From: Prevotella sp.
GTDB taxonomy: Bacteria; Bacteroidota; Bacteroidia; Bacteroidales; Bacteroidaceae
Length of the DNA stretch: 64,000 bases
Direction of reading: 5' to 3'
NCBI GenBank assembly: GCA_017428055.1
Contig: JAFRRN010000044.1
Location: 1-64,000 of the forward strand
The position numbers were made by a program, and so were the translations under genes. The notes beneath the pieces were generated by a model. It had not been told where the DNA came from and did not search any database. It saw nothing but the letters and a program-made list of their open reading frames with translations. Below are positions 1 to 64,000 of the stretch, piece after piece; position 1 is the first letter of the stretch; every line of letters begins with the position of its first letter.

Positions 1-117
1 CGTATCCTTGGCAAGTCTGTGCTCACCACGGACAGCATCCGAGACCTTCTCCTCCCTCTTAAGGAGGCTGATAATCCCGATGATGGGCAGCTCTATTTTG
101 ACTTCAAACCCGATTAA
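1..117 (+). CDS. C-terminal end of an unknown protein (partial)
   Basis: The first 38 codons in frame 1 are open and end at TAA (115-117). The visible tail ends in GQLYFDFKPD. The start lies outside the window. Codon choice looks normal for the surrounding DNA (many GAC, CTC, ATC codons), so I take it as a real coding tail. No domain can be named from 38 residues. No clear intrinsic terminator follows before the convergent AraC gene. Confidence 0.6.
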   Translation, partial: RILGKSVLTTDSIRDLLLPLKEADNPDDGQLYFDFKPD

Positions 118-203
118 CATAAATTAAGAGACACTAGTGATGTTTCCTTTCGTTATTGATGACGGTGATTTTCATCAAATTGATTTTTACATACATGTAC
201 CTA

Positions 204-1115
204 TCACGGTTCTTTATTCTGTATCGATCGGACGTATCTCGATGGTTGCATACCCGTGTGCTTCTTGAAGAAACGGGTGAAGTGTTGCGGATATTCGAAT
301 CCCAGCGCGTCGGCCACCTGTGTCACAGTCAGCCCACTGACCATCAGGCTCTTGGCGCGGTCGATGAGGAAGTGCTGGATGACCTGTGTGGGGCTGTCGC
401 CCGTGACGCTGCGCACCACGTCGCCGAAATAGCTGGGGGAGAGGCACAGCTCGGAGGCGCAATATTTCACATTGGGCAAACCATGATGGTGTTGCAGTCC
501 GCGCTCGTAGTAGTCGGCCAGCACCCGTTGGAAGCGATGCAGCAAGTCGCCCTGCTTTCCTGCCAGGGTCTGAAACTGTCGTTCATAAAACAGGAGGCAA
601 TAGTCGCAGACGAGTACGATGTAGTCCTGCAAGATGCGGTCGGTCATGGGTGTCTGTCCTCGGTGGCGGATGAATCGGCGAATCATCTCCATCAACTGCC
701 ACAAGAGTTCTTTCTCGCCATCGGTGGTGTGGAGAGCCTCGTTCACATGATAAGAAAAGAAGTGGTAGTCGGGAAGCCGCTGTTCAAACGTGGTGCCGCG
801 CATGAACTCCGCGTCGAACAGCAGAGCCCATCCGTGATACACCTTTCGATGGCCGTCGTCGGGCTTGCCGATGACCTGCCCGGGGGCGGCTGCCGTGAGC
901 GACCCTTTCGAGGTGTCATAGCCCCCCATGCCGTATGTGGGGTTGTCGGGAAAGTTGTCTTGCACGAAAATGGCATACACGCCCATCTTGTTTAGCGAGT
1001 GGCGAATCTCGCCCAATTCGTCGAAGTGTACGACGCTCACCATCGGGTGCCACACCTCCGCTCCCACGTGGATGGCATAGTCGTTGGCATGGTTGACGTA
1101 TAGGAAATCATTCAT
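204..1115 (-). CDS. AraC-family transcriptional regulator
   Basis: A 303-residue protein with an N-terminal sensing region (about residues 1-200, not assignable to a named fold) and a C-terminal AraC/XylS DNA-binding domain (about 205-300). The second helix-turn-helix is typical: LTVTQVADALGFEYPQHFTRFFKKHTG, cited here only as LTVTQVADALGF followed by QHFTRFFKK and ending in PSRY. I chose ATG at 1115 (protein begins MNDFLYVN); an upstream in-frame start at 1157 would add 14 residues that look untranslated. It is divergent from the lipoprotein gene at 1364 and may control it, as is common for AraC regulators, but that is inference. The ligand is unknown. Confidence 0.9.
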   Translation of the reverse strand: MNDFLYVNHANDYAIHVGAEVWHPMVSVVHFDELGEIRHSLNKMGVYAIFVQDNFPDNPTYGMGGYDTSKGSLTAAAPGQVIGKPDDGHRKVYHGWALLFDAEFMRGTTFEQRLPDYHFFSYHVNEALHTTDGEKELLWQLMEMIRRFIRHRGQTPMTDRILQDYIVLVCDYCLLFYERQFQTLAGKQGDLLHRFQRVLADYYERGLQHHHGLPNVKYCASELCLSPSYFGDVVRSVTGDSPTQVIQHFLIDRAKSLMVSGLTVTQVADALGFEYPQHFTRFFKKHTGMQPSRYVRSIQNKEP

Positions 1116-1251
1116 ATCGGCGATAAAGGTACGAAAAAATCTGATTCTAATGCACACATTGTTACCCGAAGATAGTCGTTGGCGATGAAAAAAAGGTAAT
1201 TGGGGTAGTTTTTGCGCTAATTCGGATATGCCAGGGTAACAGTTTTTTCCG

Positions 1252-1259
1252 TACCTTTG
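1252..1259 (+). promoter_or_regulatory. Bacteroidetes -7 promoter element (TACCTTTG)
   Basis: TACCTTTG matches the TAnnTTTG -7 consensus of the primary Bacteroidetes sigma factor. It sits about 105 bases before the lipoprotein gene at 1364, leaving a rather long leader. No strong -33 box is visible. Confidence 0.5.
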
Positions 1260-1363
1260 CTGTCGAGAACGGCGAAGTCAGGCTATACATTGACAAAAAG
1301 CGGGCTTTCTGCACCCGTTTGCGCCGACTATGTTAATATAAATGCAAATCATGGCAAACGACA

Positions 1364-1945
1364 ATGAAGACTATTACCCGAAACCTACTGCTGCTCGTCG
1401 CACTGATGTCGTGTGGCAGTTCAAGCGACAACAATGAATTAATGGCACAGACTATGACACAAAAACTCTACATAACCATCGGCGGCGTGACGAAGCCGGC
1501 GACGCTGGTGGACAACGCTGCCACGCAGGAACTGGTGGCGAGGCTGCAACGGTCTCCCGTCACGCTCTCTCTTGACACCAACGGCAACTTTGAAATCTGG
1601 GGACCGCTGGGCTTCTCGCTGCCCACGAGCAACCAGCAGATAACCGCCAAGCCTGGCGACATCATCCTCTATAGCGGCAGCAACATCTGCCTGTTTTGTG
1701 GTTCGAACTCGTGGAGCTACACCCGCCTTGGGCATATCGACGACATGACGGAGGCGGAGTTGCGCACGTTCCTCCGAATAGGCGAGAGTGACATCATCGT
1801 GACACTATCCATCTCCAATCCTTCAGGAATCAGGCAAGTCAATGCCGAAGAGAAACCGTCAAGTGATTACACGCTATTGGGTACGCAAGCCCATGAAGGA
1901 ACAAAGGGATTTGTGGTTAAAAACGGCAAGGTCGAGATGAAGTGA
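1364..1945 (+). CDS. Cyclophilin-like fold lipoprotein
   Basis: A 193-residue protein. The N-terminus is a lipoprotein signal (MKTITRNLLLLVALMSC, lipobox LMSC, lipidated Cys17), so it should sit on the outer or inner membrane facing the periplasm. Residues about 35-150 have the pattern of the bacterial cyclophilin-like domain (TLVDNAATQELVARL, then FSLPTSNQQI, then PGDIILYSGSNICLF). Proteins with this domain have no proven enzymatic activity that I can name. The C-terminus (YTLLGTQAHEGTKGFVVKNGKVEMK, abbreviated) has the spacing of Bacteroidetes C-terminal tails of the form LxG...KGxxxxNGK, which is odd on a lipoprotein. The alpha/beta hydrolase gene follows after 87 bases. Confidence 0.75.
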   Translation: MKTITRNLLLLVALMSCGSSSDNNELMAQTMTQKLYITIGGVTKPATLVDNAATQELVARLQRSPVTLSLDTNGNFEIWGPLGFSLPTSNQQITAKPGDIILYSGSNICLFCGSNSWSYTRLGHIDDMTEAELRTFLRIGESDIIVTLSISNPSGIRQVNAEEKPSSDYTLLGTQAHEGTKGFVVKNGKVEMK

Positions 1946-2032
1946 GAATGGGTCTTGACCGTTCCGTCTCTTTCAGGCATGAAACGGGTTCGAGCAGACA
2001 GTGATAAAAAGGCATATAAGATAATAAAAGGT

Positions 2033-3172
2033 ATGAGGAAAACGTTATTATTAGTAGTGTCCGCAGTGGGAGTGCTTGCGGCGTGTACAAACAAGGAAGT
2101 CAAACCAATCACAGACAAAAATATGACACAGGAATTGAATATGACGCAGGAGTGGGACAAGGTGTTCCCGCTGAGCGAGAGAGTGAATCACCGCAAGGTG
2201 ACGTTTGAGACACAGTACGGCCTGACGTTGGCGGCAGACCTCTATACGCCGAAGGATGCCGAGGGCAAACTGGCGGCAATCGCCGTGAGCGGCCCGTTTG
2301 GAGCCATCAAGGAACAGTCGAGCGGCCTCTATGCCATGCGGATGGCGGAGCGCGGCTTCGTGACGCTGGCTTTCGACCCGTCGTACACTGGCGAGAGCAG
2401 CGGGGCGCCCCGTCGTACGGCATCGCCCGACATCAACACGGAGGACTTCATGGCTGCCGTCGATTACCTCTCGCGGCTGGAGAACGTCGATGCCAATAAG
2501 ATTGGCATCATCGGCATCTGCGGATGGGGAGGCATTGCCCTCAACGCCGCCGCTGCCGACCCGCGCATCAAGGCGACCGTCGCCAGCACGATGTATGACA
2601 TGACCCGTGTGGCGGGCAACGGCTACTACGACAGCGAGGACAAGGGGGAGTCGCGCCATGCTGCCCGCGAGGCTCTTACGAAACAGCGTCTCTCCGACCC
2701 ATTGGCAATGGCGGGTGGGGTCGTTGACCCGCTGCCAGACGATGCGCCGCAATTTGTGAAAGACTATTACGATTATTATAAGACCGGACGCGGCTACCAT
2801 GCCCGTTCAGGCAACTCAAACGACGGTTGGCGCACCATAGGCACCCAGGCCTACGCCAATGCCCGTTTTCTCTGCTACATCAACGAGATCCGCTCCGCCG
2901 TCCTCGTGATGCATGGCGAGAAGGCCCATTCGCGCTACTTCGGCGAGTCTGCCTACAGATACATGGTGGAGGGCAAGGCCGACGGTTACAATTTCATTGG
3001 CAAGCCAAATCCTGTGCCAGGGAACAAACAGTTGCTCATCATCCCCGACGCCTCGCATTGCGACCTCTACGACGGGGGCTATACGCAACTCGTTGGCAAG
3101 GGCCAACCCAAGAACCTCATCCCGTGGGATAAGTTAGAAGCTTTCTTCACCCACTATCTAAAGGCGACATGA
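2033..3172 (+). CDS. Alpha/beta-hydrolase lipoprotein (dienelactone-hydrolase-like)
   Basis: A 379-residue protein from ATG 2033. The longer frame from 1955 adds 26 hydrophilic residues in front of a clear lipoprotein signal (MRKTLLLVVSAVGVLAAC), so I reject it. The fold is the alpha/beta hydrolase of the DLH / YcjY-like group. The nucleophile elbow is GICGWGG with Cys163 in place of the usual Ser, as in dienelactone hydrolases. The probable catalytic His342 is in DASHCDL, and an acidic residue lies around GEKAHS. It is probably exported and membrane anchored. Substrate unknown. It probably shares a transcript with the cyclophilin-like lipoprotein and ends at the hairpin at 3218. Confidence 0.85.
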   Translation: MRKTLLLVVSAVGVLAACTNKEVKPITDKNMTQELNMTQEWDKVFPLSERVNHRKVTFETQYGLTLAADLYTPKDAEGKLAAIAVSGPFGAIKEQSSGLYAMRMAERGFVTLAFDPSYTGESSGAPRRTASPDINTEDFMAAVDYLSRLENVDANKIGIIGICGWGGIALNAAAADPRIKATVASTMYDMTRVAGNGYYDSEDKGESRHAAREALTKQRLSDPLAMAGGVVDPLPDDAPQFVKDYYDYYKTGRGYHARSGNSNDGWRTIGTQAYANARFLCYINEIRSAVLVMHGEKAHSRYFGESAYRYMVEGKADGYNFIGKPNPVPGNKQLLIIPDASHCDLYDGGYTQLVGKGQPKNLIPWDKLEAFFTHYLKAT

Positions 3173-3217
3173 TGATATGAGTGGATAGAACGACGGACAT
3201 AGAACGACAATTCCACT

Positions 3218-3257
3218 GCGGGCGAGGATGGAAACGATACATCCTCGCCTGTTTTTT
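3218..3257 (+). terminator. Rho-independent terminator (dispersed-repeat type)
   Basis: Stem GGCGAGGATG (3221-3230) pairs with CATCCTCGCC (3240-3249), 9-base loop, followed by TGTTTTTT. It closes the hydrolase gene. Near copies are found at 7549 and 8692 (see findings). Confidence 0.85.
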
Positions 3258-3274
3258 GGCAAAAAATATCTTCG

Positions 3275-3313
3275 ATTTAAATCTTTTCGGCTGTTTTCGT
3301 GTCTTTATGACAG
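3275..3313 (+). promoter_or_regulatory. Putative ECF sigma promoter P1 (sigma unit 1)
   Basis: This 39-base stretch before the sigma gene is identical at 33 of 39 positions to 5226-5264 before the TonB-dependent receptor. The conserved blocks are ATTTAAATCTTTT, GTTTTC and GTCTTTATGAC. The match and position suggest both promoters are read by the ECF sigma encoded here. The GTCTTTATGAC end lies 22 bases before ATG 3335. Confidence 0.65.
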
Positions 3314-3334
3314 ATGCATCTAAATAATGAGACA

Positions 3335-3847
3335 ATGAATAAAGAAAACAACTTTACAATGGACGAACTCGCAGAGTTGATGCGTAGAGAAATGCCTCAT
3401 TTGATGAGGTATGCCTGCTATCGACTTGGTGATGCGGACGAGGCGAAAGATGCGTTGCAAGATGCTTTTCTAAAAATCTGCACAAAATGCTCTGAAGAGA
3501 GGAGCAGTGAGGTGAAGGATTGGCGAAACTACATCTTCCGTACACTATCCAACTTATGCTCTTCGCGGCTAACTATGTCTGGACATTTCAGAACTATCCC
3601 CATTGACGGTTTCTTCGACTTTGCCGATATTCCAAGCGAGAGCAACGAGGAAGACGTCAACCGCATAACTCAACTATTGGAGGATATTCCAGAAGAACAG
3701 GCCGAGGTAATCCGACTCCGAATCTATGGTAACAACAGTTTTGCCGATGTGGCCGAGATTCTTTCCCTCCCACTGCCAACGGTGAAATCTCGCTTCCTTT
3801 ATGGACTGGAGAAAATCCGCAAGGTAATGAAACAAACAAAACATTAA
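3335..3847 (+). CDS. ECF (sigma-70 family) RNA polymerase sigma factor, unit 1
   Basis: A 170-residue sigma factor with region 2 (about residues 8-75, containing YRLGDADEAKDALQDAFLK) and region 4 (about 110-165, containing EIRLRIYGNNSFADVAEILSLP cited in parts, with SLPLPTVKSRFLYGLEKIRK as the helix-turn-helix). I prefer ATG 3335 (MNKENNF) to the upstream ATG 3314, because 3314 falls almost on the expected transcription start of P1. The anti-sigma gene follows after 18 bases and the receptor is at 5291. This is the FecI/FecR/FecA-like logic of surface signalling in Bacteroidetes. Signal unknown. Confidence 0.92.
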   Translation: MNKENNFTMDELAELMRREMPHLMRYACYRLGDADEAKDALQDAFLKICTKCSEERSSEVKDWRNYIFRTLSNLCSSRLTMSGHFRTIPIDGFFDFADIPSESNEEDVNRITQLLEDIPEEQAEVIRLRIYGNNSFADVAEILSLPLPTVKSRFLYGLEKIRKVMKQTKH

Positions 3848-3865
3848 CATCAAAAAGCATTAATC

Positions 3866-5143
3866 ATGAATTGCAAGGAATTTAAAGTTAAGGTGGTCGA
3901 TCTTTTCGATACAACCATTGATATGCAGACACAGGCCGAATGCAAGGCACATATAGCTGAGTGCCCTGACTGCAAAGCCTACTATGAGGAATTGGCTGAA
4001 GCGTTCAATGCCCTGCAACCACAAGAGGTGCCAGCCATGTCTTCTGTCAGCAAACCTACTGCCAAACAGCGTCATCTCTGGCGTCCCATCGCCGCCGCTG
4101 CCGTTTTCCTGTTGGGATTTGTTATCGGCTGGAGCCATCTCTTCTCTATGTCTGCTGTGGCTGAGACGCCAAGCGGTATAATTTTTGAACAGGGCATTCA
4201 TAGTGTGCAGAATGTGGGTAGTTTCCAGATGACGGTTTATGCTCGCACAACTTTCAATGAGAACTTTGCTTACTTTAATCCTGATTCCAATTTCGTAAGC
4301 ATCAACATTGCACTGTTGAGGCAGAACGACAGCGTTTTCTACAGAGTGGAAAAGCAAGGGGGACGCACTATTGTTTGCGATGGCGATGCACAGTATATGT
4401 GGGTGCCAGGTATTCTCTATACAAAAGGTTCTCGCCAAGCGAACTACTTGGAGAACTTCGCCAATCTTCTTTATCCAGAGCGGATACTGGCCATGCAGAA
4501 ATCTGCCATTGATTTCTCTAACAAAAACAGCGTAATGCGTACGGAAACAGACTCAACCATCGTACTCATATTTAAGGGCATGGAGAAAAACCGCGATTTA
4601 CAACAACTATTAGAAAAGGGGGAGATGGACGATTGTCTGGTAGAGGTGGAGAATGTATTCTCAAAGAATGATGGTCTGCTGCGCTACGTCAAATTATGGA
4701 TTGTACGCAATCGGCAGAAGGTTTTACTGATGCACATTGACGATATTCGCTACAATGTAATGATGAACAAGAATAGTCTGATTCAGAGACCAAAGGCAGA
4801 ATGGGTAGAAGGTGTCACAACCGTAGACGGCGAAAAACGCCTCGGCGAACTGCAAAACGAGACCGCCACACAAGCCGCCCAACGAATTCTCAATGCCATC
4901 ATCAGTGGGCAGAAAGACGAAGCCCGCGAAGCTCTTGTTTATTATCAAAAAGTCCTCCCCATACTGACAAACAACTTCAAGGACTGCAAAGTCACCGACT
5001 TTATAGAGCGCCGTAGCATTACATACGCAGGTACCATTGTTTACTTCACGCTCACACGCTCAGACAGCACTCAAGAACAAAGACATGTTGCAGTCAGAAA
5101 CGACAATGAGCAACATATCTGGATTCTCGACGGAGGGCTATAA
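3866..5143 (+). CDS. Anti-sigma factor with zinc-finger N-terminus and large periplasmic domain
   Basis: A 425-residue protein. Residues 1-45 form a zf-HC2-type anti-sigma zinc finger, with CKEF near the start and HIAECPDC giving the His/Cys ligands. A single membrane helix lies at about residues 75-95 (RPIAAAAVFLLGFVIGW). The remaining 320 residues are periplasmic and contain a LolA/RseB-like beta-rich part (residues about 110-290), then an alpha/beta tail that I cannot name. It should hold the sigma factor from 3335 at the membrane. The size of the periplasmic part is unusual, since most anti-sigmas of this type carry a short or FecR domain. A strong terminator follows at 5174. Confidence 0.85.
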   Translation: MNCKEFKVKVVDLFDTTIDMQTQAECKAHIAECPDCKAYYEELAEAFNALQPQEVPAMSSVSKPTAKQRHLWRPIAAAAVFLLGFVIGWSHLFSMSAVAETPSGIIFEQGIHSVQNVGSFQMTVYARTTFNENFAYFNPDSNFVSINIALLRQNDSVFYRVEKQGGRTIVCDGDAQYMWVPGILYTKGSRQANYLENFANLLYPERILAMQKSAIDFSNKNSVMRTETDSTIVLIFKGMEKNRDLQQLLEKGEMDDCLVEVENVFSKNDGLLRYVKLWIVRNRQKVLLMHIDDIRYNVMMNKNSLIQRPKAEWVEGVTTVDGEKRLGELQNETATQAAQRILNAIISGQKDEAREALVYYQKVLPILTNNFKDCKVTDFIERRSITYAGTIVYFTLTRSDSTQEQRHVAVRNDNEQHIWILDGGL

Positions 5144-5173
5144 AGCAAAATATTGAAGCTAATAACTATAATG

Positions 5174-5209
5174 AGCATCAACCTCAATACTGGGGGTTGA
5201 TGCTTTTTT
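5174..5209 (+). terminator. Rho-independent terminator
   Basis: Stem AGCATCAACC (5174-5183) pairs with GGTTGATGCT (5195-5204), then TTTTTT. It separates the anti-sigma gene from the receptor, which has its own promoter. Confidence 0.9.
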
Positions 5210-5225
5210 GAAAAAAGTAGCATAC

Positions 5226-5264
5226 ATTTAAATCTTTTAGGACGTTTTCTGGTCTTTATGACGG
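5226..5264 (+). promoter_or_regulatory. Putative ECF sigma promoter P2 (receptor of unit 1)
   Basis: Near copy of P1 at 3275-3313 (33/39 identical; ATTTAAATCTTTT, GTTTTC and GTCTTTATGAC are shared). It lies 26 bases before ATG 5291 of the receptor gene and just after a terminator, so it should be an independent promoter. Confidence 0.65.
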
Positions 5265-5290
5265 AAACAACAAATAAAGACAATAAACGT

Positions 5291-7366
5291 ATGAAAAAGA
5301 AAACTCTTAGCCTCATTTTACTCCTCATTTCCTGCTCCCTTAATGCAGGAGCACAAACTGATGGGGGAACATTAAAAACGGTTGTTGTGACAGGCAGCAC
5401 AAAAAAATATGATGTTGACAAAGACACCTATATCATTACCGACAGCCTTCGCAAGGACGTGATGAACACTGCCGACATGCTTGGGATGCTTCCCGGCATC
5501 ACCTATAACTGGCAGGACAACAGCCTGTCGGTCTATGGGCAGAAAAACATTCGTCTTGTGGTCAACGGCGTTGAATTGTCCGAAAACTACATCAAGGAAC
5601 TGAACCCCAAGCGCGTCAAGTCGGTCGAGGTTGTTCACAATCCTAACGGTCGATACGCATCTGACAATCATGCAGCACTCATCAATGTCGTACTCTATGA
5701 TGATTATGTGGGATGGGACGCTACATTGGGAAACACCTTCCGAATGAAGGCCGACAAACTGGATGAATGGAACTGGCTGGTAGGGGAAGCGCCAAGCCTA
5801 AACTACACATATACACGAAACAATATATCAGTGAATGCCAGCTATGATTATGGCTACACACGCATGGGCATCAAGTACGACGAATCGAAGAAATACGCTG
5901 ATGTGCTGGAAACAGGTATTGGGGCAGTTGATGGCAATGATAATATGCGACGATCAGGCAACTCGCACAGGGTATCGGCAGGCATGGATTATCAGTTGGC
6001 CAAGAATCACATCCTGTCGTTCCAAACGAACTATGCTTTCAATGATACAAGGATGAAATCCAGCAACTCCATGTGGCACAGAACGCCTTCCGAAGTAAAA
6101 GACGGACTTGTGCAGAACTTCAACTCAGACAATTCGGCTAACGATTTCGTTGCAGCACTCTTCTATCGTGGCAAGTTGGGAGAGAACTGGAGTCTTTATA
6201 GTGATTTCAACTATAACTACTACAACGCACACAACCATAGTATTAACAATGAAGAAGGATGGTTCTCTACGGAGTATCGAAACTATGGTCGGAAGAACTA
6301 CCTACGCTTCAACGCTGATGCCACCTATATATTCCCAAGCAGCGCTACTCTGAAATTCGGCTATGCCACAACGTGGAAAGGCTATTACTCACACGAAGAA
6401 CTCAACAACAAGTGGGAAGAATCGACCGACAACTACCGCCATCGCCTTTTTGCCTACTACACATATAAAATCAACGAAAAGTGGAGCACATCGGTAGGTA
6501 CATCAGCAGAGTGGCTGCGCTTTACGAATGCCACGACAGCATCAAACCATTTCGCGCTGCTGCCTGATGTCAGGGTTATGTTCAAGCCCAGCCAAAAAGT
6601 GAACGCGCAGTTTCTGTACATAAGTTCGGCAGACTACCCGACACTGAAGCAAACCTCTATCTCATACCGAGAGGACACGCTCGCGGTGTTCCAGGCCAAC
6701 CCTGAACTTCATCAAGCCGTCACGCATCAGTTCTCTCTCTGTCTGAGGCTTTGGAATTGTTTGACATTGACACCCTCCTACAGATTCTCCGTCAATCTCA
6801 TTACTGACTACTACCAGCAAACTGCAAACAACATCGTTTCAGAATCAAGCATTAACGCAAACTTCAGCAGTTGGGCTGTCAACGTCAATTTTGAGAAACC
6901 TATATGGAAGACACTCATATTCTCAGGCAACGCCACCTTTGAGCATAGCAGTATCAACCACGGCAGCCAGAAAACGTCACGCAACAGCCTCACAGGCACC
7001 GCCACACTCATGTATATGGATCGAAAGAACAGTATGCGCTACATGTTGCAATACATACAGACGACTTGCACCTTACCCTTGATTCAAGGCTATTCCCGTC
7101 AGGGAGAAAACTTCTGGATGATAGGGATTCTGAAGACCTGCATGAAAGGCAAACTATCGCTCATGCTCGCCTATTTGCCGCCATTGCAGTTAGGTGTCTA
7201 TCAAGACGGCAAGCGTTGCATTGACACAAATTTCTACCAAAACCATTCTATCACCCACATGTTCGACATGATGAAGAATACCCTTATCTTCAAAGCTAAT
7301 CTCCGTCTGAGTCACGGAAAACGCACGAAGAAGCAGACGAACACTGTGACAACGGACAAGGAGTAG
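5291..7366 (+). CDS. TonB-dependent-receptor-like outer-membrane beta-barrel protein
   Basis: A 691-residue protein from ATG 5291 with a Sec signal peptide (MKKKTLSLILLLISCSLNAGAQ). The frame from 5258 adds 11 polar residues and would start inside P2. Residues about 30-140 form the plug: VVVTGSTKKYDVDKDTY, abbreviated, with MLGMLPGITYN, NIRLVVNGVEL and VKSVEVVHNPNGRY. The rest is an outer-membrane beta-barrel of the OMP_b-brl_3 family. There is no N-terminal carboxypeptidase-regulatory domain and no SusD partner, so this is not a polysaccharide-utilization SusC. It is the likely target and signal input of the sigma/anti-sigma pair upstream. Ligand unknown; metal or small-molecule uptake is a guess. 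Confidence 0.88.
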   Translation: MKKKTLSLILLLISCSLNAGAQTDGGTLKTVVVTGSTKKYDVDKDTYIITDSLRKDVMNTADMLGMLPGITYNWQDNSLSVYGQKNIRLVVNGVELSENYIKELNPKRVKSVEVVHNPNGRYASDNHAALINVVLYDDYVGWDATLGNTFRMKADKLDEWNWLVGEAPSLNYTYTRNNISVNASYDYGYTRMGIKYDESKKYADVLETGIGAVDGNDNMRRSGNSHRVSAGMDYQLAKNHILSFQTNYAFNDTRMKSSNSMWHRTPSEVKDGLVQNFNSDNSANDFVAALFYRGKLGENWSLYSDFNYNYYNAHNHSINNEEGWFSTEYRNYGRKNYLRFNADATYIFPSSATLKFGYATTWKGYYSHEELNNKWEESTDNYRHRLFAYYTYKINEKWSTSVGTSAEWLRFTNATTASNHFALLPDVRVMFKPSQKVNAQFLYISSADYPTLKQTSISYREDTLAVFQANPELHQAVTHQFSLCLRLWNCLTLTPSYRFSVNLITDYYQQTANNIVSESSINANFSSWAVNVNFEKPIWKTLIFSGNATFEHSSINHGSQKTSRNSLTGTATLMYMDRKNSMRYMLQYIQTTCTLPLIQGYSRQGENFWMIGILKTCMKGKLSLMLAYLPPLQLGVYQDGKRCIDTNFYQNHSITHMFDMMKNTLIFKANLRLSHGKRTKKQTNTVTTDKE

Positions 7367-7379
7367 TACGCGTTCTTCG

Positions 7380-7517
7380 CAGAGCGAAGCGGCAAAGCTG
7401 AGCGGTTTCTATGATGTGTCCTTCCCGCACGAACTGGTGCTCTACTTCACCCTCATCACGCTCATCGACAGCTGCCTGGCCGAGCCGGAGAACGGCGGTG
7501 GCTGTGGCGACGAGTAA
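7380..7517 (+). pseudogene. Possible 3' fragment of a decayed gene
   Basis: One frame stays open for 46 codons to TAA 7515-7517 and reads like natural protein (LSGFYDVSFPHELVLYF then LIDSCLAEPENGGGCGDE). It has the GC-rich third positions of neighbouring genes and no start codon. It begins right after the receptor stop. I read it as the tail of a gene whose front was lost. A chance open frame is possible. The rest of the 7367-7666 gap holds the hairpin at 7549 and an AT-rich promoter zone for the gene at 7667. Confidence 0.35.
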
Positions 7518-7548
7518 GGCCGTGGAGCCTGAGGTAGAGCATTTTGCA

Positions 7549-7586
7549 GGCGAAGATGACGAAAAAGGCGCATCTTCGCCCGCATT
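7549..7586 (+). terminator. Terminator-like hairpin (dispersed-repeat type)
   Basis: Stem GGCGAAGATG (7549-7558) pairs with CATCTTCGCC (7571-7580), followed by CGCATTTTG. It is a variant of the hairpins at 3218 and 8692, with the G in GAGGATG changed to A and the partner strand changed to match. Confidence 0.6.
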
Positions 7587-7666
7587 TTGTTAGTTTAACG
7601 CGATAATCGTGCGACAATTGAAAAAAATTGCTTAATTTAGCGCCATAATTCAAAAGCATCACGATT

Positions 7667-8638
7667 ATGGCAAAGTACTTAGACCCGAAAGCCGACCTGA
7701 CATTCAAGAAGATATTCGGCGAGCACAAGCATCTCGTCATCAGTCTGCTCAACGCCCTCTTGCCCCTGAAGGATGACGAGCGCGTGGAAAGCATAGAATA
7801 CTGGCCTGCTGAGAAAATCCCCGATAGGACGGAGGCAGAGAAATACAGTATTGTGGACGTGTGCTGCAAGGACAACAAGAAGCACGAGTTCATCGTCGAG
7901 ATGCAGATGACATGGACGGAATCGTTTAAGAAGCGCGTACTGCTTAATGCCTCGAAAGCCTACGTGGCACAAACGGGAAAAGGCATGGCCTACAAGAGCC
8001 TGCAACCCGTCTATGCCCTGAATTTTGTCAATGCCACCTTCTTGGACGGTGTCGATGACTACTACCACTACTATCATCTTGTGCATGACAAATATACAAA
8101 CCAGGTGATTGACGGCCTCCACCTCATTTTTTTGGAGTTGCCGAAGTTTAAGCCAACTACGTTCTCTGAAAGGAAGATGCAAGTGTTGTGGCTCCGTTTC
8201 CTGACTGAAATAAATGAGAACACCAAGGAGGTGCCTGCAGAGCTGCTGGAGAATGCTGAGGTGAACGAAGCACTTGGAATTGTGGAAATAGCCGCCTTCA
8301 GCGATGAGGAGATGCGGGCATACGACAAATTCTGGGACAGGGTCAGCACCCAGCGGACATACGAAGAGGAAATCGAAGAGACGATAACGCGGAGGGTCAT
8401 AAAGAAAGTAGAGGCAGAAGTCAAGCAGAAAGTAGAGGCAGAAGTCAAGCAGAAAGTAGAGGCAGAAGCTAACAAGAAGGCGGAAGGGATGATAAAAGAT
8501 GCCGAAGCTAAAGCCGAAGCCAAAGCCGAACTGCAAAAGATGGACACCGCTCGCAAGCTGATGGCCATGAACGTGATGACCACCGATCAGATTGCCGAGG
8601 CCACAGGGCTCACAACAGAACAGATAAAGGCACTATAA
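7667..8638 (+). CDS. PD-(D/E)XK nuclease family transposase-like protein (Rpn family)
   Basis: A 323-residue protein starting MAKYLDPKADLTFKKIFGEHKH, abbreviated: the FKKIFG start is the hallmark of the PDDEXK_2/Rpn group. The nuclease core is at about residues 5-130, with Asp in SIVDVCC and the ExQ in FIVEMQM standing in for ExK. These proteins stimulate recombination and are often multicopy and labelled transposases, although they are not classic insertion-sequence enzymes. The C-terminal part (about 235-290) is a charged coiled coil with three near-perfect KVEAEVKQ octads, then a short helix-turn-helix-like end (MTTDQIAEATGLTTEQI). No flanking inverted repeats or target duplication were seen. 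Confidence 0.85.
   Translation: MAKYLDPKADLTFKKIFGEHKHLVISLLNALLPLKDDERVESIEYWPAEKIPDRTEAEKYSIVDVCCKDNKKHEFIVEMQMTWTESFKKRVLLNASKAYVAQTGKGMAYKSLQPVYALNFVNATFLDGVDDYYHYYHLVHDKYTNQVIDGLHLIFLELPKFKPTTFSERKMQVLWLRFLTEINENTKEVPAELLENAEVNEALGIVEIAAFSDEEMRAYDKFWDRVSTQRTYEEEIEETITRRVIKKVEAEVKQKVEAEVKQKVEAEANKKAEGMIKDAEAKAEAKAELQKMDTARKLMAMNVMTTDQIAEATGLTTEQIKAL
8405..8476 (+). repeat. Three 24-bp tandem repeats inside a coding region
   Basis: Copies at 8405-8428 and 8429-8452 are identical and 8453-8476 is diverged at its end. They encode the KVEAEVKQ octads in the coiled coil of the Rpn-type protein. In-frame 24-bp units can change copy number without a frameshift. Confidence 0.9.
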
Positions 8639-8691
8639 TTAGCAAATGAGCGGATAACATAGAACGACATAGGAAGACTGACTTTCAAGGT

Positions 8692-8727
8692 GGGCGAGGA
8701 TGGGAACGGCGCATCCTCGCCCGCTTT
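8692..8727 (+). terminator. Rho-independent terminator (dispersed-repeat type)
   Basis: Stem GGGCGAGGATG (8692-8702) pairs with CATCCTCGCCC (8712-8722), followed by GCTTTCT, a weak T-tract. It shares the flank ATAGAACGACA (upstream) with the copy at 3218. Confidence 0.75.
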
Positions 8728-8819
8728 CTATTGTGGAATGAGGCCATCTTTTTTATTGTCTCCAGAAAAAAGTTGTGGAAAAGAGCAGTCTTTACACAAC
8801 CTTTTGACGCGCCGATACG

Positions 8820-8834
8820 TTTCTATAGTAGAAA
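8820..8834 (+). promoter_or_regulatory. Palindrome TTTCTA-tag-TAGAAA before sigma unit 2
   Basis: A 15-base dyad (arms TTTCTA and TAGAAA) 20 bases before the start of the sigma gene at 8855, in the place where an autoregulatory -10 or operator would sit. The TCTATAG core resembles the GTCTATAT and GTCTTATA elements of the other units. Confidence 0.35.
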
Positions 8835-8854
8835 GTAGCAACAAATAACGTCCG

Positions 8855-9340
8855 ATGACTCGAGAAACATTCACCCAACATGTCAGCCAAGAACTCACCG
8901 GCTTGCGACGCTTCCTGTTGGCGGCTTGCAGTGGCAATGGTGACGAGGCAGACGACGTGGCACAGGAGGCCTTGATGAAGGCTTACATGGCTTCAAGCCA
9001 CTTCGAGGACGAAGGGGGCTTCTCGGCTTGGCTCTATAGGATTGCCTGTAACACCCTGATAGACCGCGGGCGAAAACAGATGGCACGTGGTGAGACCCTT
9101 GGCATCGACAAAGCGCATGATGTGGCTGGCGTTTCCCGTTCCGATGACTGCTTTGATTATCAGGAACTCTATCAAGCCATCGATGGCCTGACGGTCAGTG
9201 AACGCACGGCAGTACTTCTCTTCTATATGGAGGACCGACCCATCAAGGAAATCGCCACTATGATGAACGTGGCTGAGGGAACGGTGAAAGGCTACCTCTC
9301 ACGAGGTCGCGAGCATCTAAGAACGATATTAAACAAATAA
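8855..9340 (+). CDS. ECF RNA polymerase sigma factor, unit 2
   Basis: A 161-residue sigma factor. Region 2 (about residues 12-80) includes GDEADDVAQEALMKAY and FSAWLYRIACNTLIDRGRK in the -10-binding helix. Region 4 (about 105-160) includes TVSERTAVLLFYMEDRPIKEIA in parts, and MNVAEGTVKGYLSRGREHLR as the -35-binding helix-turn-helix. It is followed after 4 bases by a small membrane protein and then by a lipoprotein. This order recurs in unit 3. Confidence 0.93.
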   Translation: MTRETFTQHVSQELTGLRRFLLAACSGNGDEADDVAQEALMKAYMASSHFEDEGGFSAWLYRIACNTLIDRGRKQMARGETLGIDKAHDVAGVSRSDDCFDYQELYQAIDGLTVSERTAVLLFYMEDRPIKEIATMMNVAEGTVKGYLSRGREHLRTILNK

Positions 9341-9344
9341 AGAT

Positions 9345-9710
9345 ATGAAAGACCAGGAAATACGAGACAAATTCCACGCCTATCGTCCGCAGATTGACGA
9401 TAACGAAGCGTTCATGGATAAACTCATGGCTCAGATGGATGCTATAGATGATAAGCGGCAGTATGCTCGCATCATTCCATTCTGTCGCAGGATTCTCCCT
9501 TGGGCGGCTGGCATATCGGCAGCGGTGGTAGCGGCGGTGTTCGTCATTAAGGAACCTGCAACGCCCTCGGTAGAAAGCAATTACGTGTCACCCCTGCCTG
9601 AATATCATTACAAGACTCCATCGCCAGCTGACTTCTCTTCCTACGAAGATATTGTCAACGAGATAGAGTGCAGCGGTCGGCAACTGGAGAATGCCATCGC
9701 CCAACTGTAA
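9345..9710 (+). CDS. Small single-span membrane protein, probable anti-sigma factor
   Basis: A 121-residue protein with a soluble N-terminus (residues 1-45, containing FHAYRPQIDDNEAFMDKLM), one membrane helix at about 50-68 (LPWAAGISAAVVAAVFVI) and a short periplasmic tail. There is no zinc finger. The layout (short acidic N-terminus with a conserved Phe/Met pair, then one helix) matches the proteins at 11539 and 27904, each directly after an ECF sigma gene, so an anti-sigma role is inferred from position. It starts 4 bases after the sigma gene. Confidence 0.7.
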   Translation: MKDQEIRDKFHAYRPQIDDNEAFMDKLMAQMDAIDDKRQYARIIPFCRRILPWAAGISAAVVAAVFVIKEPATPSVESNYVSPLPEYHYKTPSPADFSSYEDIVNEIECSGRQLENAIAQL

Positions 9711-9775
9711 TCAAAAATAGAAAAGACGTCTTGCTATCATAACAATCATTCATTCATCATCAAACGAATTAAACA

Positions 9776-10876
9776 ATGAAAAAAGCATTATTCCTTTTAA
9801 TAGCGAGCGCCCTGTTAGGCTCTTGCGCCTCAGAGCAGACAGGTTCGTCAGACCCCATTGAGAATCTGGTTTCCTATTTAGACAGTAAAGACTTCGACCA
9901 AACCCATAAGCGGACAAGATATGAGGGCGGCTCCATCCTGAAAACGAACACGGAGTATTATTGTATCGTTGCAACACCAGAGGCACTCAAGTCAAAGGAT
10001 TATCAGGACTTGCCCAAAGAGCGACTACAGGAACAAATGGAAAACATTGAGATTCAGGATTCCTGCCTCCGTGCCTTCCGCTGGGGATGCACCTTCGCCC
10101 GCCATTGCTATCACAAGGAGAGTCATGTGCTGGACAAAGACACCGTGGTCTATGCCTTGGCCCTCGACGGTATGGACGGAGAACGCATTGAGCTGCAAGG
10201 CGTGGGTAGCTACGAAGACTATTTCGTAGGCTTCAAGGCCGCCCGTGCTGCAACCTTGAAGGTGAAAGGCACCAAGCAATACTCCTTATGGCAGATGCAA
10301 TACATCACCCGCGAGGAGAAAGGCCGCGAGGAACCCTTCAACATGCGCCCGCTCAACGACTTCATCAAGCGGATGATGGAGAATGTGGACAGCGTGAAAG
10401 TGTATGAGACCTCCTACGAAATGACCCATGAGGACCTTGGCGGTAATCCCTCGATTGTCGGAGAAGTTGCGCCCGACGAGGAATACACGTGGAGCGGCAA
10501 GACAACGGGCCATCTCTACGTGGTACCCGAATCTGCTGCCAAAGATGTCGAAGAAGGATTACGATTCTGCGTGAACAACGACTATCTGGGCTTGAACCCC
10601 AATCAGAAATTCTTTATCACGATGGATGAGAAGGGACTTGTTATTGGCAGGAACGACCCCCATACCTTCAGCATCAACGAAACCGTCAAGCATCAGTCGT
10701 TGTACGCCGAGCGGTCTGTAGACGGTCACTTCTACATCCTTGTCCTCGACGAGACTACCGGTGCCTTCTGTCTCCCTCGCTGCTGGAAGCACATCATCCA
10801 AATCAAGGACCACAAGGAGATTCTCATCCCTGGCGGACACAAGCCCAACAAGGACGGATGGATAGATATAGACTGA
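9776..10876 (+). CDS. Lipoprotein of unknown function, sigma unit 2
   Basis: A 366-residue protein with a lipoprotein signal (MKKALFLLIASALLGSC, lipidated Cys17). I do not recognise the family. It has a cysteine-bearing middle (RAFRWGCTFARHC) and aligns by eye over its second half with the lipoprotein at 11924: KVYETSYEM versus KKYEVNYEW, TGHLYVV versus TGTHFFI, and LPRCWKHIIQIKDHKEILIP versus IPRLWLKVKQTHNLDIIP. It should be a membrane-anchored periplasmic partner or output of the sigma unit. Expression is likely tied to the sigma gene at 8855 (65-base gap, no terminator). Confidence 0.75.
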   Translation: MKKALFLLIASALLGSCASEQTGSSDPIENLVSYLDSKDFDQTHKRTRYEGGSILKTNTEYYCIVATPEALKSKDYQDLPKERLQEQMENIEIQDSCLRAFRWGCTFARHCYHKESHVLDKDTVVYALALDGMDGERIELQGVGSYEDYFVGFKAARAATLKVKGTKQYSLWQMQYITREEKGREEPFNMRPLNDFIKRMMENVDSVKVYETSYEMTHEDLGGNPSIVGEVAPDEEYTWSGKTTGHLYVVPESAAKDVEEGLRFCVNNDYLGLNPNQKFFITMDEKGLVIGRNDPHTFSINETVKHQSLYAERSVDGHFYILVLDETTGAFCLPRCWKHIIQIKDHKEILIPGGHKPNKDGWIDID

Positions 10877-10948
10877 CATTTTAGATCGAAACGAAATATG
10901 AACAAGCAAACTATCATCCCCAGAACAGAATAATCTAAAAAAATTACT

Positions 10949-10963
10949 TGTCACGGCGTGACA
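10949..10963 (+). promoter_or_regulatory. Perfect palindrome TGTCACG-G-CGTGACA (possible operator)
   Basis: Seven-base arms around one central G, 32 bases before the start of the sigma gene at 10995 and just before the T-rich/GTCTATATATA promoter-like stretch. The place and perfect symmetry fit a repressor or activator site. Confidence 0.4.
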
Positions 10964-10965
10964 TT

Positions 10966-10988
10966 TCGCCTTTTTTTGTCTATATATA
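10966..10988 (+). promoter_or_regulatory. Putative ECF sigma promoter, unit 3
   Basis: CGCCTTTTTTTGTCTATATATA has the same form as P1 and P2 (T-rich block directly before GTCTnTATnnA) and ends only 6 bases before ATG 10995, so the leader would be very short. Confidence 0.4.
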
Positions 10989-10994
10989 AGTAGA

Positions 10995-11546
10995 ATGGCG
11001 AACGAAGATAACATAATCATACAGCGCATACGCAGCGGTGAGACCAAAGAGTTCGGTCTGCTGGTAAATAGACACGGCCCTGCGCTTATGGCATTTGTGG
11101 GACGCATTGTCGAGCAGCAGGAGGATGCTGAGGATGTGGTGCAGAATGCCTTCGTTGCAGCCTACGAGCACCTGAAGGACTACGACCCGCAGCGGGCATC
11201 GCTATCTACATGGCTCCAACGGATTGCCTACCATGAAGCGTTGTACCATCTGCGAAAGCGAAAACGGCAGACGCTACTGCCGCTTGATGTGGGCGATGAC
11301 GTTCCGGACGAGTTGCCTGAGACGACAACAGCAGAACAACTGAACAAGGCCATCCAAAAGCTACCGCCCGAAGATCAGATGCTCTTGCAACTCTACTACT
11401 TCGATGAACGCCCTCTGAAGGAAATAGCCTACATCATAGGCACGGCGGGCAACTCTCTCAATCGTGAAGTATCGCGGCTCAGCAGCCAACTACACCGAAT
11501 ACGCCAACGACTCAAAATCATCTTAACACGCATGAACAATGAATAA
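10995..11546 (+). CDS. ECF RNA polymerase sigma factor, unit 3
   Basis: A 183-residue sigma factor. Region 2 is at about residues 18-90 (EQQEDAEDVVQNAFVAAYEHL in parts, then STWLQRIAYHEALYHLRKRK). Region 4 is at about 118-175 (LPPEDQMLLQLYYFDERPLKEIAYI in parts, then NSLNREVSRLSSQLHRIRQRL). The region 4 recognition helix is less typical than in units 1 and 2 (GTAGNSLNREVSR). Its stop overlaps the next gene by 8 bases, which couples their translation. Confidence 0.92.
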   Translation: MANEDNIIIQRIRSGETKEFGLLVNRHGPALMAFVGRIVEQQEDAEDVVQNAFVAAYEHLKDYDPQRASLSTWLQRIAYHEALYHLRKRKRQTLLPLDVGDDVPDELPETTTAEQLNKAIQKLPPEDQMLLQLYYFDERPLKEIAYIIGTAGNSLNREVSRLSSQLHRIRQRLKIILTRMNNE

Positions 11547-11916
11547 CGATAATGCACTTTTCCACCAGGTTCTGCAGCGACAGAACGAACGGGCCGCAAG
11601 GATGAAGATGCCCGACGATATGGAGCAACGGGTAATGGAGCGAATCAAGCCCAGGCACCACCGCGTCTGGCTCTACCCCGCTATCACTGCCGTTGCAGCC
11701 AGCATACTCCTGTTGTTGACGCTCCATACACAAGACCCTGAGTCATCAGGCCTACAGTCACAAGACACAAATCAGGCAGCAGAAATGCTCGTATGGCAAC
11801 ATGAAGACGAACAAACCATACGTGATATTTGTTTCGCTCACCAAAAGGAGATTCAAGAAAAGGGTGAGAGGCTTGCCGCCTACATCCAGCAACAAACAAC
11901 CATTAACATAGAATAA
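11539..11916 (+). CDS. Small single-span membrane protein, probable anti-sigma factor
   Basis: A 125-residue protein overlapping the sigma gene by 8 bases. The N-terminal 55 residues are soluble and charged (FHQVLQRQNERAARMKMPDDM, abbreviated), one membrane helix follows at about 58-75 (YPAITAVAASILLLLTL), and the 50-residue tail lies outside. It has the same architecture as the products at 9345 and 27904. Anti-sigma function is inferred from coupling to the sigma gene. No named domain was recognised. Confidence 0.68.
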   Translation: MNNDNALFHQVLQRQNERAARMKMPDDMEQRVMERIKPRHHRVWLYPAITAVAASILLLLTLHTQDPESSGLQSQDTNQAAEMLVWQHEDEQTIRDICFAHQKEIQEKGERLAAYIQQQTTINIE

Positions 11917-11923
11917 GAACAAA

Positions 11924-12967
11924 ATGAGAACAAGAAACATCGTATTGTCTGTTTTGGCAGGATTGAGCATTGTCTCTTGCACACAAAATGTAGCAGACAA
12001 AGCAATACAGATAGAGAGCGTAAGTGAACTTTTCGACAGTATTGCCAAGCGGGATATATATGGACGGCGCATATTGAGATGCTTGGAGGATTCCGTTTTG
12101 TGTGAGGAGTATAATATCTGTCATACGCTGAGCGATGCCACAGATAATGATACTGACAAAGAGTGGATGCGGAAAGAAAAAGAGGAACATAATTACTTGC
12201 TGCAGAATGTGCCGGTGCTGCTCGACAGGTTGTGTCGTACCGCAGAAAAGAGTTACCGATACATATCAGGCGACTCTATAGACTACAACATCACTCTACG
12301 AAATCGTCCCCAGAAACTCCTGTATTTAAAATGTTGGAAAGACAAAAGCAGAATCAACTGGTTCGACTTTTGCTATATGGCTGAGAAGCCTGCCAACATC
12401 ACGGTAAAGTCTGGCGATGTCACTTCAGTCCGAGAATTGCTTCAGGCATTCTTAGCTGAGCAGAAGGGAATCAAAAAATACGAGGTCAACTATGAGTGGG
12501 ATAAGGATGTGGCCATTCCTGATGACTATAACATATTCCTGCCAGTAAGCTATTGTGGGCATGGCGCCGATTCGCTGGCTGCCTCGTCTGTCACTGGAAC
12601 CCACTTCTTTATTCAGGCCAAGAATGAGCAGCGGATAGAGGTGGCTGTCGATTTCTACAACCGTTTGAACCGCATGGCCACCGAACAGCCTCGAAGAGGG
12701 ACTATTCTCACCACGTCTGCAAGATTCAAATCATATATGGAGAACGTGGAATGGTATGTGGACTTGCTGCGTTACACAGTCTATAACTATGAAACACGAC
12801 ATCGCGTCTACACTATCATGATGGAACAAAGCTCCGAAGGGATTCACCTCTTGGAACTCTACACTCCCGATGCACCTCGGTTTACGATACCCAGGCTTTG
12901 GCTGAAGGTCAAACAAACTCACAACCTTGACATCATCCCGGAAAAGGATTTTGAAAAGCTCTATTAA
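11924..12967 (+). CDS. Lipoprotein of unknown function, sigma unit 3
   Basis: A 347-residue protein with signal MRTRNIVLSVLAGLSIVSC (lipobox IVSC). Family not recognised. It appears to be a diverged paralog of the lipoprotein at 9776 (see that entry for the aligned segments). Both are third in a sigma / small membrane protein / lipoprotein cassette. It starts 7 bases after the gene before. The terminator at 13003 ends the unit. Confidence 0.75.
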   Translation: MRTRNIVLSVLAGLSIVSCTQNVADKAIQIESVSELFDSIAKRDIYGRRILRCLEDSVLCEEYNICHTLSDATDNDTDKEWMRKEKEEHNYLLQNVPVLLDRLCRTAEKSYRYISGDSIDYNITLRNRPQKLLYLKCWKDKSRINWFDFCYMAEKPANITVKSGDVTSVRELLQAFLAEQKGIKKYEVNYEWDKDVAIPDDYNIFLPVSYCGHGADSLAASSVTGTHFFIQAKNEQRIEVAVDFYNRLNRMATEQPRRGTILTTSARFKSYMENVEWYVDLLRYTVYNYETRHRVYTIMMEQSSEGIHLLELYTPDAPRFTIPRLWLKVKQTHNLDIIPEKDFEKLY

Positions 12968-13002
12968 ATGAAAGTAAATTTTTCTTATTTATCCCGGGAC
13001 AG

Positions 13003-13034
13003 GCATGGGTCGCAGCGATGCGCCCCATGCTTTT
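13003..13034 (+). terminator. Rho-independent terminator
   Basis: Stem GCATGGG (13003-13009) pairs with CCCATGC (13024-13030), followed by TTTT. It lies between unit 3 and the thioredoxin-fold gene. Confidence 0.65.
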
Positions 13035-13057
13035 ACCCGATTAATAAAAAAAGAACA

Positions 13058-14632
13058 ATGAACAAGAAAACCATCATCACCGCACTGCTCGCCGTTGTCG
13101 CAATGGCGGGCTTGGCACAGACAAACGAAATCTTCTTCCGCACGGACTCGGCAGTTATCATTGGAAAAATTGTGGGATTAGAGGCTGAGGCGATGCCCAA
13201 GCAGGTATCCGTGGAATGGAACAACGTCTTGACAAATATCCCGAAGGACAACATGGTCGATATAGCAGCGGATGGTAGTTTCACTTGTCGGATGCAGTTG
13301 CAGCACCCTGTTCTCAACACGCTGAAATTCTCGGAGAACGAGCGGGTACAGTATTATCTCGTGCCGGGTGAGACGCTGCAAATGGAACTGGCGCAAGATG
13401 CTGACGGGCATTGGAGTTGTGACTATTGTTCTGGGAGTTCGGCAAGACGAGTTGAGCGTCTGTTAAAAGAAAATCTTGATTTCACAAGCGAATACCGCAT
13501 GATGCTGGCAGACAAGAGCGATTTGAAACGCCATACTGCCATTTGCGACAGCCTCATTCGCGCAACCCTCGACAAAGTGAATGCCTTGGCTGATTCCAAA
13601 CAGTTCACCACCTACGAGCGGCAACTGGCTCAAACGATGGCAACAAGCATGATTTGCGCAGGCTTCTTTTTCAGGCATGGCTCATTAATGCGCGAAGACC
13701 TGATGCGTGCATTAAGCGACAGCACATTCAAGGCAGAATTATGTGCCCCCGAATACTATGCCCCGCTGAAATACTTACCTTTGAAGGACCCCATCCTCTT
13801 TGTCCCCTACTGCTATTCCCGATTAGTAGGGTGCCTATCCAAAACGCCCGTCTGTGCGTTGGCATCCTCTTTCTTGTATTATGCCCAAGAACAGCAGTTA
13901 CTGCGTCAGGCCATGAACCACATGACGGGCGACGAGGACAACCTACTGACACAGATGGCCATGATGCAAGACCTGCCGAGGGGACTCACTACTGCCAAAG
14001 AAGCATACGAGCACCGTTTGCAAGCATTGGCAGACACGACGCTGACAGCGGAAGACCGTGCAGAATGGGAAAAGGCATTCGTGCCGCTTGACACCGTTCG
14101 ACACCGTGCGCTCGACGGATTCACGCAGCCAGAACTACGCAAGGAGGCAGAACGTCTCTATGCCGTCACATTCGACGAATCTTTCACCTATCCCGTTCCA
14201 GAGGGCGACGGCAAGGCTTTGTTTGAAAGAATCATCAAGCCCTATCGTGGGAAGTTCGTGCTGATAGACTTCTGGGCGATGTGGTGCGGGCCTTGCAAGC
14301 AAGCCATCGAGAAAAGCCGCGACCTACGCCAAAGCCTGAAAGACAATCCTGACATCCAACTCATCTTCATCGCACAAGAGGACAATCCTGAGACAAACGA
14401 GACCTACAAGCAATACGTAGCGGAGAACCTGCTTGGTGCCGACTGCTATCCGGTCAGCAGAAAGGAATTGGACCAGCTGTCGGAACTTCTTCAGTTCGGA
14501 GGCATTCCCCATTACGTTACCGTCTCGCCCGACGGACAACTCCTGCGCAACTCGCTCAATTACTTTACCAACAACCATGAATTGTTCTTGCAGCGGTTAA
14601 ACGAAATGAAAGAAAGACTGTCAGGAATATAG
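13058..14632 (+). CDS. TlpA/ResA-like thiol-disulfide oxidoreductase, exported
   Basis: A 524-residue protein from ATG 13058 with a Sec signal peptide (MNKKTIITALLAVVAMAGLAQ). The frame from 12968 starts ahead of the terminator and is rejected. Residues about 25-380 form an N-terminal region with an early beta-rich part (like the DUF4369 region common in Bacteroidetes thioredoxin proteins) and a helical middle. The thioredoxin-like domain covers about 385-520, with the active site WCGPC (Cys410, Cys413) in FWAMWCGPCKQ and the cis-Pro region GGIPHYV. It should act in periplasmic disulfide reduction or exchange. Substrate unknown. Confidence 0.87.
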   Translation: MNKKTIITALLAVVAMAGLAQTNEIFFRTDSAVIIGKIVGLEAEAMPKQVSVEWNNVLTNIPKDNMVDIAADGSFTCRMQLQHPVLNTLKFSENERVQYYLVPGETLQMELAQDADGHWSCDYCSGSSARRVERLLKENLDFTSEYRMMLADKSDLKRHTAICDSLIRATLDKVNALADSKQFTTYERQLAQTMATSMICAGFFFRHGSLMREDLMRALSDSTFKAELCAPEYYAPLKYLPLKDPILFVPYCYSRLVGCLSKTPVCALASSFLYYAQEQQLLRQAMNHMTGDEDNLLTQMAMMQDLPRGLTTAKEAYEHRLQALADTTLTAEDRAEWEKAFVPLDTVRHRALDGFTQPELRKEAERLYAVTFDESFTYPVPEGDGKALFERIIKPYRGKFVLIDFWAMWCGPCKQAIEKSRDLRQSLKDNPDIQLIFIAQEDNPETNETYKQYVAENLLGADCYPVSRKELDQLSELLQFGGIPHYVTVSPDGQLLRNSLNYFTNNHELFLQRLNEMKERLSGI

Positions 14633-14690
14633 GTGGACAAAAGCATGTATTTTGGCATTTGCCCGCATTTTTTTGCAATGAGGGGTATTT

Positions 14691-14718
14691 GGTTTTGCCT
14701 TTCGAGGGTCTTATAGAC
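14691..14718 (+). promoter_or_regulatory. Putative ECF sigma promoter, unit 4
   Basis: GGTTTTGCCTTTCGAGGGTC followed by TTATAGAC. The GTCTTATAGAC core (14708-14718) parallels GTCTTTATGAC in P1 and P2 and sits 21 bases before the sigma start at 14739. Confidence 0.45.
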
Positions 14719-14738
14719 AGAACGGGACAAAACAAAGA

Positions 14739-15233
14739 ATGATGGACTACAGTAAACAACGGTTTGAACGCTTGTTCAAGGTCAGCTATCCGCACATGTA
14801 TCGCATGGCATTCTCGATGGTGGAGGATGCCGACGACGCGAAGGATGCCGTGCATCAGGTCTTTACGTTGCTATGGAAAGGCAAGCCGCAAATCAGTGAC
14901 AACAGCGTGAGGGGCTATCTCTTGGCCGCCACCCGCAACCAGTGCCTTCACATCCTGCGGCAGCGTCAACTCAGGCGGCAGATGGAAGACGAACTGCTGC
15001 GGCAGACGGAAGCAAGCCAGAATGAGGAGCGTGAGGAGCTGTTGCGGGAACTACAGCAGGTCATCGACGACAACCTGACGGAGCAAGACCGCCGTGTGCT
15101 GCAGTTGCACTACGACGAGGAAATGACCTATCAGGAGACGGCGACGGTGCTGGGCATCAGCACTTCGGCAGTGAATAAGCACATCACGCGCTCATTAGAA
15201 AAGATTCGGAAAACCCTTAGAATTGCAAAGTGA
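14739..15233 (+). CDS. ECF RNA polymerase sigma factor, unit 4
   Basis: A 164-residue sigma factor of the Bacteroidetes FecI-like type: it starts RFERLFKVSYPHMYRMAFSMV, abbreviated, with region 2 at about residues 8-80 (DADDAKDAVHQVFTLLWKG) and region 4 at about 105-162 (YDEEMTYQETATVLGIST then SAVNKHITRSLEKIRKTL). The two first codons are both ATG, so the start could be 14742. It is followed after one base by the fused anti-sigma/TonB protein. Confidence 0.93.
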   Translation: MMDYSKQRFERLFKVSYPHMYRMAFSMVEDADDAKDAVHQVFTLLWKGKPQISDNSVRGYLLAATRNQCLHILRQRQLRRQMEDELLRQTEASQNEEREELLRELQQVIDDNLTEQDRRVLQLHYDEEMTYQETATVLGISTSAVNKHITRSLEKIRKTLRIAK

Positions 15234-15234
15234 C

Positions 15235-16734
15235 ATGAAACGAGAAGATATTGACAAGAAAATAGGCTTGCCCGACGTGGATGCGGAGTGGGCAAAGTTT
15301 GAGCGCGAGGTCGTCAACCAGAAAACTGCTTCCCGGAAGTCGCTCTATTGGGGCATTGGCATTGCAGCCTCCATTGCATTGGTGGCAGGAATCTTCCTCT
15401 TTGGGAATGAGGAAAAGGAACAAACAGGTGTGGCGGTCGCAAAGGTCGAACAGCTCGTCGCACCTTCTGTTCACGAAGAAGAGGAAACAGCAATCGAGAC
15501 TGAGTCTGCGACAACGGCAGTGCAACGCCCGAATGCCAACATGCTTGCTATGGCAACCCCATCGAAATCAGAAGTAAACGAAGCTACTGAGGCAGAAACC
15601 GTCTACGACTGTGGAGAAGTAATGCCCTGCTTCCCTGGTGGTGAGCAGGCCCTGCGGGACTTCATTAAGACAAACATGAGGTATCCCGAGCTGGCTATGG
15701 AGTATGGTGCAAGAGGCAGGGTCATCACGACTTTCCTGGTGGATAGCACAGGGCAGGTGTCGAACTTCAAAGTTTTTAGGTACATGCGGATGAGCTACGA
15801 CACCCTGCGCCTTGCCCAAGAGACCGAGAGCCAGCAGCAGATAAAGCAGCAGATAGCCCAACAACTTGGCGAAGAGAGCATCCGTATCCTCAGCTTGATG
15901 CCGAGATGGACTCCTGGCAACCAGTTTGGCAGGCCCGTGAATGTGAAATACAATTTGCCCATCGCCTTCAATGTCACCGATGCCGAGCGCGAGACCTATC
16001 TCGCCCAAAAGCGGGCAGCAGACGACGAGTTGCAAGCCCTCATTGCCGGACAGACCATCGTACCCACGTCGGCAGACTTGGGGGATGGCAATGCGATGCG
16101 GCTCCATGGAATCAGGATTACTGGAAGTGACTCCGTTCGGATAGGTCGAAAGGTTGATTATGATTTCCTTGCCGTGGTTGATGGGCAGCCGCTTTCAGAG
16201 GCAGAGCAAGAGCGAATGCTGTCATCCTTTCACGTCTATTTCTTCCATCGCCAGCAGTTTGTCGATAGCATCATGGTGTATAAGGACGAAAATGCCAAAC
16301 GCCCCTTTGTCGAGAAATACGGCGATCGGGCAAGGAATGCCGTTATGGCCGTCACCACCGTTCCCGATACGCTATGCGATGCCTACATCCAGCAGCATCC
16401 AGAACTCATGCAGACCCGCCGCCGCGTGGAGGGATACGTCGTCGATGAAGAGACTAAAGAGCCGCTACCCGATACATGGATTCACTGCTGTGGGGATGGC
16501 GGTGATGATACAGCGGGTGCCGCCACCGACTCCACCGGGCATTTCGTCCTTTGGTTGCCTCGCACGGATGTCATGCTCCAAGCCAGCCGTGTGGGTTACA
16601 TAAACGTCCGCATTACCCATCCTGCCGATACTGTGATTACCATCCGCATGAAGTCTAATGTGCGAATAAAGGAAGTCGAGGTGCTCCCAAGAGATAAAGC
16701 TGGGGAAATACGAAGTGACCCGTCGAGGCAATAG
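15235..16734 (+). CDS. Anti-sigma-like membrane protein fused to TonB C-terminal and carboxypeptidase-regulatory domains
   Basis: A 499-residue protein from ATG 15235, one base after the sigma stop; the in-frame TTG at 15223 inside the sigma gene is less likely. Residues 1-35 are cytoplasmic (KREDIDKKIGLPDVDAEW, a short sigma-binding-like segment). A single membrane helix spans about 40-58. A low-complexity acidic linker follows, then a TonB C-terminal domain (about 130-250: MPCFPGGEQALRDFI, MRYPELAMEYGARGRV, TTFLVDSTGQVSNF). A region of unknown fold (about 255-395) leads to a carboxypeptidase-regulatory beta-sandwich (about 400-495: VEGYVVDEETKEPLPDTW). It joins a sigma regulator to a domain that normally contacts outer-membrane receptors. 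No receptor is adjacent. Confidence 0.82.
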   Translation: MKREDIDKKIGLPDVDAEWAKFEREVVNQKTASRKSLYWGIGIAASIALVAGIFLFGNEEKEQTGVAVAKVEQLVAPSVHEEEETAIETESATTAVQRPNANMLAMATPSKSEVNEATEAETVYDCGEVMPCFPGGEQALRDFIKTNMRYPELAMEYGARGRVITTFLVDSTGQVSNFKVFRYMRMSYDTLRLAQETESQQQIKQQIAQQLGEESIRILSLMPRWTPGNQFGRPVNVKYNLPIAFNVTDAERETYLAQKRAADDELQALIAGQTIVPTSADLGDGNAMRLHGIRITGSDSVRIGRKVDYDFLAVVDGQPLSEAEQERMLSSFHVYFFHRQQFVDSIMVYKDENAKRPFVEKYGDRARNAVMAVTTVPDTLCDAYIQQHPELMQTRRRVEGYVVDEETKEPLPDTWIHCCGDGGDDTAGAATDSTGHFVLWLPRTDVMLQASRVGYINVRITHPADTVITIRMKSNVRIKEVEVLPRDKAGEIRSDPSRQ

Positions 16735-17049
16735 TTCTTGTAAGTTTGCGGGAACTCAATAACTAATACTGATATTGGAGTCGCCCTTGGCGAGATATTA
16801 AACAGAAATTTGTACAAAATTTGTACAAAATAAATGTCTATATCTGGACAACGTTCCAAAATGTGGTTTATTCATTTTGATGTAATTTTGACTCCTATTT
16901 TGTAGGATTTCCGCACGTAGTGCGCCCCTTCCCGCATACTCTTGTGAGTTAATAAGTTTATAAGTTGATGAGTTTGTGAGTACCCACAAACTCATCAACT
17001 TATAAACTAAAGAGCTGGATAGGAAACAATGTGCGGGAAGGTTTTGGGC
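16735..17049. repeat. Gene-free gap with a nested inverted-repeat element
   Basis: No gene is seen in these 315 bases between convergent genes. The inner perfect inverted repeat has 24-base arms (16955-16978 and 16985-17008, starting AGTTTATAAGTTGATG) with a 6-base loop. Outside it are perfect 10-base arms, CCTTCCCGCA (16927-16936) and TGCGGGAAGG (17032-17041). The whole element, 16927-17041, is 115 bases. No T-tract follows, so it is not a standard terminator. A short related stretch (TAAGTTTGCGGGAACTC) lies at 16743. Confidence 0.8.
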
Positions 17050-17361
17050 TTATCGTTTGTCTTGGATGCCATAGTCTGGCCAGCGTTCTTGAGGGTAGTA
17101 GCCTTTCAGCGTCTTTTTCGACTCTACGTAAGCTGCTTTGACGACGGTCATCTTCTCTTTCATCTCTTTCACTTTGGGTGATAGCTCCTCGCGCAGACGG
17201 TCCACCTCGGCGTTGGCTTCTGCCAGTTGCGCTACAGCCCTCTCCATTTGGTTGATTTCTTCGTTGGAGATGCCCCTTTCACCCATCTCTCTCACGTGCC
17301 TCTTCAGGCCTTCGATAAGGTTGCGGCTTTTCTCAATCTGGATTTCTGTTGTCTTTGACAT
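17050..17361 (-). CDS. Small coiled-coil protein of unknown function
   Basis: A 103-residue, highly charged protein (MSKTTEIQIEKSRNLIEGLK at the start) with no signal peptide and no membrane segment. Most of residues 5-85 should form alpha helix with heptad character (VAQLAEANAEVDRLREEL). Family not recognised. It stands alone on the minus strand, and both sides carry AAGTTnGTGAGTT-type repeats (16927-17041 and 17371-17450). That could mean it came in with a small mobile unit or simply sits between intergenic repeats. Confidence 0.7.
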   Translation of the reverse strand: MSKTTEIQIEKSRNLIEGLKRHVREMGERGISNEEINQMERAVAQLAEANAEVDRLREELSPKVKEMKEKMTVVKAAYVESKKTLKGYYPQERWPDYGIQDKR

Positions 17362-17370
17362 AATGCTTGT

Positions 17371-17450
17371 AAGTTAGTGAGTTTATAAGTTTGTGGGTTT
17401 GTGAGAACTCAAGAACTAATCAACTTAGCAACTCAAGAACTCATGAACCC
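17371..17450. repeat. AAGTT/AACTC repeat cluster
   Basis: The left half reads AAGTTAGTGAGTTTATAAGT followed by TTGTGGGTTTGTGAG, and the right half carries the complementary AACTCAAGAACTAATCAACTT, so the stretch can fold into an imperfect hairpin. It is the same sequence family as the inner arms at 16955-17008. Confidence 0.65.
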
Positions 17451-17514
17451 GTCTACAAAAATACCGAAAATAGATGATTATGCGAATGCTATAGGGCATC
17501 ACTTTTTCGATTAT

Positions 17515-19131
17515 TTAAGACGTATGCAGTACAGTTTTTAACGTTTGTTTGCCTTTCATTTGTTTTATGATGACCATACCCAAATTCTTCATTTTGGGCA
17601 TCTTGCCCATAGTGGAACGCACGGGCTGGACATCGTAGAGCAACATGAGTAAGAGGACGAGGATGCCAACGATGCACATCATGCCGTACATCTCCTTGAC
17701 GGCCACCATCAGGATGTCTTGGTAATCACTGTGAAGGCCGCGATTGAGTGTGTCGGCAACCTGGTGTCGTAAGCCATAACTGTACATGCCGGAACACAAC
17801 GACTCTGCCACGCCATTGCGGATGAAGCCCGAAACGGTGAGGGCATGGAAGAACGTTGGGAACTCGATGAGGTCTTTGAGGTAGAGCGTCATCGTGGCGA
17901 AAAAGATGGCGTAGCCGAAGGTGCGCAGGAACGTAGGCAGATAGAGTCGTTCTACATTTACCACAGGCGACACGTAGAAGTACATCAGTATCACGTACAT
18001 GAGCAGACATGCGAAGCCCACGGTAAGTAATCGGGTATACTTAAACCCAAAGCGAGGGATGAACCCCCAGTAGGGACATCCCTTGCCCCATAGCACGGTG
18101 AAGGCGCTGCCGCAGGCATACCCCAGTATCTCGACGGCATAGAATTGCTGGGTGGTCGTAAACCCCCAATGGAGTATACCTTCTGTGAGAGTGTTCTGTA
18201 GGGCGTTGGGCGTGGCGTTCATCAGTTCGGCGACAAAGAACATGCCGAGAATAGGATACAGTCGGCTACGCCGAAACATCGATGGCTCGATGTACGGATG
18301 TCGTATATGTGTCAGCCGTCCGATGGTGACGAGGATGGTGGCGGGTAGTGCCAAGAGTGCCATGCGCCAAAGGCTGCTGTCTGTCCAGTTTTCATGTTCG
18401 CCATAGAGAAAGAGCCAGATGACTTCGAGCATACAGGCCGACACGAGTACGCACCCCAGCCAGTCGAGCGAGATGAGCGGGACCCTTTGAGGCATCATGC
18501 GCCAAGGATGTGTACAGGTATAGATGGTCAGTATGACGACGAGCATCAGGGCAACCATGAGCCAATGCACCATCTGCCAAGAGTCAAAGGCAATGGTAAG
18601 CTGCCGGGCTATCCAATTGCTACCAGGCATCGCTGCCAATATAACAATGTATATCGAGGGCAGGAATATGCCGAAGTCTTGTTTGGGCGAAAGCCACAGC
18701 CGGATATTGGAGAAACATTCGAATGTGCCGCAGAGCTTGAAGAATCCTGCAATGTAGCTGATGGCGCAGAGCAGCGGCAACCGCCACTCGCCGAAATCAC
18801 CGTCGAGAAGCCAGAGGCAAAGCAGGTTGCACACGGCGATGACGACGGCAGCATTGATAAGCAGCTGCTGGTTGGTGAATCGCAGTTTGTAGCGGAACAG
18901 GAACGGGAAGGGCATATTCACTCCCACCACGCCGCATAAAGCGACAAACTGTATATCCTCGCGCATCAGGCCCGTGGCTCCCACCATCTGTGGCATATTG
19001 GAGAAGTAGATGCCGCCCGACAGTTGGAAGAGGAGCGCGAAGAGGATATATATCCATGGGCGCAACTTCTCTGGCACCCAGGGATTGAACATTGGCATCG
19101 TGAACTTTTGGTTTGGGTTCCAACCGGCCAT
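17515..19131 (-). CDS. MFS drug-efflux permease (EmrB-like, probable 14-helix)
   Basis: A 538-residue, very hydrophobic protein with about 14 predicted membrane segments, the first at about residues 25-45 (WIYILFALLFQLSGG). Charged cytoplasmic loops fit an MFS permease of the DHA2 type. The sequence is diverged and I do not see the classic motif A. The EmrB role rests mainly on context: its start overlaps the stop of an EmrA-like adaptor by one base (TAATG) and a TolC-type channel precedes that, making a three-part efflux pump across both membranes. The substrate could be drugs, bile acids or fatty acids; the sequence does not say. Confidence 0.82.
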   Translation of the reverse strand: MAGWNPNQKFTMPMFNPWVPEKLRPWIYILFALLFQLSGGIYFSNMPQMVGATGLMREDIQFVALCGVVGVNMPFPFLFRYKLRFTNQQLLINAAVVIAVCNLLCLWLLDGDFGEWRLPLLCAISYIAGFFKLCGTFECFSNIRLWLSPKQDFGIFLPSIYIVILAAMPGSNWIARQLTIAFDSWQMVHWLMVALMLVVILTIYTCTHPWRMMPQRVPLISLDWLGCVLVSACMLEVIWLFLYGEHENWTDSSLWRMALLALPATILVTIGRLTHIRHPYIEPSMFRRSRLYPILGMFFVAELMNATPNALQNTLTEGILHWGFTTTQQFYAVEILGYACGSAFTVLWGKGCPYWGFIPRFGFKYTRLLTVGFACLLMYVILMYFYVSPVVNVERLYLPTFLRTFGYAIFFATMTLYLKDLIEFPTFFHALTVSGFIRNGVAESLCSGMYSYGLRHQVADTLNRGLHSDYQDILMVAVKEMYGMMCIVGILVLLLMLLYDVQPVRSTMGKMPKMKNLGMVIIKQMKGKQTLKTVLHTS

Positions 19132-20162
19132 TAGTACCTCACCTCCGTTTCCACATTTAACCCAGCCAACAGACGGGCAACGTCGTCGGCATTATCTGTC
19201 GTGACCTTAATACGTACAGGCACACGCTGCTCTACCTTCACAAAGTTGCCCGTGGCATTGTCTACGGGAATTGGCGAGAAAGCACTACCCGTGCCGGCGG
19301 CAATCGACTCAACCTCGCCCCGATATGTCACTCCGGGTACAGCGTCAGCGGTGAATTCCACCTCATTGCCCACGGCGATGTGCCTCATCTGTGTTTCTCT
19401 GTAATTGGCTACCACCCATACTTGGTTGTCGCCTACGATACGAGCCAATTGCATACCGGGTTGCGCCAACTGTCCCACGTGGATGCCCTTGCGGTCCATC
19501 ACGCCGTCGCAAGTGGCCACGATGACAGTATAGCTGAGGTTTAGGCGAGCCAAGTTTACCTGGGCCTCGGCAACAGATTCCACGGCTGTCGATTGTCCCA
19601 GCCGTTGTTGCTGCTCACCCAGCACCTGGCTGGTGGCTCTCTGATGATTACGTGCCGCCTCGTAACGGGCCTTGGCAGCCTCATATTGTGCCTTGGCATG
19701 GTCGTATTGCTGACGTGTCACGGCATCTTTCTGGAGCAACTGTTCAAATCGTTGGTAGTCTTTCAGGGCATTCTCCATCTGTACACGTGTCTCCTCGATG
19801 CCCGCCGACGCAGCACGGACATTTGATGCCGTGGTACTCATACCGGCTGACACGGCTGACGACCCGCTCTTTGACCCCCGCAGGTGGGCTTCGGCTTGTG
19901 CCAGGGCCAAGCGAAACTCTGCATCCTCGATGATGACCAGCGTGTCTCCTTTTTTTACATGTTGGTAGTCGTCAAAGCGCACCTCCTTGATGAATCCTCC
20001 CACACGGGCATTGATGGGCGTGATGTGCCGCCATACTTGGGCATCGTCAGTATATTCCACATTGCCACAATGTACGAATCGGCTGCATACCAAGCCGATA
20101 AACACCACGAGGGCTGTAATAATCACGGCATTATAAATTCTCTTTATCAGTTTCTTGTTCAT
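19131..20162 (-). CDS. HlyD/EmrA-family periplasmic adaptor (membrane fusion protein)
   Basis: A 343-residue protein from ATG 20162; the frame from 20207 runs into the TolC gene. It has one N-terminal membrane anchor (residues about 10-30: YNAVIITALVVFIGLVC). Then come the EmrA-type barrel/lipoyl halves (YTDDAQVWRHITPINARVGG, abbreviated; VKKGDTLVIIED), a long alpha-hairpin (about 75-190, Ala/Gln/Glu rich) and the return lipoyl and beta-barrel (DGVMDRKGIHVGQLAQPGMQL in parts). It links the permease at 17515 to the outer-membrane channel at 20188. Confidence 0.92.
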   Translation of the reverse strand: MNKKLIKRIYNAVIITALVVFIGLVCSRFVHCGNVEYTDDAQVWRHITPINARVGGFIKEVRFDDYQHVKKGDTLVIIEDAEFRLALAQAEAHLRGSKSGSSAVSAGMSTTASNVRAASAGIEETRVQMENALKDYQRFEQLLQKDAVTRQQYDHAKAQYEAAKARYEAARNHQRATSQVLGEQQQRLGQSTAVESVAEAQVNLARLNLSYTVIVATCDGVMDRKGIHVGQLAQPGMQLARIVGDNQVWVVANYRETQMRHIAVGNEVEFTADAVPGVTYRGEVESIAAGTGSAFSPIPVDNATGNFVKVEQRVPVRIKVTTDNADDVARLLAGLNVETEVRY

Positions 20163-20187
20163 GTTGTTAATGATTATGATTATCGAT

Positions 20188-21489
20188 TTAAAGGGTTCCC
20201 GCAACATATTTCAATCGATAATATGCGAAGATGATGCCGATTCGCGCATCCACTTCATCTATCTCAGCACCCAGTTTGATGTTTGAGGCATCAATCATAT
20301 CCGTGATTAATGCCAACTGAGACAGGTAGCGGTCGCTCACCACTTGGTAGTTACGATGAGCCAGTTCAACGTTTTTCTGCTGCGTCTCCAGTTCGACGTA
20401 TGCTTGTTGGTAATAAGTATAGGCCTGTTGCACTTGGTTGTTCAGATGCTCCGTCGCTACAGAGTAGGTCTGCGCGGCTTGACGGGTGCGGACTTGTGCC
20501 TGCTGTACCTTCTTGTTCTGTTTGAATAGCGAACTGATGGGGTACTTGATACCCACGCCCACATACCAGAAGTTGATGTTCTTGTCGATGGGAGGCAAGT
20601 CGTAAGTGAAGGGACCGCTGAAGTTGTCGGCAGCAACCACTGCCACCCTTGGCAGCATCTCGCTCTTTGCCAGTTTCAGTTCTTGGTGTGCCTTCTTCTT
20701 GCCAATCTCCGCCTGTAGGATGTCAGGTGATGAGGCGAGTGCCGTTGCCTGCCAAGTCAATTCGCCATCTCGACGATAGCTGTTATTGATCATGTTGTCG
20801 TCAGGGATAATCTCGCCGTCTATGCCCAACTGGTTCGCCAACTGGTGATTGAGGATGCTACGTTGGTCTTGCAGTTTTTTTAGGTTCAGGCATAGTGTTT
20901 CCAGTTGCAGCTCATAGCGTGTTATGTCGTTCTTGAGTGCCATGCCTTGTTCGTACTTTGACTTGATGTCGTCTATCAGTCGCCGCGTCAGTTCGATGTT
21001 TTTCGCGATTACTTGCTCTCGGTTCTTCAGTTTGAAGATTTCCAAATAATTTCCCAAGGCCAGGAATCGTTGCTGCTGTCGGTATTGTTGCTCACTTACC
21101 TGCGCCTGCTCGTACTGCAATTCCGCCAACCGGATGCTGGCATCAATGCCTCCACCCGCATACACTACCTGCTGCGCCTCTATCGCCAATGAGTTGCTCC
21201 AGCGTGGGGCCGCGAAGCCTTGTGCGTTAGTTAGGTCACGATTGGTAACCAGCACATCGCCATTCATTGATAATGATGCCGATGCACTCAACTCGGGCAG
21301 TCTCGCGGTGCGAGCCGCCTCCATTCCTTTTCGAGCAAATTCTACGCTTATCTTCTCTTGTTGAAGAGTCTTGCTGTTGCTTTCCACCAGTTGAAACAAT
21401 TCGTCAACTGTCATTCTGTACTCCGTTTGGGCCTTTGCTGGCATCCCTGCCACTACAGCCATTAGGAGTACCAAGTTCCTAAATGTCAT
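20188..21489 (-). CDS. TolC-family outer-membrane efflux channel
   Basis: A 433-residue protein with a Sec signal (MTFRNLVLLMAVVAGMPAKAQ) and two repeats of the outer-membrane efflux protein family: long helices (LRLAELQYEQAQVSEQQYRQ in parts; KVQQAQVRTRQAAQTYSV) and the typical YELxLETLxLNLKKL pattern. First gene of the efflux operon on the minus strand; the adaptor starts 25 bases later. A TAATTTTG promoter element lies about 55 bases upstream. There is no regulator gene beside it. Confidence 0.92.
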   Translation of the reverse strand: MTFRNLVLLMAVVAGMPAKAQTEYRMTVDELFQLVESNSKTLQQEKISVEFARKGMEAARTARLPELSASASLSMNGDVLVTNRDLTNAQGFAAPRWSNSLAIEAQQVVYAGGGIDASIRLAELQYEQAQVSEQQYRQQQRFLALGNYLEIFKLKNREQVIAKNIELTRRLIDDIKSKYEQGMALKNDITRYELQLETLCLNLKKLQDQRSILNHQLANQLGIDGEIIPDDNMINNSYRRDGELTWQATALASSPDILQAEIGKKKAHQELKLAKSEMLPRVAVVAADNFSGPFTYDLPPIDKNINFWYVGVGIKYPISSLFKQNKKVQQAQVRTRQAAQTYSVATEHLNNQVQQAYTYYQQAYVELETQQKNVELAHRNYQVVSDRYLSQLALITDMIDASNIKLGAEIDEVDARIGIIFAYYRLKYVAGTL

Positions 21490-21542
21490 TCAATCAAATA
21501 AAAAAGTAACGGGGAAGACACCCCTTTTCCAAAAATAGTCTG

Positions 21543-21550
21543 CAAAATTA
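21543..21550 (-). promoter_or_regulatory. Bacteroidetes -7 promoter element (TAATTTTG) for the efflux operon
   Basis: On the minus strand this reads TAATTTTG, 54 bases before the TolC start codon, matching TAnnTTTG. Confidence 0.55.
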
Positions 21551-21681
21551 CGTGTTATTTTGATAGGTTGTATCTTTTACATGGCGAATTTTTAGCAAAC
21601 TTTAACCAATGTGTTAGCCCTTCTTTCTCGTTTTTCCCCATCTTCTTTGGTTGGATAATGATAGAATTGCAGAATTTATCG

Positions 21682-21689
21682 TATATTTG
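21682..21689 (+). promoter_or_regulatory. Bacteroidetes -7 promoter element (TATATTTG) for the GH105 operon
   Basis: TATATTTG matches TAnnTTTG and lies 53 bases before ATG 21743. A TTTGG sequence about 30 bases upstream may act as the -33 box. Confidence 0.6.
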
Positions 21690-21742
21690 CATCGGTAATC
21701 ATTATCCATAACATTTCTAACCTAACCTCTCAATTGATACAC

Positions 21743-23131
21743 ATGAAACTGAAGAGCTTTTACATCTGTTCCCTCCTGTTGATTGGGGGAAGTGCCTCGG
21801 CGCAAGTAAACGATTCCAACACCCCTTTGCATTTGATGACCCCGCAGTATAAGCTACGGTACGGGGTGTCCTCCTTGGAAGATGTCAAGGAGACGATGGG
21901 GCGCGTGTTGGATTATATCTCCGCCGTGACCCCTGCCAAGTTAGTTGACGCGAAGACGGGCAAGCCCGTGGAGCGATACAAGGACATCGACGAGAATACC
22001 CAGTTGATAAGGGGCGACTTCCGCCTGACGAGTTACGAGTGGGGCGTGACTTACTCCGCCGTGCTTGCCGCCTACAAGGCGACTGGCGATGTCGCTTACA
22101 AAAACTATCTGTATGAACGGCTGCAATTCTTGGCGGACATTGCCCCATATTTTAATAATGTCTATCGGAAGAAAGGCAAGGTGGACGACTTGGTTCGTAA
22201 GGTCATCGACCCTCATTCCCTCGATGATGCGGGAGCGATTTGCGAGGCGATGATTAAGGCGTCTTTGACGGATAAGGACTTGAAGCTACAAGCTCTCATC
22301 GACAATTATTCATCCTATATCATGGATAAAGAGTATCGCTTGGACGACGGTACGTTTGCCCGTCGCCGCCCACACTATAATACGCTTTGGCTCGATGACA
22401 TGTTTATGGGCATTCCCACCGTCGCCTACATGGGACGATATACGGGAAACACCGCGTATTATGACGAGGCGGTCAAGCAGGTTGGGCTTTTTGCCAAGCG
22501 TATGTTTGTGCCTGAGAAGAACCTGTTTCGCCATGGATGGGTGGAGGCGATGGCAGAGCATCCCGCCTTCCATTGGGGAAGGGCCAACGGATGGGCGTTG
22601 CTGACATTGTGCGAGGTATTGGATGCGGTACCCGAAGACCATCCTGGTCGTGCCGATGTCCTCAACCTGTTGCGAAAGCATGTCAAGGGATTGGCGGCTT
22701 GTCAGGGCATCGACGGCTTCTGGCACCAACTTCTCGACCATCCTGACACCTATCAGGAATCGTCGTGTACAGCCATCTACACCTATTGCATCGCCCATGC
22801 CATCAACGAAGGGTGGATAGATGCCCTGACGTATGGCCCGATGGTGCAGCTCGCCTGGCACGCCGTGGAGTCGTCTGTCAATGAAAAAGGACAGGTGGAG
22901 GGTGTCTGCGTGGGTACGGGCATGGGCTTCGACCCCGCCTTCTATGCCTATCGCCCCGTGCATAAGATGGCGGCACACGGCTATGGCCCTGTCATCTGGG
23001 CGGGCGCGGAGATGATTAAGCTCTTGCAGAGGCAACATGCCAAGATGAACGATAGTGCCGTGCAGTTCTATCCGGAGGAGGTATTGACCGACAAACCGAT
23101 ATTCAACTACGATGCGACAATCAAGTATTGA
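21743..23131 (+). CDS. GH105-type unsaturated rhamnogalacturonyl hydrolase
   Basis: A 462-residue exported protein (signal MKLKSFYICSLLLIGGSASAQ). It has the alpha/alpha-barrel pattern of GH88/GH105. The general acid/base Asp region is YNTLWLDDMFMGIPTVAY, with WGRANGW further on and HPDTYQESSCTAIYTYCIAHA, abbreviated, near the C-terminal part of the barrel. The family removes the unsaturated galacturonic acid left by a rhamnogalacturonan lyase. Its end overlaps the lyase-like gene by 20 bases, which fits sequential action on pectin RG-I fragments in the periplasm. I start at ATG 21743, which has a good signal peptide. Confidence 0.9.
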   Translation: MKLKSFYICSLLLIGGSASAQVNDSNTPLHLMTPQYKLRYGVSSLEDVKETMGRVLDYISAVTPAKLVDAKTGKPVERYKDIDENTQLIRGDFRLTSYEWGVTYSAVLAAYKATGDVAYKNYLYERLQFLADIAPYFNNVYRKKGKVDDLVRKVIDPHSLDDAGAICEAMIKASLTDKDLKLQALIDNYSSYIMDKEYRLDDGTFARRRPHYNTLWLDDMFMGIPTVAYMGRYTGNTAYYDEAVKQVGLFAKRMFVPEKNLFRHGWVEAMAEHPAFHWGRANGWALLTLCEVLDAVPEDHPGRADVLNLLRKHVKGLAACQGIDGFWHQLLDHPDTYQESSCTAIYTYCIAHAINEGWIDALTYGPMVQLAWHAVESSVNEKGQVEGVCVGTGMGFDPAFYAYRPVHKMAAHGYGPVIWAGAEMIKLLQRQHAKMNDSAVQFYPEEVLTDKPIFNYDATIKY

Positions 23132-26100
23132 GTCATTGACGGCAAGGGTCAGCCTGTGTGTGGCACTCTTGTCGTCGTTTTTTTTGCCCTCCCAAGGTGC
23201 GGGGAAGATGGTGTCGGGGCTTGACAAACGCCAATTCGACAAGTATTGGCGGGTGGAGTCGGAGTCGCCCGAATACCGCCTGTCGTTCATGGGCGACACC
23301 TGCGAAGTGGTTTCCCCGAAGGGTCTGACGCTCTGGAGAAAGGAGAAGATGACGGCGGAGACAACCGTCGAATACGATGTCTGCGTCATGGATGAGGGCA
23401 AGGAGGGCGACCGCCTGAGCGACATGAACTGCTTTTGGCTCGCCTCCGACCCCTCGCGCAAGGATATTTGGTCAAGGGCAAAGTGGCGGAGTGGGGTGTT
23501 CACGAGGTGTTACACCTTGCAGATGTATTATTTGGGCTATGGTGGCAACTCCAATACCACCACCCGCTTCCGCCGATATGACGGCAATGGGGATGGCGTG
23601 AACGACGAATCGAAACGCCCGGCCATCCTGCAAGAATACACCGATGCCGCCCATCTGCTGAAAGCCAACCACTGGTATCACTGGAAAATCGTCAGTTCAC
23701 AGGGGCATACCCGTTTCTATGTCGATGGGGAATTGGTGGTCGATTACCATGACCCCATGCCTTTGAGGGAGGGATGGTTTGGCTTCCGTACCACGTGGTC
23801 GCGCATCCGCATCGCCCATTTCCGTTCCTATCCCTCACCATCTTTCTCCCTCGATGGCGGCATTCCCCTCCATTGGATAGGTGAAACGCCCACGATGAAC
23901 CGCCCGTTGGCATTTGGTGTCCCTTTTGCCAAGGGTGAATTGCGGGATGTTTCCATGTTGACGCTCGCCTCCGATGGTGAAGAAGTGCCAACGGATGCTT
24001 GGATCAACGCCCGTTGGGAAGACGGTTCGGTGAAGTGGGCAGGGCTTTCGGCGGTTGTGCCTTGTGGGAAGGATGGTTGGAAGGTACGGAATAAGACGTA
24101 TAAACATATCGTTTCGGACATTCAAATACATGATTTGGGAAGCCAATACCATGTGTCTACGGGCAAGATGGATGCCTTTGTTCCTAAAAAAGGTAATGCC
24201 CTTATAGACAGTATGTTGATGGAGGGCATCAAGATAGGGGGCAAATGCCATTTAGTAGCGTCATTGAAAGATGGCGACTCTTTCGTTTCAGACATCCGCC
24301 AAGTCAGCATCGAGCGACAAGGGAAGGTGAGTGCCGTCGTCAAGATTGAGGGTGTCCACCATGCCAAAGGACGTGATTGGCTACCGTTTACCGTCAGGTT
24401 ATATTTCTTTGCCCATTCCGAACAGGTGAAGATGGTGCATTCTTTTGTCTATGATGGTGATGAAAAGAAAGATCTTATCGCGTCGTTGGGAATCCGTTGG
24501 CAGGTGCCTTTCCGCGAACAGGTGTACAATCGCCACGTTGCCTTTGCCACAGATGACGGGGGCGTATGGAGCGAACCCGTCCAACCGTTGGATGGGCGGC
24601 GACCGCTCCGTGCGGATGGTGTCAACTGGCAAGGGCGACAAATGGCAGGGCAACGCATCCCCGAACCGACGGCATTTGATGAGATGGACCAGTCCCTCCT
24701 GCGCCATTGGGCGAAATGGGATGGGTATCGGCTCTCGCAACTCACCGACAACTCGTTCTCTATCCGCAAACGGGCAACCGACGGAAGCCCGTGGATAGGT
24801 ACGTTTACGGGCATTCGGTCGCCGGGCTTTGCCTTTGTGGGCGACGTGAGCGGCGGCATGAGCGTGGCCTTGAGAGACTTTTGGCAATCCTATCCCTCGT
24901 CGATAGAGGTGGCGCAAGCCCGTGGCGACGAGGCGGCGTTGACGATGTGGCTGTGGAGTCCCGAGGCGGAGGCGATGAATCTCTGCCACTACGACACCAT
25001 CCCACACGACCTTCTCGCCAGTTACGAGGATGTGCAGGAGGGGCTGAGCACGCCCTACGGCATCGCGCGGACAAGTGTCTTGTGGCTCGCCCTGCAATCC
25101 TCTTACCCCACCAATCAGGGCATTGCCGCCTGGGCTCGCCACATCGAGGGCGACGCACAGTTGCAATGCACTCCCGAATACCTATATGCCAAGCGGGCTT
25201 TCGGCATCTGGTCGTTGCCCGATAGTACCACCTTGTCGTCGGCGAAGGTGGAACGGCGAATCGACCAATACGTCGATTATTATCGGCGAGCCATTGAAGA
25301 ACAGAAATGGTATGGCTTTTGGAACTACGGCGACATGATGCATGCGTATGACGAGGAGCGGCATTCGTGGCGGTATGATGTGGGAGGGTACGCCTGGGAC
25401 AATACCGAACTGGCAACGCCAATGTGGCTCTGGTACAATTTCCTGCGAACGGGGCGGCACGACATCTATCGCATGGCGGAGGCGATGACACGCCATAATG
25501 GCGAGGTGGATTGCTACCATCTCGGCGATTTGGCGGGACTGGGCAGCCGCCACAATGTCTCCCACTGGGGCTGTGGGGCAAAGGAGGCACGGATTAGCCA
25601 GGCGGCATTCAACCGTTTCTACTATTACCTGACCACCGATGAGCGCACGGGCGACCTCATGACCGAGGTGAAAGATGCAGACCAATTGCTCTATCACCTC
25701 GACCCCATGCGCCTGGCAGAGCCGATAAGCAAATATCCCTGCACCGCCCCGGCACGCCTCCGATTCGGCCCGGACTGGTTGGCGTATGCGGGGAATTGGC
25801 TCACGGAGTGGGAACGCACGGGCAATACCCGCTATCGGGATAAGATCTTATCGGGCTTGGAGAGTGTCTCCGCCATGAAAGATGGGCTGTTCACGGGTAA
25901 CAACGCATGGGGATATGACCCCGCGACGGGCAAGATGAGCTACGAGGGAGACCCCTCCGTGCGCCACACCAACCACCTCATGACCATCATGGGCGGTTTC
26001 GAGGTAATGAATGAGCTGCTGCCGATGGTCAACATGTCTGCCTTCGAAGACGTTTGGATCGACTATGCGTCTCGATATAAGCAGATGTCATTTGAGTTGG

Positions 26101-26357
26101 TTCATAGCAAGTTCCCCGTGCGACGACTCCTTGCATACGCCGCATGGCAGCATCGTGACCCCAAGATGGCGGCAGAGGCGTGGCACGACCTGTGGAACCG
26201 CATCGAACATGACGAGGCTCCTGCCTTTGGCATCACCACCGTCATGCCGCCCGAGGTGCCTTCACCCATGACGGAATGGCATGGCATCTCCACCAACGAT
26301 GCCGCCCTGTGGAGCCTCGATGCCATCTATATGCAGGAGGTCATCAAGCATCCTTGA
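23112..26357 (+). CDS. DUF6250 + PL26/YetA-like exo-rhamnogalacturonan lyase fusion
   Basis: A 1081-residue exported protein (hydrophobic signal at about residues 9-30). Residues about 45-250 match the DUF6250 beta-sandwich (TVEYDVCVMDEG, ENHWYHWKIVSS-type segment seen as NHWYHWKIVSSQGHTRFYVDGEL in parts, EGWFGFRTTWSRI). From about residue 255 it follows the PcRGLX/YetA-like order: an N-terminal beta-barrel (GIPLHWIGETPTMNRPLAFG, WEDGSVKWAGL), a second domain, and an alpha-barrel from about 690 (GGYAWDNTELATPMWLWY, RHNVSHWGCG). The fungal member is an exo-acting RG lyase. The 20-base overlap with GH105 supports a shared pathway. No SusC/SusD pair is next to it. Confidence 0.8.
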   Translation: MRQSSIESLTARVSLCVALLSSFFLPSQGAGKMVSGLDKRQFDKYWRVESESPEYRLSFMGDTCEVVSPKGLTLWRKEKMTAETTVEYDVCVMDEGKEGDRLSDMNCFWLASDPSRKDIWSRAKWRSGVFTRCYTLQMYYLGYGGNSNTTTRFRRYDGNGDGVNDESKRPAILQEYTDAAHLLKANHWYHWKIVSSQGHTRFYVDGELVVDYHDPMPLREGWFGFRTTWSRIRIAHFRSYPSPSFSLDGGIPLHWIGETPTMNRPLAFGVPFAKGELRDVSMLTLASDGEEVPTDAWINARWEDGSVKWAGLSAVVPCGKDGWKVRNKTYKHIVSDIQIHDLGSQYHVSTGKMDAFVPKKGNALIDSMLMEGIKIGGKCHLVASLKDGDSFVSDIRQVSIERQGKVSAVVKIEGVHHAKGRDWLPFTVRLYFFAHSEQVKMVHSFVYDGDEKKDLIASLGIRWQVPFREQVYNRHVAFATDDGGVWSEPVQPLDGRRPLRADGVNWQGRQMAGQRIPEPTAFDEMDQSLLRHWAKWDGYRLSQLTDNSFSIRKRATDGSPWIGTFTGIRSPGFAFVGDVSGGMSVALRDFWQSYPSSIEVAQARGDEAALTMWLWSPEAEAMNLCHYDTIPHDLLASYEDVQEGLSTPYGIARTSVLWLALQSSYPTNQGIAAWARHIEGDAQLQCTPEYLYAKRAFGIWSLPDSTTLSSAKVERRIDQYVDYYRRAIEEQKWYGFWNYGDMMHAYDEERHSWRYDVGGYAWDNTELATPMWLWYNFLRTGRHDIYRMAEAMTRHNGEVDCYHLGDLAGLGSRHNVSHWGCGAKEARISQAAFNRFYYYLTTDERTGDLMTEVKDADQLLYHLDPMRLAEPISKYPCTAPARLRFGPDWLAYAGNWLTEWERTGNTRYRDKILSGLESVSAMKDGLFTGNNAWGYDPATGKMSYEGDPSVRHTNHLMTIMGGFEVMNELLPMVNMSAFEDVWIDYASRYKQMSFELVHSKFPVRRLLAYAAWQHRDPKMAAEAWHDLWNRIEHDEAPAFGITTVMPPEVPSPMTEWHGISTNDAALWSLDAIYMQEVIKHP

Positions 26358-26425
26358 CGATAACAGGCTGGGAGAAGCCTCGCCCCAACTATGGTGGGTG
26401 GGCGCGAAGCCGTCATCCGCCTGTC

Positions 26426-26486
26426 GTCCAAAAGGCTTGGACGGGGTGTCCAAAGGGCTTGGACGGGTCGTCCAAGATAGTTGGAC
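26426..26486. repeat. Three tandem 22-bp hairpin units (GTCCAA...TTGGAC)
   Basis: GTCCAA begins at 26426, 26448 and 26470, exactly 22 bases apart. Each is followed 5 bases after its end by TTGGAC (26437, 26459, 26481), giving three small hairpins with 6-base arms. It follows the lyase stop by 69 bases and precedes the DUF6249 gene. There is no T-tract, so I do not call a terminator. Confidence 0.85.
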
Positions 26487-26621
26487 GGCTGTAGAATGAT
26501 GCCTTTATGACGTGTCGGCGTTATGTCGGTTATTCTCGGATGGTGGGAAGTTTTTTTGTGGATGGTGCAACCTTTTCTCCCTTCCCATCGTCTAACCATC
26601 AGTAAACCAAACATCAAGACA

Positions 26622-27347
26622 ATGAAAATGAAGAAGTATATCCTTTTGCTGGCATTGACGCTCTCGCTCAATGTGATGACCGCCAGCGCACAGCCACAAC
26701 TGAAACAGACCGTGACCAACGCCTTACAGACCGCCCGGCAGAAGGCCGACGAGGCCATTCAGGCTGCCGAGAAGGCGCAGGAGTTGGCAGACCGCTTGGA
26801 GGCAGTTGCCGATTCCATCGAGGAAGGCATAGAGGCATTTTCTGACACCACCGAAGCGGCCATGGACATTAACGATACCGACTATGACGATGAGGATGAT
26901 GTGAAGGGCGTGAACGTCAACTTCGACTGGGACCCCAGCCACTATGATAATCCCCTCTCGTGGCTCCTGGCACTCACCGCCACCACGGGTGGAATCCTCT
27001 TTGCCATCCTTGTCGTGTTCTTGGTGTTGCTGTTCTTGTTCCTGCCGTTCATCATCCTCGCGCTGATCCTGCGCCTTATCATCAAGCGGCACAACGACCG
27101 CATCTCCTTGGCAGAGAAGGCGATGGAGAACGGACAGCCCATCCCCGAGAGCCTACGGGGCATTGACAAGCAGAGCGATGAGTACCTATGGAAGCGCGGC
27201 ATCCGCAATGTCGCCATAGGACTGGGCTTGATGTTGATGTTTTGGATATGGCATGCCAACATGTTGGTGGGCATCGGCGCATTGGTGTTCTGCTTTGGCG
27301 TGGGACAGATGATTATGTCAAAGACGTCCAATAGGGACAGAATATAG
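26622..27347 (+). CDS. DUF6249-type membrane protein with signal peptide
   Basis: A 241-residue protein from ATG 26622 (MKMKKYILLLALTLSLNVMTASAQ, a signal peptide). Residues 25-95 are helical and Ala/Glu rich and end in an acidic stretch (NDTDYDDEDDVKG). Two hydrophobic blocks, about 115-145 (LTATTGGILFAILVVFLVLL) and 190-230, sandwich a conserved cytoplasmic segment RHNDRISLAEKAMENGQPIP in parts. The last part is the DUF6249 pattern. Function unknown. It leads an operon with the sigma gene (31 bases on) and the DUF5056 gene, so it may sense the signal or be the target of that sigma factor. Confidence 0.75.
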   Translation: MKMKKYILLLALTLSLNVMTASAQPQLKQTVTNALQTARQKADEAIQAAEKAQELADRLEAVADSIEEGIEAFSDTTEAAMDINDTDYDDEDDVKGVNVNFDWDPSHYDNPLSWLLALTATTGGILFAILVVFLVLLFLFLPFIILALILRLIIKRHNDRISLAEKAMENGQPIPESLRGIDKQSDEYLWKRGIRNVAIGLGLMLMFWIWHANMLVGIGALVFCFGVGQMIMSKTSNRDRI

Positions 27348-27377
27348 GAATCGACATACCCTCAACCATTTAGGTTC

Positions 27378-27917
27378 ATGTCCTCTGAAGATCTCTCTCT
27401 CGTTACCCAGGTGGCTGTGTTTCATAACAAACGGGCTTTCGACAAGCTGGTTATGAAATACCAGTCACTTATACGGCGGTTCTTCCTGGGGCAGACATTG
27501 GGCGACAAGCAGTTGAGCGACGACCTCGCACAGGACACTTTCGTCAAGGCATACACCAACATCGGGCAGTTTAAGGGGCTGTCGAACTTCTCCACGTGGC
27601 TCTATCGCATCGCCTATAATGTGCTTTACGACCATAACCGTTGCACCAAACTGACGGAGACCATCGACCAGCCCGCCGTGGTGCGCCGCCATTCAGAACA
27701 GGCGGACAGCGGGTTGCGGATGGACTTGGCGGAAGCCCTCGCCATCCTCTCGCCCGCCGAGCGCACGTGCATCACCCTGCAACTGATGGAGGGGCAGCCC
27801 ATCAACAAGATCGCCGAGGTTACCGGGATGGCGGAAAGCACCATCAAGTCGCACCTCTCGCGGGGCAAACAGAAATTAGCAAACTATCTAAAAAACAACG
27901 GATATGACAGAAAATGA
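27378..27917 (+). CDS. ECF RNA polymerase sigma factor, unit 5
   Basis: A 179-residue sigma factor. Region 2 (about residues 18-90) has FDKLVMKYQSLIRRFF, LSDDLAQDTFVKAYTN and FSTWLYRIAYNVLYDHNR. Region 4 (about 120-175) has LSPAERTCITLQLMEGQPIN and GMAESTIKSHLSRGKQKL. It lies between a DUF6249 membrane protein and a DUF5056 protein whose start overlaps its end by 14 bases. Confidence 0.93.
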   Translation: MSSEDLSLVTQVAVFHNKRAFDKLVMKYQSLIRRFFLGQTLGDKQLSDDLAQDTFVKAYTNIGQFKGLSNFSTWLYRIAYNVLYDHNRCTKLTETIDQPAVVRRHSEQADSGLRMDLAEALAILSPAERTCITLQLMEGQPINKIAEVTGMAESTIKSHLSRGKQKLANYLKNNGYDRK

Positions 27918-28242
27918 CGAACAGATGCTCATGCGCTTCTTCGATGAGCATAGACAAGACATAGCCGACAATGGCTTCACCGAAAGGGTGATGCGGCAGT
28001 TACCGACAAGAACCATGCGGCTGAGCCGCTGGTGGACTGCGGTATGCTGGGCGATAGGGATTGCCTTATTCTTCATGGTAGATGGGGTGGGGCAGTTGCG
28101 CGGTATCTTCGTCGCCCTTTGGGGTGATGTCGTTGGCATTCTGTCTGCCATACATCTCCCCGTCAGTACCCTTATCATGACTCCCATAGTCCTCTTCACC
28201 CTTTTGGCGATAGAGATATATAGGCTTGCGGAGGAATATTGA
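27904..28242 (+). CDS. DUF5056 membrane protein, probable anti-sigma factor
   Basis: A 112-residue protein with the DUF5056 start pattern (MTENDEQMLMRFFDEHRQDI, then ADNGFTERVMRQLP) and two hydrophobic segments at about 42-62 (WWTAVCWAIGIALFFM) and 80-105. It overlaps the sigma gene by 14 bases. An anti-sigma role is inferred from coupling and from the shared layout with the small proteins at 9345 and 11539. Confidence 0.8.
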   Translation: MTENDEQMLMRFFDEHRQDIADNGFTERVMRQLPTRTMRLSRWWTAVCWAIGIALFFMVDGVGQLRGIFVALWGDVVGILSAIHLPVSTLIMTPIVLFTLLAIEIYRLAEEY

Positions 28243-28330
28243 AAGTCATTTCCTTTCATAAAATGTCTCAAATCTTATAGGCCCAATCAAGATTTTATCA
28301 AACATTTTAATCTTTTTTAATTATTTTGTT

Positions 28331-28338
28331 TACCTTTG
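28331..28338 (+). promoter_or_regulatory. Bacteroidetes -7 promoter element (TACCTTTG) for the porin gene
   Basis: TACCTTTG lies 41 bases before ATG 28380 in an AT-rich stretch. T-rich sequence about 25 bases upstream may serve as the -33 region. Confidence 0.65.
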
Positions 28339-28379
28339 CATGTTGAATGCAAAAAGTACGTTTTTTATATAACAAAATT

Positions 28380-29465
28380 ATGAAAAAGATTATGATGTTT
28401 GTGCTGTTTGCCTCCATGATGGTTGTTGGGGCAAATGCGCAAGAGAAGAAAACGATTGAGTTGCCCGCTTGGCTTAATAACGTGAAGTTTTCGGGTTATG
28501 GTATGTTACAGTACCAAGGGCTTGACAAAGAGAACGCAGAGGAAAACTCCTTCCAGGTCCGTTTGGTGCGTCTCGCCTTGGAAGGGCGCATCCAACAAGA
28601 CTGGTATTGGAAGATGCAGTTGCAACTCAATGGCAATACATCGTCGCTGAACGCCTCTCCGCGTATCGTGGATGTATTTGCAGAGTGGCAGAAGTACAAA
28701 TTCTTCATGGTGAAGGCGGGACAGTTCAAGCGTCCGTTCACCTTTGAGAACCCCATGCACCCTATCACACAGGGCTTCATGTCGTATTCCCAGCCCGTGT
28801 CGAAGTTGGCGGGCTTCTCCGACCGTACGGGCGAGCAGTCGTCGAATGGCCGTGACATCGGTCTGCAAATCCAAGGTGACTTCCTTCCCAATGCTGCCGG
28901 TCGCAACCTGTTGCACTATCAGGTAGGCGTGTTCAATGGCGAGGGCATCAACCAAAAGGACAAAGATAACAAGAAAGACATCATCGGCGGAATGTGGGTG
29001 ATGCCCATTAAGGGCTTGCGCATCGGTGCTTTCGGATGGACGGGAACGCGGTATATGGCTACAACGGGAACAGATGCCAATGGCAATACTGTTAGTGCAA
29101 CGGAGAGCGTCCGCAAGAACCGCTACGCCCTCAGTGCCGAGTATGCACAGAATGACTGGACACTTCGCTCGGAGTATGTGCATAGCCAGGGTTATGCCGC
29201 CAACAAGGACAAGGGTGACAAGGCGGATGGCTTCTACGCCCTCTGCATCGCCCCTATCATTAAGAACAAGCTCCATGCCAAGGCCCGTTACGATGTCTAT
29301 CGCGACCAGAAAACATGGGAGTCGTCCAAGACTTATTATGAGATCGGTGCCGACTACCTCTTCACAAAGAACTTGCAGTTAAACTTGGAGTATGCGCTTG
29401 TCAACGACCGCTCCATCCACAAGAACCATAACTTGATAGATGTGGAACTTGACTTCCGATTCTAA
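28380..29465 (+). CDS. Phosphate-selective porin O/P family outer-membrane protein
   Basis: A 361-residue protein from ATG 28380 with a Sec signal (MKKIMMFVLFASMMVVGANAQ). The beta-barrel strands alternate in the manner of the PorO/P family: KFSGYGMLQYQG, FQVRLVRLALEGRI, WYWKMQLQLNG, FFMVKAGQFKRPFTFENP, and a final strand LIDVELDFRF that ends in Phe as outer-membrane barrels do. The GQFKRPF segment is typical. Solute unknown; the family name comes from Pseudomonas phosphate/polyphosphate channels. The pyrophosphatase gene follows after 22 bases, so a phosphate link is possible. Confidence 0.88.
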   Translation: MKKIMMFVLFASMMVVGANAQEKKTIELPAWLNNVKFSGYGMLQYQGLDKENAEENSFQVRLVRLALEGRIQQDWYWKMQLQLNGNTSSLNASPRIVDVFAEWQKYKFFMVKAGQFKRPFTFENPMHPITQGFMSYSQPVSKLAGFSDRTGEQSSNGRDIGLQIQGDFLPNAAGRNLLHYQVGVFNGEGINQKDKDNKKDIIGGMWVMPIKGLRIGAFGWTGTRYMATTGTDANGNTVSATESVRKNRYALSAEYAQNDWTLRSEYVHSQGYAANKDKGDKADGFYALCIAPIIKNKLHAKARYDVYRDQKTWESSKTYYEIGADYLFTKNLQLNLEYALVNDRSIHKNHNLIDVELDFRF

Positions 29466-29487
29466 TCATTATTAACATTCATAGATT

Positions 29488-31683
29488 ATGAACAACATTC
29501 CTTCAGTTTTTTGGCTTGTACCCATTGCCTCTATCGTTGCCTTGTGCATGGCATGGTTCTTCTTCAAGTCAATGATTTCGGCTGATGAGGGCACCCCGCG
29601 AATGCGCGAGATTGCCAAGTATGTACGTGACGGCGCCATGGCTTACCTGAAACAGCAGTATAAGGTGGTGCTGTATGTGTTTATTGCCTTAGCGGTGTTG
29701 TTTGCCTTTATGGCATACGTGCTGCATGTGCAGAATCCGTGGGTGCCTTTCGCATTCCTCACGGGTGGTTTCTTCTCTGGCTTGGCTGGCTTCTTCGGTA
29801 TGAAGACGGCAACCTACGCATCTGGCCGCACGGCCAATGCCGCTCGCAAGAGCCTCGACGCAGGCTTAAAGATTGCCTTCCGCTCCGGTGCGGTGATGGG
29901 ATTGACCGTTGTGGGACTCGGCTTGCTTGACATTGCCATTTGGTTTGTCATCCTCCGTTCTGTCTACACCGAGGGAAGCATCGCCTTGATTACCATTACC
30001 ACGACCATGTTGACCTTTGGTATGGGTGCCTCTACACAGGCCCTGTTTGCCCGTGTGGGCGGTGGTATCTATACGAAAGCCGCTGATGTGGGAGCCGACA
30101 TCGTGGGTAAGGTGGAAGCCGACATCCCCGAGGACGACCCGCGCAACCCCGCCACCATCGCCGACAATGTGGGAGACAACGTAGGTGACGTGGCTGGTAT
30201 GGGAGCCGACCTCTATGAGAGCTATTGTGGCTCTATCCTTTCTACGGCTGCCCTTGGTGCTACCGCTTTCGCGATGGTGCCTGATATGCAACTCAAGGCT
30301 GTCATCGCCCCGATGCTTATCGCTGCCGTGGGTGTGTTCCTGTCATTGCTTGGCATTTTCCTTGTCCGCACAAAAGAAGGGGCTACCATGAAAGACTTGC
30401 TTCGCTCATTGGCACTTGGCACGAATGTATCTGCCGTTCTCATCGCCGTTGCCACATTTATCATTTTATATTTGCTTGGCATCGAGAATTGGCTTGGCCT
30501 TTCCTTCTCCGTGATTAGTGGTCTTGCTGCCGGTGTCATCATCGGACAGGCAACCGAATACTATACCTCCCATTCATATAAACCAACCCAGAAGATTTCG
30601 GAGGCTGGCCTGACCGGCTCGGCTACCGTCATCATCAAGGGTATCGGTACGGGTATGATTTCTACTTGTATACCCGTTGTGACTATTGGCGTTGCCATCT
30701 TGATGAGCTACCTCTGCGCCAATGGCTTCGACCTGTCGATGTCTTCAGAGAGTTTGGCACATGGCCTGTACGGCATCGGTATCGCTGCCGTGGGTATGCT
30801 CTCCACATTGGGCATCACGCTTGCCACCGACGCATACGGACCAATTGCCGACAATGCGGGTGGAAATGCCGAGATGAGTGAGTTGGGAGAGGAGGTGCGC
30901 CACCGCACGGATGCCCTCGATGCCCTCGGCAACACCACAGCCGCTACGGGCAAGGGCTTTGCCATCGGCTCTGCCGCCCTTACTGCGTTGGCATTGCTTG
31001 CATCTTATATTGAGGAGATCAAGATTGCCATGGAACGTGCCGGCATGATGATGGAGAACGTGAAGGGAGAGGCTATCACTGCCGCACAGGCAACCATCCC
31101 CGACTTCATGAATTATTTCCAGGTGAACTTGATGAATCCCAAGGTGTTGGTGGGTGCCTTTATTGGTGCCATGGCAGCGTTCCTTTTCTGTGGGTTGACC
31201 ATGGAAGCCGTAGGTCGCGCCGCCCAGAAGATGGTGGTAGAGGTACGTCGGCAGTTCAAGGAGATAGCTGGAATCCTGGAGGGAACGGGCACGCCTGACT
31301 ACGGACGTTGCGTGGAGATCTCCACCCGTGCCGCCCAACATGAGATGATCTTCCCCTCCATCTTGGCGATTATCATCCCCATCATCGTGGGAATCGTGCT
31401 TGGCGTGGCTGGCGTGTTGGGCTTGTTGGTCGGTGGACTGGCAGGTGGCTTCACATTGGCGGTGTTTATGGCTAATGCCGGCGGTGCTTGGGACAATGCG
31501 AAGAAGAATGTCGAGGAAGGCAACTTCGGTGGTAAGGGTTCGTTTGCCCATAAGGCAACCATCGTGGGTGACACGGTGGGTGACCCCTTCAAGGACACCA
31601 GTGGTCCGTCGCTGAATATCTTGATTAAGTTGATGTCGATGGTGAGCATCGTCATGGCAGGATTGACCGTGGCATTTTCATAA
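29488..31683 (+). CDS. hppA: Membrane-bound ion-pumping pyrophosphatase (K+-stimulated type)
   Basis: A 731-residue, multi-span (about 16 helices) protein that couples hydrolysis of pyrophosphate to H+ or Na+ export across the inner membrane. The catalytic loop GGGIYTKAADVGADIVGKVE (with the DVGAD Asp residues) and NPATIADNVGDNVGDVAGMG are intact, as are DAYGPIADNAGGNAEM and the C-terminal DTVGDPFKDTSGPSLNILI. In the segment GNTTAATGKGFAIGSAAL the Ala after NTTA sits where K+-independent enzymes carry Lys, which marks the K+-stimulated class. I cannot tell H+ from Na+ pumping by eye. It ends at a strong terminator. Confidence 0.95.
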   Translation: MNNIPSVFWLVPIASIVALCMAWFFFKSMISADEGTPRMREIAKYVRDGAMAYLKQQYKVVLYVFIALAVLFAFMAYVLHVQNPWVPFAFLTGGFFSGLAGFFGMKTATYASGRTANAARKSLDAGLKIAFRSGAVMGLTVVGLGLLDIAIWFVILRSVYTEGSIALITITTTMLTFGMGASTQALFARVGGGIYTKAADVGADIVGKVEADIPEDDPRNPATIADNVGDNVGDVAGMGADLYESYCGSILSTAALGATAFAMVPDMQLKAVIAPMLIAAVGVFLSLLGIFLVRTKEGATMKDLLRSLALGTNVSAVLIAVATFIILYLLGIENWLGLSFSVISGLAAGVIIGQATEYYTSHSYKPTQKISEAGLTGSATVIIKGIGTGMISTCIPVVTIGVAILMSYLCANGFDLSMSSESLAHGLYGIGIAAVGMLSTLGITLATDAYGPIADNAGGNAEMSELGEEVRHRTDALDALGNTTAATGKGFAIGSAALTALALLASYIEEIKIAMERAGMMMENVKGEAITAAQATIPDFMNYFQVNLMNPKVLVGAFIGAMAAFLFCGLTMEAVGRAAQKMVVEVRRQFKEIAGILEGTGTPDYGRCVEISTRAAQHEMIFPSILAIIIPIIVGIVLGVAGVLGLLVGGLAGGFTLAVFMANAGGAWDNAKKNVEEGNFGGKGSFAHKATIVGDTVGDPFKDTSGPSLNILIKLMSMVSIVMAGLTVAFS

Positions 31684-31699
31684 AGAAAAAGTGTTCATA

Positions 31700-31766
31700 A
31701 AGAGTGGAAAAATATTTGCGTGAGATAAAAGCAACGTGTTTTTTCCACTCTTCTTTTTCTTTTTTC
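31700..31766 (+). terminator. Rho-independent terminator after hppA
   Basis: AAGAGTGGAAAAA (31700-31712) pairs with TTTTTTCCACTCTT (31739-31752), followed by a T-rich tail (CTTTTTCTTTTTT). Confidence 0.75.
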
Positions 31767-31778
31767 AAATAATTTTCT

Positions 31779-31786
31779 TAATTTTG
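31779..31786 (+). promoter_or_regulatory. Bacteroidetes -7 promoter element (TAATTTTG)
   Basis: TAATTTTG lies 29 bases before ATG 31816, at typical spacing for a short leader. Confidence 0.6.
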
Positions 31787-31815
31787 CCACCGATAACAAT
31801 CAATAACTAATAGAT

Positions 31816-32004
31816 ATGTCAAGTCATAGTTCATCGACAAAGAAACATCACCATCATCACAATGATAGTTCTGAGGTGTTTAAGAAGAAAGCCCTCAAGG
31901 CCAAGGCTCGTAAGGATTTCTTGGAGAAAGCAACATTTTATATTCTGATGATTTTGGCCGCAGTTGTTATTTTTGGCGTGTTCTTTGCATACACGTTGGG
32001 ATAA
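31816..32004 (+). CDS. Small membrane protein with a His-rich N-terminus
   Basis: A 62-residue protein with its own promoter and terminator. The N-terminus holds a run of Ser and Lys, then HHHHHN, a Lys-rich helix (FKKKALKAKARKDFLEKA) and one membrane helix at about 42-60 (FYILMILAAVVIFGVFFAYTL). Family not recognised. By the positive-inside rule the His/Lys part should face the cytoplasm. The His run may bind metal, but this is a guess. Confidence 0.75.
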   Translation: MSSHSSSTKKHHHHHNDSSEVFKKKALKAKARKDFLEKATFYILMILAAVVIFGVFFAYTLG

Positions 32005-32030
32005 CCTCGGTGGGGTAGATAAAAAGTAAA

Positions 32031-32066
32031 AACGCAATCAAATCTTGGATTTGGTTGCGTTTTCTT
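32031..32066. terminator. Terminator between the His-rich gene and tRNA-Cys
   Basis: AACGCAATCAAATC (32031-32044) pairs with GATTTGGTTGCGTT (32048-32061, one G-T pair), followed by TTTCTTT on the plus strand. On the minus strand the A-rich run before it gives TTTTTACTTTTT, so it could also stop transcripts coming through the tRNA gene. Confidence 0.85.
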
Positions 32067-32140
32067 TGGAGGTACCTAGCAGAGTCGAACTGCTCTACAC
32101 GGTTTTGCAGACCGTTACCTAACCGATCGGCCAAGGTACC
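32067..32140 (-). tRNA. trnC: tRNA-Cys (GCA)
   Basis: On the minus strand the sequence begins GGTACCTTGGCCGATCGG and ends with the pairing acceptor GGTACC, then U73 and an encoded CCA. The anticodon loop CTGCAAA gives anticodon GCA. The T-arm carries TTCGACTC. U73 is the discriminator expected for tRNA-Cys. It lies 57 bases downstream of a Cys-rich small gene. Confidence 0.97.
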
Positions 32141-32197
32141 TTGTTTTAATTCGGGTGCAAAGATATAGCATTTATTTCTGAAATCCAAATAATTTGT

Positions 32198-32368
32198 TCA
32201 TTTTTTCTTGGGGCAGGGAGCTTTTTGTCGCTTTTTCGCCTCTTTCAATGGACATCCTTCGCATCCGTAACACGGATTCTTGGCACTCTGTATTGCCTTG
32301 TATATGCTGTAGAGGGCATAGGCAATAGAGAGTGCCAAGATGATATAGGTCAATATTGTTTGTAGCAT
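32198..32368 (-). CDS. Small Cys-rich membrane protein (FeoB-associated-like)
   Basis: A 56-residue protein, too short for most gene callers. The N-terminus is one membrane helix ([20 protein letters not shown]) and the tail has CYGCEGCPL and a later PCPKKK: four cysteines in a basic context. This is the layout of the FeoB-associated Cys-rich membrane proteins, but no feoB is near. Its ATG shares one base with the glyA stop (TGATG), so it is translationally coupled to glyA. Confidence 0.8.
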   Translation of the reverse strand: MLQTILTYIILALSIAYALYSIYKAIQSAKNPCYGCEGCPLKEAKKRQKAPCPKKK

Positions 32369-33648
32369 CAATAGGCGAAGAGGGGATATTGTTCCATCGT
32401 CTTGTTGACACGCTGGCGGACGCTGGCAATCACTTCCTCGTTCTCGGGGTCGTTCAACACCTCTTCGATGAGGGCGGCAATCAGCACCATCAGGTCTTCC
32501 TTGGCACCGCGGGTGGTGATGGCGGGCGTACCGAGGCGGATACCCGATGTCTGGAAAGCGGAACGGCTGTCATACGGCACCATGTTCTTGTTTACCGTGA
32601 TGTCGGCTGCCACGAGAGCGTTCTCTGCCACCTTACCCGTCAGGTCGGGGTATTTGGAGCGGAGGTCAACGAGCATCGAGTGGTTGTCCGTGCCACCGCT
32701 CACGATGGTAAAGCCGCGTTTCACGAGTTCCTCTGCCAACACCTTGGCGTTTTTCTGCACCTGGGTAGCCCATTCCTTAAACTCTGGCTGGAGTGCTTCG
32801 CCAAAGGCGACCGCCTTGGCAGCGATGACATGCTCCAATGGACCGCCCTGCTGGCCGGGGAACACTGCGGAATTGAGCAGTTGGCTCATCATCTTTGTCA
32901 CGCCTTTGGGTGTCTTTAATCCCCAAGGATTCTCGAAGTCCTTGCCCATGAGGATGATGCCTCCGCGAGGCCCACGTAGTGTCTTGTGGGTGGTAGAGGT
33001 TACGATGTGGGCATATTTCACGGGGTTGTCAAGCAGCCCGGCGGCAATCAGCCCGGCGGGATGAGCCATGTCAATCATGAGCAAAGCCCCTACCTTGTCT
33101 GCTATCTCACGCATCCGCTTGTAGTCCCATTCGCGGCTGTAGGCACTGCCTCCGCCGATGATGAGCTTGGGTTGGTGTTCAATGGCGAGCTTTTCCATCT
33201 GGTCATAGTCTACACGCCCCGTATCGGGATTGAGGTCATAACCAACCGCCTTATATAGGATGCCACTCGTGTTGACGGCAGAGCCATGTGAGAGGTGTCC
33301 GCCATGTGCCAGGTTTAGCCCCAAGAAGGTATCTCCGGGCTTCAAGACAGCAAGCAATACGGCGGCATTTGCCTGTGCGCCTGAGTGTGGTTGCACGTTG
33401 GCGTATTCAGCATCGAATAGTTTGCATACGCGCTCGATGGCAAGCGTCTCCACTTCATCCACCACTTGGCAACCGCCATAGTAGCGTTTGCCGGGGTAGC
33501 CTTCGGCATATTTGTTGGTTAGGTAACTGCCCATGGCCTCCATCACTTGGTCGCTGACGAAGTTCTCGCTGGCAATCAGTTCGATGCCTTTCAACTGACG
33601 TTGGTGTTCTTTCTCGATTAACTCAAAAATAGCGTTGTCTCTTTTCAT
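32368..33648 (-). CDS. glyA: Serine hydroxymethyltransferase
   Basis: A 426-residue cytoplasmic PLP enzyme that interconverts serine and glycine and loads one-carbon units on tetrahydrofolate. It has full family length. Landmarks: [12 protein letters not shown] near the start, [41 protein letters not shown], and the PLP-lysine motif [13 protein letters not shown]. It starts 26 bases after the pyrI stop, so it probably belongs to a pyrB-pyrI-glyA transcript. Confidence 0.98.
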
Positions 33649-33674
33649 TTGATTATTGGGTTGAATTTGTTGAT

Positions 33675-34133
33675 TTATACCAGTTTCACTTTTGCCATGT
33701 CTTGCTCCTTGTCACAGTAATGGCATTTGCAGATGCCCCGTTCCTTGTCCACGACGTGGAAGACCGTCTCCATCGGCTCGTTATTGGTGATGCAAACGGG
33801 GTTGTTGCATTTCACGATTCCCCTCAATTCATCTGGGGTGTCAACGGTCTTTTTTTCCACTACGCCATAGTCATGGATGATGTTGAGGATGACTTTCGGC
33901 GCGACCACAGACAGTCGGGAGATCTCGTCGTTGGTGAAGAACTTGTCGGAGACCTTGATGATTCCCTTTTTCCCAACTTTATTGGAGGCGAAATTATTAC
34001 CGATAGTAACTTCTGTCTTGAGGTCGAACAGGCCAAGTAGCGATGCCACTTGATATGTCTTTTCGGCTGGAATGTGATCGATGACAGTACCATTCTCGAT
34101 GGCTGCTACTATCCGTTCTTTCTTGTTTTCCAT
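33675..34133 (-). CDS. pyrI: Aspartate carbamoyltransferase regulatory chain
   Basis: A 152-residue chain that pairs with PyrB for allosteric control of pyrimidine synthesis. The nucleotide-binding N-domain includes [15 protein letters not shown] and [16 protein letters not shown]. The zinc domain has the four ligands in KCNNPVC and CKCHYC. Length is normal. It starts 30 bases after pyrB. Confidence 0.97.
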
Positions 34134-34163
34134 GCTTCCTTATTATATAATAATGTGTAGGAT

Positions 34164-35111
34164 TCAACTTATAATAGTCTTATCATTGCGAATGTCGTCT
34201 AAGGTGATACCCAAAACATAACAGAAAAGGGCTTGCCGCGCATACAAGCCGTTTTGCGCCTGTTGGATATAATATGCGTGGGGGTTGTCATCCACGTCGT
34301 AGTCGATTTCGTTGACACGTGGCAGCGGGTGTAGGATGCGCATGTTGTCCTTCACGTTTGCCAACATCTCGTTGCGGAGGATATACACGTTCTTGACACG
34401 TTCATATTCCATCAAGTCGGAGAAGCGTTCTTTCTGCACCCGTGTCATATAGATGATGTCGGCATCGGCAATGACCTTGTCGTTGAAAACGGTGTGTTCC
34501 TGGTACTTGATTCCATGCTCCTTGCAGTAGAGTTTATATTCATTGGGCATGGCGAGTTCCTTGGGGGCAATGAAATGGAATGTGGGATTGAAATGCCGCA
34601 TGGCGGTAATGAGCGAATGCACCGTGCGTCCATACTTCAAGTCACCCACAAGCGAGATGTTCAGGTTCTCCAACGTCCCCTGCGTCTTATAGATGGAAAA
34701 GAGGTCAAGCAGACACTGCGAGGGATGCTCATGCGCCCCATCACCCGCATTGATGATGGGTATGGGAGCCACCTCACTGGCATACTGTGCCGCCCCCTCA
34801 ATGAAATGTCGCATGGCGATGACATCTGCATAGTTGGAAACCATGAGGATGGTGTCCTTCAACGTCTCGCCTTTGCTCACGCTGGAAGCCTTGGCATCGG
34901 AAAAACCGATAACCCTTGCGCCCAAGCGGTTGGCGGCTGTTTCAAAACTAAGACGTGTGCGGGTGGAGGGTTCAAAGAAAAGCGTTGCCACGACCTTTCC
35001 TTTCAGCAGTTCCCTGTTGGGGTGTTTTTCGAACTCTTGCGCCATGTCGATGAGGTGCATGATGCGCTCTTTCGATAGGTTCGCGATAGTCACGAAATGT
35101 TGTTTTTCCAT
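34164..35111 (-). CDS. pyrB: Aspartate carbamoyltransferase catalytic chain
   Basis: A 315-residue enzyme that makes carbamoyl-aspartate, the committed pyrimidine step. Landmarks: [16 protein letters not shown] (carbamoyl-phosphate binding STRTR), [26 protein letters not shown], and the C-terminal [10 protein letters not shown]. It is first in the minus-strand operon. The divergent PBP gene begins 118 bases away, so the two promoters share a short region. Confidence 0.98.
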
Positions 35112-35195
35112 GATGATGATGGGATGACAGTTGCAAAATCGAGTGCTAAATTACTCATTTTTTCCGATTATTGACGATTATTGAAAAGAAAATTG

Positions 35196-35203
35196 TAATT
35201 TTG
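35196..35203 (+). promoter_or_regulatory. Bacteroidetes -7 promoter element (TAATTTTG) for the PBP operon
   Basis: TAATTTTG lies 25 bases before ATG 35229, with TTGA 25 bases further upstream (35171) as a fair -33 box. Confidence 0.7.
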
Positions 35204-35228
35204 CACGTATTTTATTGATATTCAAAGA

Positions 35229-37541
35229 ATGAGAAAAGCTTTTATACGCTTCCTGTGGGGGGCTCTTATCATTGGTATCATTGCAGCTGTGGTGGGGTTT
35301 TTCGGTATTTGGCACGGTGTCATTGGATATATGCCGGAGCTGTCAGACTTGCAAAATCCCATCAACCGTTCCGCCTCTCAAATCTATTCTGCCGACGGGC
35401 AGGTGATGGGAACCTATAATTTCGACCGTGAAAACCGTATCTGTGTATCATACAACAATCTCTCTCCTTATCTTGTCAGGGCATTGGTAGACACCGAGGA
35501 TGAGCGTTTTTATTATCACTCCGGCATCGACTTCAAGGCTCTTGCACGTGCCATTGTCAAGCGAGGGTTGTTAGGGCAGGAGAGTGCCGGCGGTGGTTCC
35601 ACCATCACGCAGCAGTTGGCAAAGCAACTTTATTCCGAAAAGGCGCATAGTAAGTTGGAGCGTCTCTTGCAGAAACCGATAGAATGGGTCATTGCCATCA
35701 AGTTGGAACGGTATTATACCAAGGAGGAAATCCTTGCCCATTACCTCAATTACTTCGACTTCCTCCACAATGCCGTGGGCATCAAGACCGCCGCCAAGAC
35801 CTATTTCAACAAGGAGCCGAGCCAGTTGACACTCACCGAGTCAGCCACATTGGTAGGCTTGTGTAAGAATCCCTCGCTCTATAACCCTGTCCGTTACCCC
35901 GAGCGTAGCAAGGAACGGCGCAACGTAGTCTTGTCGCAGATGTACAAGGCTGGGCATCTCGACAGGGATGAATATGAGAAAGCGTGTAATGACTCTTTGG
36001 CATTGGACTTCCATCGCACCGACCACAAGGACGGTGCTGCCCCCTATTTCCGCGAGTTCCTCCGTCAGTACATGATGGCGAAGAAGCCCGATCGCGCCAA
36101 TTATCCCGCCTGGAACAAGAACCAGTATGTCTTTGACTCCATCGCGTGGGTCACAGACCCCCTCTATGGTTGGTGTAACAAGAATTATAAAAAGGGTGGG
36201 GGGCATTATAATGTGTACACCGATGGCCTGAAAATCTTCACCACCATCGACACCCGTATGCAGCGATATGCCGAGGAGGCGGTGTACCAGCATGTTGCCA
36301 AAAACCTTCAGCCCCAGTTCTTCGCTGCCAACAGGCACAAGAAGAACGCACCGTTTACAAGTGACATCACACAGGCACAGATCAATAGCATTATGCAACG
36401 TGCCGTCCGCCAGAGCGACCGTTATCGTGCGCTGAAGGCGGGAGGGGCAAGCGACAATGAGATTGACCACTCTTTCAACACCCCGACGCGCATGACGGTC
36501 TTCACATACAAGGGAGATAAGGACACGACGATGACCCCGATGGACTCCATTCGTTACTACAAGACGTTCCTCCGTGCCGGCTTCATGAGCATGGACCCCG
36601 TGAATGGGCATGTGAAAGCATACGTAGGCGGACTCGACTTTACGCACTTCATGTACGACATGGTGATGGAAGGACGTCGGCAGGTGGGGTCTACCATCAA
36701 GCCATATCTCTATTCACTTGCCATGGAAAATGGCTTTTCGCCCTGCGACCTCGCGCCTAACGTGCAGCGCACCTACATGGTGGCGGGCAAGCCGTGGACA
36801 CCGCGCAACGGCAGCCGTAGCCACTATGGGGCGATGGTGACGCTGAAGTGGGGCCTTGCCCAGTCAAACAACTGGATTTCTGCATACCTGATGAGCCGTC
36901 TCAATCCCCAACAATTCGTGCAGATGCTCCATGACTACGGCATCAATAATCCCGACATCCATCCCTCCATGTCCTTGTGCTTGGGACCGTGTGAGGTCTC
37001 CGTGGCAGAGATGGTGAGTGCCTATACCACGTTTGTCAACCATGGCATCCGTGTCTCGCCGACCTTCGTCACCAAGATTGAAGACAGCGACGGCAACACC
37101 GTGGCACAATTCCAGCCACGCATGAACGAGGTTATCAGTGCGGAGAGTGCCTATAAGATGCTCGTCCTCTTGCAGGAGGTAATCAACAATGGTACAGGCC
37201 GTCGCTTGCGGGCTAAGTATAATGTCGAGTGTGAGATGGGTGGAAAGACGGGAACGACCAACAATAACTCTGATGCTTGGTTCATGGGCATTACGCCACA
37301 ACTTGTGTCAGGATGCTGGGTGGGCGGCGAAGATCGCGACATCCACTTCAACTCCACGAGCATAGGGCAGGGTGCGGCGATGGCATTGCCTATCTTCGCT
37401 ATCTATATCAAGAAAATATTTGCCGACCGTTCATTAGGGTATAACCCCGAAGCCAAGTTTGATATTCCCGAAGAATTCGACCCCTGCGCCTCTGTTGGCG
37501 ATGACATTGACGAGTTTGGCATTGATGAGGTGTTTGAGTAA
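35229..37541 (+). CDS. Class A penicillin-binding protein (glycosyltransferase/transpeptidase)
   Basis: A 770-residue bifunctional peptidoglycan synthase. One N-terminal membrane anchor lies at residues about 8-30. The GT51 domain (about 60-235) has EDERFYYHSGID and GGSTITQQLAKQLY. The transpeptidase domain (about 440-740) has the active Ser in GSTIKPY, SNN in QSNNWISAYL, and KTGTT. The family name for this one could be PBP1A or 1B; I do not assign a gene symbol. It begins a plus-strand run of nine genes that ends at 44528. Confidence 0.95.
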   Translation: MRKAFIRFLWGALIIGIIAAVVGFFGIWHGVIGYMPELSDLQNPINRSASQIYSADGQVMGTYNFDRENRICVSYNNLSPYLVRALVDTEDERFYYHSGIDFKALARAIVKRGLLGQESAGGGSTITQQLAKQLYSEKAHSKLERLLQKPIEWVIAIKLERYYTKEEILAHYLNYFDFLHNAVGIKTAAKTYFNKEPSQLTLTESATLVGLCKNPSLYNPVRYPERSKERRNVVLSQMYKAGHLDRDEYEKACNDSLALDFHRTDHKDGAAPYFREFLRQYMMAKKPDRANYPAWNKNQYVFDSIAWVTDPLYGWCNKNYKKGGGHYNVYTDGLKIFTTIDTRMQRYAEEAVYQHVAKNLQPQFFAANRHKKNAPFTSDITQAQINSIMQRAVRQSDRYRALKAGGASDNEIDHSFNTPTRMTVFTYKGDKDTTMTPMDSIRYYKTFLRAGFMSMDPVNGHVKAYVGGLDFTHFMYDMVMEGRRQVGSTIKPYLYSLAMENGFSPCDLAPNVQRTYMVAGKPWTPRNGSRSHYGAMVTLKWGLAQSNNWISAYLMSRLNPQQFVQMLHDYGINNPDIHPSMSLCLGPCEVSVAEMVSAYTTFVNHGIRVSPTFVTKIEDSDGNTVAQFQPRMNEVISAESAYKMLVLLQEVINNGTGRRLRAKYNVECEMGGKTGTTNNNSDAWFMGITPQLVSGCWVGGEDRDIHFNSTSIGQGAAMALPIFAIYIKKIFADRSLGYNPEAKFDIPEEFDPCASVGDDIDEFGIDEVFE

Positions 37542-37571
37542 GATGTCGTTGCCCTTTATTTTCAGGCATTC

Positions 37572-38291
37572 ATGAAATACGCAATCATAGCCGCCGGCGA
37601 GGGCTCTCGCCTTGCCCAAGAGGGAATATCTGCACCTAAGCCCTTGGTGGAGGTGCATGGTGAATGCCTCATCGACCGTCTCATCCGCATCTTCATGGCG
37701 CATGACGCTGAGGAAATCGTGGTGATTTGCAATAGCCTGACCACCCTTGTCAGCAACCATCTTGCTGAAATCCAGTCGATAGGTTTGCATGGGCAGCCCA
37801 TTCCCTTGCGCTATGTCGTCAAGTCCACGCCCAGTTCGATGCACAGCTTTTATGAGTTGAGTCGTTTCTTAGGTGATTCTCCATTCGTCTTGACTACCGT
37901 CGACACCATTTTTCGAGAGAAGGAATTTGGCGATTACATTGCCGCTTTTCGTCGAGACATCGGAATATATGATGGATTGATGGGCGTGACCGATTATATA
38001 GAAGATGAGAAGCCCCTCTATGTGGGTACAGATGACGACCTTCATGTTACTGGGTTTTACGACCAAGACCAACAATGCCGATACATTTCCGGCGGCATCT
38101 ATGGCTTGACACCCAAGGCGATAGACATCCTCTGCGGGTGCATGGAACGTGGTGAGAGCCGTATGCGTAACTTCCAACGTGCGCTCTTGCGCGACGGGTT
38201 GCGGCTGAAAGCCTACCCTTTCAGTAAGGTGTTGGATATTGACCATGCCTCCGATATTGCGGTGGCGGAGCGGTTTTTGAAAACAATTTGA
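37572..38291 (+). CDS. Nucleotidyltransferase (sugar/inositol-phosphate NTP transferase type)
   Basis: A 239-residue Rossmann-like nucleotidyltransferase: AAGEGSRLAQEGISAPKPL, abbreviated, is the signature GxGxRL...PKPL loop, and LTTVDTIF holds the metal-binding Asp. It should transfer a nucleotide (CTP or another NTP) to a sugar or polyol phosphate. It is followed one base later by the ATP-grasp-like gene and then a CDP-alcohol phosphatidyltransferase, so a CDP-linked polar head group such as CDP-inositol is plausible. Substrate not proven. Confidence 0.85.
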   Translation: MKYAIIAAGEGSRLAQEGISAPKPLVEVHGECLIDRLIRIFMAHDAEEIVVICNSLTTLVSNHLAEIQSIGLHGQPIPLRYVVKSTPSSMHSFYELSRFLGDSPFVLTTVDTIFREKEFGDYIAAFRRDIGIYDGLMGVTDYIEDEKPLYVGTDDDLHVTGFYDQDQQCRYISGGIYGLTPKAIDILCGCMERGESRMRNFQRALLRDGLRLKAYPFSKVLDIDHASDIAVAERFLKTI

Positions 38292-38292
38292 T

Positions 38293-39093
38293 ATGGAAAA
38301 GAAGAAACATCATATATTGGCAGTCCGCAGGGATGACAGGTTCTCGCCCAATTCGATAGAGAACGACCGTGCCATCCTGCAGTCGGTCTGCCGTCTCTTG
38401 GGAAACGACATCGAAATGGTGGACGAGGCACGGCTCTCCGAGGAGTGCAATGCCGATGTTTACCTGTCTATGGGGCGGTTGCCAAGGACTATCCAGTTGC
38501 TGAAACGTATTGAGGATCAGGGAGACATTGTCATCAATAGCGCATACGGGGTAGCCGCTTCCGTGAGGTGCAAGCTGTATGAGACGATGAAGGCCAATCA
38601 TATCCCCATGGCTCCTTCCCACGGCGTTCACGGCTATTGGCTCAAACGGGGCGATGAGGCGGCGCAGGAGGTGGGCGATGTGATGTATTGCCCCAATGAA
38701 GAGGCGTTGGATAAGGCCAAGGAGAGATTCGCGGAGAGGGGCATCGACAATTATCTTGTCAGCGCCCATGTGCTGGGAGATGTGGTGAAGTTCTATGGTG
38801 TGGGCGACCGCTTTTTCCGCTATTATTACCCCACAGACGACCGCCGGATGAAGTTTTCCCACGAGTTGGTCAATGGCGAGGCGCACCATTATCCCTTCGA
38901 TGAACGGCAATTGCGGCACGAGGTCGAGCGCTTAGCGGAAATTATCTCCCTCGATGTCTATGGTGGCGATGCCATTGTGGATGAGAAGGGGTGTTTTTAT
39001 ATCATAGATTTCAACGACTGGCCCAGTTTTTCCCGTTGCAGGGAAGAGGCGGCGGATGCCATTGCCAGTCTGGTAAAGGATAGAATGAGATGA
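38293..39093 (+). CDS. ATP-grasp-like protein of unknown substrate
   Basis: A 266-residue cytoplasmic protein. The C-terminal half has the ATP-grasp signature region: VKFYGVGDRFFRYY, then LDVYGGDAIVDEKGCFYIID and FNDWPSFSRCREEAA, where the acidic/Asn residues would bind Mg-ATP. The N-terminal 100 residues are the smaller alpha/beta part (DVYLSMGRLPRTIQLLKRI). The central glycine-rich loop is short, so activity is uncertain. It overlaps the next gene by 4 bases (ATGA). Its partners suggest a role in lipid head-group supply or glycerol ether building, which is inference. Confidence 0.7.
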   Translation: MEKKKHHILAVRRDDRFSPNSIENDRAILQSVCRLLGNDIEMVDEARLSEECNADVYLSMGRLPRTIQLLKRIEDQGDIVINSAYGVAASVRCKLYETMKANHIPMAPSHGVHGYWLKRGDEAAQEVGDVMYCPNEEALDKAKERFAERGIDNYLVSAHVLGDVVKFYGVGDRFFRYYYPTDDRRMKFSHELVNGEAHHYPFDERQLRHEVERLAEIISLDVYGGDAIVDEKGCFYIIDFNDWPSFSRCREEAADAIASLVKDRMR

Positions 39094-40055
39094 GTACATT
39101 CAGACAGTTATTGCAAGATTCGTTTAAGTCAAATGACACTGAAGAGTGGCTTGACGTGCATTTCACCCGTCCCATCGGGTTGGTGTTTGCCCTCTTCTGG
39201 AATAAGCTGGGGGTTCACCCCAATGCCATTACCATCCTCTCCATCTTCTTAGGAGTAGGAGCTGCCGTCATGTTCTATTACCGTGACTTGGCGCATAACA
39301 TCATGGGTGTGGCTTTGTTGATGCTTGCCAACTTCTGCGACAGCACCGATGGTCAGATGGCAAGGCTCACAGGGAAGAAGACATTGTTGGGAAGGATGCT
39401 TGACGGCTTCTCCGGTGATGTGTGGTTTTTCTGCATCTACTTCGCATTGGCTTGCCGCCTCATGCCGCAGGACATCCCCTTCACGCATGTCAAGTGGGGC
39501 ATCTGGGCATGGGTCTTGATGGCTGTGGCTGGTTTTTTGTTCCACTCGCCACAGAGTTCCCTTAGTGATTATTACCGTCAGATACACCTCTTCTTCCTCA
39601 AGGGAAAGGAGGGGAGCGAGCTGGATAACTACCAACAGCAACGGACTATCTATGGGCAGCAGAAAGAGGCGGGGTCGATAGTCGGCCAATTGTTCTTCTA
39701 TAATTATGCCAATTATTGCAAGAGCCAAGAGAAACGCACCCCGCAATTTCAGTCGTTTTTCAAGGATTACATGGCGAAATACCGACAGGGGGAGGATATG
39801 AAGGCGTTTAAGGCGCGATTCCTGGATGGCTCACGCCCGTTGATGCCCTACACCAACATCCTCACGTTCAACACTCGCGCCATCTGCCTGTATGTCTCAT
39901 GCCTGTTGGATCTCCCGTGGATTTATCCATTGTTTGAGATAACCGTGATGCAGGGATTGTATGTCTATATGCACAGGAAGCATGAGTCGTTGAGCCTTTC
40001 CATCGCCCGGCAGATGGATGATGGTGTCATTCCCCAAGAGAAAGGAAAGGAGTAG
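39090..40055 (+). CDS. CDP-alcohol phosphatidyltransferase family protein
   Basis: A 321-residue membrane enzyme that swaps CMP for an alcohol to make a phospholipid. The signature is present: D84, D87, G88, A91, R92, G101, D105 in DSTDGQMARL and GRMLDGFSGD. The last Asp is at 110, one residue later than in the canonical D(x)3D spacing. Several membrane helices follow (for instance at 50-70, 120-150 and 245-270). The soluble insert of about 70 residues (HLFFLKGKEGSELDNYQQQR) is longer than usual. Together with the flanking genes it most resembles the phosphatidylinositol-type synthase locus of gut Bacteroidetes. Confidence 0.88.
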   Translation: MSTFRQLLQDSFKSNDTEEWLDVHFTRPIGLVFALFWNKLGVHPNAITILSIFLGVGAAVMFYYRDLAHNIMGVALLMLANFCDSTDGQMARLTGKKTLLGRMLDGFSGDVWFFCIYFALACRLMPQDIPFTHVKWGIWAWVLMAVAGFLFHSPQSSLSDYYRQIHLFFLKGKEGSELDNYQQQRTIYGQQKEAGSIVGQLFFYNYANYCKSQEKRTPQFQSFFKDYMAKYRQGEDMKAFKARFLDGSRPLMPYTNILTFNTRAICLYVSCLLDLPWIYPLFEITVMQGLYVYMHRKHESLSLSIARQMDDGVIPQEKGKE

Positions 40056-40057
40056 GT

Positions 40058-40771
40058 ATGATGGATGAGGTAAAAGGATATATTTTTGACTATGGAGCTA
40101 CGCTCGACACGGCGGGATGCCATTGGGGCAAGATGCTCTGGCACGCTTACCAACGCCATCAATTGCCCGTCTCTGAACAGGCATTCCGCGACGCTTACGT
40201 CTATGCCGAGCGTTACTTAGGGCGCAACCCCATCATCAAGCCCCATTTCACATTCCACAAGACCCTTGACATCAAGATTCGCTTGGAATTGGAATATCTT
40301 TGTTCCAAGGGTGATTGGAACGCAGGGGAAGAGGATTTCAGACGGGTACACGATGTGCTACTTGACGATTTGTACTCGCAGGTGAAAACCATTACCGCCC
40401 ATAGCATCGATGTCTTGCGACAGCTCCACGGGCGTTGCCCCATGGTGTTGGTGAGCAATTTCTATGGCAATGTCAATGAGGTGCTGCATGAATTTGGCTT
40501 CGATGGGTTGTTTGTGGATGTCATCGAGTCTGCCAACGTGGGCATCCGAAAGCCCAATCCCCGGATCTTTGCATTGGGAGTAGATGCCCTTGGCATGGAG
40601 GCGAAGGATGTTGCCGTGGTGGGCGACAGTTTCTATAAGGACATCGAGCCGGCGGCGAAGCTCGGTTGCCGCACCGTTTGGTTTAAGGGCGAGGGGTGGA
40701 ACAATGACGTTTACGATGAGACATTCCCCAACCTCGTGATTACTGATTTGGCACAATTATTACTTCAATAG
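40058..40771 (+). CDS. HAD-family phosphatase
   Basis: A 237-residue haloacid-dehalogenase-fold hydrolase. Motif I is IFDYGATLD (nucleophile Asp11; the usual second Asp is Gly, as in the FDYGGTLD subgroup). Motif II is LVSNFYG, the motif III Lys lies near RKPNPRIF, and motif IV is VVGDSFYKDIEPA. A helical cap lies between motifs I and II. It starts 2 bases after the phosphatidyltransferase stop. If that enzyme makes a phosphorylated lipid, this protein could remove the phosphate. ATG 40061 is an equally good start. Confidence 0.88.
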   Translation: MMDEVKGYIFDYGATLDTAGCHWGKMLWHAYQRHQLPVSEQAFRDAYVYAERYLGRNPIIKPHFTFHKTLDIKIRLELEYLCSKGDWNAGEEDFRRVHDVLLDDLYSQVKTITAHSIDVLRQLHGRCPMVLVSNFYGNVNEVLHEFGFDGLFVDVIESANVGIRKPNPRIFALGVDALGMEAKDVAVVGDSFYKDIEPAAKLGCRTVWFKGEGWNNDVYDETFPNLVITDLAQLLLQ

Positions 40772-40774
40772 ACG

Positions 40775-43360
40775 ATGAAGGTTAGATATATCATATTCTT
40801 TTTGCTCAGTATGTTGGCCATTGCCGCCAACGGGCAGATACATGGCGTGGTGACAGATGCCGTGACAGGCGACACCATCTTCTATCCCAGTGCATCGTAC
40901 AAGGGAAACCACGTCGCCGTGAGTGGCGATGCACAAGGACGATATTCCATAGCAAGGCATAATGGGTGGTATCTCACGTTCAGTGCCGTGGGGTATCAGT
41001 CGAAGCGGGTGATGATTTCGCAGAAGACACCCAGCCTCTTCAATGTCAAGTTGAAACCCGACACCAAGCAGCTTGCCGAGGTGGTCGTCAAGAAGAAACG
41101 CGGCAAATACAGCCGTAAGGACAACCCCGCCGTGGAACTCATGCGCCGCGTCATCGCCGCCAAGAAACGCACCGACCTGAAGAATCACGACTTCTACCAA
41201 TACGACAAATACCAGAAAATCACCCTTGCCGTCAACGACATCAACCCCCTTGACATCGATAGTGGGTTTATTGGCAAGCGGAAATGGCTACTCGACCAGG
41301 TGGAACTCTGCCCTTACAACAACAAGCTCGTGCTGCCCGTGTCGGTAGACGAGACGGTCACACAGCACGTCTACCGCAAGGAACCCAAGAGCGAGAAGGA
41401 TATTATCAAGGGGCAAAACTCCACGGGCATCAACCATTTCCTCCAGACGGGCGACATCCTGAACGTGACATTGAAGGATGTCTTCACCGACGTAGACATC
41501 TATGACGACCAGGTGCGACTGCTGCAATATCCCTTTACCAGCCCCATCGGCAAGGATGCCATCTCCTTTTATCGCTTCTATATCGAGGACACGGTGTATG
41601 TGGGGCGCGACCTCTGCTACCACTTGCAATTCATTCCCAACAACCAACAGGACTTCGGCTTCCGAGGCGAGTTGTATATCATCGCCGACACCACGCTCCA
41701 TGTGAAACGCTGCAACCTCACCATTCCCAAGCGTAGCGACGTGAACTTCGTGGAAAACCTGCAAGTGATGCAGGAGTATACCCATCTCCCCAACGGCGAA
41801 TGGGCGCTCTCCGTGGATGACATGATCGTGGAAATGTCACTCGTCAAGTTCCTTTCCAAGGTCATCGTGATACGTACCACGCGATTGAGTGAGTATGCTT
41901 TCGACGAGTTGCCCAAGCAGTTGTTCCGGGGGAAGGCCAAGGAGCGGCGCGATGCCAATGCCATGATGCGCGACGAGGCGTTCTGGAACCAATACCGCAC
42001 CGTGGAGTTGACCAAGAGCGAGTCGTCGATGGACGCTTTCATCCACCGCATCGAACAGATCAAGGGCTTCAAGTATATCCTCTTTGGGTTGAAAGCACTC
42101 GTCGAGAACTTCGTGGAGACGGGTGATGAAAACCATCCCAGCAAGGTGGATCTTGGCCCGATGAACACCGTCATCTCCAATAATTTCATCGACGGGATGC
42201 GCAACCGCATAAGCGCACAGACCACCGCCAACTTTAATCCCCATTGGTTCATGTCGGGCTATTACGCACATGGCTGGGGTAGCAAGAAGAACTATTACAA
42301 GGCGGAGTTGACCTATTCGTTCAACAAGAAAGACTATCTGCCGCGCGAGTTCCCCAAGCGCACCATCACGTTCACCTCCACGTATGATGTCACCTCGCCT
42401 TCCGATAAGTTCATACACACCGACAAGGACAATGTGTTCACGGCATTCAAATGGGCAAAGGTGGACAAGATGATGTTCTACAACCGCCAGCAACTTGCCT
42501 TTGAGCGCGAGGAGGAGTGGGGATTGAAGACCACCGCATCCATCAAGACGGAGGAAAACGAGGCATGTGCCGCTCTCTTCTTCCATCCATTGAGTAGCGG
42601 TATCACCCCGCCGGATATCGCAGAGGGCGACCTGAACAAGCATCTGCACAATGGGAAGATACGCACCACGGAGGCGCACGTGGAACTGCAACTCGCCCCG
42701 GGACGTACCTACATCAATACCAAGCAGCGACGCATACCCATCAACCTCGACGCTCCCGTGTTCACCATCGGGCATACCATGGGCTTTAAGGGATTTCTGG
42801 GTGGCGATTACCGCTTTAACCTTTCCGAGGCTGCTATCTATAAGCGTTTCTGGATGAAGTCGTGGGGCAAGATCGATGCCTATCTCAAGGGTGGCATCCA
42901 ATGGAACCAGGTGCCTTACCCCTTGCTCATCATGCCCGCTGCCAATCTCTCGTACATCGTGGAGGATGAGGCATTCAACTTGATCAACAACATGGAGTTC
43001 CTCAATGACCGATATGCGAGCCTCGACGTGAGCTGGGATTTGAACGGTAAGATATTCAACCGCATCCCCCTTCTGAAGAAGTTGAAGTGGAGGGAGTACA
43101 TCGGCGTGAAATGCCTGTGGGGCGACCTCACCGACAAGAACAACCCCTTCCTTTTGGAAAATGCCAACAGCGATGTTCTGATGGCATTCCCCTCAGGCTG
43201 CTATGTCATGGACCCGAAGAAGCCGTACGTGGAATTGATTGCCGGCATACACAACATTTTCAAGATCTTACACATAGAATATGTGCGGCGGTTGAACTAC
43301 AATGAGTTGCCCACAGCACACAAGCAAGGCATCCGTTTCATGATGAGGATGACATTCTAA
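40775..43360 (+). CDS. DUF5686 outer-membrane protein with carboxypeptidase-regulatory domain
   Basis: An 861-residue exported protein (signal MKVRYIIFFLLSMLAIAANG). Residues about 21-105 form a carboxypeptidase-regulatory-like beta-sandwich (IHGVVTDAVTGDTIFYPSAS). From about 110 the DUF5686 family pattern follows: NPAVELMRRVIAAKKR, NHDFYQYDKYQK, then a long beta-rich region that should be an outer-membrane barrel with aromatic strands and ends in RFMMRMTF. The usual job of DUF5686 proteins is unknown. It is only 3 bases from the HAD gene, so it is co-transcribed with the lipid cluster. Confidence 0.88.
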   Translation: MKVRYIIFFLLSMLAIAANGQIHGVVTDAVTGDTIFYPSASYKGNHVAVSGDAQGRYSIARHNGWYLTFSAVGYQSKRVMISQKTPSLFNVKLKPDTKQLAEVVVKKKRGKYSRKDNPAVELMRRVIAAKKRTDLKNHDFYQYDKYQKITLAVNDINPLDIDSGFIGKRKWLLDQVELCPYNNKLVLPVSVDETVTQHVYRKEPKSEKDIIKGQNSTGINHFLQTGDILNVTLKDVFTDVDIYDDQVRLLQYPFTSPIGKDAISFYRFYIEDTVYVGRDLCYHLQFIPNNQQDFGFRGELYIIADTTLHVKRCNLTIPKRSDVNFVENLQVMQEYTHLPNGEWALSVDDMIVEMSLVKFLSKVIVIRTTRLSEYAFDELPKQLFRGKAKERRDANAMMRDEAFWNQYRTVELTKSESSMDAFIHRIEQIKGFKYILFGLKALVENFVETGDENHPSKVDLGPMNTVISNNFIDGMRNRISAQTTANFNPHWFMSGYYAHGWGSKKNYYKAELTYSFNKKDYLPREFPKRTITFTSTYDVTSPSDKFIHTDKDNVFTAFKWAKVDKMMFYNRQQLAFEREEEWGLKTTASIKTEENEACAALFFHPLSSGITPPDIAEGDLNKHLHNGKIRTTEAHVELQLAPGRTYINTKQRRIPINLDAPVFTIGHTMGFKGFLGGDYRFNLSEAAIYKRFWMKSWGKIDAYLKGGIQWNQVPYPLLIMPAANLSYIVEDEAFNLINNMEFLNDRYASLDVSWDLNGKIFNRIPLLKKLKWREYIGVKCLWGDLTDKNNPFLLENANSDVLMAFPSGCYVMDPKKPYVELIAGIHNIFKILHIEYVRRLNYNELPTAHKQGIRFMMRMTF

Positions 43361-43379
43361 CCCCCAACTATAGAAGACT

Positions 43380-43865
43380 ATGAGGAAAATAAAGAACCCT
43401 TTTTTGCGGCGCGAAGGTTATTATTGTTTCGGTTGTTGCCCCGATAACCCTATGGGATTGCATTTGGAGTTTTTCGAGAACGGTGACGAAGTCGTCTCAT
43501 TCTGGAAACCACAAGCGTATTTCCAGGGATGGGTAGGGGTGTTGCACGGCGGCATCATCGCCACGCTCATCGACGAGGTGTGCGGATGGGCTGTAACAAG
43601 GAAGTTGCAGGCGGCGAGCGTGACCTCCAAACTGAACGTGAAATACCTCAAACCACTCCACACGTCGGACACGCAAGTCACCATTCGTGCCAAGATCGCC
43701 GCAAGCCACGGACGCTGGCATACGATAGCATGTAGCGTGGAGAACGCCGACGGGATGGTATGCGCGGAGGGCGAGGCGGTCTATTATACCTTCGACGAGG
43801 AGAAGTCGAAGGAGATGGGATTCGCCTATTGCGGGGTGGAAGATGAGCAATTGCTCCCCATGTAG
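43380..43865 (+). CDS. PaaI-like hotdog-fold thioesterase
   Basis: A 161-residue protein with the hotdog thioesterase core: GVLHGGIIATLIDEVCGWAV (HGG and the helix with Asp/Glu) and SVTSKLNVKYLKPLH. It should hydrolyse an acyl-CoA or similar thioester in the cytoplasm. The N-terminus has YYCFGCCPDNPMGLHL, a CxxC-type start seen in a PaaI subgroup. Substrate unknown. It lies 19 bases after the DUF5686 gene. Confidence 0.87.
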   Translation: MRKIKNPFLRREGYYCFGCCPDNPMGLHLEFFENGDEVVSFWKPQAYFQGWVGVLHGGIIATLIDEVCGWAVTRKLQAASVTSKLNVKYLKPLHTSDTQVTIRAKIAASHGRWHTIACSVENADGMVCAEGEAVYYTFDEEKSKEMGFAYCGVEDEQLLPM

Positions 43866-43892
43866 CATAAATCACAAATAAAGGTTGCGGGT

Positions 43893-44528
43893 ATGAAGAT
43901 TTATTTGGCAGACAACCAAGACATCACACGGGCAGGGTTGATGTATCTCATCCATGACGAGATGATTGATTACCGATACACTCCCGACAAGGCGGAGCTT
44001 ATCGAATGCCTCAAGAATGACACGGCGGCGACGGTCATCCTCGACTATACGCTCTTCGACATCAACGATGCGGCGGAACTGCTGATCCTCAACGAGCGGT
44101 TCCCACGGGTGCATTGGCTGCTGTTTAGCGAGGACTTGAGCGTGGACTTTGTGCGTCTGCTTGTCGCCTTCAGTAACCAATTCAGCATCTTGCTGAAGGA
44201 ATCACCGTTGAGCGAGATACGCGAGGCAATCCGCTTCGCGGTGCATAGGCAACGGTATGTGTGCCAACGGATGACGGAGATGTTGCTCTTCCAAGAGCAG
44301 AAGACGGAAGAGCGCGTCAACCTGACCAAGACCGAGGTGGAAATACTCAAGGACATCGCCCTCGGCATGACCACCAAGGAGATTGCGGAGAAACGCTTCA
44401 GCAGTTTCCATACTGTCAACACGCACCGCAAGAACATCTTTCGCAAGCTCAATGTCAACACGATACACGAGGCGACGAAGTATGCCTTACGGGCGGGATT
44501 GGTAGACTCTGCCGAATACTATATTTGA
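43893..44528 (+). CDS. NarL/LuxR-type response regulator
   Basis: A 211-residue two-domain regulator. The receiver (about residues 1-115) has Asp7/Asn8, the phosphoacceptor Asp51 in VILDYTLF, and Lys in SILLKESPLSE. The LuxR-type helix-turn-helix (about 145-205) has LTKTEVEILKDIALGMTTKEIA and SSFHTVNTHRKNIFRKLNV, cited in parts. There is no sensor kinase beside it, so it is an orphan regulator or its kinase is elsewhere. It ends the plus-strand run. Confidence 0.92.
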   Translation: MKIYLADNQDITRAGLMYLIHDEMIDYRYTPDKAELIECLKNDTAATVILDYTLFDINDAAELLILNERFPRVHWLLFSEDLSVDFVRLLVAFSNQFSILLKESPLSEIREAIRFAVHRQRYVCQRMTEMLLFQEQKTEERVNLTKTEVEILKDIALGMTTKEIAEKRFSSFHTVNTHRKNIFRKLNVNTIHEATKYALRAGLVDSAEYYI

Positions 44529-44580
44529 TGTCCTGCCGTCCCATGTCACCATCTACGGATGGCAGATGTGCCATTCGTGT

Positions 44581-44656
44581 TTTGTTTACGATACTTAAAC
44601 AGTTTGTTTGCGATACGTAAACAAACTGTTTTCCATACGGAAACAAATTGTTTATG
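44581..44656. repeat. Tandem dyad repeat (GTTTnCGATACGnAAAC)
   Basis: About three copies of a 23-base unit: TTTGTTTACGATACTTAAAC, then TTTGTTTGCGATACGTAAAC, then TGTTTTCCATACGGAAAC, and a last partial TGTTTA. The middle unit lies in a perfect hairpin (13-base arms AAACAGTTTGTTT at 44597-44609 and AAACAAACTGTTT at 44619-44631). No gene is seen in 44529-44794 apart from this and the terminator at 44717. Confidence 0.85.
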
Positions 44657-44716
44657 CCGCTTGTATTTTCCGTGAACAATTCATCCGCCGATGATAATGG
44701 ATGTTATACATAATAA

Positions 44717-44744
44717 AAACCCACTGTTTGACAGTGGGTTTTTG
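44717..44744. terminator. Bidirectional terminator between response regulator and htpX
   Basis: AAACCCACTG (44717-44726) pairs with CAGTGGGTTT (44732-44741), then TTT on the plus strand and TTTTATTATG on the minus strand. It serves convergent genes from both sides. Confidence 0.9.
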
Positions 44745-44794
44745 ATGTCCATTTCGTATCTCAACGAGGGGATGATGGGCGTGGTGTTATCGCA

Positions 44795-45799
44795 TTAGAA
44801 TTGCTCAAGGATGGCGATGCGCTTCTCCGTGTCGGGATGTGTGCTGAACAGGGAGTTCATGAAACTCATGAAACCCTGCGCCATGTCCTTGGGATGGATG
44901 ATGAACAACTGGGCCACATCTTCCCTCCCTGCGCTGCCCAAGCCTGGGTTGCCGGAGATTTTCCGCAACGCTGAGGCGAGCGCCAACGGGTCTCCACACA
45001 GTTCTGCGCCGCCGGCGTCTGCCATGTATTCCCTCTTTCGGGAGATGGCAAAGCGTGTGAGCAGCGTGAAGATGTAGGCTATGACGCAGCAGATGATGCC
45101 CACCACGAGGATTAGCATGTACGAGGGACCGCTGCCGCGCCCGTTGCGGTCGCCGTCGCTGTATCGCCCGAACACCATCACATTGTTCATCATCCGCATG
45201 ACGAGCGACATGATGGTGGAGACGATGCCCACGAAGATGATGCTCGTGATGAGCAGGCGCGTGTCGCGGTTGCGTATGTGTGTCAGCTCATGGCCAATGA
45301 CACCCGCCAGCTCGTTGTCGTCGAGCAGGTTCATCAGCCCCGTCGTTACCGTCACGGTATAGCTTTTAGCGTCGATACCGCTGGCAAAGGCGTTGAGTCC
45401 GGGGTCATCGACGATGTTGATTTGCGGCATCTCCATGTTGCACACCATGCAGAGGTTCTCCACGATGTTGTAAAGTCGTGGGTTCTCCTTGCGTGTCACG
45501 CTATGGGCACCCACGGCGTTGCGGATCATCGATGTGTTGGAGAAGTAGGCGATGGCAAACCATATCGCCACGCCGATGACGACCCACGGGATGGTGGTGA
45601 TGAAATAATGGTTGACCTCTGCCAAACTCACCTCGTTGACAAAGTTGCCATAGTCATCATAATACCCGTTGCCGAAGTAGTTGATCAGGGCGAGGAAAAC
45701 CCAAATCATCCCCAGGATGATGACGGGAAACAGCAGCAACAGCAACACGCTCATCATGTTGTTGCGCTGGATTTGGGTTTGGATGCCTACATATCTCAT
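44795..45799 (-). CDS. htpX: HtpX-type M48 membrane zinc metalloprotease
   Basis: A 334-residue inner-membrane protease. Membrane helices lie at about 17-40 and 68-88 and there is a pair after the active site. The zinc motif is HELTH (His170, Glu171, His174), with the third ligand Glu in RKREYMADAGG. It follows lemA with a 3-base gap on the minus strand, a common pairing in bacteria. Such proteases handle misfolded membrane proteins. It ends at the terminator at 44717. Confidence 0.93.
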   Translation of the reverse strand: MRYVGIQTQIQRNNMMSVLLLLLFPVIILGMIWVFLALINYFGNGYYDDYGNFVNEVSLAEVNHYFITTIPWVVIGVAIWFAIAYFSNTSMIRNAVGAHSVTRKENPRLYNIVENLCMVCNMEMPQINIVDDPGLNAFASGIDAKSYTVTVTTGLMNLLDDNELAGVIGHELTHIRNRDTRLLITSIIFVGIVSTIMSLVMRMMNNVMVFGRYSDGDRNGRGSGPSYMLILVVGIICCVIAYIFTLLTRFAISRKREYMADAGGAELCGDPLALASALRKISGNPGLGSAGREDVAQLFIIHPKDMAQGFMSFMNSLFSTHPDTEKRIAILEQF

Positions 45800-45802
45800 C
45801 GT

Positions 45803-46366
45803 TTAGAAGTTGATTTCGGGGGCTTTGTCGAGGTTGGTGCGCTCCTCTTTCGTCACTTCAAACATAGGCTCCTTCTTGAAACCGAAGATGTTGGCGAAGA
45901 TATTTGACGGGAAGGTCTGCACGGCATTGTTGAGCTCGCGGGTCGCGGTGTTGAAGTAACGGCGCACGGAAGCGAGTTTGTTCTCGATGTCGGCTATCTC
46001 CTGTTGCAGTTGCAGGAAGTTTTGGTTGGCTTTCAGGTCGGGATAGGCCTCCAAGGAGACGCGCAAGCCCTGCAAGGCACTTGTCAGTTGGTTCTCTGCC
46101 TCAATCTTCTCGTTGATGCCCGTGGCGTTCATAGCTGCGGCGCGAGCCTCTGTTACACGGGTAAGGACTTCCTTTTCGTGGGCGGCATAGCCCTTCACGG
46201 TAGCCACCAATTGCTGTACGAGGTCGTGGCGTTGTTTCAGCTGGACATCGATATTGGCAAAGGCGTTCTCGCGATTGTTCCTCAATTTGATGAGGTTGTT
46301 GTACACTCCCACTGCCCAGAGGCCGATTACGGCGACGATGGCAATAATGATTAGTAATGCTGTCAT
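45803..46366 (-). CDS. lemA: LemA family protein
   Basis: A 187-residue protein from ATG 46366; the frame from 46585 has 73 extra residues read through the terminator and promoter region. One N-terminal membrane helix (MTALLIIIAIVAVIGLWAVG) precedes an alpha-helical bundle with the family pattern YNNLIKLRNNRENAFANID, abbreviated, QLKQRHDLVQQLVATVKGYA and FPSNIFANIFGF. The molecular role of LemA is not settled. It is co-transcribed with htpX. Confidence 0.93.
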   Translation of the reverse strand: MTALLIIIAIVAVIGLWAVGVYNNLIKLRNNRENAFANIDVQLKQRHDLVQQLVATVKGYAAHEKEVLTRVTEARAAAMNATGINEKIEAENQLTSALQGLRVSLEAYPDLKANQNFLQLQQEIADIENKLASVRRYFNTATRELNNAVQTFPSNIFANIFGFKKEPMFEVTKEERTNLDKAPEINF

Positions 46367-46395
46367 GTTTTCTTTGTTTAGAGTTATATGATGCA

Positions 46396-46403
46396 CAAAG
46401 ATA
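46396..46403 (-). promoter_or_regulatory. Bacteroidetes -7 promoter element (TATCTTTG) for lemA-htpX
   Basis: Minus-strand TATCTTTG, 30 bases before the lemA start at 46366. Confidence 0.65.
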
Positions 46404-46450
46404 GTGAAAAAATGGAAAAGCCGTGATATTTTAAGATTTATTATCAAATA

Positions 46451-46495
46451 AAACGACCGGCAAATGCCGATAAAGGCTCTTTGCCGGTCGTTTTT
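46451..46495 (-). terminator. Terminator after the transglycosylase-like gene
   Basis: AAACGACCGGCAAA (46451-46464) pairs with TTTGCCGGTCGTTT (46480-46493). T-runs are present on both strands. Confidence 0.9.
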
Positions 46496-46509
46496 CATAT
46501 CCTTGCCAT

Positions 46510-46950
46510 TTATTTCATGGCTCTCAACACTTTCTCGAAGTATTTCTGCGTGCCCCGCACACTGTAGTTCGCGCCGCCGTTCCAAGAGCGGATGGCTTTC
46601 TCAATGTTGTTGCCGGGGTTGTACCAGGACTGGATGAGCAGGAACATTTCCTTGGACTTCTCGATGCTGAAACGATCCTCTAATGTGTATCTCTTCTTGC
46701 TTTTTCTCTGTTTGAGGATGTTGTTGCAGTCCTTGACAAGGATGGGGGTGATTTGCATCGCGCCCACTTGGTTGCCGTTCTTGGCATGTCTGTTTCCGTT
46801 GCTCTCGACTTGGATGATGGCTTCCATCACGTCGCTCCAGTCGAACTTACTTTTCTGCTTGCCGCTTCCGTTGCCTCCTGCCCAAGCGGGACTGGTGCTT
46901 ACCGCAAGCGTAAATAACAATGTCAATACAATTCTCTCAATTTTCTTCAT
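46510..46950 (-). CDS. Small exported lytic-transglycosylase-like protein
   Basis: A 146-residue protein with a Sec signal (MKKIERIVLTLLFTLAVSTSPAWA). The mature part has the SLT/lysozyme-like start: IIQVESNGNRHAKNGNQVGAMQI, abbreviated, with the likely catalytic Glu49 in VESNGN and the GAMQI loop, then WNGG near the end (SWNGGANY). It should cut peptidoglycan in the periplasm or outside. It is shorter than classic Slt enzymes and made of one domain. A long leader of about 150 bases with a small open frame lies upstream. Confidence 0.82.
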   Translation of the reverse strand: MKKIERIVLTLLFTLAVSTSPAWAGGNGSGKQKSKFDWSDVMEAIIQVESNGNRHAKNGNQVGAMQITPILVKDCNNILKQRKSKKRYTLEDRFSIEKSKEMFLLIQSWYNPGNNIEKAIRSWNGGANYSVRGTQKYFEKVLRAMK

Positions 46951-46960
46951 AACTTTTTAT

Positions 46961-47032
46961 TTATGGAGCCCGAGCATGAGAAAAAGCAGACTGGCTCAAC
47001 ATGTTGGCATGATCACACATCATGCCGCCCAT
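46961..47032 (-). CDS. Possible 23-codon leader peptide upstream of the transglycosylase gene
   Basis: In the leader between the minus-strand promoter (47109) and ATG 46950, ATG at 47032 opens a 23-residue frame (MGGMMCDHANMLSQS...) closed by TAA 11 bases before the next gene. GGAG lies 8 bases before its ATG, a better ribosome site than most genes here show. There is no sign of conservation that I can judge, so it may be chance. Confidence 0.25.
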   Translation of the reverse strand: MGGMMCDHANMLSQSAFSHARAP

Positions 47033-47108
47033 GAAAGGCTCCGTTAATAACTTCACCGTGTTGCTGTTACCAAAACAGGAATGGTGTTATCCTAATACTT
47101 TTCGGCTG

Positions 47109-47116
47109 CAAAGGTA
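47109..47116 (-). promoter_or_regulatory. Bacteroidetes -7 promoter element (TACCTTTG), minus strand
   Basis: Minus-strand TACCTTTG, about 160 bases before the transglycosylase-like gene. Together with the element at 47269 it makes 46951-47295 (345 bases with no confident gene) a divergent promoter region. Confidence 0.55.
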
Positions 47117-47268
47117 ATCATTTTTTCCCGAATAGCCAAATAAATCGTTGATAATCTTCATTTTACGCTTTTTGACGTGTGTGTTTCGACATGTTTTGAG
47201 TTTCTTTTTACGTGATTTGTCACGCTTGAAAAAATAGTATTGGTATCGTATTATTGTCAATTATTTCG

Positions 47269-47276
47269 TAACTTTG
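47269..47276 (+). promoter_or_regulatory. Bacteroidetes -7 promoter element (TAACTTTG)
   Basis: TAACTTTG lies 19 bases before ATG 47296 of the DUF5715 gene. Confidence 0.6.
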
Positions 47277-47295
47277 CGGTCGAAAACAATGATTG

Positions 47296-48183
47296 ATGAT
47301 GAAAATATCCAAGAATAGATACTTGCAAGGGTTTGCCATGACGGTGGTGGTATTGGCGATGATTCGTTGCATCTTTCCCTCCGTGGCAGAGCCAAGGGAT
47401 AGTTTGGTGGCACAGAATGACTCGGTTGTGTCGAAGGAAGCCGCTCCCCAAGAGGAAGAGAAAATTGAAAAAAAGAATGAGAAAGCTCCTGAAAAGGTGG
47501 TGGAAAAGAAGAAAGAGGAGGTTGAGACACCCCAACCGCAAAAGCCCACTCTCAACCCTGTTACAGCCATCCAGTCGCCAAGCCGTTTCTTTGGACCGGA
47601 TGGGAAACCCGTGAAGCATCGCATCTATAGTGTTCCTAACTACAGGGTGACATTCCCAGACTCGCAGTCGGTGCAGGAGGTGTCGGCGCATAAATGGGGT
47701 GTACGCCCCGTACAGAACCGCGCGGAGGCAGAGACTCGCAAGGCGGAGTTGGTGTATGTGGGCAGCAATCCTTATTTCCATGTGGACAAGTTGAGGCGCA
47801 GCATCCCGTATTTGGTGCCTCGTGCCTCCACGTTGCTGCAAGATATTGGCCGCAACTTCTTCGATAGCTTGCAGGTGAAGGGCGTGCCGCTCCATAAGAT
47901 CATCGTGACAAGCGTGCTCCGCAGCAAGGATGATGTGGCGAAATTGCAGAGATACAATGGCAATGCCACGGAGAACAGCTGCCACATGTATGGCACGACA
48001 TTCGACATCTGTTATAATCGGTACATGACCGTGGAAGACCCCGACGGACCCAAGCGCCGACAGGTGGGGAACGACTCGTTGAAATGGATTCTATCGGAAG
48101 TGCTTCGCGACCTGCGCGAAGACAAGCAATGCTGGGTGAAATACGAGGTGAAACAGGGCTGTTTCCACATCACCGTCAGGTAA
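47296..48183 (+). CDS. DUF5715 (M15-peptidase-like) protein
   Basis: A 295-residue protein (start at ATG 47296 or 47299). It has an N-terminal membrane anchor or signal (about residues 8-28), then a Glu/Lys-rich linker (EEEKIEKKNEKAPEKVVEKK), then a globular domain (about 95-295). The core has VTSVLRSKDDVAKLQRYNGN and the SCHMYGTTFDICY segment, where the His and Asp fit the SxHxxGxAxD zinc motif of M15 D-Ala-D-Ala peptidases. A cell-wall role is likely. A broken second copy of its C-terminus lies at 55733. Confidence 0.82.
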   Translation: MMKISKNRYLQGFAMTVVVLAMIRCIFPSVAEPRDSLVAQNDSVVSKEAAPQEEEKIEKKNEKAPEKVVEKKKEEVETPQPQKPTLNPVTAIQSPSRFFGPDGKPVKHRIYSVPNYRVTFPDSQSVQEVSAHKWGVRPVQNRAEAETRKAELVYVGSNPYFHVDKLRRSIPYLVPRASTLLQDIGRNFFDSLQVKGVPLHKIIVTSVLRSKDDVAKLQRYNGNATENSCHMYGTTFDICYNRYMTVEDPDGPKRRQVGNDSLKWILSEVLRDLREDKQCWVKYEVKQGCFHITVR

Positions 48184-48225
48184 CATAATAGGGCGGATTA
48201 GCGTTTCCGCCCGTAATGATGCCTG

Positions 48226-48672
48226 TTACCATGATGTCCGGTCTGCATCCTGGTCGAAGGAATCTATGAATCGGTTGTGAATGTCTTGTATAATATCATC
48301 GAACTCCTTTGGCAGGATGATATTCTTACAATCAATGGCATGATAGAACAAGGGAGCGATCTCTTCAATCTTGAATCCCGCTATGCCACATCCGATTTTA
48401 GTGACTAAAAACTTCATTTCGGGATGTGCCTTGGCAAAGCGGATAAACTCATCCACGTATGGCTTGATGGTTTCCACGCCCCCTTGCATGGTAGGGATGG
48501 CATAACTCTGGCCTTGCAAGCCAACACCTTGACCCCATATCGCACCGAACCGCTCGTATGCTAACCATGCTGCACCGCCACCATGCGCCCCGGCGAGGTT
48601 GCTGCCAAACACGAATACCTCATTCGCCTTCAGTTCCGTAATCCTTTCGGGTGTAAATTCTCTTTCATTCAT
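48226..48672 (-). CDS. A1S_2505-type (macro-domain-like) protein
   Basis: A 148-residue cytoplasmic protein with the pattern of the phage-derived A1S_2505 family: NEVFVFGSNLAGAHGGGAAW, GQGVGLQGQSYAIPT and VTKIGCGIAGFKIEEIAPLF. The GSNxxGxHGxGAA loop resembles ADP-ribose-binding macro domains. Function unknown. It converges with the DUF5715 gene, and its own promoter (48717) is present. Confidence 0.85.
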   Translation of the reverse strand: MNEREFTPERITELKANEVFVFGSNLAGAHGGGAAWLAYERFGAIWGQGVGLQGQSYAIPTMQGGVETIKPYVDEFIRFAKAHPEMKFLVTKIGCGIAGFKIEEIAPLFYHAIDCKNIILPKEFDDIIQDIHNRFIDSFDQDADRTSW

Positions 48673-48716
48673 GGTCTTCTATTACTTTTTTACTACAAAG
48701 TTTGTTCGTTTCTTTG

Positions 48717-48724
48717 CAAATTTA
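48717..48724 (-). promoter_or_regulatory. Bacteroidetes -7 promoter element (TAAATTTG), minus strand
   Basis: Minus-strand TAAATTTG, 45 bases before ATG 48672. Confidence 0.6.
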
Positions 48725-48833
48725 TGGCTTTTATCCCATACTTCCAAATTACATCTGCATTTAAGGATATTGGAAAAATATACCTTTTATATTTTTTAAG
48801 AAATAAAAATACGGCTATTTGAAGAATTATTCG

Positions 48834-49331
48834 TAATATTGCAATCGACTCTTGAAGTTTTCTGCCAATGTGCAACAGTTGGACGAGTCCATGAAAGCAC
48901 AGCAGAAGACAGCCTACGCCGAGCCAAGAGAGGCGAAAGCCGCCACATCAAGGCGGGTAATTGGGTGGGCAAATTGAGTCACGACATATTAAAAAGGCGT
49001 CTTCAAGCGTCTTGTCTTTGACACTTGGAAATCTTGCAAAATGACCAATGATATTGTCAAGGGCGAGGCAACGTAGATGTCCTCGGGATGTGACTATACG
49101 CATCCCTCTATCGATGAATGCAGTTATCTGCGTTCTGTATGGTGAGGGAGAATTATATTCATATCGGCGTGGGCTTAAACGTTGCTCGTTCAACAATATC
49201 GGGCAATGCAAGAGCCTCCAAGTGTGGGATGAGTGACGGAGCAGTTCCCACGCTTTCTTTTTGTGCCGTAATCAACCACATTATTTATTATTTATAGCCG
49301 AATCTGGGGGCAATAGGCATGAAAAAGAAAT
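48834..49331. other. Gene-poor left flank of the AT-rich island
   Basis: About 500 bases with no gene that I can support. A TAATATTG promoter-like element (48834-48841) is followed by an open plus-strand stretch (about 48854-48976) reading KFSANVQQLDESMKAQQKTAY without a start, which looks like decayed coding DNA. Further on is a small hairpin (GGGATG at 49088, CATCCC at 49104). Base composition is mixed, so the island border is not sharp here. Confidence 0.5.
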
Positions 49332-50189
49332 ATGATGAAAAAATACCGAATGATTATCAAACGTGTTCAATTGATTATGTTTGGCACTATTTACGGCATA
49401 AAACATTATGTCGTAGTTCCGATTGTTGTGTTGTTATTAGGTTGTTCTGTACCAGTTTCAGCACAAGAGAATCCCTGGATTTTTGGTTTGTATACTCATG
49501 GCTATCATTTTTTGACTGGCAACGTGTTGGAACTCGCAAGACTGCTTGTCAATGTACCTGTATCAAAAGCTACAGATGGAATTGTGCCCATTGATATTGT
49601 TCCATTAAATCTCCATTATATGAGTTTCAAGGACAATGGGGAACATGTTGATTACAAAATGGGTAATCCATACGGCTTTACTTCATACGACTTGTTTAAT
49701 GATGTAGAGGCTGGATTGAAATTTGGTTGGCAAGGAGCAGAATCTCTTGTTGGTGCTTATATGTATGGTGCATATTGTATAAACCAACATAAAACAAGAT
49801 TTTTAGGTAATCTTGAATACGACAAACATAAAATCCAAAGTTGGAAGATTGGGCTTGGTGTTAGGATTTCGCCCCTTAGATTTCTAATGGACGATTATGA
49901 TTGGTGTCCTATTGTCGAATTGGGTACATCCTATGTACATAATTTTAAATACAAAGGACCGAATGGCAGCGACATTGACCAACTGAATAATGGGATGCGC
50001 ACAAATTATGCGATAGGTATATTATTTGATGAAGGTGAACAATCATTATTGTTGTGTATGGATATGGCACACTACAACCTCTTTAATAAGAATTATACAC
50101 CTGATGGCGGTTTTTGGTATCCATACGCCAACTTCAAAAACCAAGATTATTATTTCAGTTTAAGATATAGTTTTACATTAGATAATTAA
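49332..50189 (+). CDS. Island gene 1: exported beta-barrel-like protein, unknown function
   Basis: A 285-residue protein with a long N-terminal signal (hydrophobic VVVPIVVLLLGCSVPVSA; either a lipoprotein Cys in LLLGC or cleavage after VSA). The mature part is rich in aromatic, alternating strands (KFGWQGAESLVGAYMYGAYC, IGLGVRISPLRFLM, YYFSLRYSFTLDN at the end), which suggests a small outer-membrane barrel. Family not recognised. First gene of the AT-rich run. It has a second ATG at 49335. Codons are strongly A/T-ending, unlike neighbours outside the island. Confidence 0.7.
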   Translation: MMKKYRMIIKRVQLIMFGTIYGIKHYVVVPIVVLLLGCSVPVSAQENPWIFGLYTHGYHFLTGNVLELARLLVNVPVSKATDGIVPIDIVPLNLHYMSFKDNGEHVDYKMGNPYGFTSYDLFNDVEAGLKFGWQGAESLVGAYMYGAYCINQHKTRFLGNLEYDKHKIQSWKIGLGVRISPLRFLMDDYDWCPIVELGTSYVHNFKYKGPNGSDIDQLNNGMRTNYAIGILFDEGEQSLLLCMDMAHYNLFNKNYTPDGGFWYPYANFKNQDYYFSLRYSFTLDN

Positions 50190-50191
50190 CA

Positions 50192-50593
50192 ATGAGAGTT
50201 ATGAAGTGTTTTTTTTATTTTGTGTTTTCGCTTGTTGTTTGTGGAATGACATTTATAGGATGCAAAAAAGATGAGGTTAAATTTAGTCCTTCTGTTCCTT
50301 ATAGTTTAATAATCAATGATTCTATCTTCCATAATGGTGATTCATTGTTTGGGCGTGTTGTCATTAAAGAAAAAGAAATGGTAGCTGGTACAGATATAAA
50401 AAAAATTGATTGTAGATTGGGTAATATTGTCATAGGAACAACTAAAGGGAAAATGGAATGTCCCTTTGGTGTTAGGCTAAAAGACAAACCCATTGGAACT
50501 CACACTTTCTCTGTCATCATTAAGTGTGAAACTCCCGATTATGATGAAACATTCTGGAGATATGATAAAAAGATGATAGAAATCAAAAAGTAG
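50192..50593 (+). CDS. Island gene 2: small lipoprotein with Ig-like pattern
   Basis: A 133-residue protein starting 2 bases after gene 1. Lipoprotein signal with Cys in TFIGCKKDE. The mature 105 residues look like one beta-sandwich (SLFGRVVIKE, KIDCRLGNIVIGTT, IGTHTFSVIIKCETPDY). No family assigned. It is probably anchored at the outer membrane beside gene 1. Confidence 0.65.
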   Translation: MRVMKCFFYFVFSLVVCGMTFIGCKKDEVKFSPSVPYSLIINDSIFHNGDSLFGRVVIKEKEMVAGTDIKKIDCRLGNIVIGTTKGKMECPFGVRLKDKPIGTHTFSVIIKCETPDYDETFWRYDKKMIEIKK

Positions 50594-50620
50594 AATGGAA
50601 TAATAACTCATTAATAATTT

Positions 50621-51208
50621 ATGCTTATGCGACATTCAAGGTTTTTATTTTTGCTTATAGCTCAAATGCTATGGGTAAATTGTTTTGCAGCATGCGGTTC
50701 TGATACAAAGAGCAATGCAACCAAAACCAAGGCTGAACAGCCAGTATGTAACGAGTGGATTCATCCCGATGATGTGGCTTACCGTGCTTTAGGTCGGCAT
50801 TTGACAGATGTGCTGATTAATGCCAAAACGATTAAAGTTTATTCTCTTACGCCTAAAGAGCAATTAAATCCAGATGATTATGCAGTAGAAGCTCATTTTG
50901 TCCGTGATTCGTTTTTGGGTACTTTGTCAAAGGAACAGGCAATAGTGTTGGCTTACAATTTGATTTCTAATGGTGCGAATTATCAAAAAGATACCTCTCT
51001 AATCGTAATGTCACCTTATTATCCAATAATTGAATTTGAATTTACTAAGAAGAAAGAAGTTGCTCACATAATTGTTTCCTTAAGTAATTACACATGGGCA
51101 GTCAAATATGATGACAAAATTCAATTCAAATACAATTATGCAAGTGGGACTTTCATTAAAAGATTTTGTGATTATTTTCTTAACCAAACTCAAAACAAGA
51201 AAAAATGA
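50621..51208 (+). CDS. Island gene 3: lipoprotein of unknown function
   Basis: A 195-residue protein. Signal (RFLFLLIAQMLWVNCFAAC) with lipobox FAAC and Cys25. ATG 50627 is another possible start. The mature part has an alpha/beta pattern (DVLINAKTIKVYSLTP; AIVLAYNLISNGANY; IIEFEFTKKKEVAHIIVSLS) and no named family. It overlaps the caspase-like gene by 4 bases (ATGA), so the two are translationally coupled. A direct partnership is possible. Confidence 0.68.
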   Translation: MLMRHSRFLFLLIAQMLWVNCFAACGSDTKSNATKTKAEQPVCNEWIHPDDVAYRALGRHLTDVLINAKTIKVYSLTPKEQLNPDDYAVEAHFVRDSFLGTLSKEQAIVLAYNLISNGANYQKDTSLIVMSPYYPIIEFEFTKKKEVAHIIVSLSNYTWAVKYDDKIQFKYNYASGTFIKRFCDYFLNQTQNKKK

Positions 51209-52353
51209 AAAAAAATGGTTTTAATAAACTTGTTGGAGCAATATGTTTTTGCTTCATTTCTTTCACAGCTAATGCGCAGACACTACATACTATTGTGTTT
51301 TGTAACACGATAGATGGTGACATAGGAGAAAGCATGAAAGTTGAACTGATGAATGTAACTAATCAATTTAAGAAAATTAATGATCTCATAGAATATGATA
51401 TGGACTTCTATAAATTAGATGGACCTATATGCACAAGAGCAAACTTAAAACGTGCAATAGACCAGTTGGAAGTAGATGAAGATGATGTAATCTTAACATT
51501 CTATGGCGGTCATGGATCTCATGCCCCCAACGATTCAGACCCTTGGCCTCAGTATTGTATGAATACGGGGTTTGAAGACCAAAGCAACTGGGTTCGCATG
51601 GCTACAGTTGCAAAATGGGTTTGGGCGAAAAAGCCTCGGCTTGCCATTATTTTGTCAAACTGTTGTAATGTGATTCAAGGTGCAACTACAGTAAAGCCTC
51701 TTTGGGCTATGGGTGGTGACTACACCAGCTTGGATGGCATCTCTGCGGACAAATATAAAGAACTATTTAGTGCTAAAGGTTTAGTAATGGCAACTTCGAG
51801 TAAAGTACCTGAACCCTCATGGTGTAATAATGTGATTGGTGGTCTGTTCACAAGTGACCTTATAGATGCACTTCAGAATGTAGGTTCAGGTGAAGTTTCG
51901 CCTGATTGGAATTCAGTTCTCAAATGGACTTCAGACAGATGCTCTGAAAAAGACATTGTAGACCGTAATTACAAACATCATAGGCAACATCCACTATTCC
52001 GTATAACGGATGGTAAAGAATTCGGAGACAAGGGGAAAGACATAGATGGTGATGACGATGGAGGCGATGGAATAATAGACAATGATGCTCCCCTACAACA
52101 AGCCTTGAATGAGCTTGTAAACAAGAATATTAATCAAGATGTTCGTTTGGATATGCGACAAGTAATCCTTAATCGATATTTTAGTGGTATCAGCAAGGTT
52201 AGAACTGTTGGTACTGACATGAAAACAGTAGTTGAGTACGAAAATCCTGCGGATTTCTTGCGTCGCATCTGCTTGTCTCCATATATCAAGAAAGTAAATG
52301 TACTAAACAAAGATAAAGGCACATTGATTGTTCATGAGATTAGGACTCAATAA
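51205..52353 (+). CDS. Island gene 4: exported caspase-like (C14) peptidase
   Basis: A 382-residue protein with a Sec signal (MKKNGFNKLVGAICFCFISFTANAQ, abbreviated at residues 6-25). The caspase-like domain (about 26-260) has the catalytic His in LTFYGGHGSH (His103) and the catalytic Cys in IILSNCCNV (Cys153 or Cys154) after hydrophobic strands, as in C14 proteases. A linker at about 275-292 (DIDGDDDGGDGIIDND) is an acidic, Asp-rich repeat like the calcium-binding thrombospondin type 3 motif. The last 85 residues form a separate alpha/beta domain of unknown type. Bacterial caspase-like enzymes are usually cytoplasmic; export makes this one unusual. Substrate unknown, but Arg/Lys is common for the family. 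Confidence 0.82.
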   Translation: MKKNGFNKLVGAICFCFISFTANAQTLHTIVFCNTIDGDIGESMKVELMNVTNQFKKINDLIEYDMDFYKLDGPICTRANLKRAIDQLEVDEDDVILTFYGGHGSHAPNDSDPWPQYCMNTGFEDQSNWVRMATVAKWVWAKKPRLAIILSNCCNVIQGATTVKPLWAMGGDYTSLDGISADKYKELFSAKGLVMATSSKVPEPSWCNNVIGGLFTSDLIDALQNVGSGEVSPDWNSVLKWTSDRCSEKDIVDRNYKHHRQHPLFRITDGKEFGDKGKDIDGDDDGGDGIIDNDAPLQQALNELVNKNINQDVRLDMRQVILNRYFSGISKVRTVGTDMKTVVEYENPADFLRRICLSPYIKKVNVLNKDKGTLIVHEIRTQ

Positions 52354-52442
52354 ATGTTTTTATGTATAAACTAAAGTTTATTTTACATTCCGTAAAACTT
52401 GATGATATATAACAGATTCAATACAAATAATACATAGAAGAA

Positions 52443-53099
52443 ATGAAAAATTTAAAGTATTTTATTTCGTTGCTTGTTCTTTGCATCATAACAACAAATG
52501 TTCAAGCACAAAATGAGTCAGAATTGACAGAAAGTCAGAAGAGGGAATTCAGGCTACGTGTTAAGCAAAAGGTAGAAGAATTCCAAAACGGTCTCAAAAA
52601 AATCGTAAATAACGAGCTTTCTCGTAAAGCAAGGACGGAGCATGTTGCAAATACGCTTCAATTATTTATCGGTGAGGGTGAGAAGTATTCCTATTATGAT
52701 GAAGAATTAGACCGTCGAATAGAGAGCAATGGTGTAAAAATGCAAACTTCAAGTGTTAATCAGGAGAGAACGCAGAGTCAATTGTTGAAAAAATATATTT
52801 ACAAGTTGTACGATCCATCTACGGGTAAGTCGTCTTTACCCTATACAAAAATCCAAATAGACTCTGCAAGTGCAGTAAGGGTGGATAATATTTACAAAGT
52901 AGGTGATCATTATGAATGCGTTGCATATTTTGCGCAGAAGTTCATTGGCTATAGGGATGGGAAAGTATGGTACTCGGACAAGACGGGAAAGAAAATCCGA
53001 TGCTTTATTAGAAAAATCGATTTGCCAACAGGTGAGGCTCTGTTTGAAGCCAAATTAGGTGACATTTATGTGCTATATACTGAAAGATTATTCCGATGA
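52443..53099 (+). CDS. Island gene 5: exported protein of unknown function
   Basis: A 218-residue protein with a Sec signal (MKNLKYFISLLVLCIITTNVQAQ). A charged helical part (about 25-75, EFRLRVKQKVEEFQNGLKKI) leads to a beta-rich C-terminal half (IQIDSASAVRVDNIYKVGDH, ECVAYFAQKFIGYRDG). No domain recognised. There are 89 bases after gene 4, with a small hairpin (ATAAACT/AGTTTAT near 52374) and possible promoter. Its end overlaps gene 6 by 4 bases. Confidence 0.65.
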   Translation: MKNLKYFISLLVLCIITTNVQAQNESELTESQKREFRLRVKQKVEEFQNGLKKIVNNELSRKARTEHVANTLQLFIGEGEKYSYYDEELDRRIESNGVKMQTSSVNQERTQSQLLKKYIYKLYDPSTGKSSLPYTKIQIDSASAVRVDNIYKVGDHYECVAYFAQKFIGYRDGKVWYSDKTGKKIRCFIRKIDLPTGEALFEAKLGDIYVLYTERLFR

Positions 53100-53914
53100 A
53101 ATATTACTTATTCACATTTGCCCTTTTTGCTTGCTTCTTTCAAGCAAAAGGGCAAAACTATATTCCTGACATGACTACAGAAAGAGATTTTGCGGCACAG
53201 GTAAAGAGTATCGATGAATTTATCGCCCGTTTCAATGGTGATGAAAGTAAACCTGATTTGTCCTCTGATTCTTTACGAAGAGATAACATCATCAATCTTT
53301 TCGATTTCCAGATGTCTCACGGAGGATTGGATAAAGAGTCGTTTAAAAAACTAATCCAACACTTTACTGCTTCCGCATTGAATTGGAAAGGTAAACTCTC
53401 AATAACAGGAAAAGGAACCTATGCTGAGGCCAAATGCAAAGTAAAGTATAAAAAGAAAGATTATCATATAACTCTCATTATGAAGAGAGAAAAGACACAG
53501 AAAGGAGGGCAAAAATGGGCTATATATAGGGTTAAGGGACTTTCAACACTTGGCTTATATTCAGACAAAAGATTAACGATAAGCCCCGTTGACCATGAAA
53601 CTCATTTTATGAGTTTACAAGACTTTTTTCAAGTTAATAAGCAAATTGTACCTTCAATGAGGTCTAATGATGTGGAGATAGACGAACTATCGTTCTTTTT
53701 TGGTTTATGTGTAGCCAATGCGATTGAATTTGCTTTTGTCGACGAATTAAGATTTCACTTTACTGATATGCCAAACTATGCGTTTGTTGTAGAAGAAAAA
53801 GGACGACCTGGAACAAATAGTGGTTGGCTCATAACGAAAGTGAAACGAGTAGGTTCTGAATCAGAGAGAGAAATATATATTAACGAACTCATAGGAAAGG
53901 ATAAAACTAAATGA
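53096..53914 (+). CDS. Island gene 6: exported protein of unknown function
   Basis: A 272-residue protein with a short signal (MKYYLFTFALFACFFQAKGQ). The mature part has a helix-rich start (DFAAQVKSIDEFIARFNGDE) and beta-rich parts (KYKKKDYHITLIMKREK; KWAIYRVKGLSTLG). No family recognised. It overlaps both its neighbours by 4 bases, so genes 5, 6 and 7 are probably made together. Confidence 0.65.
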   Translation: MKYYLFTFALFACFFQAKGQNYIPDMTTERDFAAQVKSIDEFIARFNGDESKPDLSSDSLRRDNIINLFDFQMSHGGLDKESFKKLIQHFTASALNWKGKLSITGKGTYAEAKCKVKYKKKDYHITLIMKREKTQKGGQKWAIYRVKGLSTLGLYSDKRLTISPVDHETHFMSLQDFFQVNKQIVPSMRSNDVEIDELSFFFGLCVANAIEFAFVDELRFHFTDMPNYAFVVEEKGRPGTNSGWLITKVKRVGSESEREIYINELIGKDKTK

Positions 53915-54672
53915 AAAGAACATTTTTAATCATAATAGGTGTTATTACGTTGGTGTCACCTATACAATCACAAAACCTGTATTACAAATTTGAAGTTGGC
54001 ACCAATAATATCTATTCTTTTGCCATTGCCAATTTGGCTACTGGTTGGATGAATGCTTTGGCGGATAGGATGCTTTTTGATAATGCATATACATATACGT
54101 ATCTTCAAAGCGTAGATAATTCACAAGGACTTAAAACAAGGAATTATAATATAACAGGAATCACAGCTCGTGAATTTTTCAGTGATGTCACAACGGGAGG
54201 TAAAATTGGTTATCAGAGTTCCAATCCCGGAAACTTCAATTGGGGAGTGTTTGGGTCTGCGCATTATAGGATTAATCAATTTAAAACAATAACGAAAAGT
54301 TCAGACGATGAGTATCATAATGATATTCAACGATTATTGTTAGGTGGTGGACTATTATTATCATACGGTGATATCGAAAGTAGCACAAGATTCACATTTG
54401 AAGCGGGATTAAGATATGAGATGCCTATGTACTATAAGGGATTTCTCGGAAAGAAATCAGATGTATTGAATCAAGGTTTATCCAGTCATTTTGCCATTCG
54501 TATAAATGGTAACGGAGCGTTACAAGGTCTTGGGGTTTATGCAGATATTCCTCATTATAAATTATATAAAAAAGATGATAGCCAAGTAGTTGTTTCAAAC
54601 CTTAGAATGTACACATTTGGTATCATATACACTATAACGCCTTGGAAAATTATAAAAATATACAACCTATGA
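53911..54672 (+). CDS. Island gene 7: exported beta-barrel-like protein
   Basis: A 253-residue protein with a signal (MKRTFLIIIGVITLVSPIQSQ). The rest alternates polar and aromatic residues in strands (WGVFGSAHYRINQFKTIT; FTFEAGLRYEMPMYYKGF; LGVYADIPHYKLY; YTFGIIYTITPWK), as in an outer-membrane beta-barrel. It may be a counterpart of gene 1. The last strand is followed by only a few residues. It overlaps gene 8 by 4 bases. Confidence 0.65.
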   Translation: MKRTFLIIIGVITLVSPIQSQNLYYKFEVGTNNIYSFAIANLATGWMNALADRMLFDNAYTYTYLQSVDNSQGLKTRNYNITGITAREFFSDVTTGGKIGYQSSNPGNFNWGVFGSAHYRINQFKTITKSSDDEYHNDIQRLLLGGGLLLSYGDIESSTRFTFEAGLRYEMPMYYKGFLGKKSDVLNQGLSSHFAIRINGNGALQGLGVYADIPHYKLYKKDDSQVVVSNLRMYTFGIIYTITPWKIIKIYNL

Positions 54673-55517
54673 AAAAGCTATTAACATTATTATTGGTTTT
54701 TAGTGGCAATAGTCTATTTGCTGCTGTTCCTACACCAAAATCTGTATATTCTTTTTATGAGGGAATGCAGAAATTATCTCAAGCACGTAATGCAAATGAA
54801 GCAAATACAATAACTGAATCCATGAAAGATCTATTCTATGCCGTGCGGTATAGTGCTGGTTCTAAAAGTGGGGAATTGCAACCCAATGATTTTCGTTTTT
54901 TTGATTATGATAAAATTTATCCATCGCATGAGGATGATAAGATTACTACATCAATATACATTGACAGATTGTATAGTTACATATTTGAACAGAAGATAAT
55001 GTCTGTTGAATATCATGTAAGTAGTAGTGAGTCTTGTGGTGCCCGTGCAGAGGTTAGTAATAAAGGAAAAAAATATTCTCAAAATTCACTCATTGAAACA
55101 TACGTGGAGAAAACGTATGTTTTAAATCATGTTAGAAAAGTATTTCAAGATACAATAATTACTGATGTCGAAACAAATACTATCTGCAACTTTAAAAATG
55201 GATTTGGAAAAACATATTTCGATATTAAAGCTTTGAAGAGAGAAGCTGAAAGATATTATTATCAAAAACGTTATGTAGACGCATATAAATGCTATGAGAA
55301 AATATTGTCTATAAATGCCGATGATGGTGAAGCATTATATCAGATTGCCATTATGACATATTATAAAGAAGGATGCCACTTTTATTCCAAACGAACATAT
55401 CACAATAAAGGAAAGGAATACATGGAAAGAGCCAAAAGAAGTGATTCACATTATGGCGTTAATGAAAAAGCTCAGAATGTACTTTTTTGGTGGAGATATG
55501 GTGGAAGTATATCTTAA
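54669..55517 (+). CDS. Island gene 8: exported TPR-like protein
   Basis: A 282-residue protein from ATG 54669; the in-frame start at 54642 would lie inside gene 7 and put 9 residues before a clear signal (MKKLLTLLLVFSGNSLFA). The middle is of unknown fold. About residues 190-232 look like one or more tetratricopeptide repeats (AERYYYQKRYVDAYKCYEK; ALYQIAIMTYYKEG). It could scaffold the other exported parts. It shares the AT-rich codon style of the island. Confidence 0.68.
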   Translation: MKKLLTLLLVFSGNSLFAAVPTPKSVYSFYEGMQKLSQARNANEANTITESMKDLFYAVRYSAGSKSGELQPNDFRFFDYDKIYPSHEDDKITTSIYIDRLYSYIFEQKIMSVEYHVSSSESCGARAEVSNKGKKYSQNSLIETYVEKTYVLNHVRKVFQDTIITDVETNTICNFKNGFGKTYFDIKALKREAERYYYQKRYVDAYKCYEKILSINADDGEALYQIAIMTYYKEGCHFYSKRTYHNKGKEYMERAKRSDSHYGVNEKAQNVLFWWRYGGSIS

Positions 55518-55672
55518 CTGTAATCATAATGATTTGTTTATTTCTCACGATACTATTGTTTTGTGCTATAGGACAATCCGCTATGGCACAAGACATTGTG
55601 CAAACTTGTGGAGTTTGTAATGGAGTCGGCACACACGAATGTTCTTTCTCGTTACGTGGGTTCCGTTATTGA
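55487..55672 (+). pseudogene. Island gene 9: truncated exported protein with a CxxCxGxG start
   Basis: A 61-codon frame with a hydrophobic signal (MICLFLTILLFCAIGQSAMAQ from ATG 55529; the frame opens at 55487 inside gene 8). The mature part begins TCGVCNGVGTHEC, one DnaJ-type CxxCxGxG zinc repeat, then runs into unrelated sequence and stops. Full relatives would continue with more cysteine repeats, so I read it as cut at the island border. Confidence 0.5.
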
Positions 55673-55732
55673 CAAAGTATTGGAATTGCGCTACATTAGT
55701 ATAGTGAGATATCGACTCGTCATACAGCGCGA

Positions 55733-55811
55733 ATGCTATTATCGGAATATGACGGTGGAGGTTCCCGATGGTTCCAAACGCCGACATGTGCAGAACGACA
55801 TGTTCAGGTAA
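55733..55811 (+). pseudogene. C-terminal fragment of a second DUF5715 gene
   Basis: Reading the frame ending at TGA/TAA 55809-55811, the peptide CYYRNMTVEVPDGSKRRHVQND matches CYNRYMTVEDPDGPKRRQVGND of the DUF5715 protein at 47296 at 16 of 22 positions. It then stops where the intact protein continues another 30 residues. There is no front half, so it is a remnant. Confidence 0.8.
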
Positions 55812-55829
55812 GTTGGGGATTGATAGTTG

Positions 55830-56282
55830 TCAGAAGATGAGGCTGACGCCGTACAGCAAAAGGATGTATCTGAGAACCTTTCCGATGGTGATGCTGAGGA
55901 TGGAGAGGGGTAGGTTGGCTCGCATGAGGCCGAGCATGATGGTAATGGCACTGCCCAAGATAGGGATGAAAGCAAAGAATCCCATCCATGCTCCATGCCC
56001 TGCCATGAACCGCTCCGCCTTGTCAAGGCTCTCTTGCGACACGTGTAGGTAGCGTTCTATCCATTCCATTTTTCCCATCCTACCTACACCATAGTTGAAC
56101 AATGCCCCTGCTACGTTGCCAATGGAACCATAGACAATCAAGCCTATAGGGTCGAGGCCGGCAGCTAACAGTCCCAACATGACCGCCTCGCTGCTGAAAG
56201 GAAAGAAGCTGCCCGCGAGGAATGCCGAGACCAACATCCCCCAATAACCATATTGTATCAGAATGTCATTGAGGGCATCCAT
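55830..56282 (-). CDS. YqaA/DedA-type SNARE-associated membrane protein
   Basis: A 150-residue protein from ATG 56282; an in-frame start at 56462 would add 60 His-rich residues read from another gene and is rejected. The pattern fits the YqaA branch of the DedA family: YGYWGMLVSAFLAGSFFPFS, GLIVYGSIGNVAGALFNYGVGR in parts, and FFAFIPILGSAITIMLGLMR, the conserved Gly/Pro loop. There are 4-5 membrane segments. It is likely a lipid or small-molecule transporter of the inner membrane. It overlaps the upstream gene by 25 bases. Confidence 0.85.
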   Translation of the reverse strand: MDALNDILIQYGYWGMLVSAFLAGSFFPFSSEAVMLGLLAAGLDPIGLIVYGSIGNVAGALFNYGVGRMGKMEWIERYLHVSQESLDKAERFMAGHGAWMGFFAFIPILGSAITIMLGLMRANLPLSILSITIGKVLRYILLLYGVSLIF

Positions 56283-57199
56283 ACGTTGAAGAATGTGATG
56301 GCGAGCGTGATGATGAGGATGACGTGAAATGAGAAGTTCGTGAACTTGGTGTGTGTCGTGGCGATGAAATGTCCGATGAGGGGTGCCGTGTTCACGATGA
56401 TGATGCCCAGTAGTACATGGTAATGTTGTGGGTAGAGGATGATGAAGATGATGGCACACCATCCCAAGGCTATGAACACATCATAGAGCATACGGGTACG
56501 TAGTTTGTCGTTGTATCGCTTGCGGAGGAAGTGGATGGTGCCGATGAGCAACAGGATGGCTATCCATGCGAAAGTGATGAGTTGGTGTTGTGACAGAATC
56601 TTGTAGTCAAACATGGACTCGACTGTTGCCAATTCCTTGAAGTGGGTCGATAGCCATCTGAAATTGTGGCTATACGCATCATATCCGGCAATGAACCAGT
56701 ATGGTGTGGCTATCCCAAGCAGGGAGGCGATGAACGTCTTTGCACTAAGGGATAAGATCTTGAAAGCCAGCAACACCCATAGGACAGGCAGGAAATACAA
56801 GATTTTGACAAATACCAAGCTTGCCAAGCCGATGGCGAAGAACGCATAATAAACCCACCCCGTGGCATTCTTGTTTTGGTATGCCTTGAACAGGGATAGG
56901 TAGAATGCGATAAAACACAGCACCACGATGGTGGACGGGATGGAGTGGAGTAGGAAAATCGACATCACGGAGAGGAAAAGAAACGAGCAGGAGACCATGC
57001 GGCTATAGATGCGAATGAGGGCATTGGCATTGTTCAACTCTGCCATCAACAGGGTGGAGACTGCAAATCCCGTGAATGTCATCCATAAACCTTGTCCCCA
57101 AACACCGTATGCCATACTCACCAACACGCCATAAATGGCGGCGAGAGGTAGTGCCAAACGGCTCTCAGCAGTTCTGTTTTGCGACCTCTTATGTGACAT
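56258..57199 (-). CDS. Multi-span membrane protein of unknown function
   Basis: A 313-residue protein with about 8-9 membrane segments (for example PLAAIYGVLVSMAYGVWG, FLSVMSIFLLHSIPSTIVVL in parts and LLLIGTIHFLRKR). Conserved features include Tyr/Trp-rich loops (WFIAGYDAYSHNFRWL). I do not recognise the family. It lies between purD and the DedA gene on one transcript (10-base and 25-base overlap distances), so a core role is likely. Confidence 0.75.
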   Translation of the reverse strand: MSHKRSQNRTAESRLALPLAAIYGVLVSMAYGVWGQGLWMTFTGFAVSTLLMAELNNANALIRIYSRMVSCSFLFLSVMSIFLLHSIPSTIVVLCFIAFYLSLFKAYQNKNATGWVYYAFFAIGLASLVFVKILYFLPVLWVLLAFKILSLSAKTFIASLLGIATPYWFIAGYDAYSHNFRWLSTHFKELATVESMFDYKILSQHQLITFAWIAILLLIGTIHFLRKRYNDKLRTRMLYDVFIALGWCAIIFIILYPQHYHVLLGIIIVNTAPLIGHFIATTHTKFTNFSFHVILIITLAITFFNVWMPSMTF

Positions 57200-57209
57200 T
57201 TATATCCTG

Positions 57210-58478
57210 TTATAGGTCACTACCGATGTCGGAACGGAAATATTTGTCGGTGAATTGAATTTTCTGTGCCTCATGGAAGCATTTTGCCAAAGCCTCCTCC
57301 TTGTCCTTACCATAACAACTGACAGCAATCACCCGCCCGCCATTGGTCACGACCTGACCGTCTTTCATCGTCGTGCCACTATGGAAAACGACGCAATCGG
57401 TCACTTCATCCAGTCCAGTGATGGGATAGCCTTTCTTGTAAGCCTGTGGATAACCGCCACTGACAAGCATCACACAGACAGCGGCACGGTCATCGAAAGT
57501 TACTTCATACTGGTCTAACGTGCCATTGGCAACGCCTTGGAAAAGGTCAACGATGTCAGTCTTCAATCGCAACATCACGCTTTCCGTCTCGGGGTCGCCC
57601 ATGCGACAGTTGTATTCGATGACCATGGGATTGCCTTCCACATTGATTAACCCGAAGAAGATAAAACCCTTATAGTCGATGCCTTCCTCTGCCAATCCAT
57701 TGACAGTGGGGCGAATGATGCGGTCTTCGACCTTTTGCATCCAATCTTTGTCGGCAAAAGGAACGGGCGTGACACTGCCCATGCCCCCCGTGTTGAGTCC
57801 TGTATCATGCTCGCCGATGCGCTTATAGTCTTTTGCCTCAGGTAGGATTTTGTAATTCTTGCCATCGGTGAGGACAAAGACGGAACACTCAATACCACTC
57901 AAGAACTCCTCGATGACGACTTGAGCGGAGGCTTCTCCGAACATGCCGCCCAACATCTCGCACAGTTCTTTCTTCGCCTCTTCCAAGGTGGGAAGGATGA
58001 GTACACCCTTGCCAGCGCAGAGGCCGTCGGCTTTGAGAACGTAAGGCGGTTTCAGGGTTTCCAAGAAAGCCAGTCCTTCTTCCAATGTCGTGCCATCGAA
58101 AGTGCGATGGGCTGCCGTGGGTATGCCGTGCCTGTTCATGAACGCCTTGGCGAAGTCCTTGCTTCCTTCCAACAAGGCACCACCCTTGGATGGACCGATG
58201 ACAGGGATGTGTGCTGTAGATGAGTCGTTCTTGAACTCGTCGTAGATACCTTTTACCAATGGGTCTTCAGGTCCGACCACCACCATGTCGATGTCCTTGT
58301 CTATGGCAAACCGCTTGATGGCATCGAAATCATCCGCCTTGATGGACACATTCTCGCCAACGAGCGATGTGCCGGCATTCCCTGGTGCGATATATAGTTT
58401 TCCTACTTGTTTGCTTTGGGCAATCTTCCATGCCAGGGCATGTTCCCTGCCGCCGCTTCCTAATAATAATATGTTCAT
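57210..58478 (-). CDS. purD: Phosphoribosylamine-glycine ligase
   Basis: A 422-residue cytoplasmic enzyme of purine synthesis (ATP-dependent joining of glycine to phosphoribosylamine). Full family length. Landmarks: [59 protein letters not shown], abbreviated, [14 protein letters not shown]. It begins 18 bases after dpp4 on the minus strand. Confidence 0.98.
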
Positions 58479-58496
58479 GGTTGATACTTGGATGTT

Positions 58497-60662
58497 TTAT
58501 TTGAGATAATCGTCGAAATATTGGCTGATACGCTCATGGAGGTGGACACTGGCATGTCCCATCATGTTGTGTCCCTCGCCAGGATAGGCGAAGAAGTCGG
58601 GTTGCGTACCTGCCTCCACGCAAGCCGCGAGGAATGAGAGGCAATGCTGTGGCACGACGGTGTTGTCGTTGTAGCCCGTAATGATTTGCAACTTGCCCTT
58701 GAGGTTCTTGGCTTGCTTGATGAGTGATGTTTTCTCGTATCCTTCGGGGTTGGTTTGTGGCGTGTCCATATACCGCTCGCCATACATCACCTCATACCAT
58801 TTCCAGTCGATGACAGGACCGCCAGCCACACCTACCTTGAACACTTCGGGGTGGTTGGTCATCAGCGTGATGGTCATATATCCGCCAAAACTCCATCCAT
58901 GTACGCCCATGCGGTCGGCATCGACGTATGGCAAAGACTTAAGAAATTCCACTCCTTTCATCTGGTCTTCCATCTCAATTTGCCCAAGTTCGCGGAAGGT
59001 GGCTTGTTCAAAGTCACGTCCACGGTTCTCGCTGCCGCGATTGTCAAGGATGAAGAGGAGGTATCCCTTTTGTGCCATGTATGTTTCCCAACTACGTGAT
59101 GCGTAATGCCATCGTGCATCGACATTGTGGGCATGAGGCCCTCCGTAGACGTAGACGATGGTGGGGTATTTCTTCGTGGGGTCGAAGTCAATGGGCTTCA
59201 CCATACGGTAATATAAGTCGGTCATGCCGTCAGCCGCCTTGATGGTGCCAACAGAGTATTCTGGAATCTTGTATCCTTTCCAAGGATTGTCAGCCACAAA
59301 CAGGTTAGTTGCCTTGGGTGTCTGTGTGCTTGTCACAGTGATGACACGTGGCACGTCGGGTTCTGAGTACTTGTCAAGGAGAAACTGACCACCATCAGAC
59401 AACATGGGCGAATGCCATCCCCGTCCATTGTCGAGAAGGGTTCGCTTGCCGCTCTTGATGTCCACGGCGTATGTGTTCTGTTGGATGGGACTTGCCTCGT
59501 TTGAAAGGATGATAGCAGTCTTGTTTTTCTCATTGAAGCCCAATAAATCCATAACCACCCAATTTCCTTTTGTGAGTTGAGTGTAAGTATTTTTCGTTGT
59601 GTCGAAGAGATATAAGTGGTTGAAACCGTCGCGTTGGCTTTGGAAAACGAACTTCTTGCTATCCCAGGGCAAGAAAACAATGGGATGCAACGGCTCTACA
59701 TATTTGTCGTTCTGTTCGTGATAGAGTTCCTTGATGCGGTTTCCTGTCATTGCATCATAACTCACCAATCGGCAGTCGTTTTGGTCACGGTTGAGTTCAA
59801 ACATATAGATGACCTTGCTGTCTGGACTCCATGCGATATTGGTGAAATATCGGTCAGTAGGGTCGCCTGCGTTTAAGTAGACGGTCTTGAGGGTGTTAAG
59901 GTTATAGACACCCACCGTCACCTTGTGTGATGTCTCGCCTGCCATGGGGTATTTGTCGGGCTCGTATGCTGCCACACGCTCATAGACATTCACCTGTGGA
60001 TAGTCTGACACCATGCTCTGGTCCATGCGATAGAATGCCAACCGCTGCCCGTCAGGACTCCAGAACGTGCCTTTCTCAATGCCAAACTCATTGCGGTGGA
60101 CACTTTCGCCATAGACGATTTCCCTCGACCCGTCGGTGGAAAGTTGATATTCGTTCCCCGCTTCGTCAAGAACGAAAAGTTGGCTCTTTCCGTTGGTGTC
60201 ATTCTTTTTATATGCTGTTGCCTTCGATGCCGCTGTCCAGTCGCGGGCAACGGTTGTGGAAATGCTGTCAGTCCATACCACAGTCTTAAGCTTGAAGTCA
60301 ACCAGCATGTATGAATGACCATTGGAGACACGTGCCAGCGACTTTGTGGGGTAGGGGAAGGTTGCTGAATATAGGCTGCGTACAGGTCTTGTCTCCCCAA
60401 TTTCCTTCATCCATTTGTTAATATCTTCCAGTTTGAGAAACACGGTTTCCTTGCCGGTTTTCTTGTCTACGATGAAACATTCCTCTAAATCTTGACGAAC
60501 AAGTTCATTGCCCCACCAGGTATAAAACTTATTTCTCGGCATCATGTTTTGGTAGTTGTTACCACCAAAATTGAGGTCTTCCAGCGTAAATTGTTTTTCT
60601 TGTGAAATCATGTCTATGGAGGAAAGGAAGGCTATCAAACAAATCAAAATCCTATTCATCAT
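58497..60662 (-). CDS. Dipeptidyl peptidase IV-like S9 serine peptidase, exported
   Basis: A 721-residue protein from ATG 60662 or 60659 (signal MNRILICLIAFLSSIDMISQ); the upstream frame overlaps the methyltransferase gene. The N-terminal beta-propeller (about 60-470) has the DPPIV pattern of WSPDGQRLAFYRMDQS and VHRNEFGIEKG. The catalytic domain has VHGWSFGGYMT (Ser about 591), an Asp in GYNDNTVV and His in GEGHNM. It removes dipeptides, usually after Pro or Ala, from peptides in the periplasm. Its start overlaps the end of the gene upstream by 11 bases. Confidence 0.93.
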   Translation of the reverse strand: MMNRILICLIAFLSSIDMISQEKQFTLEDLNFGGNNYQNMMPRNKFYTWWGNELVRQDLEECFIVDKKTGKETVFLKLEDINKWMKEIGETRPVRSLYSATFPYPTKSLARVSNGHSYMLVDFKLKTVVWTDSISTTVARDWTAASKATAYKKNDTNGKSQLFVLDEAGNEYQLSTDGSREIVYGESVHRNEFGIEKGTFWSPDGQRLAFYRMDQSMVSDYPQVNVYERVAAYEPDKYPMAGETSHKVTVGVYNLNTLKTVYLNAGDPTDRYFTNIAWSPDSKVIYMFELNRDQNDCRLVSYDAMTGNRIKELYHEQNDKYVEPLHPIVFLPWDSKKFVFQSQRDGFNHLYLFDTTKNTYTQLTKGNWVVMDLLGFNEKNKTAIILSNEASPIQQNTYAVDIKSGKRTLLDNGRGWHSPMLSDGGQFLLDKYSEPDVPRVITVTSTQTPKATNLFVADNPWKGYKIPEYSVGTIKAADGMTDLYYRMVKPIDFDPTKKYPTIVYVYGGPHAHNVDARWHYASRSWETYMAQKGYLLFILDNRGSENRGRDFEQATFRELGQIEMEDQMKGVEFLKSLPYVDADRMGVHGWSFGGYMTITLMTNHPEVFKVGVAGGPVIDWKWYEVMYGERYMDTPQTNPEGYEKTSLIKQAKNLKGKLQIITGYNDNTVVPQHCLSFLAACVEAGTQPDFFAYPGEGHNMMGHASVHLHERISQYFDDYLK

Positions 60663-62298
60663 CGTCTTCATATCTTTTCTTGTTAAATGACTTATTCCCC
60701 TTGCCATCACGCCGCCGCTTGTCATCCATTCGCCGCCGGTCATCCAAACGGCGACGGTCGTCCATGCGGCGACCTTTGCCAAACTTCCCACCATCCTTGG
60801 TTCCAAACCGTCCTTTACTCCTGTCATCGCCACCGTCCCTTTGCCCATAACGGCGGTCTCTGTCCCCGTGGAAAGGCCGGCGGTCGGAATGGTCATAGTC
60901 ATTCTTGCGCTCAGAGTCTCTCATGTAACGCTCAATCCTCGCGGCACGTTCTGCCCGTCTGGCCTCGCGCTCGGCTTTCCTCGCCTCCTCGGCTTCCCGT
61001 TCAGATGCTCGCTCTAAAGACAGGAAACGGAACGAGCGGATGTCTTTCCCCTCATTTTCCTCCTCCTCTTCCATCCGTTTCTTGAAGTCGCGGTTTTTCT
61101 TGAAACGGTGCTTTTCTGCCATCGCCTTCTTCTCTTCCTCGGTCTTGATGATGCCACCTTCGGCACGGAACTCCTTCATCTTACCCTCGAACATGGCATA
61201 TTTACGGAACTCACACTCTAAACTGCCATTGAAGACGGGGATCTTGATGGATGGCTTCAACCCAATTTGCTCGAAGCATTCCTCCTTATAACTCAATATC
61301 CAAGCATCGTTTCCTCCAAATTGGTGTTTGAGCTTATCGCCAATCATCTTATAGGTGGCAAATAAGTTCGGGGTGGAAATGCGCTCACCGTAGGGTGGGT
61401 TGGTGACCATGATTGCCGCCTCCTTGGGTTTCTCAAAGTCATTAAAGTCTTTCAATTCCACAGTGATGTCATCCATCAAACCTGCAGCCCTGGCGTTCAT
61501 TAGTGCTTTGTTCACCGACTTGGGGTCGTTGTCGTACCCATAGATGTGATGGTCGAAGTCACGCTCCTGTGAGTCGTCATTATAGATCATATCAAAGAGG
61601 TCGGGGTCATAGTCGGGCCATTTCTCGAAGGCATACTCCTTACGGAACACACCGGGACTCATGTTGTGGGCAATGAGTGCCGCCTCGATGAGGAATGTAC
61701 CAGACCCACACATGGGGTCGATGAAGTCTTTCTCGCCTTTCCATCCTGTCATGAGGATGAGTCCTGCCGCCAACACCTCGTTGAGCGGTGCCTCCACGTT
61801 CTCCTGTCGATAGCCACGGCGATGAAGAGACTCACCGCTGGAGTCGAGGGAAAGGGTTGCCTTGTCCTCTGCCACATGGATGTTGAGGCGGATGTCGGGG
61901 TTGGTGACAGAGATGTTAGGGCGTTCCCCTGTCCGCTCGCGGAACTGGTCCACGATGGCATCCTTCACTTTATATGTCACGAACCGTGAGTTACGGAACT
62001 CTTCCGAGTAGACGACGGAGTCAACGGAGAAAGTCTTTCCCTTCTCGATGTATTGGCTCCAGTCGATTTTCTTCACCTCATCGTACATGTCGTCGGCACT
62101 CCTTGCCTTGAAATGGCAGATGGGTTTGAGTATGCGGATGGCAGTGTGCAGTTGGAAATTCGCCCGGTACATCATCTCCTTGTCACCAGAGAACGATACC
62201 ATACGTCGTCCTATCTGCACGTCATTGGCTCCTAACTCAATCAGTTCTTGCGCTAACACGGGTTCTAACCCCATGAAAGTCTTAGCTATCAGCTCCAT
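60652..62298 (-). CDS. THUMP-domain RNA methyltransferase with charged C-terminal tail
   Basis: A 548-residue protein of the RlmL/YpsC type. The THUMP region is at about 45-160. The methyltransferase core is at about 165-390, with DPMCGSGTFLIEAAL (SAM loop) and TNPPYGERIS (catalytic NPPY). The expected target is 23S rRNA guanine. From about residue 400 a tail of about 150 residues is added, Glu/Arg rich, with RRMDD/RRRLDD/RRRMDD repeats and a GK-rich end. This tail is far longer than in enterobacterial RlmL. It starts 12 bases after clpC. Confidence 0.9.
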   Translation of the reverse strand: MELIAKTFMGLEPVLAQELIELGANDVQIGRRMVSFSGDKEMMYRANFQLHTAIRILKPICHFKARSADDMYDEVKKIDWSQYIEKGKTFSVDSVVYSEEFRNSRFVTYKVKDAIVDQFRERTGERPNISVTNPDIRLNIHVAEDKATLSLDSSGESLHRRGYRQENVEAPLNEVLAAGLILMTGWKGEKDFIDPMCGSGTFLIEAALIAHNMSPGVFRKEYAFEKWPDYDPDLFDMIYNDDSQERDFDHHIYGYDNDPKSVNKALMNARAAGLMDDITVELKDFNDFEKPKEAAIMVTNPPYGERISTPNLFATYKMIGDKLKHQFGGNDAWILSYKEECFEQIGLKPSIKIPVFNGSLECEFRKYAMFEGKMKEFRAEGGIIKTEEEKKAMAEKHRFKKNRDFKKRMEEEEENEGKDIRSFRFLSLERASEREAEEARKAEREARRAERAARIERYMRDSERKNDYDHSDRRPFHGDRDRRYGQRDGGDDRSKGRFGTKDGGKFGKGRRMDDRRRLDDRRRMDDKRRRDGKGNKSFNKKRYEDDDE

Positions 62299-62310
62299 AA
62301 AAAATCTATG

Positions 62311-64000
62311 TTATTTGAATGTCAGTTCTTCTTTGTCGGGGTTCTTGTCCACGTGGATTGTGTCGCCCTTTTGGATTTCACCGCTTAGGACTCGCTCGCA
62401 GACACCGTCCTCAATGTGGTTTTGGATGGCTCTCTTCAACGGACGGGCACCGAATTGCACGTCATAACCTTTCTTGGCGACAAACTCTTTTGCCTTGTCA
62501 GTGATTTGTATATTGTAGCCCAGGGTCTCGATGCGTTTATATAGACCGGCCAACTCGATGTCGATAATCTTCATGATGGCAGCCAAGTCCAACTGGTCAA
62601 ACGTGATGATTTCGTCAAGACGGTTGAGAAATTCGGGAGCGAATTGCCTGCTTAGGCTCTTTTGGATGATGGAACGGGCATACTCCTTGTCTTTCTCGTC
62701 CACGCTGAGACCTGTCGATCCATTGGAAGAGAAGCCGATGCCACGGCCAAACTCTTTCAATTGTCGTGTGCCGGCATTGGATGTCATGATGATGATGGTG
62801 TTGCGGAAGTCAATCAAACGACCATTCCCATCCGTGAGTCGTCCCTCGTCGAGTACCTGCAAGAGGAGGTTGAACACATTGCCGTGGGCTTTCTCTATCT
62901 CATCGAGCAAGACGATGGAGTAGGGCTTGCGCCGTACTTTCTCGGTCAATTGCCCTCCTTCTTCATATCCCACATATCCCGGAGGGGCGCCAACAAGCCT
63001 TGACACATTGAAACTCTCGGTGTATTCGCTCATGTCAATGCGGATGATGGCATCGTCGGATCCAAACATAAACTGGGCAAGACGCTTGGCGAGGTATGTC
63101 TTTCCTACGCCCGTCGGACCGAGGAACATGAATACGCCAATAGGATGGTTGGGTTCTTTGAGTCCTACGCGGTTGCGCTGGATGGCTTTCACAATCTTGT
63201 CGATGGCAGGGTCTTGTCCGATGACCACGCCTTTCAGTTCATTGGCCATTCCCTTGAGACGTTGCCCCTCTGCCTCCGCCATACGCTGTACGGGAACGCC
63301 AGACATCATCGATACCACGTCGGCGACATCGCTTTCTGTCACCGTGGCACGTTCTCCTTGCTCGTTCATGGACCATTGCTTGTTCAGCTCGTCCAATTCC
63401 GCCTCCAATTCCGTCTGCCTGTCACGATAGCGGGCGGCGAGTTCGAAGTTTTGGTTGTGGACGGCATCCTCTTTCTTTTCCTTGATGAAATTGATTTCCT
63501 TCTCTTTAGAAGTGATGGATGGCGGCATCTCGGCATGGCGTAAGTGCAGACGAGACCCCACCTCGTCGAGGGCATCAATGGCCTTGTCGGGGAAGAAACG
63601 GTCGTTGACATAGCGTTCTGTCAATTTGACACACGCAGTGATCGACTCCTCTGTGTACTCCACATGGTGATGTTCCTCGTATCTGTCCTTGATGTTGTTG
63701 AGAATTGTAAGGGTCTCCTCTGTGGTCGTTGGCTCCACAATCACTTTCTGAAAACGGCGTTCCAATGCACCGTCTTTCTCGATGGAGTTGCGGTATTCGT
63801 CAAGTGTCGTTGCACCGATACATTGAATCGTGCCACGTGCCAATGCCGGTTTCATGATGTTGGCGGCATCCATGCTGCCTGGGGTGCTGCCCGCACCAAT
63901 CAATGTATGTATTTCATCAATGAAGATGATGATGTCGGGATTGCTCTCCAACTCTTTTAGCAGGGCGCGTATGCGCTCCTCAAACTGTCCGCGGTATTTA
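62311..64000 (-). CDS. clpC: ATP-dependent Clp protease ATP-binding subunit ClpC (partial, front cut by window end)
   Basis: The frame is open to base 64000 (the first visible codons read KYRGQFEERIRALLKE, a standard Clp stretch), so the N-terminal domain and the first Walker A are outside. What is seen: the first Walker B (IIIFIDEIHTLIGAG), a short middle domain with a UVR motif (NFELAARYRDRQTELEAEL) that marks ClpC rather than ClpB, the second Walker A (GPTGVGKT), Walker B (IVLLDEIEKAH), sensor regions and the C-terminal D2 domain (FLNRLDEIITF, VQFGARPLKRAIQ). It should feed substrates to ClpP. It begins the minus-strand chain that runs to 55830. Confidence 0.95.
   Translation of the reverse strand, partial: KYRGQFEERIRALLKELESNPDIIIFIDEIHTLIGAGSTPGSMDAANIMKPALARGTIQCIGATTLDEYRNSIEKDGALERRFQKVIVEPTTTEETLTILNNIKDRYEEHHHVEYTEESITACVKLTERYVNDRFFPDKAIDALDEVGSRLHLRHAEMPPSITSKEKEINFIKEKKEDAVHNQNFELAARYRDRQTELEAELDELNKQWSMNEQGERATVTESDVADVVSMMSGVPVQRMAEAEGQRLKGMANELKGVVIGQDPAIDKIVKAIQRNRVGLKEPNHPIGVFMFLGPTGVGKTYLAKRLAQFMFGSDDAIIRIDMSEYTESFNVSRLVGAPPGYVGYEEGGQLTEKVRRKPYSIVLLDEIEKAHGNVFNLLLQVLDEGRLTDGNGRLIDFRNTIIIMTSNAGTRQLKEFGRGIGFSSNGSTGLSVDEKDKEYARSIIQKSLSRQFAPEFLNRLDEIITFDQLDLAAIMKIIDIELAGLYKRIETLGYNIQITDKAKEFVAKKGYDVQFGARPLKRAIQNHIEDGVCERVLSGEIQKGDTIHVDKNPDKEELTFK

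Follow-up and report, generated by a model that had tools for sequence, protein, structure and literature searches.

CARD-NLR-like immune systems act in the cytoplasm and, to our knowledge, the known bacterial caspase-linked immune systems both sense and act inside the cell. For prokaryotic metacaspases (orthocaspases), which are C14 peptidases, association with TPR or Sel1 domains and an operon context are reported (PMC3501461). Exported caspase-like domains are described in Bacteroidetes polymorphic toxins (PMC3482391), and in LypABC-type systems, which have an ATPase, proteases are joined to recognition parts (PMC13236601). BcpT, a protease-dependent conflict protein of Bacteroidales, is reported as a plasmid toxin activated by proteolysis (PMC9308784). 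With export-type starts on every product, a mobile caspase module would place caspase immune logic in the envelope, the first arrival site of phages, competitors' toxins and host factors.

We analyzed a 64,000-nt stretch of Prevotella sp. DNA (the window), in which ORF calls at 49332-55672 gave nine genes, eight intact and one cut, each on the plus strand (Table 1), as an earlier note on this DNA had described. The note had the genes mostly joined by ATGA overlaps; such overlaps were present, although at four of the eight adjacent pairs (g3/g4, g5/g6, g6/g7 and g7/g8), so that 'mostly' is generous. Its claim of a signal peptide or lipobox on every gene agrees with a simple home-made heuristic rule, which found signal-peptide-like starts in all nine genes, with g8 read from a start set one codon too far downstream. 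Applied to ten islands, the same rule accepted every one of their 68 ORFs of at least 120 aa; among flanking ORFs, 41 of 121 passed. This difference and the co-occurrence of the genes ruled out that exported genes are grouped here by chance. The motif search marked lipobox-like motifs in g1, g2 and g3, of which we trust those in g2 and g3. The island is clearly AT-rich relative to its surroundings, again as claimed: its G+C is 0.349 versus 0.517 in flanking ORFs, and GC3 of g1-g9 ranges from 0.21 to 0.38 while the 40 other window ORFs of at least 150 aa average 0.65 and none falls below 0.49.

Table 1. Features of the island and of its right side, in window positions
Feature	Position	Strand	Description	Evidence
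g1	49332..50189	+	exported barrel-like protein, same family as g7	ORF
g2	50192..50593	+	small lipoprotein	ORF, lipobox; no Pfam family above cut-off
g3	50621..51208	+	lipoprotein directly before the caspase; position repeated in other loci	
g4	51205..52353	+	exported caspase-like peptidase (C14), His103/Cys154	PF00656 E 3.8e-8, conserved dyad
g5	52443..53099	+	constant exported protein with the shared domain, no Pfam family	
g6	53096..53914	+	constant exported partner, RFN and NSGWLI motifs, no Pfam family	
g7	53911..54672	+	exported barrel-like protein, g1 paralogue	
g8	54669..55517	+	exported protein, weak TPR match	
g9	about 55487-55672	+	cut gene, signal peptide then CxxCxGxG-like start	no family above cut-off
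71-nt scar	55734..55804	+	resembles 3′ part of the DUF5715 gene (48010-48080)	local alignment
Right flank	55830..58478	-	dedA-like gene, membrane gene (mem313), purD; conserved backbone block	

The caspase-like assignment of g4, around which the island had been described, held: the protein scored 33.7 bits with Pfam C14 (PF00656; cut-off 21.4), and the PDB entries closest to it in sequence are metacaspases (E 1.9e-4). In the alignment of 16 rows (A6), His103-Gly104 and Cys154 were kept in all 15 rows having the catalytic domain, L058:10914-11708, with the C-terminal domain and no catalytic domain, being dropped from the count. The likeness to metacaspases consists of a catalytic domain above the Pfam cut-off with His-Gly and Cys in place. 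Unlike them, g4 is exported, carries a C-terminal domain without a Pfam name and has fixed partners, g5 and g6 and usually g3; also, two positions ahead of the catalytic Cys the window has Asn, a non-acidic residue. Among the 15 caspases this residue is D in eight, N in two, M in three and S in two, a variation which suggests different substrates.

Beyond the C14 domain, nothing scored above cut-off in Pfam, NCBIfam, PHROG (g1-g9) or PADLOC (g1-g8). The PADLOC scan gave a weak caspase match only (E 0.0059) and no match to a defence-system marker. Likewise, no named system with this gene set appeared among the literature matches listed, in line with the earlier statement that none was known. 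Exported caspase-like domains are shared with the polymorphic toxins, whereas here we find a separate multi-gene module without a recognized toxin polypeptide, toxin tip or immunity gene; no known toxin family scored above cut-off either (Pfam and PHROG for g1-g9, PADLOC for g1-g8). With the CARD-NLR-like systems the likeness is one of logic only: no ATPase family, including NLR-like (STAND) ATPases, was recognized by Pfam in g1-g9, and the nine signal-peptide-like starts (heuristic) differ from the cytoplasmic setting of these and gasdermin-type systems. We know of no CARD-like character of the shared domain described below. As type IX or gingipain-like features, neither C25 nor a Por-type C-terminal sorting domain was found (Pfam, E up to 1). 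BcpT is similar as a protease-dependent Bacteroidales conflict protein and differs as a plasmid toxin; we claim no kinship with island genes.

Two further assignments were retained in part. The two proteins called barrel-like, g1 and g7, do form one family, and the barrel call is indirect, through one of 12 family members matching OMP_b-brl_2 (E 9.6e-6). The TPR-like protein g8 gave one TPR match, which is weak (E 9e-4, below the Pfam cut-off). Homology between g5 and g6 was unsupported by comparison, and PDB sequence-profile searches with both gave no useful fold match; the g5 pattern is, we presume, reminiscent of NTF2-like proteins.

Related loci include a sister form, a quartet of lipoprotein (C4), g5, g6 and LRR protein. 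Here g5 and g6 are homologous and their order is kept, while no caspase gene is present in the quartet. By profile comparison, one exported domain, without a Pfam name and new here, recurs in four proteins: at the C-terminus of the caspase (residues 292-382 of g4), in the sister lipoprotein, in g5 and N-terminally in the LRR protein. The caspase C-terminus matched the sister lipoprotein with a probability of 94.3% and g5 with 80.9%; the sister lipoprotein matched g5 with 85.5%, and g5 the LRR-protein N-terminus with 81.8%. By comparison, 24 decoy families reached at most 0.7% with the four shared-domain profiles. Decoys were clusters of at least two loci, minus two belonging to module families; two retained decoys turned out as true relatives (other g3 proteins and other caspases), which left the four profiles unaffected. 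Full-length alignments gave weaker links (caspase with sister lipoprotein 88.6, with g5 54.4). In L027, the shared domain also forms the end of a caspase and of two TPR/Sel1 proteins encoded in a single gene run (E 2.9e-19 and 8e-15), and in L100 a caspase gene adjoins two proteins with the LRR-type N-domain. None of the gene runs seen combined a caspase with demonstrated LRR repeats, and profile comparison linked neither g6, the g8 N-terminus, the N-domains of TPR/C7 proteins nor the barrels to the shared domain.

The nine strong matches to g5 and the nine matches to g6 fell in the same nine of 399 family genomes. In eight of these a caspase gene immediately precedes g5 on its 5′ side, and in the ninth it lies at another place of the gene run; weak g5 matches in G241, G279 and G410, which covered N-terminal parts only at E 8e-5 to 3e-4, were not counted. 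In a wider sample from the window's order, g6 was present in 79 of 393 genomes. Related blocks recur in distant relatives in shuffled and patchy form. Homologues co-occur, and they do so at differing places, the two points on which the earlier note had made its mobile reading depend. A diverged g5/g6 pair, set apart here, lies without a caspase on a 7-kb contig of G340.

G+C lay below that of flanking ORFs in all 16 caspase loci measured (mean -10.0 points; less than 5 points in four, L019, L027, L098 and L100). These counts include L064 (a split module without its caspase end), L099 and L100, and leave out L003, L058, L063 and L066, with short or no flank. The sister quartet, by contrast, was within 5 points of its flanks in 17 of 17 loci (mean -1.9, slightly below in 15) and formed one clade with support 100/100 (13 rows in the tree). 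The g5+g6 tree, calculated without L062 (g6 start uncertain, left out of alignment A5), L066 and L108, conflicts with taxonomy, and grouping of the five same-genus rows in one clade was rejected (p-AU 1.6e-47). The purD-mem313-dedA block was present in all 15 same-genus loci examined, the best 15 of 35 other matching genomes; within 1.5 kb beyond mem313, none of these 15 carried island proteins. Deviant composition, presence of g6 in few genomes, rejection of the same-genus clade and the island-free purD flank together make import of the block well supported, as the earlier note had proposed; composition, tree and flank also rule out an ordinary resident operon.

No integrase, plasmid or phage backbone was recognized in the island, and no vehicle was found. 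Phage or plasmid cargo was unsupported: the caspase was not found in phages, caspase and g6 patterns had no relative in viral contigs, and g6 was not found in plasmids; one distant caspase lies on a Bernardetia plasmid. Integration at a tRNA was rejected as well, the sole window tRNA lying at 32067 and tRNAs occurring in two of 15 other loci scanned, with L099 the closest case at about 1.1 kb from its module. An IS transposase adjoins the L063 copy.

Parts of the module are exchanged. Between the window and L059, identity is 65% for g1 and 57% for g2 but 27-36% for g3-g8; the differing nearest relatives of g1-g2 and g3-g8, with low G+C and tree conflict, indicate that the modules are mobile and mosaic. 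Protease, g5 and g6 form the constant part. Where the window has g8 (TPR-like) as variable partner, other loci have Sel1/TPR, WG or Ig-like proteins. This variable partner, g8 itself when the window was compared with other loci, was the least conserved component in nine of ten compared locus pairs, which overlap; in the L060/L061 pair it was the most conserved. Low conservation can alternatively result from weak constraint.

Tentatively, and with somewhat less than an even chance of being right, we read these loci as a modular envelope protease complex that moves horizontally, its adaptors being constant, its recognition protein exchangeable and its output a caspase. What the sequences show is the gene set with its export-type N-termini, the catalytic dyad and the shared domain, together with co-occurrence, mobility and part exchange; where the exported proteins reside, that they form a complex, how they sense and are activated, what they cut and that they defend the cell is inferred as follows. 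The proteins g3, g5 and g6 would form a constant scaffold in periplasm and outer membrane, to which g4 would dock by its C-terminal domain, related to those of g5, the sister lipoprotein and the LRR-protein N-terminus, and which the barrels g1/g7 would anchor at the outer membrane. In the window g8, and in the sister form the LRR protein, would be the variable partner that recognizes an incoming or abnormal protein or an envelope state and thereby switches on the caspase. The active caspase would cut an envelope target, most likely in defence against phages or rival bacteria.

Export-type starts on all products, with one protease beside two barrel-like proteins and two lipoproteins, would also fit a dedicated maturation of surface proteins, in which g4 acts on one defined substrate, such as perhaps g1, g7 or g8, while an outer-membrane complex is being assembled, without sensing or defence; the clan CD enzymes clostripain and gingipain are reported to process surface proteins (PMC3482391). 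We consider this unlikely, though the strongest of the alternatives: the g1/g7 family was not found in L060-L062 or L020, where other barrels may occur, the would-be substrates vary while protease, g5 and g6 stay constant, and a housekeeping processing system would not usually spread patchily with its parts swapped. Shared domain, fast-changing partner and part exchange favour recognition and response somewhat more than protein processing. A distinctly less probable reading is envelope stress or signalling tied to cytoplasmic Ser/Thr phosphorylation, the exported module reporting to FHA, PP2C and kinase proteins with the caspase as signalling protease. In L058 a single run holds FHA, PP2C and kinase genes together with a caspase, a protein with the caspase C-terminal domain, g5 and g6; L066 has a kinase and PP2C beside diverged g5-g6, L057 a PP2C upstream, and L027 a CHASE2 protein between TPR/Sel1 genes. 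However, kinases occurred in two and PP2C in three module loci among the chosen genes scanned, and neither was recognized among the nearest genes beside the window module.

A secreted antibacterial or host-directed weapon is improbable, since the caspase stands as a protein of its own beside conserved partners and no large modular toxin, C-terminal toxin tip or immunity gene was recognized, even if the polymorphic toxins of Bacteroidetes are described to use exported caspases for toxicity or release (PMC3482391). Peptide or protein scavenging by an exported protease and binding proteins on an outer-membrane platform would suit the barrel-like proteins and lipoproteins, yet we hold it very improbable: Pfam recognized no SusC/SusD or transporter family in the island, and the sister quartet lacks a caspase gene.

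Extended beyond this module, the envelope protease complex may belong to an extracytoplasmic, inflammasome-like system of Bacteroidota, in which caspase, adaptors and exchangeable repeat receptors are joined by a homotypic exported domain. The widespread LRR quartet would act as its resident sensor, and the AT-rich caspase modules would be a mobile, protease-armed form with shuffled recognition and anchoring parts. We regard this wider proposal as doubtful. The module context makes g5, g6 and the shared domain testable; the partner families lack a Pfam name, and a sister form of the module occurs in many related families.

Finally, the scar between the cut g9 and the dedA-like gene aligned with the 3′ part of the DUF5715 gene with a local score of 74, where 300 shuffles reached no more than 29.

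The mobile exported caspase module described here, which has a shared domain and a sister form with an LRR protein, is a real system and apparently an undescribed one; no description of such a module was found in openly licensed literature, as judged from titles and abstract starts among the matches listed. In the window, the earlier note had reported an AT-rich island of exported genes, and this observation stands: nine genes with export-type starts were called, g1-g8 intact and g9 cut, and four of the eight junctions carry ATGA-type overlaps. Composition and codon usage, which the same note had proposed to check, agreed, with a G+C of 0.349 in the island against 0.517 in flanking ORFs and a GC3 of 0.21-0.38 in g1-g9, whereas the 40 ORFs of 150 aa or more elsewhere in the window average 0.65 and none falls below 0.49. 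All nine products are predicted to be exported by a signal-peptide rule. Over ten islands, this simple and lax rule, made for the present analysis, was passed by 68/68 island ORFs against 41/121 flanking ORFs, a large contrast. An intact DUF5715 gene lies to the left of the island, and the short DUF5715 remnant at its right border resembles a scar left by a duplication or recombination event.

Coordinates of the island and of features at compared loci (L-numbers, loci in other genomes)
Locus	Position	Strand	Feature
Window	49332-55672	+	g1-g8 intact and g9 cut (ORF calls)
Window	55734-55804		71-nt DUF5715 3′ remnant, right island border
Window	48010-48080		Segment compared with the remnant
L058	1842-14692		Genes in one direction: FHA, FHA with zinc ribbon, PP2C, Ser/Thr kinase, Sel1, caspase, caspase-C-terminal-domain protein, g5, g6, WG-repeat protein
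L064	2420-4641		After g8: Sel1 protein and papain-like protease with DUF4384, a second protease in the module
L098	7487-10255		BspA-type LRR protein gene (922 aa, cut by contig end) adjoining the caspase module

The g4 product is a C14 caspase (Pfam, 33.7 bits for a cut-off of 21.4), whose nearest solved relatives by sequence are metacaspases (E 1.9e-4). His103-Gly104 and Cys154 were kept in all 15 aligned rows with a catalytic domain. The residue two before the catalytic Cys, which we take to be the loop L4 specificity position, was D in 8 of these rows, M in 3, S in 2 and N in 2 (window and L019), and because of this variation cleavage specificity may differ between modules. In clan CD enzymes loop L4 is described, in the treatment of S1 sites in PMC4357240, as giving part of P1 specificity, through Gln184 of caspase-7 and Asp462 of MALT1. 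Other predicted exported proteins with a caspase domain in their C-terminal half (L004-L010) occur in other neighbourhoods, mostly of same-genus genomes. As for the other island proteins, the barrel-like g1 and g7, the lipoproteins g2 and g3, and g5 and g6 stayed below cut-off for every Pfam and NCBIfam family, and g1-g9 gave no PHROG match at E up to 0.01. Scanning all members of the g5 and g6 families yielded scattered weak matches only; OMP_b-brl_2 was matched by 1/12 members of the g1/g7 family, and g8 gave a single, weak TPR match.

Two forms of the module were distinguished: lipoprotein-caspase-g5-g6-variable protein(s), and a sister form, lipoprotein (C4)-g5-g6-LRR protein. Among the partners in the caspase form are TPR/Sel1 proteins, one protein with WG repeats, one that is Ig-like and one that fuses Sel1 to a barrel. 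The one LRR protein scanned, that of L112, matched LRR_4 (E 1.6e-41), and a further 13 fall into its cluster. The LRR rows of the g5+g6 tree, 13 in number, form one clade (support 100/100). Since the caspase rows are the remainder of this unrooted tree, with L003, L027 and L057 closer to the LRR rows, either form may be the older.

Both forms carry an exported domain without a Pfam name. Profile comparison linked the caspase C-terminus to C4 (probability 94.3%) and to g5 (80.9%), C4 to g5 (85.5%) and g5 to the LRR-protein N-terminus (81.8%), the maximum for 24 decoys against these four profiles being 0.7%; full-length alignments gave lower values (caspase-C4 88.6%, caspase-g5 54.4%). Single-sequence matches agree with these links: two TPR/Sel1 proteins in the caspase gene run of L027 end in the domain (E 2.9e-19 and 8e-15), next to the L100 caspase are two proteins whose N-domain is of the LRR type (E 1.4e-16 and 1.5e-12), the caspase profile picks up the L170 g5 through its C-terminal part (E 3.8e-7), and the g5 and C4 profiles both pick up one L171 protein. 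By profile comparison, g6, the barrels and the N-domains of g8, TPR and C7 (a variable partner of some loci) proteins do not join; the TPR and C7 N-domains are related to each other (93.4%).

Among 399 family genomes, the window's counted, g5 was matched (E up to 0.001) in 13, and strongly (E below 1e-20) in nine, which are exactly the nine with g6. Directly 5′ of g5 stands a caspase in 8/9 of these; in the ninth (L058) the gene at that place encodes the caspase C-terminal domain but no catalytic part, and a caspase lies upstream in the same run. The full g1-g8 order recurs at L059 and, split across two contigs, at L063 and L064. A single-protein caspase search matched 12/149 relatives, many through other caspase families, and a pattern scan of genome contigs, which reaches close relatives only, found one locus (L019). 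In the order, g6 occurs in 79/393 genomes. Of 37 loci classified from about 1.5 kb each side, 22 were of LRR type, two were contig-end pieces and 13 matched the caspase profile, a match that can reflect the C-terminal domain alone (e.g. L053); two of these 13 also matched the LRR-type N-domain. In the phylum sample g6 was present in 5/247 genomes, the window's included, and three of the others (L167-L169) hold an LRR-type quartet, its last protein being so called by N-domain and size.

The claim that the island was imported is well supported, by low G+C relative to the flanks, patchy distribution, tree conflict and an island-free flank in relatives. Caspase modules were below flanking ORFs in G+C in 16/16 loci, by 10.0 points on average and in 12 of them by over 5 points, whereas LRR-type modules were so in 15/17, the average shortfall being 1.9 points and none exceeding 5 (p 1.4e-5, indicative since the loci are related). 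In the g5+g6 tree, where some branches are long, the window groups with L019 of another genus and L095 of another family, each at 100/99, and one clade was rejected both for the five same-genus rows (p-AU 1.6e-47) and for the ten family rows (p-AU 4.7e-11). Identity to L059 was 65% for g1 and 57% for g2 but 27-36% for g3-g8; to L019, whose contig begins at the caspase, it was 59-61% for g4-g7 and 40% for g8. By these comparisons the island is a mosaic. The purD-mem313-dedA right flank was kept in 15/15 same-genus loci examined, with no island protein in the 1.5 kb covered beyond mem313. No integrase was recognised at the island, nor was a vehicle found among phages, viral contigs and plasmids; an IS transposase adjoins the L063 copy.

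We infer that the products would form an envelope complex with g5 and g6 as constant parts and g3 as lipoprotein anchor, which the barrels would join where present and where the caspase would dock via its own C-terminal domain, the variable partner recognising something. That partner (g8, C7 or LRR protein) was the least conserved component in 9/10 locus pairs, as would be expected of a recognition part but also of a loosely constrained one. The protein-processing role proposed earlier is one of several readings. Kinase or PP2C genes at three module loci suggest that some forms would communicate with the cytoplasm. At three islands (L020, L059 and L096) there are AAA_14/DUF4143 ATPase genes no more than about 3 kb away, which may simply be common accessory genes.
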